From positions 1-31,726 of the IMG/VR virus record IMGVR_UViG_3300041409_001213: a stretch of 31,726 nt of DNA, one strand, 5' to 3'. Positions within the stretch are counted from its first letter, which is position 1. Each line of letters opens with the position of its first letter. A model generated the notes under the pieces. The model did no database searches and was not told where the DNA came from. It saw only the letters and a program-made list of their open reading frames with translations. Position numbers and translations under genes: made by a program. Positions 1-31,726 of this stretch are shown here, in pieces. The DNA is from a virus.

Positions 1-108
1 GGCCGACGACGCGCCCCTGTCGCCGGTGGCCGACGACGCGCCCCTGTCGCCGGTGGCCGACGACGCGCCCCTGTCGCCGGTGGCCGACGACGCGCCACTG
101 TAGCCGGT
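1..108 (-). repeat. 27-bp tandem repeat, 4 visible units, coding
   Basis: Four head-to-tail 27-bp units start at 1, 28, 55 and 82. Units 1-3 are identical and the unit at 82-108 carries base changes that turn Asp-Arg into Tyr-Ser. Each unit encodes nine residues (TGDRGASSA, minus strand) in frame with the gene starting at 600. The array continues beyond the left edge, so the true copy number is unknown. It has no spacers and is not a CRISPR. Confidence 0.95.
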
Positions 109-600
109 GGCCGTTTCACCTTCAAGCGTGCAAGCTCCCGTGCGGTCCGCAACCAACTTTTGAATCGCCGACGTCACCAAAGGTGCGATCTGCTCCATCG
201 CCCCTGCAAAGTTTCCGACGTACAGCACCCTGCACCTGCGGACCTTGATTTTCTGCCCATCGCCGAGCTCGGTCGACTCACAGCGCTTCGCTCCGCAGAC
301 GTACCAGAGATGATCGGGGTTCGACGGGGCGGCCATTAGGCTCCAGTCACCTAGACCGGATGCGAGCCCATGAAGTCCGCCTCCGCACACAGGCTTCGGG
401 TCCCAATCTGGCGCTTCGACAAGCGCACCGACGACGAGCGGCCATTGAAACGTGCCGTTGTAGGAGCGGCCGTTCTTGTCCGTCGATCGCAGGAAAGCGA
501 AGTCGTGCTCGAAGAAGGGCGCCTCGGGGTTTGGAGCCGCCTCTGCCGCGGCCGGTTTCTTCGCCTTCTTGGTGGTGGGTACGCGCTGCGCCTTCGGCAT
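1..600 (-). CDS. DUF7666-like protein with nonapeptide repeats (3' end beyond window)
   Basis: The frame opens at an ATG at 598-600 behind an AAGGGGAG ribosome binding site and stays open to the window edge, so the C-terminus is missing. After a Lys/Ala/Pro-rich leader (about residues 1-30) there is a globular part with the signature PVCGGGLHG near residue 80 and a hydrophobic RVLYVGNF segment near 130. This pattern recalls phage proteins of the DUF7666 type, in which a 'GGGLHG' domain is followed by Gly/Ala-rich nonapeptide repeats. From about residue 164 the protein becomes 9-aa units of the form ATGDRGASS, encoded by the 27-bp DNA repeats at 1-108. The frame of the ATG at 600 and of the repeats is the same, which supports one continuous gene. 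It is the last visible gene of the leftward early operon. Function is unknown; the repeats may form a beta-solenoid-like or disordered tail. Confidence 0.75.
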   Translation of the reverse strand, partial: MPKAQRVPTTKKAKKPAAAEAAPNPEAPFFEHDFAFLRSTDKNGRSYNGTFQWPLVVGALVEAPDWDPKPVCGGGLHGLASGLGDWSLMAAPSNPDHLWYVCGAKRCESTELGDGQKIKVRRCRVLYVGNFAGAMEQIAPLVTSAIQKLVADRTGACTLEGETATGYSGASSATGDRGASSATGDRGASSATGDRGASSA

Positions 601-634
601 GGTTCTCCCCTTCGGAAATTGAAAGCTCTAGAGG

Positions 635-1078
635 TCAGAAAGGAACGACGATCGCGGGCAGTCGCCCCCATTTCCACCGCGGACGCGGATGTCCATCCCG
701 AGCGGCCAAGTACTCGGCTCTCCGCATCGCTTTGCGGAGCGCGTTGATCAGTTGGGTTCTTTTGCGGTTTTCGATCCGGCGAAAGCGGGCGGGGATAGAC
801 CGACTCATCTGGTAGGCCCGATAGGCCATTCGGACGGCCGCCCCATGTACCTCTGACGGAGCGTCCGGGCGCGGCAATAACTGAACGGCGACCTCCTCGG
901 ACGGCACGACCCCGTTGACGCTTTCAATCCGCCCGCTTTGGCCCATCAGGTAGCAGTATGCGAACCCCCTACGGACGTCGCACCAGTGCGCCCGAGCGTT
1001 GACCTCCTCGGCGCTCACCAGGTGGTCCTCAACAATCCGCAGGTGTGGCACCCACGGGTGATTCAGCGGGAGGAGCAC
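635..1078 (-). CDS. Hypothetical phage protein
   Basis: This is a 147-aa protein of unknown function, read from a GTG at 1076-1078 that shares a base with the TAG stop of the gene upstream (1078-1080). An internal start is possible because the upstream gene ends in GGAGG-like sequence. The N-terminal half contains a His/Cys/Trp cluster (NARAHWCDVRRGF near residue 30). The C-terminal half, about residues 95-140, is strongly basic, with many Arg and Lys residues including RFRRIENRKRTQ, and could bind nucleic acid. No catalytic motif was recognised. It sits in the leftward early operon between the AHPL/RFHD-motif protein and the repeat protein, so it is probably an early accessory gene. Confidence 0.6.
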   Translation of the reverse strand: MLLPLNHPWVPHLRIVEDHLVSAEEVNARAHWCDVRRGFAYCYLMGQSGRIESVNGVVPSEEVAVQLLPRPDAPSEVHGAAVRMAYRAYQMSRSIPARFRRIENRKRTQLINALRKAMRRAEYLAARDGHPRPRWKWGRLPAIVVPF

Positions 1079-1404
1079 TACTCAGCCTCCTCGAGAAGCT
1101 CGTCCTGCCCCATCTGGTCGCCGGTCCAGTCGTGGAACCGGTCCGCCCACTTCGCGCGCGTGGCCAGCAGAGGGTGGGCCAGGATGTTGTAGACGGCGAA
1201 CCAGAAAGCGCGCCGAAATCCGGCGAATCTCAGTGGCGTGACGGACACGGGCTCCAGGTCGATCTCGACGGCTTCGACATCCGGAGCGGTCTCTCGAAAC
1301 ATCAGGAGAGCAGCCGCTCGCGCTTCGGCCTCCGTCCTACCCTCGCAGATCGCGTGCCCCTGATGGGGCGGTCCCCAAGCCATGAAGTAACGCGTGGCGG
1401 TCAT
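1078..1404 (-). CDS. Small phage protein with AHPL...RFHDWT motif
   Basis: This 108-aa protein starts at the ATG at 1402-1404, seven bases after a GGAGG; a GTG three bases upstream is the alternative. The N-terminal half (TATRYFMAW..., then an EAEARAAALLMF helix) looks like a small alpha/beta fold. The C-terminal half holds a hydrophobic helix followed by AHPL (76-79) and RFHDWT (89-94). The same AHPL-x(n)-W-x-x-RFHD-[WY]-T pattern appears in the gene at 8202-8477, so the two products share a domain. The motif occurs in small phage proteins of unknown function. The hydrophobic stretch might contact the membrane. The protein ends with an acidic tail. Confidence 0.7.
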   Translation of the reverse strand: MTATRYFMAWGPPHQGHAICEGRTEAEARAAALLMFRETAPDVEAVEIDLEPVSVTPLRFAGFRRAFWFAVYNILAHPLLATRAKWADRFHDWTGDQMGQDELLEEAE

Positions 1405-1474
1405 CACACATCCTCCGTTGTCGAACGGTCCGCGGTAGCCGCCCCGATAGCGACTGCCGTCGACTGTCCGGGAC

Positions 1475-2146
1475 CTACTGCGCGGCGGTTCCGATCACCG
1501 CCGCGCGCGGCAGGCACTCCCCGCGCGACCAGGCAACGAGACCGGAGCGGTCAGAGTGCGAGAGCGGCAACGACCAGCGGTTGACCGTACGGAGCATCCG
1601 AGTAGCCAGCGCGATGCGCGAGCCACGGAGCGTTGGGCACCAGTCCCCTGGGCCGCGGTCGGATTTCTGTCGGTTCGATTCCGCTGTGGTGATCGCGAGG
1701 TTGTCGACGTCGTTGAAGAACCGTACGAACTCCGAGCACGCCGCGGCGTGCTTGGCGCGCGAGCACGGCCGGCCCTGGCGGTCTCGCCACACCCGAGACC
1801 GCCACGCCGTCGCCGCCGGGTACTCGTGATCGATCTGCCAGCCTGTGCCGAGGCGGAGCTCCCGCTCGCCGCTGTAGGCGTCCTTGCAGACCGCAACCAA
1901 CACCGTGCGGCGGTTCGGAGCCCAGGCCCGCACCACGCACCGCTTCGCCAAGATCTCGGCCCGGGTGTCCAAGCCGTCGCCGTGGATCTCTCCGGAACCC
2001 CAGGCCGGGCGCTCCCAGGGGATCGGGGAGGACGTGCGCGCCGAGGCCGGATCGGCGCAGGCGACTTGCCACAGAGCTGCACTCCAGACCGTAACCAGCA
2101 CCGCGACGATCCAGACCGGAGGCGTGGATGTGGTCGGCGGCCTCAT
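1475..2146 (-). CDS. Secreted HNH endonuclease-like protein
   Basis: This 223-aa protein starts with an ATG overlapping the methyltransferase stop by 4 bp. Residues 11-29 form a hydrophobic segment (VWIVAVLVTVWSAALW) followed by ACADPASA, which fits a signal peptide; an uncleaved anchor is possible. The mature part matches the secreted HNH/DUF1524-type nuclease pattern. IDHEYP (105-110) supplies the Asp-His pair, TAWRS follows at 113-117, FFNDVDNL (143-150) supplies the conserved Asn-Asp and Asn-Leu, and SNRQKSDRGPGDW (157-169) gives the Asn-Arg-x-Lys-x-Asp signature. Such enzymes cut DNA with a single divalent metal. With a signal peptide it would act in the periplasm or outside. Periplasmic destruction of superinfecting phage DNA and nutrient scavenging are possible roles, both inferred. 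Confidence 0.8.
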   Translation of the reverse strand: MRPPTTSTPPVWIVAVLVTVWSAALWQVACADPASARTSSPIPWERPAWGSGEIHGDGLDTRAEILAKRCVVRAWAPNRRTVLVAVCKDAYSGERELRLGTGWQIDHEYPAATAWRSRVWRDRQGRPCSRAKHAAACSEFVRFFNDVDNLAITTAESNRQKSDRGPGDWCPTLRGSRIALATRMLRTVNRWSLPLSHSDRSGLVAWSRGECLPRAAVIGTAAQ

Positions 2147-3852
2147 GCGACCTCCTCGAGCGCTTCTTCCGCACAGTCGGCGAGGTTCGCAGCGACCAGC
2201 GCGCGAGCGACGTCGGGAGCGACCGAGTTGCCGATCAAGCGGACCTTGGCGGCCTTGCTCTTCGCAGCGGTCAGGTTGTAGGTGCTAGCGAAAGCTCCGA
2301 ACTGTGCGGCGAGCAGCTCGTGCGGCTGGAGCATCCGCATCCCTACGTCGACGATTTGATAGTCAACACCTTCGACCGTCACGAGCCCGAGGCGCGCTTT
2401 CGCCGTGATCGTCCGAGCAGGTTCGAGGAGATCCTGTCCGCCCGTGCCGTCCTCGCCGTAGTAGGCAGTCAAGAATGCGCGCACCTCGCCGACGTGGAAT
2501 CCGCTGGCGGTGATCGTCGGCGCCGGTTCGTCGAGCGAGGAGCCCACGCAATCGCCCCGGAGCTTGACCAGGTGCGCGGCGGCGAGAGCAGTCTTTCCAC
2601 CCCCGCCAGGCATAACGGTAGGCGTCGGCTCGGCGAGGCATGATCCGATCCCTTTCCCGAATTGGCGCGAGAGGTGGGCCACCGAAAGCGCGTGCGATCG
2701 CCGAGCCGCGCAAATCGTTGTCAGGGGCTCGACTACCCCTTCTACGCGCGCCTCATCCCTACCGTGATTGACCTGCAGGAGGTGCGGCGCGTCCAGCTGA
2801 AAACGGTTGTGCTGGGTCGTCACAACGCCGAGGGGCTCATCTACTGAGCGCGGGGCGTTCGCGTGATTCATTTCGACGAGGGAAGGAATGACCAGCCCCC
2901 GGTCGCCCTTGGCCGTGATCGTTCCGAGCGGCACGCCCAGCGACGTCGCCGGAGATAGACCCGAACGCCCGCCCACGCCTACGAGCGTGGGAACGCAGAG
3001 ACCGAGCGCGTGTCCAGCTCCGGCGGGGCGCGAGCCGTTGCCGGCAGTTACAGTTGGCAACGGCTCGTGGCTGTCGGCGGAGTGAGCGTTACCGCGGAAC
3101 TTGACGATGAACGGCCGCGGATTTTCGAGCACAAATCGTTTGATGCCTCGAAAGATCCGCCAGAGCGTTTTCGGCGCGAGCGGTCGCTTCCGCGAGAAGA
3201 TCGAGGGACAGTCGATCGACCAGTCAATGCACTCCGCCGCTGTCCGCAGCGGAAAGGCACCCGGGCCGTGCGTCGGTTCCGGCCATTCGATCGGGCGCCC
3301 GTCGCATCGGGCCACGATGAACAGCCGCCGCCGCCGGGTCGGCGCTCCGAACCGCGAGGCGTCGAGGACCCGGTACTCGACCGCGTAGCCAAGCTTTTCG
3401 AGACGGGCCAGCCACCGCCGAAACGTTTCGCCCATCCGGGCTTTGTCGGGGCGGCCGTCCGCCGACAGCGGCCCCCAGCCCCGAAACTCCGAGACGTTCT
3501 CGACGATGATGACGCGGGGCCGGACTTCTGCCGCCCACCTGGTCACCACCCAGGCCAGGGACCGGATGTTCTGGAGCCGAGGAGTTCCACCCTTCGCCAC
3601 GCTGAAGTGGGTGCAGTCCGGACTCGCCCAAAGTAGTTCAACGGGCCGCCCCCCTGTCGCTTGCCGCGGGCGGACTTCCCAGATGTCCGCGTCGAGGTGG
3701 CGTGTGGCGGGATGGTTGGCACGGTGAACGGCCAAAGCGGTGGTGTCATGGTTGATCGCCAGATCAACCGCGCGGCCGAGAGCGGCCTCGATTCCTGTGC
3801 TCGCCCCACCACCCCCGGCGAACAAGTCCACAACGAGACCTGCCGCGCTCAT
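2143..3852 (-). CDS. DNA (cytosine-5) methyltransferase with internal repeats
   Basis: This 569-aa enzyme should transfer a methyl group from S-adenosylmethionine to C5 of cytosine in a specific site. Motif I is DLFAGGGGASTG (9-20), the motif IV loop is SPDCTHFS with the expected catalytic Cys80 (PDC instead of the usual PPC), motif VI is ENV (118-120), and motif VIII is the Arg cluster TRRRRL (172-177). C-terminal motifs IX/X are RMLQPHELLAAQFG (506-519) and IGNSVAP (540-546). The 'SPDC' variant is common in phage-borne members. Between about 260 and 485 lie seven repeats of an EPxxTITA box spaced 32-44 residues apart, in the target-recognition position. The start ATG overlaps the stop of the 49-aa gene. 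No restriction partner is visible, so it is probably a solitary self-protecting methylase. Confidence 0.95.
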   Translation of the reverse strand: MSAAGLVVDLFAGGGGASTGIEAALGRAVDLAINHDTTALAVHRANHPATRHLDADIWEVRPRQATGGRPVELLWASPDCTHFSVAKGGTPRLQNIRSLAWVVTRWAAEVRPRVIIVENVSEFRGWGPLSADGRPDKARMGETFRRWLARLEKLGYAVEYRVLDASRFGAPTRRRRLFIVARCDGRPIEWPEPTHGPGAFPLRTAAECIDWSIDCPSIFSRKRPLAPKTLWRIFRGIKRFVLENPRPFIVKFRGNAHSADSHEPLPTVTAGNGSRPAGAGHALGLCVPTLVGVGGRSGLSPATSLGVPLGTITAKGDRGLVIPSLVEMNHANAPRSVDEPLGVVTTQHNRFQLDAPHLLQVNHGRDEARVEGVVEPLTTICAARRSHALSVAHLSRQFGKGIGSCLAEPTPTVMPGGGGKTALAAAHLVKLRGDCVGSSLDEPAPTITASGFHVGEVRAFLTAYYGEDGTGGQDLLEPARTITAKARLGLVTVEGVDYQIVDVGMRMLQPHELLAAQFGAFASTYNLTAAKSKAAKVRLIGNSVAPDVARALVAANLADCAEEALEEVA

Positions 3853-3998
3853 GGCATGCCCGCCAGACGATCAGGCCCCGAGTGGACCCCCGCGGCGATC
3901 TGCCAGGCCACACCAACCCCAAGCCGAACGCCCTCCCACTCCCGCCCCACGATGCGAGCGAAAAGACGGAGCACGCGGAGGTACGAACGCGCGCTCAC
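3849..3998 (-). CDS. 49-aa phage protein, Trp/Arg-rich
   Basis: This short gene starts at a GTG (3996-3998) whose last two bases belong to the TGA of the upstream gene. It ends in a TGA (3849-3851) that overlaps the methyltransferase ATG. These 4-bp overlaps at both ends match the rest of the operon and are the main evidence that it is real. The product begins SARSYLRVLRLFARIVGRE and continues with a WEGVRLGVGVAWQIAAGV amphipathic or hydrophobic helix. It may be membrane-associated. The function is unknown, and without the gene there would be a 140-bp gap in an otherwise gap-free operon. Confidence 0.7.
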   Translation of the reverse strand: MSARSYLRVLRLFARIVGREWEGVRLGVGVAWQIAAGVHSGPDRLAGMP

Positions 3999-4255
3999 TG
4001 GAGACACCACCGATTCGCCGCCGTCCGGGCCACCACAGCACCGGCCAGCTCATCCCAATGGAGCTGCGTCGCGGGCTTGAGCCGCTCGGACCGTAGGAGG
4101 GAGGCCACCGCGCGGCCGTCTACCTCGCGGAGGGGGAGGCCCGGCGACACCACGAACCAGAACCGGCCGCCCAAGGCGTAGTCCAGCGAGGACCCTGGGA
4201 CCGACAAGTAGGCAAGAGCCTCGGTGGTGAGCGCACCCGAAGCCACGCGCATCAC
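3995..4255 (-). CDS. Hypothetical protein (86 aa)
   Basis: The gene starts at GTG (4253-4255), overlapping the TGA of the HicB-like gene by 4 bp; the ATG at 4250-4252 is an equally good start. It ends by overlapping the GTG of the 49-aa gene. The product has a hydrophobic centre (GGRFWFVVSPGLPLREVDGRAV) and two strand-helix-like segments, and lacks Cys motifs or a recognisable fold. It has no known function. Its position inside a tightly coupled early operon with the methyltransferase is the only contextual clue. Confidence 0.6.
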   Translation of the reverse strand: MMRVASGALTTEALAYLSVPGSSLDYALGGRFWFVVSPGLPLREVDGRAVASLLRSERLKPATQLHWDELAGAVVARTAANRWCLQ

Positions 4256-4689
4256 CGCCTCACCCGCAATTGAAGATCGACCAGAACTTCAAGCGCGAGT
4301 GCCTGAACGCGGCGAACCGCCTCCTGGGGTGTTTCGCCGTAGGCGTCCACGCCGGGGAGCGCTGAAACCGTGGCGATCCAGCGACCATCGGTCTCCTGCT
4401 CCTCGGCCACGGCCGTCCGGACGTGGAGCCACCACAACCAAGCGTTGTCGGCTGAGAGACCGACGAGCTCGCCCACCTCTATCCCGTGATCGACGCCGTA
4501 GTTTCCGTACCCCCGAGTCGTGGCCGAGGCCAGAATTTCTCGACCGGTTAGGAACCAAGGGCCTTCGGTTCCCAGAAGCCGCCAAGGCAGCTCCTCAAAG
4601 TCGACGCTGTACAGGACGCCGCCGGCCACCGCGTACGGCCAAAAGATTGGCCTGGGGCGCTCGCCGGTCGGAATGCTCGGCGTGCTCAT
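4252..4689 (-). CDS. HicB-like domain protein
   Basis: This 145-aa protein has a distinctive C-terminal half: RWIATVSALPGVDAYGETP then QEAVRRVQALALEVLVD (about 103-138). The order 'strand, LPG[VC]-x-AYG-[ED]-TP, EA-xx-V-x-A long helix' is the partial RNase-H-like fold of HicB antitoxins. The N-terminal 95 residues are not typical of HicB. They are Trp-rich, with FWPYAVAGG, WRLLGTEGPWFLTG and NAWLWWLHV, and resemble nothing I can name. No HicA-type toxin (small dsRNA-binding-like protein) lies next to it, so it is not an obvious toxin-antitoxin pair. It may be a stand-alone regulatory or anti-toxin protein. Start and stop both overlap neighbours by 4 bp. Confidence 0.7.
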   Translation of the reverse strand: MSTPSIPTGERPRPIFWPYAVAGGVLYSVDFEELPWRLLGTEGPWFLTGREILASATTRGYGNYGVDHGIEVGELVGLSADNAWLWWLHVRTAVAEEQETDGRWIATVSALPGVDAYGETPQEAVRRVQALALEVLVDLQLRVRR

Positions 4690-4907
4690 CGTTCGTCGTC
4701 CTCTGCAAGCCCCGCCTCATCCGGCACCGGGTGCGTCGTGAACATCAGATGCAACTCGACCTCGAACCGCTTCCCACAGAGCTGGCAGGACACCACCCCG
4801 CCGTCCTCAACCGCGACCTCAGGAGATTCCGGAAGGTACTCGTCTCCACAAGAAGGACAGACGATCGTCGACACGTTGGCGTGGTCGATCACCGACGGAC
4901 CGCTCAT
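4686..4907 (-). CDS. Small zinc-ribbon protein (73 aa)
   Basis: The frame is open further upstream, but the ATG at 4905-4907 overlaps the stop of the 81-aa gene by 4 bp and is the likely start. The product contains CPSC (17-20) and CQLC (41-44), two knuckles separated by 20 residues, a classic zinc ribbon. The tail is acidic (DEAGLAEDDER). It could bind nucleic acid or a host protein such as RNA polymerase; this is inference from the fold alone. It belongs to the leftward early operon and is probably made soon after induction or infection. Confidence 0.7.
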   Translation of the reverse strand: MSGPSVIDHANVSTIVCPSCGDEYLPESPEVAVEDGGVVSCQLCGKRFEVELHLMFTTHPVPDEAGLAEDDER

Positions 4908-5149
4908 AGGTTGCTCACGGCGGCCGAATTTGCCGGCCGGAGGAGAAGAGAACGGCGAGCCGGAGGAGGACTCGCCGCGCCTCCAGAGTCGGGAACCGGC
5001 CACCCGCTCGCGCTTCGTGACCAGCCGATCTCTACCTCCCCGTCAGAGGTGGTGGTCATTCGGAAACCCAACAGGCCTTGCCGAACGTCCATCCTGTACA
5101 GGTGGCCCAGGGTGAAGGTGACCGGAGGACGGTTCGCCGGGCCGCTCAT
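4904..5149 (-). CDS. Hypothetical protein (81 aa)
   Basis: The start ATG at 5147-5149 overlaps the TGA of the Cro-like gene, and the stop overlaps the ATG of the zinc-ribbon gene, each by 4 bp. Residues 10-50 look like a small beta-rich module (VTFTLGHLYRMDVRQGLLGF then TTTSDGEVEIGW). The remainder is Ser/Pro/Arg-rich and probably disordered. Its first residues (MSGPA) resemble the start of the following gene (MSGPS). I do not recognise a family. The overlap pattern supports the gene more than the protein sequence does. Confidence 0.55.
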   Translation of the reverse strand: MSGPANRPPVTFTLGHLYRMDVRQGLLGFRMTTTSDGEVEIGWSRSASGWPVPDSGGAASPPPARRSLLLRPANSAAVSNL

Positions 5150-5472
5150 GAGGCAGCAGCTCTCACTTCGATTGGTAAGCCGGGCTTTTTTCGAGACGGC
5201 CGCCGTGGACGAGCGGCGGCGGTGCGATTTCGGAGCGTCGGTCGCGGATTGCACCGAACACGACGGAGATCACTGTCGAAGTGCTCCGGCCGGATGCCCA
5301 GAACCTCCAAAATTCGAGTGCGGAGACAGGCGGAAGGCCTTCCGACTCCCGATGCGAGCTTCGACATGTACGAGGGGGAGATCCCTAATTCATTCGCCAG
5401 CGCATTGGAGGCCTTCTCCCGGAGCCGATCGCAGAGTTCCTGCTGCCCTTTGGACATTGTGCGCGTTGCCAT
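5146..5472 (-). CDS. XRE-family Cro-like transcriptional regulator
   Basis: This 108-aa DNA-binding protein has a helix-turn-helix at about residues 22-47, ANELGISPSYMSKLASGVGR, the usual 'A-x-x-x-G-[IV]-S-x-x-x-[IV]-S-x-[IL]' XRE pattern. The C-terminal 40 residues are Arg/Pro-rich and look disordered. It is the first gene of the leftward early operon, divergent from the repressor-like gene at 5564, which is the position of cro in lambdoid phages. No Shine-Dalgarno is seen in front of the ATG at 5470-5472. The predicted transcription start falls next to the ATG, so the message may be leaderless. Its expected role is to turn down the opposing repressor promoter; this is inferred from position. 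Confidence 0.8.
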   Translation of the reverse strand: MATRTMSKGQQELCDRLREKASNALANELGISPSYMSKLASGVGRPSACLRTRILEVLGIRPEHFDSDLRRVRCNPRPTLRNRTAAARPRRPSRKKPGLPIEVRAAAS

Positions 5473-5479
5473 GCGCTAA

Positions 5480-5508
5480 AGACTACAGAGACAATGCTCT
5501 CTTGTCAA
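5480..5508 (-). promoter_or_regulatory. Leftward early promoter (PL/PR-like)
   Basis: On the minus strand a perfect TTGACA box (5508-5503) is followed after 17 bp by TAGTCT (5485-5480), a weak -10. The predicted start is near 5473, adjacent to the ATG at 5472. Transcription would produce the whole early operon down to position 1. Confidence 0.6.
5487..5502. promoter_or_regulatory. Candidate operator palindrome inside leftward promoter
   Basis: AGAGA (5487-5491) and TCTCT (5498-5502) form a 16-bp inverted repeat with a 6-bp centre. It lies exactly between the -35 and -10 of the leftward promoter, where a bound repressor would block polymerase. A second inverted repeat, TGTCAAC (5503-5509) with GTTGACA (5525-5531), is formed by the two divergent -35 boxes. 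Confidence 0.45.
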
Positions 5509-5525
5509 CATTCTCGCGCGGCAAG

Positions 5526-5555
5526 TTGACATCCTGGAAACAAATGCGCTTAAAT
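5526..5555 (+). promoter_or_regulatory. Rightward repressor promoter (PRM-like)
   Basis: A perfect TTGACA (5526-5531) is followed after 18 bp by TTAAAT (5550-5555). The expected transcription start is about 5561-5563, immediately before the ATG at 5564. That implies a leaderless message, as is known for lambda cI from its maintenance promoter. Confidence 0.6.
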
Positions 5556-5563
5556 TGCCTGCA

Positions 5564-6016
5564 ATGAACGCTTTCGCGCATCTCCACGAGGCGCTATCTG
5601 CGCTCCGCGCTCAAACCGGCTTGCCGTCGAAGGTTGTGGCGAAGCGCGCTGGCCTACACGCATCCTTGGTCAGCGGCTACATGACAGGGCGCTCGGTCCC
5701 TAGCCTTTTGAGTCTCGGGAAGCTGCTTGATGCTATGGGCAAGACAGTCTCTGACCTCGGCGCGGAGCTGGAATCTCCACCAGCAGAGAAGGTCGAGACT
5801 GTTGCGGCCGACGAGACACCACCGAGCACTGAGGCCGAATTGGACCGCTTGGGCGCCGAGTTCGGCACTGGCCTATTGAGGGTGCTGCGCGATGCTGGGG
5901 TAGTAAGCTTGGGGCCAAGCCCGCATCTTCAGAAGAACGTAGTTGCCGCGATTGACCGGGTGCTCGGACCGCCAGCCGCGGAAGAGGGCGACGCGCAGAA
6001 GAAGGGTAAGCGGTGA
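5564..6016 (+). CDS. XRE-family repressor-like regulator
   Basis: The ATG at 5564 is preferred over an upstream TTG at 5555, because that TTG overlaps the predicted -10 box. The 150-aa product has an N-terminal helix-turn-helix domain (about 1-60). The recognition region VVAKRAGLHASLVSGYMTGR is followed by a SLGKLLDAMGKTVSDL helix typical of XRE/CI-like domains. An acidic, Pro-rich linker follows, then a C-terminal helical segment (about 90-140), with no LexA-type Ser-Lys peptidase motif. It therefore lacks an obvious self-cleavage module, and some other protein would have to relieve repression. The gene downstream, a TPR protein, starts within its stop codon and is the natural candidate partner. 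It is divergent from the Cro-like gene. Confidence 0.8.
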   Translation: MNAFAHLHEALSALRAQTGLPSKVVAKRAGLHASLVSGYMTGRSVPSLLSLGKLLDAMGKTVSDLGAELESPPAEKVETVAADETPPSTEAELDRLGAEFGTGLLRVLRDAGVVSLGPSPHLQKNVVAAIDRVLGPPAAEEGDAQKKGKR

Positions 6017-7194
6017 GGCAGGGCCGAGCCGGCGCTGCGTCGCGCGCAGAAAACTGCGAACGCCTCCTGTTGTTCGCGAATGCAGCGCGGACCTCAGATG
6101 TTCACCAGGCACGCGCCTATGCACACCGAGCAGTACTCCTAGCCGATGCCAGCTCGCTGGGCCGATCCGCGCAGGACACTGAAGATCTCCGGGCGCGAGC
6201 GCACGGCTCGCTTGGGAATGTTTTGCGAATCGCGGGAGACCTATCAGGGGCGACCGAACAACTGGAGATCGCTGAAAGGCACGCAATTGTTGGAGGGAGT
6301 TCTTTCGCGGCCACGCGCTCACTCGTGGCTTCGTTCAAAGGCTCCCTTGCGCATGCTCGCCATGACTATCGCGGCGCGATCCACGAATTCGCCAGCGCCT
6401 TCCGAATTCGCAAGCTTGAGGGCGATCACGTCGCGGCCGCAGCGGAACTTCGCCAGATTGGGAGCGTTCTACAGTCCGGCGGCCAAGCAAAGCTGGCCGC
6501 AGCAGTGTTCGAATCTGCCCTCGCAGGAGCGACCACAGCCTTCGAATTAGCAGTTGTGCTTCAAAATTTAGCATCAGCCCTTACTGACTGTGGCGATTTT
6601 GCCGGTGCCATTGATGCGATCTTATCAATAGTCTCAAAGCCGGCCCTCCTGGAAGCGCTGGGTCCGTTGGGCCTGATCCGCTTGAGTTGGGTGAAGGGAC
6701 GTCTGGCCGCGTCTACAGGCGCAACCACTGGTGCCCGCGAGATCATGCATCAGGCCAGATCAGCGTTCGTTGAACACGGCCTCTATCGAGACGCAGCCCT
6801 AGTCACCGTGGATCTTGCCGCAGTTGAGCACCTCGCTGGAAGCCCTATAGCCTGCCGGAGAGAATGTCTCAAGGCCGACCGTCTCCTCTTCGGAACCGGT
6901 TTGGCGAAGGCTGGATTTGCCGTCTTCATACTTCGCCAGATGTCGGAACGCCAAATTGTCGGGGCGGCTTTTCTGGCTGCGGTTTCCGGTGAAGCTGCGC
7001 GCCAAATACGGCCGGGAGCCGGTCATGCGCCCCCGGCGCGACCTGCGTTACGGGTTACAGCGGCCGTTGCCGTCGATGTTGCACCCCTCCTCATCCATCG
7101 GCGGAAGGGGCCGCCGTTGATCGGCGATGCTGAGGGCGCGGAAAATCCAGGCGAGCAGGAACATAACTTACCTCCAACGACCGCCCGGCCATAG
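6013..7194 (+). CDS. Tetratricopeptide-repeat (TPR) protein coupled to the repressor
   Basis: A GTG start (6013-6015) overlaps the TGA of the repressor gene, so translation is probably coupled. The 393-aa product is a helical repeat protein. Clear TPR-like units are LRARAHGSLGNVLRIAGDLS (about 60-80), ASFKGSLAHARHDYRGAIHE (about 108-127), AAELRQIGSVLQSGGQAKLA (about 142-161) and LQNLASALTDCGDFAGAID (about 185-203), with weaker ones to about 330. The sequence type recalls TPR proteins I associate with Acidobacteriota that are often fused to or paired with HTH domains. TPR superhelices bind peptides or proteins, as in Rap/Rgg/arbitrium receptors, so a sensor that modulates the repressor is plausible. 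The last ~60 residues are not TPR-like and lie antisense to the peptide ORF at 7048-7164. Confidence 0.8.
   Translation: MRQGRAGAASRAENCERLLLFANAARTSDVHQARAYAHRAVLLADASSLGRSAQDTEDLRARAHGSLGNVLRIAGDLSGATEQLEIAERHAIVGGSSFAATRSLVASFKGSLAHARHDYRGAIHEFASAFRIRKLEGDHVAAAAELRQIGSVLQSGGQAKLAAAVFESALAGATTAFELAVVLQNLASALTDCGDFAGAIDAILSIVSKPALLEALGPLGLIRLSWVKGRLAASTGATTGAREIMHQARSAFVEHGLYRDAALVTVDLAAVEHLAGSPIACRRECLKADRLLFGTGLAKAGFAVFILRQMSERQIVGAAFLAAVSGEAARQIRPGAGHAPPARPALRVTAAVAVDVAPLLIHRRKGPPLIGDAEGAENPGEQEHNLPPTTARP
7048..7164 (-). CDS. 38-aa hydrophobic-start peptide with strong RBS
   Basis: This minus-strand ORF has a perfect GGAGG (7175-7171) six bases before ATG 7164-7162, and ends with TAA at 7050-7048. 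The product starts MFLLAWIFRALSIADQ, a short membrane-seeking or signal-like segment. It continues with a polar segment rich in Pro and acidic residues and finishes EEGCNIDGNGRCNP, with two cysteines bracketing an IDGNG turn. It is convergent with and overlaps the 3' end of the TPR gene. Its arrangement, a small exportable-looking peptide next to a TPR regulator, resembles peptide pheromone systems. No homology was tested, and the ORF could be fortuitous, but the ribosome binding site is among the best in the window. Confidence 0.55.
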   Translation of the reverse strand: MFLLAWIFRALSIADQRRPLPPMDEEGCNIDGNGRCNP

Positions 7195-7195
7195 C

Positions 7196-7216
7196 GGTGC
7201 GCCGCCACGGCGCACC
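7196..7216. promoter_or_regulatory. Perfect GC-rich hairpin between TPR stop and peptide leader
   Basis: GGTGCGCCG (7196-7204) and CGGCGCACC (7208-7216) are exact reverse complements with a 3-nt loop. The stem begins one base after the TPR stop codon. There is no T-run on either side, so it is not a standard intrinsic terminator. In the opposite direction it sits about 20 nt upstream of the peptide's ribosome binding site, where it could control that message. It may serve as a transcript end for the TPR gene. Confidence 0.6.
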
Positions 7217-7248
7217 GGGCGAGCGGCGGTATCAGTACAGTGCGACCG

Positions 7249-7267
7249 GGGTCCGGCGACAGGACCC
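7249..7267. promoter_or_regulatory. Inverted repeat in the 7195-7315 intergenic region
   Basis: GGGTCC (7249-7254) and GGACCC (7262-7267) flank a 7-bp centre. The repeat is followed by an AT-rich patch (about 7268-7283), the likeliest core-promoter position for the gene at 7316 and/or the antisense peptide. I could not assign convincing -35/-10 boxes on either strand. It may be an operator or a small terminator. Confidence 0.3.
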
Positions 7268-7315
7268 TATGTGATATGAAACGCGAAAACCCGCGACCGT
7301 GGAGGTTCCCCGTCT

Positions 7316-7846
7316 GTGCGAGTTCTTGCCATCGCCGCCGCTTCGATGCTGCTGACCGCGGCGACCCCTCCCGAAGTGCAGCTCTCACCGAGAGGGGTCT
7401 GGATGCGCGATCGCGACAAAACCGAGACCACGTTCAACGTCCCGGCGGACAAAGGCGATCAGGCTTGGTCGCGGGCGAAAGCGTGGATCGTGCGGTGCAG
7501 CGACTTCAGACTCCAAACGATCGACACAGAGCTGCTAGAAACCTACAACCCTCCAGACGAACGAAAAGTGAGAATGGCGTTCAGTCTATCCCGAGAGCAG
7601 CTAGGCGGCGGGGTCTGGCGCTTCGCCGTTAGAGCGTACAGCGGCAACCCCTGTGCCGATCGACTGGTGAAGGAAGCGGCTCAGGATCTCGCGCTTTACG
7701 TTCAGACCGGCGTGGACTGCCCCGAGTGCCCCTGCGGAAAGGGAGGAGGGGAGAACAACATATGGAACAGTTTAGATGAATCGGACAGAACCCTAGCGGA
7801 ATTGAGTTATTGGCCCGAAGATCCACCAGGACAGCGCTGCCACTAG
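7316..7846 (+). CDS. Predicted secreted protein, accessory gene
   Basis: This 176-aa protein starts at GTG 7316, ten bases after GGAGG. Residues 1-17 (MRVLAIAAASMLLTAAT) form a signal peptide, so the product is probably periplasmic or secreted. The mature part has a central alpha/beta-like stretch (TFNVPADKGDQAWSRAKAWI near 42-61, then a Cys). It ends in a cysteine cluster (CPECPC near residue 140) and a final Cys-His. The early part superficially resembles small lipoprotein-like domains of the 'two-strand plus helix' type, but I cannot name a family. It lies in the plus-strand island with the repressor side of the switch, the place for lysogenic-conversion genes, so expression in the lysogen is likely. 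Confidence 0.65.
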   Translation: MRVLAIAAASMLLTAATPPEVQLSPRGVWMRDRDKTETTFNVPADKGDQAWSRAKAWIVRCSDFRLQTIDTELLETYNPPDERKVRMAFSLSREQLGGGVWRFAVRAYSGNPCADRLVKEAAQDLALYVQTGVDCPECPCGKGGGENNIWNSLDESDRTLAELSYWPEDPPGQRCH

Positions 7847-7887
7847 GCGTTTAGATTTTCGCCTGGACAGCCGGAGGATGGTGGCAA

Positions 7888-8169
7888 ATGAAAAGGTGTC
7901 CGCAGTGTGCTGAGGAAATTCAAGACGCGGCGGTGATTTGCCGGTTTTGTCGGAGTGGCATTGCTCCACCAGCCGGCGCCAGATCGCCGAATGGCCGCAC
8001 TGGCTCTAGGTTGGCGATATGGCTGATTATCCTTGGTGTTGCGGCGATCGGCGCCCTAGGTCTGCACAAATACAACCTCAGGGTAAGGGCCGAGTACGCG
8101 AAACAGCAGGAAGAGATGGGCGAATCCTCGGAAGTCAGAGACTGGATTCACAAGCTTAGGTCTCGATGA
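7888..8169 (+). CDS. Zinc-ribbon membrane protein (93 aa)
   Basis: A GGAGG lies ten bases before the ATG. Residues 4-23, CPQCAEEIQDAAVICRFCRS, form a short zinc ribbon (CxxC...CxxC) of the kind found at the start of many small bacterial membrane proteins. A Pro/Gly/Arg linker follows, then one transmembrane helix (LAIWLIILGVAAIGALGL, about 49-66) and a charged C-terminus. Orientation is probably zinc ribbon inside. Small single-span prophage proteins of this shape can act in superinfection exclusion, but nothing in the sequence proves that here. It is the last plus-strand gene, converging on the late operon end, and with the secreted protein at 7316 makes a two-gene accessory island. Confidence 0.75.
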   Translation: MKRCPQCAEEIQDAAVICRFCRSGIAPPAGARSPNGRTGSRLAIWLIILGVAAIGALGLHKYNLRVRAEYAKQQEEMGESSEVRDWIHKLRSR

Positions 8170-8201
8170 GGAGCCCCTCTCCACCCTATCCCGCGACCCC
8201 G

Positions 8202-8477
8202 CTACGCCCCCGTGGTCACGTAGAGCGCAGCCACTTCGCAAACCTCCACCGCCAGCTCGCGGACTTCGTCCCATGAATCCAGAAAGGCCCGCGTGTCTTG
8301 GGCGCGCTTCTCCGTCGTAAGCTCAAACGTCTCTCGATTGGGTGCGTGCTCTTCACCGGGCCAAGCCCGTCGCCAGGTGTAATCGTGAAACCTCCATGCC
8401 CAGAGCCGGCCGATCGACAGACCGATCAGCGGATGCGCCACCGCATGGTGGATGACCTTCCAAGCAAGCTTCGTCAC
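8202..8477 (-). CDS. Small phage protein with AHPL...RFHDYT motif
   Basis: The frame is open far upstream, but the true start is the GTG at 8475-8477. It overlaps the TGA of the DUF5675-like gene and sits five bases after GGAGG. The 91-aa product begins with a hydrophobic helix (LAWKVIHHAVAHPLIGL) containing AHPL (14-17), then RFHDYT (29-34). This is the motif pair seen in the protein at 1078-1404, although the rest of the two proteins differs. The remainder is a charged helical region. It is the last gene of the leftward late operon. A role in the membrane or in lysis is possible given its position next to the holin-like and DUF5675 genes, but this is unproven. Confidence 0.75.
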   Translation of the reverse strand: MTKLAWKVIHHAVAHPLIGLSIGRLWAWRFHDYTWRRAWPGEEHAPNRETFELTTEKRAQDTRAFLDSWDEVRELAVEVCEVAALYVTTGA

Positions 8478-8947
8478 GGCATCCTCCCTTCTCGCAATCC
8501 TTCGTAGATCCGAGCCATCTCGGCGCCCGCCGGCTCCTCGGTGATGTCGAGCCAAACCTTGCCCGATTTCGCGGCGGTTTGAAGGCGCGGCAGCAGCGTC
8601 GCCAGGGCGGACCGAGAGTTCACAACCCGGTCGATCGCCAGCGCCTGGCCGACCAGGATACAGCCCTCGGTGTCGACGGACGCGTTGCCGGCGTGAATCC
8701 GGATGCCCTCGAAACTCGGCACCCGCAACAGGAGCGGCAGGACGCACCCGAAGCGCGCGCTCCACGAGAGCACCACCTCGTACTTGCCGGCACTGATCGC
8801 TGTCGCGCCCGGGACCTTGACTCCGGCCGGCCGGATGCGGTCCTCCAGAGTGTAGACCCCGCCCGGAACGTCCGGCAGGTAAAGTCGTCCGATCGTCGAC
8901 GTAGCCGAGAACTGGAACCGCGTGAGTCGAAATCTCGTATCGCTCAT
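8474..8947 (-). CDS. DUF5675 family protein
   Basis: This 157-aa protein matches the DUF5675 pattern in order: FSATSTIGRLYL (13-24), VYTLEDRIRP (31-40), KVPGATAISAGKYEV (44-58), then VPSFEGIRIHAGN (76-88) followed by DTEGCILVG (92-100). The 'GIRIH-x-GN ... D-x-x-GC-[IL]-[LV]-VG' core includes a His and a Cys arranged like those of L,D-transpeptidase (YkuD-like) folds. A peptidoglycan-related role is therefore suspected for the family, without proof that I know of. Its place at the end of the late operon near small membrane proteins fits a lysis or cell-wall role. It overlaps both neighbours by 4 bp. No signal peptide is present, so export would rely on a holin. Confidence 0.85.
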   Translation of the reverse strand: MSDTRFRLTRFQFSATSTIGRLYLPDVPGGVYTLEDRIRPAGVKVPGATAISAGKYEVVLSWSARFGCVLPLLLRVPSFEGIRIHAGNASVDTEGCILVGQALAIDRVVNSRSALATLLPRLQTAAKSGKVWLDITEEPAGAEMARIYEGLREGRMP

Positions 8948-10059
8948 GAGACCGTGGCTCCGGCGAGCTCGTAGACCTGCGCGCCCTCGGGGAGGCTGAG
9001 AATCACCGTCGAGCCGTCGGCCGCGCAGAAGATCCGCTCCCCCTCGCGGCGCGTGAACCCTTTCGAGGCGCCGTCCTTCCGCCAGACCTGAGGCCTCGCG
9101 AGCGTGGTGTCACCCTCCGAGTTGCGCCCCACCGCCAGCACGTGAGGCTTGAAGGTCGACCAGCCGGCCGACACCCAGGAGAGGATCTCGTTCGCGCCGC
9201 GCGCGATCGTGAGCGTCCCCCAAGGCTTATAAGCTCCGAGAACTCGCAGCGCCACGTCGCCGAGGCGCTCCTCCCCCTGCATGCCGGCGAGCGACTCGGC
9301 GTCCGCGTCCGGCAGTCCGAAGAACGTCGAGACGTTTGGCGCGCCGTACGGCCGGCCGAGCGCCAGCTCGATCACTCGGAGCGGCCAGTCACCTTGGGTG
9401 CTCACCTGGTCATCGCGCCACTTGCCCAGGCGCGTCCACCGGCCGGCGCCGAAGACGCCCCACGAGAGCGCCGCCGAAAAGCGAGGTGTGTAGTCGGCGT
9501 TCTGCCGCGGAGGCGGAAGCGTCGAGTAGAGACCCGAGTAAAACGGATGGCCGATCCCGCGGGCGATCGTCGCGTAGTCGATCCCGCCGCGGCCGTCGTT
9601 GCTGCACTCGACCACCGAGCGCTGCGGCCACGGGGCCGCCGACAGGGCGAAGAGAGCGCACTGCGCCGCCAGGTTCTCGCCCAGAGCGCGGCACACCGGA
9701 TGGTCGATCGACCGCGCCCGGGCGAGCGCCCAGACCTTCGCCGCCACCACGTCGGCGCCGTACCCCCAGCTGCCGCCCTCCACGCCACCGAGGCCGGTTC
9801 GTTGCTCGTGCGAGATCGCGCGGGCGAGCCAATCGAAGTCGTCGAGCGCCGCGGCGGCCACCCAGGGCCAGTTGCCGCTGCCGGCGTTCTCCGCCAGGTG
9901 ATCGGGGTTCCCGCGGTGTGGAGCGAGCACGGCCGGATCCGCCTTGCCGCCCGCGGCGCGGAGGCACAGTTGGCGGCGGCAGATCTCGCGGGGCTCACCG
10001 GGGGACACCGCGGCGAATCCGCGGAGCAGGGCGGCGCGATCGATTTTCGGCAAGGGCAT
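8944..10059 (-). CDS. Hypothetical late protein (371 aa)
   Basis: The ATG at 10057-10059 is the only sensible start, though the Shine-Dalgarno is weak. Residues 40-170 are helical and Trp/Ala-rich, with repeated 'W...A.A' spacing (GNWPWVAAAALDDFDWLARA, then VVAAKVWALARARSIDHPV). That would suit an alpha/alpha-barrel or other helical enzyme fold. The C-terminal third (about 270-371) is beta-rich and ends in a jelly-roll-like series of short strands. I recognise no catalytic signature. Located between the holin-like genes and DUF5675, it could be a lytic enzyme or a tail-associated depolymerase; both are guesses. A 66-bp gap follows the upstream gene, larger than is usual here, so it may have its own start signal. 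Confidence 0.65.
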   Translation of the reverse strand: MPLPKIDRAALLRGFAAVSPGEPREICRRQLCLRAAGGKADPAVLAPHRGNPDHLAENAGSGNWPWVAAAALDDFDWLARAISHEQRTGLGGVEGGSWGYGADVVAAKVWALARARSIDHPVCRALGENLAAQCALFALSAAPWPQRSVVECSNDGRGGIDYATIARGIGHPFYSGLYSTLPPPRQNADYTPRFSAALSWGVFGAGRWTRLGKWRDDQVSTQGDWPLRVIELALGRPYGAPNVSTFFGLPDADAESLAGMQGEERLGDVALRVLGAYKPWGTLTIARGANEILSWVSAGWSTFKPHVLAVGRNSEGDTTLARPQVWRKDGASKGFTRREGERIFCAADGSTVILSLPEGAQVYELAGATVS

Positions 10060-10125
10060 GCACCGGAGTGTGCTTTGGACCCCAACCGAGCACCGGACAG
10101 CAGCTAGACAGGAAGGCAGGTTCAG

Positions 10126-10371
10126 TCAGTGCCGGTCGATGTCCAGTTCGGTCTGAAAGATCACGTGCAAACAGCGCTGAAAGTGGATCGTGTACTCGAC
10201 GGGCTTACCGCGCTCGTCGCGCACCGTCCGGCCGCGCTCGCGCTTCTCGAACAGGATGGTCCGGGCGTCCGTGTCGATCGAGACGATCGCCGAGAGCGGC
10301 CCTTGCGGCTCGCCGTCGCCGAGCACCATCACGACATCGGTCGCGCGCGGGTCCAACCGAGTGAAGATCAC
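10126..10371 (-). CDS. Hypothetical protein (81 aa)
   Basis: The start is GTG 10369-10371, overlapping the TGA of the upstream gene by 4 bp; the same frame is open further upstream but that part is antisense-like and unlikely to be translated. The product looks all-beta (VVMVLGDGEPQG, LSAIVSIDTDARTILFEKR, EYTIHFQRCLHVIF). It may be a small virion or tail accessory protein. No family is recognised. It is the last gene before the 66-bp gap upstream of the 371-aa gene. Confidence 0.6.
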   Translation of the reverse strand: MIFTRLDPRATDVVMVLGDGEPQGPLSAIVSIDTDARTILFEKRERGRTVRDERGKPVEYTIHFQRCLHVIFQTELDIDRH

Positions 10372-10643
10372 GACTCGCCCATCCAGACCGGAACTACCGA
10401 GCCCGGTGAATACTGGTCGGTGTGCTGGTCGTAACAGTCGTCGATGTTGTTGGGGCGCCGCGGCTGAACCCTCTTCGACGTCCTCCAAGTCACCTGCGCG
10501 TGCTCGAAGTCGACGCGCGTGACCTCGAAGTCGCCGCCCCTTGTGCGGCCACGGAGCCTCAGCCGGTCGCCTTCCACCACGATCGCGACGAGGCGGTCCC
10601 AACTGGGGCCGCCCTTCCAGACCGCTTTCACTGGCTCGGACAC
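10368..10643 (-). CDS. Hypothetical protein (91 aa)
   Basis: The start is GTG 10641-10643, preceded by a G-rich run (seven G on this strand at 10658-10652) that can act as ribosome binding site. The sequence begins SEPVKAVWKGGPSWDRLVAI, then short strands (RLRLRGRTRGGDFEVTRVDF), suggesting a small SH3-like or OB-like beta fold. The C-terminal part is polar with DDCYDQHTDQY. No known family was identified. The gene overlaps the following one and probably works with it as a pair of small late proteins. Confidence 0.6.
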   Translation of the reverse strand: MSEPVKAVWKGGPSWDRLVAIVVEGDRLRLRGRTRGGDFEVTRVDFEHAQVTWRTSKRVQPRRPNNIDDCYDQHTDQYSPGSVVPVWMGES

Positions 10644-10658
10644 TGGGTCGGCCCCCCC

Positions 10659-10889
10659 TCAGTCCTCAGCAACCACAGGGAGAGACCGACGGTACCGGCG
10701 AGGCGGCGGCAGAGGATGACGCGGCCGAGCCCATGCGGCGGACGCTCCCGCGATCTGGAGCAGGAGCGCGCCAACGGCTTGCGGCGTTCCGCCGTGCGAC
10801 CAGGTGGGCCAGCCCACCATTTGCCCGGCCGCGACCGCGAGCAGCGAGGCAATCAACCAGAGAATCTCTTTGCCCTGGACTCTCGACAT
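10659..10889 (-). CDS. Two-segment small membrane protein, holin-like
   Basis: The ATG at 10887-10889 shares its G... TGATG junction with the stop of the 31-aa gene. The 76-aa product has two hydrophobic stretches, ILWLIASLLAVAAGQMVGW (about 9-27) and AVGALLLQIAGASAAW (about 38-53), and a very basic Arg/Pro tail. Two spans plus a charged tail in under 100 residues, placed after the tail genes and before DUF5675, fit a holin that opens the inner membrane at lysis. Holins share little sequence, so this rests on topology and position only. Confidence 0.55.
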   Translation of the reverse strand: MSRVQGKEILWLIASLLAVAAGQMVGWPTWSHGGTPQAVGALLLQIAGASAAWARPRHPLPPPRRYRRSLPVVAED

Positions 10890-10984
10890 CAGCGGCCCCG
10901 AAGGTGTCGAAGCCGGTCGACGACGAGATAGCCCGCGACCCCCACCGAGGCGATCCCGATCAACAACCACACGATGTGACTCAT
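10889..10984 (-). CDS. 31-aa single-span membrane peptide
   Basis: The ATG at 10982-10984 overlaps the TGA of the upstream virion gene by 4 bp, six bases after GGGAGG, and the stop abuts the next gene. The product is essentially one transmembrane helix (IVWLLIGIASVGVAGYLVV) with a basic tail (DRLRHLRGR). It could be an antiholin, a holin partner or a spanin-like accessory. The strong ribosome binding site and exact overlaps support a real gene. Confidence 0.6.
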   Translation of the reverse strand: MSHIVWLLIGIASVGVAGYLVVDRLRHLRGR

Positions 10985-12339
10985 ACCGCCTCCCTTATCG
11001 TGAAGGAGCGGCGGAAGCGCAGCTCCCCAGCGCCGAATCCGGTCCCCTCGACGGTGCCCAGCGAGGACACCCGGCCGTAGAGGTTTTGGTTCACAAACTG
11101 TGCCGGCGTGTCCGGCTGCGGCACGAACAGCACATCTCCGGTGACTCCCTTCCTCCGGTCCAGCCGCTCGAACAGCCCTGAGTAGGCCTCCGTCTCGGTC
11201 AGGTTGCTCAACGTCACGTCGGACTCGCGCCAGGGTGTCTTCACGTCCGCCCACTCCGTTCCGTCCAGGGACTGAGAGATGACGCTCGAATCGACCACGC
11301 GGGTTTTGTAGTCAAGGTCCATCGAGTAGCTGGGAATGAACGCCTGACCGCACCAGGCGCGAGCCGCCTGAAAATAGGCTCCCGGTGCCCAGTCCATGAT
11401 GAATTCCATCAGGTAGGAGTGACCCACAACCGGGGCGATCGGCGAGGCGCCGGCGTGAATCCAGTGACTCGGTAGGTCGCCGCCCGTGCCGTAGATGCCC
11501 GTGTCGGCCGGATAGACCCACGCCTCCTCCCCCGGGTCGTAGGCCAGGCCGGCCAGCTCGGCCACCCACAGGACCAGGCCCACCTGCAGGCCGGCCGTGC
11601 CGGAGGTCACACGGCACTCGACACCGGCCGCGGCGGAGGGAGTGGTCAGCAGGGACGCGTTCCACGTGCAGAGAAACGTCTGGGCGGTCGAGTTGTCGGC
11701 CGAGACGGCCTGCGCCGTGATCAGCGTGGATTTGGCGACGCCGCTCTGATACAGCTCGACGGTGATCGTGGCTGCGGCGATGCCGGGCGGCCGGCGGACG
11801 GTGATGTAGAACCGTTGGAGGTTCGCTCCGGTGCCCGTCTTCAGGGCGGGCGTGCCCGAGAACTGGAACCTCGCGGCGATCGTCGACGCCGGCGTCGTCG
11901 CCGTCATCCAAGTGGCTTGGCTGATCTTGAACAGGTCGCCGGCCAGGGCCCCCACCCCGCCGGAGAGGTTGGTCACGCCGGCCGTCGAAGTGGCCGCGCG
12001 GTAGACGTCGGTACCCAGCGTCCCGGTCTCCGCGTGGCGCACGCGGAAGGCGCGCAGGAAGCGAAGAGGAGAGAGATCGAAAGGCACCACGTTGAGCAGT
12101 CCGTACAGGTCGAACCGCCGGCCCGTTGTCGTGAACGGTCCACCGACGTAGGAGCGAAGCGCGGCCGTGTCCGAGGGCCAGCAGCTACCCACCGCGGGTA
12201 CCGTTCGGCCGGGGAGCTTGATCCGTCGGTTCTGTAAGTTCGTTGACGGTAGACCCGCCGAGAAGCCCGGGCCGCCGGCCGTTTGCGGCACGTTGTCGAA
12301 CTCGTTCTTGATACCCAAGCGCATAGCCCGAACGGTCAT
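10981..12339 (-). CDS. Virion structural protein, tail tip/receptor region
   Basis: The ATG at 12337-12339, seven bases after GGAGG and overlapping the previous stop by 4 bp, is preferred to a GTG two codons earlier. The 452-aa product is Ser/Thr/Gly-rich and beta-strand-rich. Its middle third (about 115-270) reads like a jelly-roll sandwich, with FQFSGTPALKTGTGANLQRFYI then TITVELYQSG and QTFLCTWNAS. The C-terminal part is aromatic-rich. It sits directly after the tail protein with the LamG domain, the usual place for tail-tip and receptor-binding proteins of siphoviruses. The family is not identified, and a role in host recognition is inferred from position and composition. Confidence 0.65.
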   Translation of the reverse strand: MTVRAMRLGIKNEFDNVPQTAGGPGFSAGLPSTNLQNRRIKLPGRTVPAVGSCWPSDTAALRSYVGGPFTTTGRRFDLYGLLNVVPFDLSPLRFLRAFRVRHAETGTLGTDVYRAATSTAGVTNLSGGVGALAGDLFKISQATWMTATTPASTIAARFQFSGTPALKTGTGANLQRFYITVRRPPGIAAATITVELYQSGVAKSTLITAQAVSADNSTAQTFLCTWNASLLTTPSAAAGVECRVTSGTAGLQVGLVLWVAELAGLAYDPGEEAWVYPADTGIYGTGGDLPSHWIHAGASPIAPVVGHSYLMEFIMDWAPGAYFQAARAWCGQAFIPSYSMDLDYKTRVVDSSVISQSLDGTEWADVKTPWRESDVTLSNLTETEAYSGLFERLDRRKGVTGDVLFVPQPDTPAQFVNQNLYGRVSSLGTVEGTGFGAGELRFRRSFTIREAV

Positions 12340-14711
12340 TTCCACACCTCCAGAGATACCCGCAGCGGGGCCGCGGCCTCTTCGAATCCAAGGACCACGA
12401 AATCGGCGCCCGCGTCGAGCCCGAGACGACTCCGGGTGACCGTTACCGCTGGGCCGATCTCCGTCGAGAGCGCGGCCGACTTGACCGGCACCTTGTACAT
12501 GTCGTGCCGCACCTTCCAGATCGCGAGCAGGCGCACCGCCTCGGCCTGCGCCACCGCCTGCGTCACAAACTTGGTGAGCACGGTGAGGACGCGGGCGTTG
12601 GGGTTGCCCTCTTTCACCGAGGCGTCACTCTCCTCGGCGTAGCGCCACTCCTCCGTCGCAAACTGGTACCGGGCCGCGCTCACCGTGCCGGCGAGATCCT
12701 GCGGCCCTTGCACCGCGTAGTTGTGGCCCCAGCCCACGCGGACCTTCCAGAAGGGCAGGCCTTGAGGAACCACCTCGAACGGGCCGAGGATCGTCGACGC
12801 GTCGAATGCGGTGATCGGCGACGCCGGCACTCCCTCAAACCGGCCGATCTGGTAGAGGTCGGTCGCGCGGGTGATCAGGTGATAGCAGCCAGCCCCGTCG
12901 AGCACTTCGCTAAGCGTGTCCAGCGTCGTCGCCTCGGGGTTCGTGCCGTCGATGTAGATCCCGATCGCGCTGCGGTTGGCCACCTCCAACGCGTCGAACG
13001 AATCGGTGCCGAGCCCGTCCGGATCAGTGCGCCCACCGTGGCGCGTGACGATCCGGCGCGCCACCGTCGACGTGCTGTTGACGTACCCGCTGTCCCCCGC
13101 GTCGCCCCGTACGCAACAGGTGACCTTTCCCACGGGGTTGGCGGTCAACTGGAAGATGCCGCGCGTCAGATCCTGCGTCCAGCCCAGTGTTCCCGCCTTG
13201 GTGACGATGGTCACGCTCGGCCCGGCCGAGCCCGTGGTGAGCGAGGTCGTGACGGTGAAGCTCGTGGCGCTCACCGTCGCCACCGTCTTGTCGCCGTTGT
13301 TCGCGACCGAGCCCGAGAGGGTGACGATCTGGCCGGGTACCAGGGACGACGTGTCGTCTGAGGAGCCGCAGGTGATCGTCATGCCGGCGAAGGAAATCGA
13401 CGTCGACGTGAGCGCGAAAGGGGGATAGAGCGGCAACTCTTTGTCCCGGACCTCCTGAAACTTCCTGACCGCGCGGTCGTGGACTTGGTAGATCCGCCGC
13501 GCCAGGTCGACGGCTCGCGGCTCCAGAGAGAGCACCTCGCCATACGTCAACGGCATCGCGGTGCCCGCGACGCTCTCCGGCGCCCAGGCGCTCGTTTCCC
13601 AGGTCGCGCCGGTGATCGTGGCGTTGAGGCCGTTCGGACCCGAATCCGCCGCCGTCGCTCCGGTGCCTTCATCCATTCGCCAGAGTCCGCACAGGGATGC
13701 CTCTGCGCCGCCTGGGCGGGCGAACATGAAGTCGGCTACCTCCGTCGCCGAGAGAGCCTTGCTCCACACCGAGACGCTCGAAATACGGCCGCGAATGTAG
13801 GTGCCGCCCTGCGCAGAGCCGCCAATCAGCAGCCAGCCTTTATTCCCCGGTGGGTCGCCGGTGAGGGTGCCGCTCGTGTACACCAAGACGCGATCGACGT
13901 AGAGCCTCACCTTGTGATCCGAGTGGTCGTAGACACCGGCGAAGTGGTGCCAAGTCGAAGCCTTGATGACGGCCGTCGAATAGTGGCTCACGGTCGAGAA
14001 CGCGCGGTTGTAAAACGTGAGCTTGCCGCTACCCCCGTCGAACAGAGACAGGCCCCACCCGTCGCCGCCGTCGTCTTTCGTGACGAGCCGCTGTCCGGCC
14101 GTGGTGATGTCCGCGGTGAAAAACCAACCCTCGACGGTGTAGCTGCCGATCTGATCGAGGAGGGTGCTGTCGCTGGCGTCGACGGCATCCGTGTCGGATG
14201 CGAAGGCGAGGCACTGCGGAGAATAGCTCCGCGTCTGGATCGGCGTGGCGAGCTTGAAAAGGTTGTCGCGCAGGCGTAGCCGCACCTCGCGGTCGCTCAC
14301 GATCGCGTCGCCGTCGGCGGTCCCGTTAAACACCACGCCCGCCTGCGCGAAGGTGAGGCGGGTACCGTTCGATAGCGTGCCGCCCATCTTGACCACGATC
14401 GTGCGGGCGTCGAAGCTGTAGGTGCGGAGGTAATCCAAGCCTCCGTCCGTGTTATCCCAGATCATCTCTCCCCAGTCGAGCTGGGCCAGACCGCCGATCT
14501 TTCCCGGCGCGAACATGCTCCGGCGCAACTGGTACGGCTGGAGAACTCTCGCCTCGTAATAGGTGTTGGCCGGCGAGTCGGTGGGCTCTGTGGTGAAACC
14601 GCCGCTGGAGAATCGCAGCGTGGTCACAGCAGCGCCGTCCCAGGGCTCGGCCTCGACGAAAAACTCCCGCTTCGCGTACGGATCGGCCAACAGATCTTCG
14701 AACACGCTCAT
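12336..14711 (-). CDS. Phage tail protein with LamG-like lectin domain
   Basis: This 791-aa protein follows the tape measure gene, where hub and tip proteins lie. Residues 1-160 form a beta-rich, tail-hub-like N-terminus (EVRLRLRDNLFKL near 142-154). About 165-378 is a LamG/concanavalin-type jelly roll. It shows YTVEGWFF, WHHFAGVYDHSDHKVRLYVD and GRISSVSVWSKALSATEV, then WRMDEGTGATAADSGPNG, in the order typical of that fold. The region 430-530 is Thr/Ser-rich, and the C-terminus (about 550-791) is again hub-like, ending in an all-beta section. The lectin domain probably binds host surface glycans. It sits between N- and C-terminal tail segments, which suggests an inserted domain. Confidence 0.8.
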   Translation of the reverse strand: MSVFEDLLADPYAKREFFVEAEPWDGAAVTTLRFSSGGFTTEPTDSPANTYYEARVLQPYQLRRSMFAPGKIGGLAQLDWGEMIWDNTDGGLDYLRTYSFDARTIVVKMGGTLSNGTRLTFAQAGVVFNGTADGDAIVSDREVRLRLRDNLFKLATPIQTRSYSPQCLAFASDTDAVDASDSTLLDQIGSYTVEGWFFTADITTAGQRLVTKDDGGDGWGLSLFDGGSGKLTFYNRAFSTVSHYSTAVIKASTWHHFAGVYDHSDHKVRLYVDRVLVYTSGTLTGDPPGNKGWLLIGGSAQGGTYIRGRISSVSVWSKALSATEVADFMFARPGGAEASLCGLWRMDEGTGATAADSGPNGLNATITGATWETSAWAPESVAGTAMPLTYGEVLSLEPRAVDLARRIYQVHDRAVRKFQEVRDKELPLYPPFALTSTSISFAGMTITCGSSDDTSSLVPGQIVTLSGSVANNGDKTVATVSATSFTVTTSLTTGSAGPSVTIVTKAGTLGWTQDLTRGIFQLTANPVGKVTCCVRGDAGDSGYVNSTSTVARRIVTRHGGRTDPDGLGTDSFDALEVANRSAIGIYIDGTNPEATTLDTLSEVLDGAGCYHLITRATDLYQIGRFEGVPASPITAFDASTILGPFEVVPQGLPFWKVRVGWGHNYAVQGPQDLAGTVSAARYQFATEEWRYAEESDASVKEGNPNARVLTVLTKFVTQAVAQAEAVRLLAIWKVRHDMYKVPVKSAALSTEIGPAVTVTRSRLGLDAGADFVVLGFEEAAAPLRVSLEVWK

Positions 14712-17700
14712 CTACCGTCCCCCTCGAGCTACTTGAGCATCCGACCGGAAGCCCCGAAGCTCGGTCAGAAGCTCGGCCGCGTCGCCGGCGGCCTGCCGGC
14801 GGTGCGTGTCGATCGCCAGCACGATCGGCGTGACGCTGAAGCCCACGTTGCCGCCGGTCGGCTGGATCGGTGGCGCCGTGCCGCCCGTGCCGGTCCCCGT
14901 CGTGGATCCACGCCCGCCGAAGTTTCCGCCGACCTGAACGTTTCCGAAGATGGTCCCGGACTGCGACCCGATCAGGCGCGCGTAGTCGCCGAGCACCTGC
15001 TGCATCAGGCTCTCGATCCCCTGGGAGCCGTAGGCGCCCTGGAAGACGTCGCGGAGCTGGTTCGCGAGGTCGTTGAACCGGTTGCGCGCGTCGATGTCGC
15101 CGCCGAGAGCGAGAGCCAGGTTCTCCCGATACTGGCGGAGCGCCTCCTCGTACTGCATGGCCGGCGTCAGTGGCGAGTTGCTGCCCAACAGGAACGAATC
15201 GCGGCCACGGATAAGCTCTTCGGTCGACCGACGGAATTCGTCCGCCGCCTCGCGAGCGGCCTGCGCCGCCTCCTCGAGACGCCGGGCGTAAAGCTCTTGG
15301 ACGCTGTCGCCACCTGGCGGGGGCGGCGGTCCCGGCGGGTGCCAGTTCTTCCCGCCGGGAAGATCGTCGGCGTGGGCGTTGATCCAGTCGAAGCCCTCCT
15401 GAAGGATGCCGACTTGCGCGTCCGTCAGGTATCCCAGGCTCTTCACCAACTCAAACTCCGCACGCAGCTGCACCATCTTGAGCTGGAAGGTGATGATCTC
15501 TTGGTTGCGAAGCAGGTCTTGCCGGAGCTTGTCGTCGGTGATGATCTCGGCGAGCTGGCCGGTGAGCTCGCCAAAGGCCTGCTGGCTCAGGAAGCGGAGG
15601 TGCCGCTCCTCGGCCGCGTCGATTCGGGCCAAGCCCCTGGCGATCCGCTCGGCGCTCCAGCCCATGTCGTGGGCGTTCTTCAGAAACTCGGCGGTCAGCT
15701 CGTCGGCCTTCGCCTGGACCTCGGCGACCGCGTCGGAGAAGCCCGACTGCTTGAACGGGTTCTTCTCGAAATCCTTGATCTTCCCGTACATCTCCTGCGT
15801 GGCCTGCTGGCGGAGCAGGGCGATCTCTTCCCGGCGTTTTCTGTTCAGCTCGTCGAGCAGCTGCGCGTCGCCGTGGGCGTTCTTGATTTCTTCCTCGAAC
15901 TGCTTGTTCAGCTCGGCCAGCGCCTGCCCGAAAGCGGAGAGCTTCTTGAGGTCGAGAGCCTTCAGGAAGTCGCGTACCTGCTGGCGATCGTCACCTACCG
16001 TGGAACCGGCGCCCCCACCGTTACGGCCGCCGCGCGGTATCAACTCTCCGGGATCGATCAGCTGAATCTCGTTCAGCGAGTTCGCCAGATCCTCCAGCGC
16101 GCCCAGCTGCGCTTGGAGAGCGTCGAGCATCGCATCGCCGCTGCCGGTGATCACCGCCGCCGCGGTGCCTACGATGTACGTCACGTAGGCGAAGGCCCGT
16201 CCGAGACCGCTGAGACCGCTGCCGTTGGGACCACCCAACCCACTCCCTCCACCGCCGCCGCCACCAATCAGGCGCGCGTGCGACTGGTATTCGAGGAGCC
16301 GCGCCTTGGCTTCGAGCACCATGACGTTGACGTTGGCCCGCCGGAGCACCAAGTCCGCGTTGTAGGCGCGCATCTGCGCCGCCTGAATTTGCGCTTCCTC
16401 GGCGGCGGTCCGCTGGCGGCCGGTGATGGCGTCGCGGGCGGACAGGCGCGACGAGATCTCTGCCGACGCGAGGTCGGCGAACCCCTGGGTCACCGCCGGG
16501 GTCACTTCCCGGAGCGTGGAGAGGGCCGCCCGAAGTTCGTCCAGGTGAGCGGCGTTCTGGCGAATCTGGACGATGGTGTCCGGTACGCCCAGGTTCGCTA
16601 TCTCATTGAACGCCGACATCTCTTTCTGAAGAGCCTCGGCGGTTTTCGCCATGCTTGCCTTCAGGGCCTGCTTTACCAGCGGCGACAAGCCTCGAAACTC
16701 GCTGTTCTGAAGAGCGAGGACCAGGGCTTGTTCCATCGCTTCCTGCGCGTCGTTGCCGAACCGCGCCACGATCTCGCCCGCCATCTTGATGTAGTAGGTC
16801 TTGTCCTTCCCTTGGCCGTTGGAACCGACCGTGATCGATTGCTGGAGATTGAGAAACTGCGCGTCGTATTCCTTGGCGAAGGCCCGGATGTTGTCGACGA
16901 ATCCGGAGAGTAAGTTGCCCAACGATTCGACGCTCTTGCCGGAACCGAGAGTGCTCACCGCGCCGATCGAACCGGCGCCGATCGTCAGCTCAGCCCACTC
17001 GCGCCGATGGGTGCCAATCCACGATTTGACGCCCAGATAGATCGCCGCGAACACGGCTACCGTTCCGAGCGCGGCACCTGCACCAGCAGCAGCGCCACCG
17101 CCGGAGCTGCTCGCGGACCCAATACCGGCGGTGCCAGAACCGAACCACGCCGGTGCTCCTCCTCCGGCGTCGCCGCCCGATCCGCCCGCGATCTTTGCGG
17201 CGCGCGAGACGGCCGCGGCCTTGACTTGAACCGCGGTCCACCGAAGGAGCCACTCCGCCATCGCCCGCGCCCAGGTGGCAAGCCAGCTCTTCACAAGATC
17301 GGTGACCGAAACTTTCGCACCGGTGACCCAATCCGCGAACGCGCCGACCAGGCTGTCGCGCATCTGGCCACCGGCTTGCTTGATCGGCTCTACTAGGTGC
17401 TCGTGAATCTGTTTCGCGTATTCGGCGTTTGCCAGCTCTAGCAGCGCTCCCTTGGCAATTTTTACGGCATCCAACCATCGCTGGCTGAAGTTCTCTCCCG
17501 GCAGGTTGTCGTTTGCAATCCGAACCGCTTCCGCCGTGGTTTGGTGATCGATCGCCCATTGACGAGCGGCATCGGAGGACATTCCGAGAACGGAGATTTC
17601 CTCGTGAATTTTGGCAATCGTATTGGAGAACGCCTTCGAGCTGATCTCGACGGCCGCTCGCACACCGCGGGCGGCCTGCGCTTCGAGGGCGACGCGCCGG

Positions 17701-20060
17701 CCGAGCGCGGCGGTATATTTTGCCTGAGCTTCCGCTAGGTTTGCTTGAATATGGGCGTATTCCTCGCTCCCATCTGAGGCTGTATTGAGAGCGAGTTTCA
17801 GCTGACGAATCTCAGTTGCTGTTGTCGCAATTCTTTCGGAGCATTGCTCCAGGGTTTCGCCGAGCTTCTCTCGGAAGCTGACCGAAAGAGAAGCGAGCGT
17901 CACGTCCGATTCGGCAAGGCGTGAACGCAGGGCGTCCGCCCCTGCGCGGGCGCGATTAGTCGCCTCTACGGCATCAAACATCGCCCCGGTCCATTCCTCG
18001 ATTTCTTCCCTGTCCTTCGGCGCAAGCGTGAGTCCTTGATCGGCGAGCCGCTCGCGCGCCTTCTCCACCTCCTCAGCGATAGCCTTCAGACGAGCGAACG
18101 CGCGCTCGGCCTCAGGTCCGATTCCGGCCGCCACGGATTCCTTCTGCTTGAAGGCGGCCTCGCGCTGGAGATCGGCGATCATCTTGCGGACGGCCTCGCG
18201 AGCCTTCTCCTGGGCCTTTGTGAACTCGCCGGTATCGCCGGCAGACTTCGCGGCGGTGTGGCCCACGCGGGCTAGCTCTTTTTCCAAGAGACCGCTCTGC
18301 TGCCCCAGCTCGCGAGCGTGCCCCTTGGCATCCTCGTAGGCGCTAGACAGACCGTCGATCTCCGCAGACGCTTTGCGCGACTGAGCCGCCTGAAGAGCTA
18401 GAAGGCCTAATGGGCCGAGCGCCAGACTCGCGTTGGCGTCCGGGCGAGGGGGGCCGTTGGCGGCCAGTTCCCTCTTCGCCTTGTTCAAGGCGTAAAGCGC
18501 TTTCAGTGCATCGGAGTTCGCCGCCGCCGACTCGACGGCGACCCTCTTTCTGATTGCGTCGGCGTAGCCGTATTCCTCGGCCGTTAGGGCGGCCTTTCGC
18601 TGGCGGAGCTGATCCAGGTACTGGAAGAGCGAGGCGGAATTCGCCAGCTCTTTCTGCTGGACCTCGTAGGCTTTCTCTACAGCCGCGATATAAAGCTTCA
18701 TTCCGGCATAGACGATCGCAAGGGCGACCGCCAAGCCGGCTAAAGGGCCAATCAGCCCACCCACGCTGGCGGCCCTGGCCGTGGCAGTGCCCGCGGCGGT
18801 CTGCGCCTCGGCCAGGCGCACGTTGGCGGCGGCAGCCTTCGCGGCAGCTGCATCGTGGGCGATGAGTTTCCGGTTGGTCAGGTCGAGCGCGGTTCCAGTG
18901 CGGGTGATGGCGATCGCGGCGGCAATTTCGGCCTCTGTCATGGCGCCCACGGCGAGTACCGCTTCGCCGACGACAATCGTCTTGATGGCCACGCGACGGG
19001 CCGCCGCGGCGGCAGCTTGAGCGGAGGCCAATTCGGCCAAAGCTGCCGCCTCTGTTGCCGCCGCACGAGTGGTAATCGCGATGCCCAGTACTCCATTCGC
19101 TGCAATGGCACTGCGGGCAGCTACGACAAAGGCATATAGCCACTGAGCGGCTTTCACAGCTATAAACAGCTCGAAGCCCACTCGAAGCAGGGCGACGTTG
19201 GAGATCAGAAACTTAGAGACCTCGGCCACCAACTTGATCGCAATGGCGAGATCCTGGCCGATCTCCCGCGCCAGCGCGGTGAAGTCCGCCGACGTTGCGG
19301 CGGACTGGAGATCGTTCGCGAGGCCTACCAAGACGGGCGACAGCTCCCCGCCGATCGCCTCGAACAGCTCGCCCACCTGGTTTTTGAGCGAATCGATCGC
19401 GCCGCCCATCGTGTTCCGGGCCGCCGCGGCGCTGCCGCCGAAGGCGACCTGGAGTTCCTTGAGGATGATGGCCTGGGCCTTCTCCGCCTGTCCGGTGTCG
19501 AACAGGGTCTTGATCAATTTCTTTTGCTCGTCGGTGAAAATGATGCCGAGCTTGAGCGCTCCAGAGAGGGAGCCCTCCAGGAGCTTCCCTATCCCTTTGG
19601 CTCGGCTCTCCAGATCCCCGCCCAGCTTGGCCGTCATGTCGAGCACGGCCGCGGTGGCATCTCTGAAGTTGTCGCCCTTGATCTGCCGGAAGGTCAATAG
19701 AACTTTTTCAGCGCCGGCCACAGCCTCGTCGGAATATCGGGTGACATTCTGGAACTCGCTCGCCATCTGGGCGAGCTGCTCCGCGGTGAGGCCGGCGGCA
19801 CCACCGGTGCTGATGACGCTGGCTCGAAGCTGGGCGAGAGAATCCTCTGCTTCGGAGGTTTCGCGGATCACGCGACCGAGGAACGCCAGGCCACCAAACG
19901 CGAGGAAGGCGCCGCGCAACTTACCAACGACCCCCTCCAAGCCGGCCACCCGCACCTGTGCGTTCAGCGCGCCGCCGCCGATCGCCCGGAACGTGGCCTC
20001 GGCCTCTCGGGAGCCACCTCCCTTGAGGCCGATCGCGATCTCGATGTTGAACTTGGCCAA
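14712..20060 (-). CDS. Tape measure protein
   Basis: At 1782 aa this is the longest gene; by the usual ruler rule of about 1.5 angstrom per residue it implies a tail near 260 nm, or less if it is processed. It starts at a TTG immediately after the chaperone stop; no nearby ATG fits. The N-terminus (FNIEIAIGLKGG, then coiled-coil helices with LTAEQLAQMASEFQNVTRYS) is a typical TMP start. Hydrophobic spans occur at about 320-360, 440-470 and 1000-1030. Between them lie long Ala/Glu/Lys-rich coiled coils and a Gly-rich segment near 980-1000. Near the C-terminus there is a Gly/Pro/Thr-rich linker. TMPs set tail length and help DNA enter the host cell. Which family, and whether a lytic domain is present, cannot be told by eye. 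Confidence 0.95.
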   Translation of the reverse strand: MAKFNIEIAIGLKGGGSREAEATFRAIGGGALNAQVRVAGLEGVVGKLRGAFLAFGGLAFLGRVIRETSEAEDSLAQLRASVISTGGAAGLTAEQLAQMASEFQNVTRYSDEAVAGAEKVLLTFRQIKGDNFRDATAAVLDMTAKLGGDLESRAKGIGKLLEGSLSGALKLGIIFTDEQKKLIKTLFDTGQAEKAQAIILKELQVAFGGSAAAARNTMGGAIDSLKNQVGELFEAIGGELSPVLVGLANDLQSAATSADFTALAREIGQDLAIAIKLVAEVSKFLISNVALLRVGFELFIAVKAAQWLYAFVVAARSAIAANGVLGIAITTRAAATEAAALAELASAQAAAAAARRVAIKTIVVGEAVLAVGAMTEAEIAAAIAITRTGTALDLTNRKLIAHDAAAAKAAAANVRLAEAQTAAGTATARAASVGGLIGPLAGLAVALAIVYAGMKLYIAAVEKAYEVQQKELANSASLFQYLDQLRQRKAALTAEEYGYADAIRKRVAVESAAANSDALKALYALNKAKRELAANGPPRPDANASLALGPLGLLALQAAQSRKASAEIDGLSSAYEDAKGHARELGQQSGLLEKELARVGHTAAKSAGDTGEFTKAQEKAREAVRKMIADLQREAAFKQKESVAAGIGPEAERAFARLKAIAEEVEKARERLADQGLTLAPKDREEIEEWTGAMFDAVEATNRARAGADALRSRLAESDVTLASLSVSFREKLGETLEQCSERIATTATEIRQLKLALNTASDGSEEYAHIQANLAEAQAKYTAALGRRVALEAQAARGVRAAVEISSKAFSNTIAKIHEEISVLGMSSDAARQWAIDHQTTAEAVRIANDNLPGENFSQRWLDAVKIAKGALLELANAEYAKQIHEHLVEPIKQAGGQMRDSLVGAFADWVTGAKVSVTDLVKSWLATWARAMAEWLLRWTAVQVKAAAVSRAAKIAGGSGGDAGGGAPAWFGSGTAGIGSASSSGGGAAAGAGAALGTVAVFAAIYLGVKSWIGTHRREWAELTIGAGSIGAVSTLGSGKSVESLGNLLSGFVDNIRAFAKEYDAQFLNLQQSITVGSNGQGKDKTYYIKMAGEIVARFGNDAQEAMEQALVLALQNSEFRGLSPLVKQALKASMAKTAEALQKEMSAFNEIANLGVPDTIVQIRQNAAHLDELRAALSTLREVTPAVTQGFADLASAEISSRLSARDAITGRQRTAAEEAQIQAAQMRAYNADLVLRRANVNVMVLEAKARLLEYQSHARLIGGGGGGGSGLGGPNGSGLSGLGRAFAYVTYIVGTAAAVITGSGDAMLDALQAQLGALEDLANSLNEIQLIDPGELIPRGGRNGGGAGSTVGDDRQQVRDFLKALDLKKLSAFGQALAELNKQFEEEIKNAHGDAQLLDELNRKRREEIALLRQQATQEMYGKIKDFEKNPFKQSGFSDAVAEVQAKADELTAEFLKNAHDMGWSAERIARGLARIDAAEERHLRFLSQQAFGELTGQLAEIITDDKLRQDLLRNQEIITFQLKMVQLRAEFELVKSLGYLTDAQVGILQEGFDWINAHADDLPGGKNWHPPGPPPPPGGDSVQELYARRLEEAAQAAREAADEFRRSTEELIRGRDSFLLGSNSPLTPAMQYEEALRQYRENLALALGGDIDARNRFNDLANQLRDVFQGAYGSQGIESLMQQVLGDYARLIGSQSGTIFGNVQVGGNFGGRGSTTGTGTGGTAPPIQPTGGNVGFSVTPIVLAIDTHRRQAAGDAAELLTELRGFRSDAQVARGGR

Positions 20061-20426
20061 CTACCCGCCGCCCTCACGCTTGGCGTTCTCGCGCAGGATG
20101 CCGTCCATCTCCCGCCAGGCATCAAGGCAATACGCCACGACACCGGGATCCGAGATCTGGTGCACCTCGCGCAGGATCACGATCCCCTCCGAGAGGAGCG
20201 CGGAGCCGTTCGCATCACTCGCGAGGAGGTGATAGCTCTCCATGGGGAGCGAGTTGCACGGCCACGGCTCGGGGACCTCTTCCCCGAGCAGCTCGCCCAC
20301 CAAATCTTCCCAACTTCCCTCGGCACCGGCATCTTGTAAACCCTTGAGCTGAGCCTCTAGCTCGCGGCGCTCGTGGTCTCGCAGCCGCCCCCAGCGGCCG
20401 AGGCGCCAGCCGAGGACGGCACGGAG
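20061..20426 (-). CDS. Tail assembly chaperone, frameshifted T-like extension
   Basis: This segment is read only by ribosomes that shift -1 at the slippery site 20432-20426. From there the -1 frame is open for 121 codons to the stop at 20061-20063, giving a 345-aa fusion (224 + 121). The first part is Arg/Leu-rich (RRELEAQLKG). The second half ends in a helical domain with SLPMESYHLLASDANG and AYCLDAWREMDGIL. A GTG at 20303 could give a separate 80-aa product, but the frame has no stop up to the slip site and the G/GT position immediately before the tape measure gene argues for frameshifting. The fusion would bind the tape measure protein through this part, as GT does in lambda. Confidence 0.75.
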   Translation of the reverse strand, partial: LRAVLGWRLGRWGRLRDHERRELEAQLKGLQDAGAEGSWEDLVGELLGEEVPEPWPCNSLPMESYHLLASDANGSALLSEGIVILREVHQISDPGVVAYCLDAWREMDGILRENAKREGGG

Positions 20427-21097
20427 TTTCCCAAGGCTCCTCGCGAGGTGGCAGCGTTATCGCGCGTAATCCGAGCCGCCTCGGCGAGAATCCACTGCTG
20501 GAGTGCCCGGCCGAACGGCTGGCCCGGCGTCATTCCATCCGGTCCCGGCTCGCCCGAGAAGGGCATCCCGGAGCCCACCCACTGCTCCGAGCGCAGAAGT
20601 TCTTGGATGTCCTTCCGATCGGTGATCTCGACGTCGCGGCCTTGTTCGTCACGCTCGATCACCTTCCTGATGAGCAGGGCCACGTGGTCCGCGTTGCTGT
20701 TCCAAATGACGTCGAGGTCGGCGTCCGTGAGATCTTCTCGGTCCGCGTACTCGAAGAGCCGCTCTTCGAGCCGCCGTTCGCTCTCGAGACGCCGGGCTTC
20801 CTCCGCCTGGTCGGCTTCCGCCGCTTCCGCCGCCGATTCGACCTGGACAGTTCCGAGGCGTTTCACCAACCGCGGCTGTTGCTTCGAGGCCTGGACCGCG
20901 GCCTTCAGCTGCTCGCCCCTCGCAACGATCTTCATCGTCTTGCGAAGGAGTGGATTCGACCGAAGCGCCTGCTGCTGCGCGGCGCGGAACGCCGGATCGG
21001 TGTCCGACAGAATTTCGAACCGAGCGCCGAGATTCCAAGCGTCGGCTACGAGATCGCTCGCGGCGACGGAGGCCAGTCTTTCTTCCATCCTTAACAT
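20357..21097 (-). CDS. Tail assembly chaperone (G-like)
   Basis: The start ATG at 21095-21097 follows AAGGAG by nine bases. The 246-aa product has a helical N-terminus (VADAWNLGARFEILSDTDPA), a long Glu/Arg-rich charged helix (about 95-140) and a GxGMPFSGEPG-type loop near 185-195. Most copies end in frame 0 at 20357. A fraction shifts at 20432-20426 to make the longer protein. Chaperones of this type coat the tape measure protein while the tail tube polymerises and are absent from the virion. The gene order (tail tube, chaperone, tape measure) is the standard siphovirus one. Sequence similarity to lambda G itself is not evident by eye; the call rests on position and the frameshift. Confidence 0.75.
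   Translation of the reverse strand: MLRMEERLASVAASDLVADAWNLGARFEILSDTDPAFRAAQQQALRSNPLLRKTMKIVARGEQLKAAVQASKQQPRLVKRLGTVQVESAAEAAEADQAEEARRLESERRLEERLFEYADREDLTDADLDVIWNSNADHVALLIRKVIERDEQGRDVEITDRKDIQELLRSEQWVGSGMPFSGEPGPDGMTPGQPFGRALQQWILAEAARITRDNAATSRGALGNSVPSSAGASAAGGGCETTSAAS
20426..20432 (-). other. Programmed -1 ribosomal frameshift site, GGGAAAC
   Basis: The heptamer is read G GGA AAC in the zero frame (codons 223 and 224 of the gene starting at 21097), fitting X-XXY-YYZ. Lambda uses GGGAAAG in its tail G gene at the same gene position. Slipping back one base joins the zero frame to the 121-codon downstream frame that ends right before the tape measure start. Confidence 0.85.
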
Positions 21098-21180
21098 CGG
21101 TTGCTTCTCCTTTCGAGAAAAATCCTCGCCGCGGGTGCCGGAAGGCCGGAGCGCCTCGGCCGGCTGGGCTGTTCCAGGCA

Positions 21181-21233
21181 GGAGAACCGCCTTCTCCGCG
21201 CCCGTTTGCCCCGCGACGAAGAAACGGTTTCTT
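21181..21233 (-). promoter_or_regulatory. Two small hairpins in the tail tube-chaperone gap
   Basis: The 134-bp gap between 21097 and 21232 holds no gene I can support. A 15-base palindrome at 21219-21233 (AAGAAAC, one centre base, GTTTCTT) overlaps the tail-tube stop, and GGAGAA (21181-21186) pairs with TTCTCC (21192-21197). Neither is followed by a T-run, so a true terminator is not shown. They could trim the message and lower chaperone expression relative to the tube protein. Confidence 0.4.
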
Positions 21234-21639
21234 ACGAGGTCGCGCGCGTGATTGCGCCGGACCCCTTGAACGTGTACTGCGCACCGTGAATGTCTCCCGG
21301 CGAGCCACTGATCGGAGTGACCTTGCTCACGAGCACGTTGCCGCCCCACAGCGGGTTAGTGCTCGACGTGCTGGCGTCCTGAGCCTTCCCAGTCCAGGCC
21401 ACCAACGTGTTCAGCGCGCCCCAGAGGTAGGCGTCGAGGTCGAAGGCGGAATCCTTTTTAAAGGTGACGTTGAGCGAGTAGGACTTGAGACCGCCGAGGA
21501 TTTCCTCCCAGCCGGCAGAAGCCATGTTTGTGGTGGACCCCTCGGCTGCGGAGATTTCGAGGGTCATCTCGTTTACCTGGGCGGCGAGGTCATTCCCGCC
21601 GAGGCCGAGTTGGGAGCTGAGGACAATGCGCTTGGACAT
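21232..21639 (-). CDS. Major tail tube-like protein, copy 2 (short)
   Basis: This is a 135-aa protein; the start ATG follows GGAG by six bases. The N-terminal half shows VNEMTLEISAAEG then TTNMASAGWEEILGGLKS. This parallels MASTAEDRVTNFASGGWEEV in the 241-aa neighbour, so the two are related. The rest is beta-rich (YSLNVTFKKD, DAYLWGALNTLVAWT) and ends KGSGAITRATS. The order and size fit the siphovirus tail tube fold (Ig-like beta barrels). Which of the two genes makes the tube, and whether the other is a tail-end or minor variant, cannot be decided here. It precedes the chaperone gene, as a major tail protein usually does. Confidence 0.75.
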   Translation of the reverse strand: MSKRIVLSSQLGLGGNDLAAQVNEMTLEISAAEGSTTNMASAGWEEILGGLKSYSLNVTFKKDSAFDLDAYLWGALNTLVAWTGKAQDASTSSTNPLWGGNVLVSKVTPISGSPGDIHGAQYTFKGSGAITRATS

Positions 21640-21648
21640 GGATGTCTC

Positions 21649-22374
21649 CTAGGCGATGCCGACGAAAAGTCGATAGGTAAACGAGGGCGAGGTGCCGCCC
21701 ACGGTGCGGTTGACCCGATAAATCCCGTCTGTGATTCCAGCCCCGGCGGCCAGCGTCTTGACTTGCCAACCGACGTCGGACATTTGGTCGAAGGTGATCG
21801 CCGTGAGGGCGGAAGGAAATCCGAGATCGTCATCGCGCTGCAGCACGAGATCGAGCGTCGGCGCGGTACCTGACTTCGCGAGGACATGCAGGAAGGCGTA
21901 GAGAGTCTTGCCTGCCGCCGCGGCACCCACGGTTACGCCCGGCGTGGAGTTGCCGTTGGCCGTCACAACGGCAGTGTCGATGCAGAGCGTGCGCACCAGG
22001 GCGCCGGACGCTTTCGCACTCAGGCTGAACGATTCAGCCTTGCCCACCACCAAGCCCCGAGTCAGCTTGGTTTGCACGGGTTTTGAGCTGTAGCCAACGT
22101 CACCAATCGCCACCGGCCGAGTGCGGGTAAACGTGAAGGCGGCCGGAAGGCCGAGAAGAGACCAGATCGTCAGGTCGGGATCGGGTGTTTCGACGAATCC
22201 ACCGAAGCTAACGTCGCTTGAGAGCAATCCTCCGAGGACTTCCTCCCATCCACCCGACGCGAAATTTGTTACCCTATCCTCGGCGGTGCTGGCCATGACT
22301 TCGACCTGATTTGAGGAGCCGGAAACGTCAAGCCCGCCGTAGAGCATAGAGACATCCGTGAGGATTGACTTCAT
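21649..22374 (-). CDS. Tail tube-like protein, copy 1 (long)
   Basis: This 241-aa protein has a start ATG overlapping the upstream stop by 4 bp. Residues about 18-50 (SGSSNQVEVMASTAEDRVTN then FASGGWEEVLGGLLS) match the shorter neighbour. The long C-terminal section is beta-rich (FTFTRTRPVAIGDVGY, KAESFSLSAKASGALV, SFTYRLFVGIA). The central region is Ser/Ala/Gly-rich and may be an inserted or surface domain. As in many siphoviruses it lies just after the tail terminator-like genes. Either this or the 135-aa protein is the tube subunit; the duplicated N-terminal module is the notable point. Confidence 0.7.
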   Translation of the reverse strand: MKSILTDVSMLYGGLDVSGSSNQVEVMASTAEDRVTNFASGGWEEVLGGLLSSDVSFGGFVETPDPDLTIWSLLGLPAAFTFTRTRPVAIGDVGYSSKPVQTKLTRGLVVGKAESFSLSAKASGALVRTLCIDTAVVTANGNSTPGVTVGAAAAGKTLYAFLHVLAKSGTAPTLDLVLQRDDDLGFPSALTAITFDQMSDVGWQVKTLAAGAGITDGIYRVNRTVGGTSPSFTYRLFVGIA

Positions 22375-22592
22375 TTCGGCTTACCTTTCTTAGCCGGCCG
22401 CGCGGCTGCCAAGCTTTCGCAGGGGGTCGTTTCCGGTTCTTCTAGGCGCGCTTCGGCGATGCCGTCCTCCACGAGCTGCTCGGCGCGAGCGAGGTCGACC
22501 ACGCCGTCGCCGTCCGTGCTGCGCCCGAGGATCGCGAGGACCGCCCCGGGGCGATGCCGGCTCCAGGTTTGTGTCAGAACGACGGCTTTCAC
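22371..22592 (-). CDS. Small accessory protein (73 aa)
   Basis: The pattern is MKAVVLTQTWSRHRPGAVLAILG, then an acidic region, then AEQLVEDGIAEARLEEP and a Lys/Pro-rich tail. It is a small beta-hairpin plus helix protein. The 77-aa gene at 24858-25091 has the same layout (start motif, LPGRERDVP, a helix ending AALIACGAAAL, Ala/Glu/Pro tail), so both may belong to one small phage-protein family of the kind called FI-like or head-tail accessory. No function can be stated. It overlaps the next gene by 4 bp. Confidence 0.55.
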   Translation of the reverse strand: MKAVVLTQTWSRHRPGAVLAILGRSTDGDGVVDLARAEQLVEDGIAEARLEEPETTPCESLAAARPAKKGKPK

Positions 22593-22606
22593 GAAGGCGA
22601 CCTCCT

Positions 22607-23017
22607 TTAGTCCACGAACCAGGTGTAGGGCACGCGCAACGTGCGCGCATACCAGTCGTCATCCGTCTCGGCGTTGCCGAGGACGGGCGCGAGAAAAACG
22701 GTTTGTTCGGTGCTCGCCGCCTTGAACAGAGCGCGGAGGGCCTGCACGTGCTCTCGAAGCCGGCGCGTCCCGGTGCGCCGCTGCTGGTAGATCGAGATCG
22801 CCACGATGCAGTCCACCTGCTCGCCGCCCGCGAAGTCGGTCAACTGCGCGTTGGCGTCCTCGATCTCGACCGAGATCCATGTGGCCGGGTTGGTCCCGTC
22901 GGCCGACGGACCGGGGCGAACGAAATCCGAGTTCGGAAGCTCAACCGGGCAGGCGGTCCAGCCAGCCAGCACAGCGCCGACCACTTCCCACTCCTCGACG
23001 TAGCCGTCGAGACTCAT
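22607..23017 (-). CDS. Tail terminator/completion-like protein
   Basis: This 136-aa protein fits the DUF4128-like or tail-terminator group by size and position (directly before the tail tube genes). It has short strands around WISVEIEDANAQLTDFAGGE (about 47-66). A Gly-Glu pair then leads into VDCIVAISIY and a helix (RRLREHVQALRALFK), followed by ending strands RTLRVPYTWFVD. Terminators cap the tail tube and join it to the head. I do not see an exact signature, so the call is inferred. The start ATG overlaps the upstream stop by 4 bp. Confidence 0.6.
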   Translation of the reverse strand: MSLDGYVEEWEVVGAVLAGWTACPVELPNSDFVRPGPSADGTNPATWISVEIEDANAQLTDFAGGEQVDCIVAISIYQQRRTGTRRLREHVQALRALFKAASTEQTVFLAPVLGNAETDDDWYARTLRVPYTWFVD

Positions 23018-23496
23018 CGCGAGCCCCCGGAGCCGCTCTCGACGGCCGCAACGATCTGCGCGGTGATCTGCTCGCGACGCTTCATGATCAGCCGCACCGC
23101 GGGCCGCGTCATGCCACCCCGGGCCAGAGGCGAGCCCATCATTTTTCCGTTCGCTACGGGTTTAGCGCCCTTCCGTCGGGTGCGCTTCTCGCGGCCCTTG
23201 ATCGTCTTCGATCGCTTCCGGCCGCGATTGATCACCCGTGCGTGCGGCGCATCGCTGCCGATCACTTCGGGCGCGCTGTCGGCTCCGGAAGCTTGGCGTT
23301 GCCAGGACGCCTTGAGCATCCCGGGGTGTCGGTCTTTTTCGCCCCCCACCGGAGTCAACGCCTTCACCTGGGCTTCTGCGGCCTCGCCGAGCTTTACCTT
23401 GGCGGTTCGGGCGAGCGCCCGCTGAAGGTCCGCAGCGATCCCGGGGAACTCGCGCCCAAAGGCACCCATGCCGGGGAAGGTCCGGTTAATTGCCAC
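23014..23496 (-). CDS. HK97 gp10-like head-tail joining/minor tail protein
   Basis: The 160-aa gene starts at GTG 23494-23496, overlapping the upstream gene by 11 bp. It has an N-terminal helical section (LQRALARTAKVKLGEAAEAQ), the segment RHPGMLKASWQ (about 57-67) and a basic loop with many Lys/Arg, followed by a C-terminal helix ITAQIVAAV. Helix, 'G-x-L-[KR]-x-S' and a C-terminal long helix are typical of gp10/minor tail proteins that sit at the head-tail joint. The basic stretch (RGRKRSKTIKGREKRTRRK) is unusual and could contact DNA. Confidence 0.65.
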   Translation of the reverse strand: MAINRTFPGMGAFGREFPGIAADLQRALARTAKVKLGEAAEAQVKALTPVGGEKDRHPGMLKASWQRQASGADSAPEVIGSDAPHARVINRGRKRSKTIKGREKRTRRKGAKPVANGKMMGSPLARGGMTRPAVRLIMKRREQITAQIVAAVESGSGGSR

Positions 23497-24085
23497 GGGC
23501 CACCCCCACCATCACGATCCAGCGCGAGGGACCGCCACCAGAGTCGACGGGCGTGACTTCGAGCACGGTGTCCGTGCGCGAACCCAGTTGCACGAGATCG
23601 CCCACCCGTGGTCCGGCAAAGCCGTCGACGGCGGGGAAGGTGAGTCGCTGCGCGGCGACCATCACGCCGTCCGCGTTCTCGTGCTCCATGGTCGCGCCGA
23701 CGAGGACCGGAATATCCGCGAACTCGACGGAGGCGGCAAGGGTCGCCACTGTGGCCGGCGGGACCTCCGCTTCGAGAACCGGCGCGATCGACACCACGAG
23801 CTCGCCGGCCGCGGCGGTAGCATCGGCAGTGATCGTGTACGGCCCGACGTGGCCCAGCAGGCTCAACTCTCCACCGGCAAAGACGGAGCCGGAGAGACCG
23901 CTACCAGAAAGCCGGAGAGACGCCGCGCCGGCCGTCGTCGTGCCCACCATGGCCAGCGCCAGGGTGTTGCCCCCCGTCGAGCCCAGAGTGAGCGCCTGGC
24001 GCCGCCGAAGCGTGGCCGTGGCATCACCGCCGAAGTGAGAGACGGCCCGCCGAGAGAGCGCCGCAGCGCGTTCCGCAAAGCTCAC
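23486..24085 (-). CDS. Head closure/neck-like protein
   Basis: The GTG at 24083-24085, seven bases after GGAGGG and overlapping the upstream stop by 4 bp, gives a product starting SFAERAAALSRRAV and then HFGG, the usual N-terminus of phage head-closure proteins. A longer form from 24100 is less likely. Residues 30-150 are an expanded Gly/Ala/Ser/Val-rich beta region that a minimal head-closure protein of about 110 aa lacks, so this one carries an insert. The C-terminus has VGDLVQLGSRTDTVLEVTPV and a final VMVGVARG strand. It probably plugs the portal after DNA packaging. Confidence 0.65.
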   Translation of the reverse strand: MSFAERAAALSRRAVSHFGGDATATLRRRQALTLGSTGGNTLALAMVGTTTAGAASLRLSGSGLSGSVFAGGELSLLGHVGPYTITADATAAAGELVVSIAPVLEAEVPPATVATLAASVEFADIPVLVGATMEHENADGVMVAAQRLTFPAVDGFAGPRVGDLVQLGSRTDTVLEVTPVDSGGGPSRWIVMVGVARGN

Positions 24086-24858
24086 CGGGGAGCCCTCCAC
24101 ATCTCCAGCCCGGCGAGCACCACGGAATCGAGGGCGGTAGCGGCCGAGCTTCCGGCGAAGTAGGTCTCTCTGACTCCCTCAACTTCGATCGAGGAGAGTT
24201 TGAAGCTCGGGTCCTTCGAGAGCGCGGCGTAGCGCGTCCAAACTTCGCGGTACGCGAGCGCTCGGAGATGGTCTGGCAGCTCACTCACCTGCCGCGCCGT
24301 CAGTACTGCGGTGCCCGACGGCACGGACTCCCCCGTCTCACTCGCCCAGATCGGTGCCGTCGAGCCCAACGTGCCGGCCGTCGTGACCTCGTAGCGCAGC
24401 ACGCTCGCAGTGGGTCGCCGAATCCAGGCGCCGAGACCCACGGCCACGCTAGCGGTCCAGGTCGCGACCTGGTCGGGGAGCAGATAACCGGCGAAGTAGT
24501 CGGCCGAGATGTACTCCGCCTCTGATCGGATCGGCCAACCCAAAGTGCGGAAGAGCACCGAGCCGTCGCGCAGGGAGACGTCGTCCAACTCCGCTTCATC
24601 GACTGTCACCACAAGAGACGACGTCTCGATCGGCCAGCGCGACGCGAGCAAAAGCGTTCGGTTCGTGCCCTCGAAGGTCTCCCGATATCCCTGTGCGGCG
24701 AGGTCGCGACCGAGAAAGCCTTCGATCGCCGCCGAGGCGTCGCCGATCACAAATCCCAGCGCGGCGTCTTGCGTGTCACCGGACACACCGAGTCGCGCCT
24801 TGACCTCAGCCAACGAGATCAGGGCACGACCCGGCGCAGGGGTGACGACTTCGAGCAT
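24082..24858 (-). CDS. HK97 gp6-like head-tail connector with insertion
   Basis: The N-terminus LISLAEVKARLGV (13-25), then DASAAIEGFLGRDLAAQGY, is the recognisable gp6/connector pattern 'L..[AS]..K..L.[IV]..D' followed by an alpha-helix and '[TF]-x-G-R-x-L'. The C-terminal part, LRALAYREVWTRYAALSKD, is the usual final helix. Between them, about residues 75-190 contain an extra domain rich in Ala, Thr, Ser and Trp with 'WIRRPTASVLRYEVTTAG'. The length (258 aa) is more than twice the usual ~100. The protein would form the ring under the portal. Overlap with both neighbours supports translation coupling. Confidence 0.7.
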   Translation of the reverse strand: MLEVVTPAPGRALISLAEVKARLGVSGDTQDAALGFVIGDASAAIEGFLGRDLAAQGYRETFEGTNRTLLLASRWPIETSSLVVTVDEAELDDVSLRDGSVLFRTLGWPIRSEAEYISADYFAGYLLPDQVATWTASVAVGLGAWIRRPTASVLRYEVTTAGTLGSTAPIWASETGESVPSGTAVLTARQVSELPDHLRALAYREVWTRYAALSKDPSFKLSSIEVEGVRETYFAGSSAATALDSVVLAGLEMWRAPR

Positions 24859-25091
24859 CAGCCCCGAACTCTCCGCTTTGCCGGTCGACCAGGCTCAACC
24901 GCAGCTTCAGCGGCCGGCGGCTCAACCGCTGCCTCAGCGCTCGCGACCTGTTTGACCGTCGGCGCCGGCACCAACGCCGCGGCGCCGCAAGCGATAAGCG
25001 CCGCGCCGAAGTCGTCCGGGACGTCGCGCTCTCTCCCCGGCAGCACAACGCCCTCCGGCCCAGCCTCGACCTGCAGTTGGCGAATGTGCAT
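24858..25091 (-). CDS. Small accessory protein (77 aa)
   Basis: The start ATG at 25089-25091 follows the upstream stop by four bases, and the stop TGA shares a base with the next ATG. The protein has a hydrophobic helix around DFGAALIACGAAALVPA (about 29-45) and an Ala/Glu/Pro/Val-rich C-terminus ending in Arg/Lys (PAKRRVRG). Its layout resembles that of the 73-aa gene at 22371-22592. It lies between connector and head protein genes and is probably a minor head or assembly factor, without a known function. Confidence 0.55.
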   Translation of the reverse strand: MHIRQLQVEAGPEGVVLPGRERDVPDDFGAALIACGAAALVPAPTVKQVASAEAAVEPPAAEAAVEPGRPAKRRVRG

Positions 25092-25095
25092 CGCC

Positions 25096-25551
25096 CTAGG
25101 CCGTACCTGCGGCCGGGGAGATTTGAAGCTCTCCAGCCACGTTGGTGCCGTGCGTGGTCGGGGTGACACGCGGCTCGTAACCGACGTAGAGCGCCTCGGC
25201 CACGACGGCGTTAGCGGTGCCCCGGGGCACCACCAGTCGGATGTAGCGATGGAGCGGCCGGTAGAGGTCCACGTAGAACGTCTTGCCGTCGTCGGTGTCG
25301 GCGATGGTCTGCCCCGTGCCTTCCAGGTCGGCGCCGTCGCTCTGATCGTCGAGGTTTGCGCCTTGGAGCTTGATGCTGGTGACGGCCGTCGAGGTGATCA
25401 CCCCGAACGTGATGAGGGCGAGCAGGCCGCGGAACCCGGCCATGTCGAACCAGCCGCCGTTGATCGCCGAGGTACCAGCCGCCCCGGCGGTAGGAGTGAT
25501 CGCCTGCGCCACGCCGACACAGACGGAAAGATTCGTCGTGCTGCTGTTCAT
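25096..25551 (-). CDS. Head accessory/fibre-like virion protein
   Basis: This 151-aa protein lies directly after the major capsid gene. It shows 'FDMAGFRGLLALITFGVIT' and 'TAVTSIKLQGANL', then LEGTGQTIADTDDGKTFY and RYIRLVVPRGT. These resemble a widespread phage accessory protein with a jelly-roll-like beta fold, often found beside the capsid gene and thought to decorate or stabilise heads. It has a low share of charged residues and many Thr/Ala/Gly. The start is ATG 25549-25551. A decoration or minor head function is inferred from position. Confidence 0.65.
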   Translation of the reverse strand: MNSSTTNLSVCVGVAQAITPTAGAAGTSAINGGWFDMAGFRGLLALITFGVITSTAVTSIKLQGANLDDQSDGADLEGTGQTIADTDDGKTFYVDLYRPLHRYIRLVVPRGTANAVVAEALYVGYEPRVTPTTHGTNVAGELQISPAAGTA

Positions 25552-25597
25552 TGGTCTCGGTCGCCTCCGAAAATTGAGTCGTTGTTCGTGGGGGGTC

Positions 25598-26857
25598 CTA
25601 CGGAGCCAACTTCACGCGGACGAAGCACTCGGCAAGGACCGGCATGCCGTCCACTTCGGTGCGAGCGATGAACACGGTTCGGTTGTTGCGAGCCTCGATC
25701 TGATCGAGGCGCTGAATCTCAACAGTCTGCCCGTCCGCGATCCAGTAACCGGACTTCAGCGCAGCCAACGCGGCGACGTACTTGCCTGCGGTGAAGGTTG
25801 CCGGGGCGTAAGCGGAAATTCGCATCGGAAATCCGAGCAACTGATCCGGCTCGCCCACCACAACGCTCGGCTGCCAGAGGTAGTTGTTCGTCGTGTCCTT
25901 CAGCGTGGCGACTTGCAAGGCGAGGTCGGTTCCATTCAGCCAACCCGCCTCCGACCAGTACTGCACCTTGAGCGCGTACTTGGCCGCCTTGAGGCCGTCC
26001 ATCGTGACGGCCGTGGTCGTGTTCCCAGTGGAGACGTCGCGGGTTGTCGGCACGCCGTTGGCGGAGGCGGTAAAAATGCCCAAAGGCTGACCGCTGCCCG
26101 TGCCGACGAAGTAGGCCTTCTCCTGAGGAACCGCGAGTTTGTAAGCGAGCCGCCCCAACACGAGCCCGGCGGCGTCGATTTGGCTGGTGCGGAGGAGCTT
26201 GTTAGAAACCCGGATCTCTTTCGAGAGAGGGTTCGGCTTCAGCTCCCGGCCTCCGAGCTTCAGGTCGGTCGGCTGCGGCGTGGCGAGCTCGGACGTCCAG
26301 TCCGCATCGTCGATGTCGGTATCCAGAGAGACCGCGCCGAGAGAGCCGTTAATCCCGCCGTAAACCGTGGCGAGCTGCCGGAAAAACAGGATCTCGTCGA
26401 CGCGCTGGATCAGCTCGTTGACGACCACTACGGGCGCGGCCAGCGCGCCGCCCGCGCTGGTGTTGTCGACCTGAAGCGTCTGCGCTCGGCCGGTCGCTAG
26501 CCACCGGGAGAAATCGCTGCGCTCCTCCCGTTCCTTGGGCGACAGACGGCGATTCCGGTCCGCGGCCAGATCCACGGACCGTTCCTCGGCGCGCAAGATC
26601 GCCTGATCATCGTCGCCGGCGTCCGGCTCGGTCCGCCGACCGAGACCGGCTTCCAAGCTTTGCTCGGCACGCTCCAACGCCAAATCTCGATCAGCGTCCG
26701 CCTTCCGCGCCTCCGAGTCCTTCAACATCTGGTCGAACTGGGTTTTCTCTTCGGCGGTCAGCTCGCGCTTCTCGGCGTCCGCCTTCGTATGCAGAGCGCG
26801 AGCATCCTCGATCAGCTTCGCCCGCTCCTGCAGTAGCTCCGTCGCCTTCTTCGCCAT
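25598..26857 (-). CDS. Major capsid protein, HK97 fold
   Basis: The ATG at 26855-26857 after GGGAG is chosen; the frame is open further upstream but that part covers the structured leader. The 419-aa product opens with a coiled-coil delta domain (about 5-75; ELLQERAKLIEDARALHTKA, then EKTQFDQMLKD), which normally acts as internal scaffold and is removed by the protease. Next comes the linker region, FSRWLATGR. The capsid domain starts near 130, with APVVVVNELIQRVDEILFFR and then QLATVYGG, the signature start of HK97-type capsids. GTGSGQPLGIFT (about 250-261) and the Ala-rich helix TMDGLKAAKYALKVQYW also fit. It builds the icosahedral shell, and the protease lies upstream. Confidence 0.95.
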   Translation of the reverse strand: MAKKATELLQERAKLIEDARALHTKADAEKRELTAEEKTQFDQMLKDSEARKADADRDLALERAEQSLEAGLGRRTEPDAGDDDQAILRAEERSVDLAADRNRRLSPKEREERSDFSRWLATGRAQTLQVDNTSAGGALAAPVVVVNELIQRVDEILFFRQLATVYGGINGSLGAVSLDTDIDDADWTSELATPQPTDLKLGGRELKPNPLSKEIRVSNKLLRTSQIDAAGLVLGRLAYKLAVPQEKAYFVGTGSGQPLGIFTASANGVPTTRDVSTGNTTTAVTMDGLKAAKYALKVQYWSEAGWLNGTDLALQVATLKDTTNNYLWQPSVVVGEPDQLLGFPMRISAYAPATFTAGKYVAALAALKSGYWIADGQTVEIQRLDQIEARNNRTVFIARTEVDGMPVLAECFVRVKLAP

Positions 26858-26893
26858 AGCGTTCTCCCGGAGGTCGGCGGGGAAAACGCGAAC

Positions 26894-26958
26894 GGGGCGC
26901 GCAGGAACCGCCGACCGTTCACCTGTGGTGAATCGGTCTCGGCGTCCCTGCGCGCCCC
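26894..26958 (-). promoter_or_regulatory. 65-nt hairpin in the capsid mRNA leader
   Basis: GGGGCGCGCAGG (26894-26905) and CCTGCGCGCCCC (26947-26958) are exact complements. Inside, GTTCACC (26918-26924) pairs nearly with GGTGAAT (26926-26934), and ACCGCCGACC pairs imperfectly with GGTCTCGGCGT, giving an almost continuous long stem. The hairpin ends 37 nt before the capsid ATG. It lies in the only sizeable untranslated stretch of the late operon and could stabilise or regulate the capsid message. Confidence 0.75.
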
Positions 26959-27062
26959 GTCGTCGGACGTTCGCGGCTGGGTCACCCGGGAGAGATCGGC
27001 AAGCTGGTCGGTCGTCGGACCCCGAAAGGCGTGCGCCGGCTCTGCCCGTGATGGTTGACTTC

Positions 27063-27116
27063 AAAAACACTACTACAACCTGTAGTGGTGACGCAAGGGT
27101 AACGCACCACTACAGG
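27063..27116 (-). terminator. Attenuator-like element between protease and capsid genes
   Basis: Three related 10-mers lie in a row. On the minus strand, in transcription order, TGTAGTGGTG (27114-27105), CACCACTACA (27090-27081) and TGTAGTAGTG (27077-27068) are followed at once by five T (27067-27063). The middle copy can pair with the first (12-bp perfect arms, 14-nt loop) or with the third (one mismatch, 3-nt loop). The second pairing plus the T-run is a canonical intrinsic terminator, and the first pairing would prevent it. On the plus strand the first stem is followed by T6 at 27125-27130. Confidence 0.65.
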
Positions 27117-27128
27117 CTGTGTGCTTTT

Positions 27129-27728
27129 TTAGACTTGTGCGAGCCGCAGCTCTCTTTCCCGCGCCTCGGCCTTCATCCGGCGAAAGACTTGGACCTCTCC
27201 CCGCGCTTGGTCGAGTTCCGACCGGGCCTCGATTTCGGTGTCGGTGTACGCGGGAAACGTCACTGGCCCGACATCCCAGAGACGGGAGATGACCAACACG
27301 CGACGGACCAGGACGCCCGTTTCCGGGTCCTCCGTCCAGAGCGCGCCGCCGGGCGCGACGTTGAAGGTAAAAGAGCCACCGGTTACGTCCTTCCGTTCAA
27401 TCGAGACCGAAACGTCTTTGGCGATCTGCGTCGCCGCGAGCGCACACTCCATATAAAGCCCGCGCGGGTCCTTCGTGAGCTTCAGGGTTGCCGATCGCGT
27501 GCGGCCCAGAATGAGATTGTCGTCGTGGTTGAACAGGCACCGGACGTCGGGATCGGCGGCAAGGAGGGCGTCCAGAGCGGAAGGGTCGATCTCTTCCACA
27601 AAGCCGCCCAGGTTCACGCTCCGCGTGTTCCAGACGATCGGATAGCCCACCAGCATAGTGGCGCCGTCCGGCGCGGGCGCCGCGCGGATCTCAAAACTTC
27701 CACTGTGAATGCGACGCTCGCGGCTCAT
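27129..27728 (-). CDS. HK97-family prohead protease
   Basis: This 199-aa serine protease (S78 type) shows the family landmarks: IVWNTRSVNLGGFVEEIDP (about 31-49), LFNHDDNLILGRT with catalytic His68, and GGSFTFNV with catalytic Ser119. It processes the capsid delta domain during maturation and then degrades itself. Its gene lies between portal and capsid, as in HK97. The stop TAA is followed by the attenuator region. The C-terminal Glu/Arg-rich helix (EARERELRLAQV) may be a self-cleaved tail. The start ATG overlaps the portal stop by 4 bp. Confidence 0.95.
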   Translation of the reverse strand: MSRERRIHSGSFEIRAAPAPDGATMLVGYPIVWNTRSVNLGGFVEEIDPSALDALLAADPDVRCLFNHDDNLILGRTRSATLKLTKDPRGLYMECALAATQIAKDVSVSIERKDVTGGSFTFNVAPGGALWTEDPETGVLVRRVLVISRLWDVGPVTFPAYTDTEIEARSELDQARGEVQVFRRMKAEARERELRLAQV

Positions 27729-29515
27729 GAGGACTCCTCGCCGACCTGGGCAGCCAGGTCGCGCAGTTGATCGAGCAGCAGTTCAGCACCCGGAGGGGCC
27801 TCGCCGCGCGACGACAGGGTTTCAAGTAGCGCCGGCAGATCCCCGCCGGCAACGTTGTGGGCTTCGATCTCGCTCCGGATGGAAGCGATTCGCAGGGAGA
27901 CGCTTCTCTCGACCATCGCCCGGACGAACGTCTCGATCGAACCCTCGTCGAGTTCCACGCCTTTGAGATCCGCAACGGCGCGGCAAGCGGACCGCGCGGC
28001 CGCGAGGGCTACGTCCGCAGTGATTCGCACAGCGCGCGGCTCCATGTCCCCATAGGTGGGTAGGATCGCCAGAAGAGCGGACGGCACGTCAGCTGCAGCG
28101 CGGGCGCGACCGGCCAGCTCGCCCCGGAGGCGGCGATTCCAGCGCGCCCACTCGCCGGTCAATAGAGGCTCGTGAGCATCGATCATCCGCCGGGCCAGAA
28201 GAGCGCCGCGCGCCGAAGCCACCGCGCGAGGGGTAGAGCCGGAGGCCGCTCCGATTCCCTTTGCCGCCAGCTCGGCCGGCACCATGTTCAGAGGAACGAG
28301 GTAGAGATCGCCGCCCTTGTCTGCGCCGATGGGGTTTAGGTCCAAGATCGAGCGGATATCGTCCGCCGAGAGCCAGCCGTTGTTCCGGCCGAGAGCGAGC
28401 GCATCAGCTTGGGCTTTGAATTCGCCGCGTAATAGGCCGGCCACGTTGTGCTTGACATAGTAGGTACCCTTCTCCCCCTCGCTGAATAGCTTACGGTTCA
28501 TCTCCTGCTCGATGCGCACAAGCCAGGGCGACAGGCTGTAGACGACAAACTCCAGGGACATCTGTTCTATGTTCGAAAACGTCGCCCGTTCAAGGTCCGC
28601 GAGCATGTGCGGCGGAACCCGAAAGATCCGCGCAATCTCGCTGATTTGGAACCGCCGCGACTCCAAGAACTGCGCGTCATCCGGATTGATGGTGTTTGCT
28701 TCGAACTCTAGACCCTCTTCGAGCAGACCGAGTCGGAAAGCATTTCGCGGTCCCTGGTGCCTCGCCTCGATCGATTCGCGGAGTCGCTTCCGTGCTTCTG
28801 GGCTCAGCTGGGCAGGATGCTTTAGCCAGCCACCGGCGAACGAGGCGTTACCAAAGAAGGAGGAGCCGAAAGCTTGAAGCGAGAGACCGAGCGCAACCGC
28901 TTCTCGGTGCAGCCCGATCGGTGATAGCCCCTTGAGTCCACGCATCCGCGGACCGGGAACGTGGATCATGTCCTCGGCTGCGATCGTGGCCGGAGATGGA
29001 CGAATGGACGAACTCGACGCCGACACCGAGTAGACGATCCGGCCGCCCTCTCGGCGCGGAGTAACGCGCACCGGTTCAATCGGCCAAAGGTGCTTCGGGC
29101 GACCGGCGCCGTCTCGCTCGATCTCGGCATACCCGTTGCCGTTGAGGTTGAGCGCGAACATCAGCATTCCGCGGAAGTCGATCGAGGAATTCTCGGGGTT
29201 CGGCTCGTCGTGCAGTAGCCGATAGGAGCGGTGGTCGAATGCCTCCTCCGCCCCGAGCCTTCCGTTGATCTTCGCGCGGCGAAAGACCTTAAAAGGAAGC
29301 TGGCTTTCACTCTCTGCCAGGACTCGGACCGCGCTGAAAACTGCCGCGTACGTGAGAGCGTTGTCTTCCGTAACGGCAATTCCGCTCGGACTCTCCGGCT
29401 CTCCGAATAACCGCTCGACTGAGGTCGAAGGATCGGATGCGTCGAAGTTCCCGAGCACCATGGCTCGACTGAAAAACTCGACGATTCGATGTCCGAATTC
29501 TTTCAGGAAAGCCAT
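27725..29515 (-). CDS. Phage portal protein, HK97-type, extended C-terminus
   Basis: The 596-aa product carries the usual portal core: EDNALTYAAVFSAVRVLAES (about 50-69), then the FRGMLMFALNLNGNGYAEI region, the DMIHVPG motif, and EIARIFRVPPHMLADLERAT (about 292-311), which is the hallmark segment of Phage_portal (HK97 gp3-like) proteins. The core ends around 415. The last ~175 residues are an extra Ala/Arg-rich helical region that HK97-type portals of about 400 aa lack; it could be a head-interior domain or an additional assembly module. The portal makes a dodecameric ring for packaging and tail attachment. It overlaps the terminase gene by 13 bp. Confidence 0.95.
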   Translation of the reverse strand: MAFLKEFGHRIVEFFSRAMVLGNFDASDPSTSVERLFGEPESPSGIAVTEDNALTYAAVFSAVRVLAESESQLPFKVFRRAKINGRLGAEEAFDHRSYRLLHDEPNPENSSIDFRGMLMFALNLNGNGYAEIERDGAGRPKHLWPIEPVRVTPRREGGRIVYSVSASSSSIRPSPATIAAEDMIHVPGPRMRGLKGLSPIGLHREAVALGLSLQAFGSSFFGNASFAGGWLKHPAQLSPEARKRLRESIEARHQGPRNAFRLGLLEEGLEFEANTINPDDAQFLESRRFQISEIARIFRVPPHMLADLERATFSNIEQMSLEFVVYSLSPWLVRIEQEMNRKLFSEGEKGTYYVKHNVAGLLRGEFKAQADALALGRNNGWLSADDIRSILDLNPIGADKGGDLYLVPLNMVPAELAAKGIGAASGSTPRAVASARGALLARRMIDAHEPLLTGEWARWNRRLRGELAGRARAAADVPSALLAILPTYGDMEPRAVRITADVALAAARSACRAVADLKGVELDEGSIETFVRAMVERSVSLRIASIRSEIEAHNVAGGDLPALLETLSSRGEAPPGAELLLDQLRDLAAQVGEESS

Positions 29516-31215
29516 TCGATCCCCCGCTCTTCGTAAACTGAGATCGTGCTCGCCGGCAGTTGGTGAGTGACGGCACGGCCGAAGCCCATGATCGACGCGA
29601 CCACGCCGTCGATCCTTCCCGTCGATCTGTGCTTTGCCGGCTTCGGGTTACCCGCGGCGTCGAGCTGCACCGCTGTGTTAGCGATCATCCACCTGAGGAC
29701 CGGATCGTCTTCGTGAGACAACCGACCAGAGAGCACGGCCGTCTCGAAATCACGCGTTGGCCCAGCCATCGATACGAAGCCCTGGCCATGCTCAAACACG
29801 GTGAACCCGTCGCTCATCAAGTCGGCTATCAACTGATGGGCGTTAAATCGGTCCGCAGCAATTTCATCGATCTGAACGACGCTCAAGAGATCGAGGATGT
29901 CCGCACGGATCACGTCGTGATCGATGATCGTTCCCTCGGTCGCTTTGACCCTGCGGTCGCGTACCCAGGCATCGTAAGGAGCACCGTCCCGCTTCACTCT
30001 CGCACTGACGTTTTCGGCCGGGATCCAGTATCGACAGAACAGCGAGACGCCCATCTCTCCGTCAATCGGCGGAAAGGCCAGCGCGAGCGCGGCAATGTCC
30101 ACCCTCGACGCAAGGTCGATCCCAGCGAAGCAAACGCGGCCGCGAAAGTCTTCAAGTGTTCGACCGTCCGGATCTACGCAGGCATCCCAAGCGTCCAGCG
30201 GTAGCCAGCGAGCCGCCGATTCGGTCCACTGGTTCAAACGGAGGCGGCGGACTACGCTCTCCTCGGAGGGAAGCGAGCGAGCCTTTTCGACCTGGGTCCG
30301 CAAGTCGTCCAGGTTCACCGAAACTCCGAGGTTCGGGTTTGCCTGGGGCCAATTCGCCTCGTCGATCCAGGACGCCTCGTCGTCGAGTTCCCAGATCGCG
30401 GCAAAATAGGTGTCGTCTGTAGTCGTCCCGTTCAGAATCGAGCTACAGTACGAGTACTCTCGATAGCAGACGCTGTGCCGGTCGTAGCCGGCGGTGGTCG
30501 TGGCGAACACGAGAGGCTGCCGCCGACTGCCCACGGCCGTCGAGAGAAGGTCGTAGACCATCGGCGACGAGTGAGCATGGAGCTCGTCGACGTTCGCCCC
30601 GTGCGGGTTCAGGCCGTCGAGCGTCTTGTAGTCGCTCGCCAGCGGCTCGAACTTCGAGCTGGTACGAGGGTCGTTGAGATTATTCTTCGGGTTGGCCAGC
30701 CGGCCCCTCAAGGACGGCGACTGACGAACCATCCGCTCGGCCTCGCCGAACACGAGTAGCGCCTGCTCTTTTTTCGTCGCCGCGGCGAATACGTGCGCTC
30801 CCGGCTCGCCATCGCCGAGCATCAGGTAAAGGGAGATCGCCGCGGCGAGCGTGCTTTTCCCGTTCTTGCGGGCGACGGAAATGTACGCGCGGCGAAATCG
30901 CCGCGCCCCCGTGTGGTCGATCCAGCCGAAAAGGTTAGCGACCACAAACCTCTGCCACGGCTCCAGGAGCAGCGGGGCGCCGGCCCACTCGCCCAAACTG
31001 TGGCAGCAGAACCGCTCGATGAAACTGATGGCGTGCAGTGCTCGGCTGGCGTCGAAGTGGTAACGGCTCTTACTCGGCTGGGTCCCCCATCGCTCCAAGT
31101 CCGAGAGGAAACGCGCGCTCGCTTGGCGAATCAGCTTGCCGGCGTTGATCGCTTCCGCGGCGACCGCCCGCGCGTAGTCTTCGCCGGGAAGGCCTGAGGG
31201 ACGGCGCTTAGCCAC
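29503..31215 (-). CDS. Terminase large subunit (TerL)
   Basis: The 570-aa motor-nuclease of DNA packaging shows an ATPase part with Walker A VARKNGKST (114-122), Walker B region ANVDELHAH (207-215) and the coupling motif TTTAGYD (239-245). The C-terminal RNase H-like nuclease part has GIDLAS with Asp367, IAADRFNA with Asp455 and GRIDGVVA with Asp536, the expected metal-binding acids. It pumps the concatemeric genome into the prohead and cuts it. It begins at a GTG eight bases into the end of the small subunit gene, so translation is coupled, and it has the typical length for HK97/lambdoid-type terminases. Confidence 0.97.
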   Translation of the reverse strand: MAKRRPSGLPGEDYARAVAAEAINAGKLIRQASARFLSDLERWGTQPSKSRYHFDASRALHAISFIERFCCHSLGEWAGAPLLLEPWQRFVVANLFGWIDHTGARRFRRAYISVARKNGKSTLAAAISLYLMLGDGEPGAHVFAAATKKEQALLVFGEAERMVRQSPSLRGRLANPKNNLNDPRTSSKFEPLASDYKTLDGLNPHGANVDELHAHSSPMVYDLLSTAVGSRRQPLVFATTTAGYDRHSVCYREYSYCSSILNGTTTDDTYFAAIWELDDEASWIDEANWPQANPNLGVSVNLDDLRTQVEKARSLPSEESVVRRLRLNQWTESAARWLPLDAWDACVDPDGRTLEDFRGRVCFAGIDLASRVDIAALALAFPPIDGEMGVSLFCRYWIPAENVSARVKRDGAPYDAWVRDRRVKATEGTIIDHDVIRADILDLLSVVQIDEIAADRFNAHQLIADLMSDGFTVFEHGQGFVSMAGPTRDFETAVLSGRLSHEDDPVLRWMIANTAVQLDAAGNPKPAKHRSTGRIDGVVASIMGFGRAVTHQLPASTISVYEERGIEWLS

Positions 31216-31726
31216 GGCGGCGGCCCCCGTCGATTCCGATCAGCTTCGGCCGTTCGCTGAGGTGCTCTTCGAGATCGTCCTTTTCCGGCTCCGGAGTTGC
31301 ATCTACCCGATTCCGCGCGACCGGAGAAAGGCCGAGCTGTTCGAGCGCCTTCGACAGGCGCGTCTGCGCGGCGTGATAGAGAGCCGCGGCCGGGTGCGCC
31401 TTGGTAATCGGTGCGCCCCTGTCCGTCGTCGTATCGTAGACCCACCCCCTCTTATCGATGATCTTCCGCAGGCGCGCCGCCTCGTCGGAAAAAAGAGCTG
31501 CCTGCCGAAGGAAAAACAGATCCGCTTCGGCGATGTGGCCAGCTCGAAGCGCAGCGCCCCCGATGGAAAGCCAATGAGGGCGAGCGCCTGAGGGAAGATC
31601 CCGCGGAGCCGCGGGGAGCTTGGAAAGCTTTTTTGCAGTCACCGCGGCGCAGGCCGAGCGCTTGCCGGGATTGCCGGCGAGCGCCTTGGTGGCGGCAGGT
31701 TTCGGAGGGCGGCCGAGGGGCGCCAC
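31208..31726 (-). CDS. Terminase small subunit, P27 family (5' end at window edge)
   Basis: The 172 visible residues begin at the window edge, where a GTG could be the start, but the true start may lie just outside. The opening GRPPKPAATKALAGNPGKR is the diagnostic basic N-terminus of P27-type small terminases. A helical body follows (LFFLRQAALFSDEAARLRKI), then the 'HPAAALYHAAQTRLSKALEQLGLSP' segment near 110-134 that is shared by the family. The tail is acidic and then basic. The protein recognises the phage packaging site and loads the large subunit. Its site would usually lie near this gene, but I see no clear one in the window. Confidence 0.93.
   Translation of the reverse strand: MAPLGRPPKPAATKALAGNPGKRSACAAVTAKKLSKLPAAPRDLPSGARPHWLSIGGAALRAGHIAEADLFFLRQAALFSDEAARLRKIIDKRGWVYDTTTDRGAPITKAHPAAALYHAAQTRLSKALEQLGLSPVARNRVDATPEPEKDDLEEHLSERPKLIGIDGGRRRG

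Follow-up and report, generated by a model that had tools for sequence, protein, structure and literature searches.

How does the phage represented here decide between lysogeny and lytic growth, and does a small peptide take part in the decision? The window (the whole stretch of DNA that was analysed) is 31,726 bases long and about 65% GC. The earlier note on this DNA had proposed a lysogeny switch with peptide sensing, composed of a repressor, a coupled TPR protein and a 38-aa peptide encoded on the opposite strand. Our best reading, to which we assign a probability of about 50%, is a CI/Cro-like switch in which a TPR modulator is translated together with the repressor.

The structural genes lie on the minus strand of the window. 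Among them is:

29503-31215, minus strand: large terminase

The portal, protease, capsid and a 1782-codon tape measure were assigned from translations and capsid matches. Nothing in IMG/VR or in the one-per-species genomes is more than about 40–50% identical to the major capsid protein over its length, and hence no close relative is at hand. The best genome matches of the capsid protein are to MAGs labelled Elusimicrobia, Clostridiales/Bacillota and Treponema. No integrase is seen in the 31.7-kb fragment, and temperance is therefore something we infer; since the contig is open at both ends, an integrase could sit outside the fragment. Searches of the window returned no Rfam family and no tRNA. 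We give roughly even odds to the reading that the fragment comes from a temperate siphovirus whose lysogeny is controlled from the region described next.

The central part of the proposed switch consists of two genes and the gap between them:

5149-5472, minus strand: divergent HTH gene, 108 aa, Cro- or second-repressor-like (PHROG 1468, weak Pfam HTH)
5473-5563: predicted divergent promoter/operator region, 91 bp, with back-to-back TTGACA boxes
5564-6016, plus strand: CI-like repressor, 150 aa, with an XRE/HTH_31 N-terminus (Pfam HTH_31 and HTH_3; PHROG 1373)

The repressor ORF begins at ATG 5564 (alternative TTG 5555) and stops at 6014-6016. Its product matches HTH_31 (1.3e-7), HTH_3 (2.3e-6) and PHROG 1373, a transcriptional regulator (3.4e-6). 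The earlier note had described a repressor-like HTH gene without a self-cleavage domain, and this is borne out: Pfam finds only the DNA-binding domain in the 150-aa protein, and no S24 or other self-cleavage or peptidase domain. Absent from that note was the second HTH gene (5472-5149). Its 108-aa product matches PHROG 1468, a transcriptional repressor (2.9e-5), and its Pfam matches (HTH_31 at 0.003, HTH_3 at 0.0054) are both below the cut-offs. The codon score of this minus-strand gene is poor, which we count against the model.

Each direction of the 91-bp gap has one perfect TTGACA box (5526-5531 on the plus strand, 5508-5503 on the minus strand). The motif occurs only three times on both strands of the whole window, and two of the three fall in this gap. 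On the plus strand, the promoter candidate TTGACA-N18-TTAAAT ends 8 nt before ATG 5564, so the repressor message would be leaderless. The lambda cI message from PRM is leaderless. Judged by gene order, two divergent HTH genes around a shared, short promoter/operator gap have the layout of a CI/Cro-type switch, and the likeness would extend to the leaderless repressor promoter. CI/Cro-type switches differ in two respects, since the repressor here is without a self-cleavage domain and a TPR protein is coupled to it. The divergent HTH pair and the -35 boxes support a lysogeny switch independently of any peptide. This part of the original proposal is thus strengthened, also by the coupled TPR gene; the peptide sensing, to which we return below, finds no support of its own.

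The TPR gene and its surroundings are as follows:

6013-7194, plus strand: TPR-repeat protein ORF, 393 aa (TPR_12), of which about 6013-6990 is probably truly coding
7195-7217: perfect inverted repeat, 10-bp arms and 3-nt loop, directly after the TPR stop codon

The ORF starts with GTG at 6013 and overlaps the repressor stop codon as GTGA, in agreement with the shared stop codon noted earlier. The arrangement makes it plausible that the repressor and the TPR protein are translationally coupled. The single Pfam match in the ORF, TPR_12, is weak (2.2e-4, below the Pfam cut-off; 4.5e-7 in a single-genome search), and this weak assignment, like the missing homologues and the missing integrase, counts against the model. 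The predicted structure is all-helical with low confidence; made without homologues, the predictions were not good enough to search for related folds.

The last 65 or so codons of the ORF (6991-7191) look non-coding. Their codon log-odds of -0.26 lie below those of every other gene tested, and the true TPR protein may therefore end or shift frame near 6990. Codon statistics fall around position 6985, and over 6940-7029 the +1 frame scores better; a frameshift or an assembly error around 6940-7194 is possible. Three inverted repeats with 10-bp arms of the kind seen at 7195-7217 occur in the window, against 0.25 expected. The one at 7195-7217 has no T run on either side and could be a transcription end without a T run, or an operator.

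A rival explanation is that the phage carries the HTH-TPR pair as a regulatory or cargo cassette of host origin, and that its lysogeny switch is not this pair. HTH-TPR gene pairs are common in some Acidobacteria, which we counted in favour of this idea. In addition, GC3 and codon scores are lower than those of the structural genes, suggesting a separate origin, and neither the HTH protein nor the TPR protein was found in the related phages searched. The divergent HTH gene and the divergent consensus -35 boxes, in contrast, form the classic layout of a switch, and we consider the cassette explanation doubtful. No clear defence-system match was found for either protein. Downstream on the TPR strand follow two genes that are possibly lysogenic cargo:

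7316-7846, plus strand: next gene, 176 aa, signal peptide apparent by eye (PHROG 16082, unknown function, 1.1e-6)
7888-8169, plus strand: small protein with zinc ribbon and transmembrane segment, 93 aa (PHROG 8032, 3.3e-7)

The 93-aa protein also matches UPF0547 (2.4e-4, below the cut-off).

Relatives of the TPR protein were sought widely. Exact eight-residue patterns (a search of low sensitivity) picked up none in viral or genome contigs, tblastn found none in phages or plasmids, and the records of related phages gave none. Whole genomes from the phyla of the four MAGs linked to the phage as hosts through the capsid protein (about 800 genomes) yielded only generic TPR proteins. NCBIfam (E<=0.1) gave no match to an RRNPP receptor (Rap, Rgg, NprR, PlcR, PrgX or AimR); the four weak matches among PDB chains (E<=1) were unrelated, with no RRNPP receptor and no AimR among them; and phage genomes (E<=1) gave neither.

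Several candidates were set aside. Matches in Haliscomenobacter, in L104/L105 (phylum of the Elusimicrobia MAG) and in L118-L121 (phylum of the Treponema MAG) are generic TPR or long repeat proteins, and L104/L105, on inspection, have no HTH partner. Weak TPR_12 matches occur in two related phage records, G001 and G033; the ORF in G001 looks unrelated on inspection. A motif pattern for TPR relatives retrieved only terminases and unrelated ORFs, and an Acidobacteria-like consensus of the TPR C-terminus found no match when used as a query.

What, then, of the peptide? The candidate is

7048-7164, minus strand: 38-aa ORF that overlaps the 3' end of the TPR ORF in antisense, with GGAGG 6 nt before its ATG

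and its product is MFLLAWIFRALSIADQRRPLPPMDEEGCNIDGNGRCNP. The ORF and its GGAGG are present as first reported, at 7164-7048; the earlier start of 7175 includes the ribosome site. The ribosome site alone is unremarkable, since about two such ORFs are expected per window: related viral DNA that is GC-rich has about 1.8 ATG ORFs of 20–60 aa preceded by GGAGG in every 31.7 kb, Markov simulations give 2.4, and the window has two. A 31-aa ORF at 10889-10984 on the minus strand, MSHIVWLLIGIASVGVAGYLVVDRLRHLRGR, near lysis-like genes, also has GGAGG; with this site and its single hydrophobic span it is a good candidate for a small membrane protein. A strong ribosome site combined with a start as hydrophobic as that of the 38-aa ORF is rare. 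None of 17 GGAGG-preceded small ORFs in 294 kb of natural GC-rich sequence has one, and the combination occurs 0.017 times per simulated window, a figure to be read with the fact that the hydrophobic-start criterion was chosen after the 38-aa ORF had been seen. The codon log-odds of the peptide frame is +0.29, like the real genes of the window; among open antisense windows of 38 codons that lie in true genes, about 10% reach this score, which places it near the 90th percentile. Taken together, these intrinsic features give the peptide weak to moderate support.

That the ORF lies antisense to the TPR 3' end is true of the annotated ORF. Because the TPR tail is possibly non-coding, the overlap may not be real and may have arisen by accident, from a long tail that happens to stay open.

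The 38-aa ORF could be a real small protein expressed by lytic transcription of the minus strand, acting inside the cell as an anti-repressor or as a membrane peptide and not as a signal. The minus strand is indeed the lytic-gene strand of the window, the ribosome site and hydrophobic start would suit such a protein, and the codon score is near that of the structural genes. There is also precedent in TF-smORF prophage induction modules, where small phage proteins encoded beside regulators can inactivate repressors (PMC10432266). In those modules the transcription factor activates the small gene, whereas no such link is visible here (PMC10432266). The nearest lytic-strand gene (8202) is about 1 kb away with two plus-strand genes in between, no minus-strand promoter for the ORF and no homologues were found, and the codon evidence is not decisive. 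We regard this possibility as unlikely.

In the peptide-sensing proposal, the 38-aa protein would be exported and processed and then taken up again by the cell, and the TPR protein, once it has bound the peptide, would alter repressor activity. RRNPP systems have a TPR receptor of 250–500 aa and a propeptide of 10–100 aa (21–50 aa in validated cases) that is usually Sec-exported, SHP and PrgQ being exceptions, with the two genes -60 to 400 bp apart (PMC10075063). The sizes agree: the TPR ORF has 393 aa, or about 326 without its tail, and the 38-aa ORF has a propeptide's length and a strong ribosome site. Receptor similarity does not, and the TPR domain itself is a single weak TPR_12 match below the cut-off. 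By eye the peptide's N-terminus is not a normal Sec signal, with no positive residue ahead of a hydrophobic stretch of 7 residues and an Arg at 9, and export is doubtful. With the TPR ORF at its annotated length, all 117 nt of the peptide ORF lie inside it, which is outside the spacing rule; the pair would fall within the rule if the TPR protein ends near 6990.

Nor were relatives of the peptide found. Searches of phages and plasmids gave none, nothing comparable was found in 341 genomes from the phylum of the Elusimicrobia MAG, and the motifs GCxID(x)NGxC and GCxIDPNG occur in viral contigs only in unrelated frames or proteins. One match to the TPR tail (L089), considered as a sign of antisense-peptide conservation, sits in a helicase-like gene and is due to chance. 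Phages, plasmids, viral contigs and about 800 genomes yielded no relative of the TPR protein or of the peptide that could mark a conserved receptor-propeptide pair. This absence is weak evidence, as the genomes are those of the phyla around four host MAGs, and other GC-rich phyla might hold relatives.

Known systems offer partial parallels and show that the novelty originally claimed for the arrangement was overstated. SHP ORFs lie opposite rgg2 and rgg3 (PMC3150281), and there, like here, a small hydrophobic peptide ORF is found near the receptor gene on the other strand. Unlike here, Rgg combines the HTH and repeat domains in one protein and SHPs have 22–23 aa; the ORF in our window sits inside the TPR ORF, and the sequences searched contained no relatives of it. 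Separate proteins are known as well. In pLS20, the repressor Rco, the TPR anti-repressor Rap and a peptide are distinct, and Rap acts directly on the HTH repressor Rco (PMC7430634). This resembles the separate HTH and TPR proteins here and is the precedent we count for the model. Yet pLS20 is a Bacillus plasmid whose switch controls conjugation through an RRNPP receptor and a 44-aa secreted Phr precursor, whereas our TPR protein has no RRNPP similarity and its gene overlaps that of the repressor. The arbitrium system of SPbeta phages (AimR-AimP-AimX) also places a TPR protein in lysogeny control, with a short ORF of similar size if ours is real. AimR binds DNA itself, while here AimR is not matched, no aimX was identified and the peptide is on the other strand.

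Despite the opposite-strand precedent, the propeptide-like size and the rare combination of ribosome site and hydrophobic start, the missing relatives and receptor matches, the N-terminus and the nested position make peptide sensing quite improbable. The specific form in which a peptide antisense to its own receptor gene controls a separate, co-translated repressor in a high-GC, probably non-Bacillota host is very improbable. If it were true, it would place phage peptide communication outside the Gram-positive RRNPP world.

We therefore return to the CI/Cro-like switch with a TPR modulator. In this model the divergent HTH regulators would flank the 91-bp promoter/operator gap as cI and cro do, and the plus-strand HTH protein, which has only a DNA-binding domain, would repress the lytic genes. 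The co-translated TPR protein would most likely bind the repressor or its complex and, responding to a host protein or small ligand, set how active the repressor is; the interaction and its trigger are what we infer. TPR-mediated control would then replace RecA-driven cleavage as the trigger of induction. The 38-aa ORF is dispensable for the model and may be spurious or an unrelated small protein. We count in favour the HTH domains encoded to either side of the gap, the missing peptidase domain, the back-to-back TTGACA boxes, the GTGA overlap and the late structural genes, all of which are on the opposite strand. Should a non-cleavable repressor indeed be tuned by the TPR protein, prophages of a little-studied group would have a route to induction that does not depend on DNA damage; were the peptide part also true, phage-phage peptide signalling would extend beyond Bacillota.

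Elsewhere in the window, a DUF5675 protein (1.8e-26) is encoded in a lysis-like position at 8474-8947 on the minus strand, adjoining a gene for a 371-aa protein without a match (8944-10059). A gene at 2143-3852 on the minus strand encodes a DNA cytosine methyltransferase, which shares about 48% identity with enzymes that Brevibacillus and Paenibacillus carry on plasmids. The contig starts (1-113) inside a 27-bp tandem repeat of 4.2 copies within an ORF (GASSATGDR repeats), where the assembly probably stopped.
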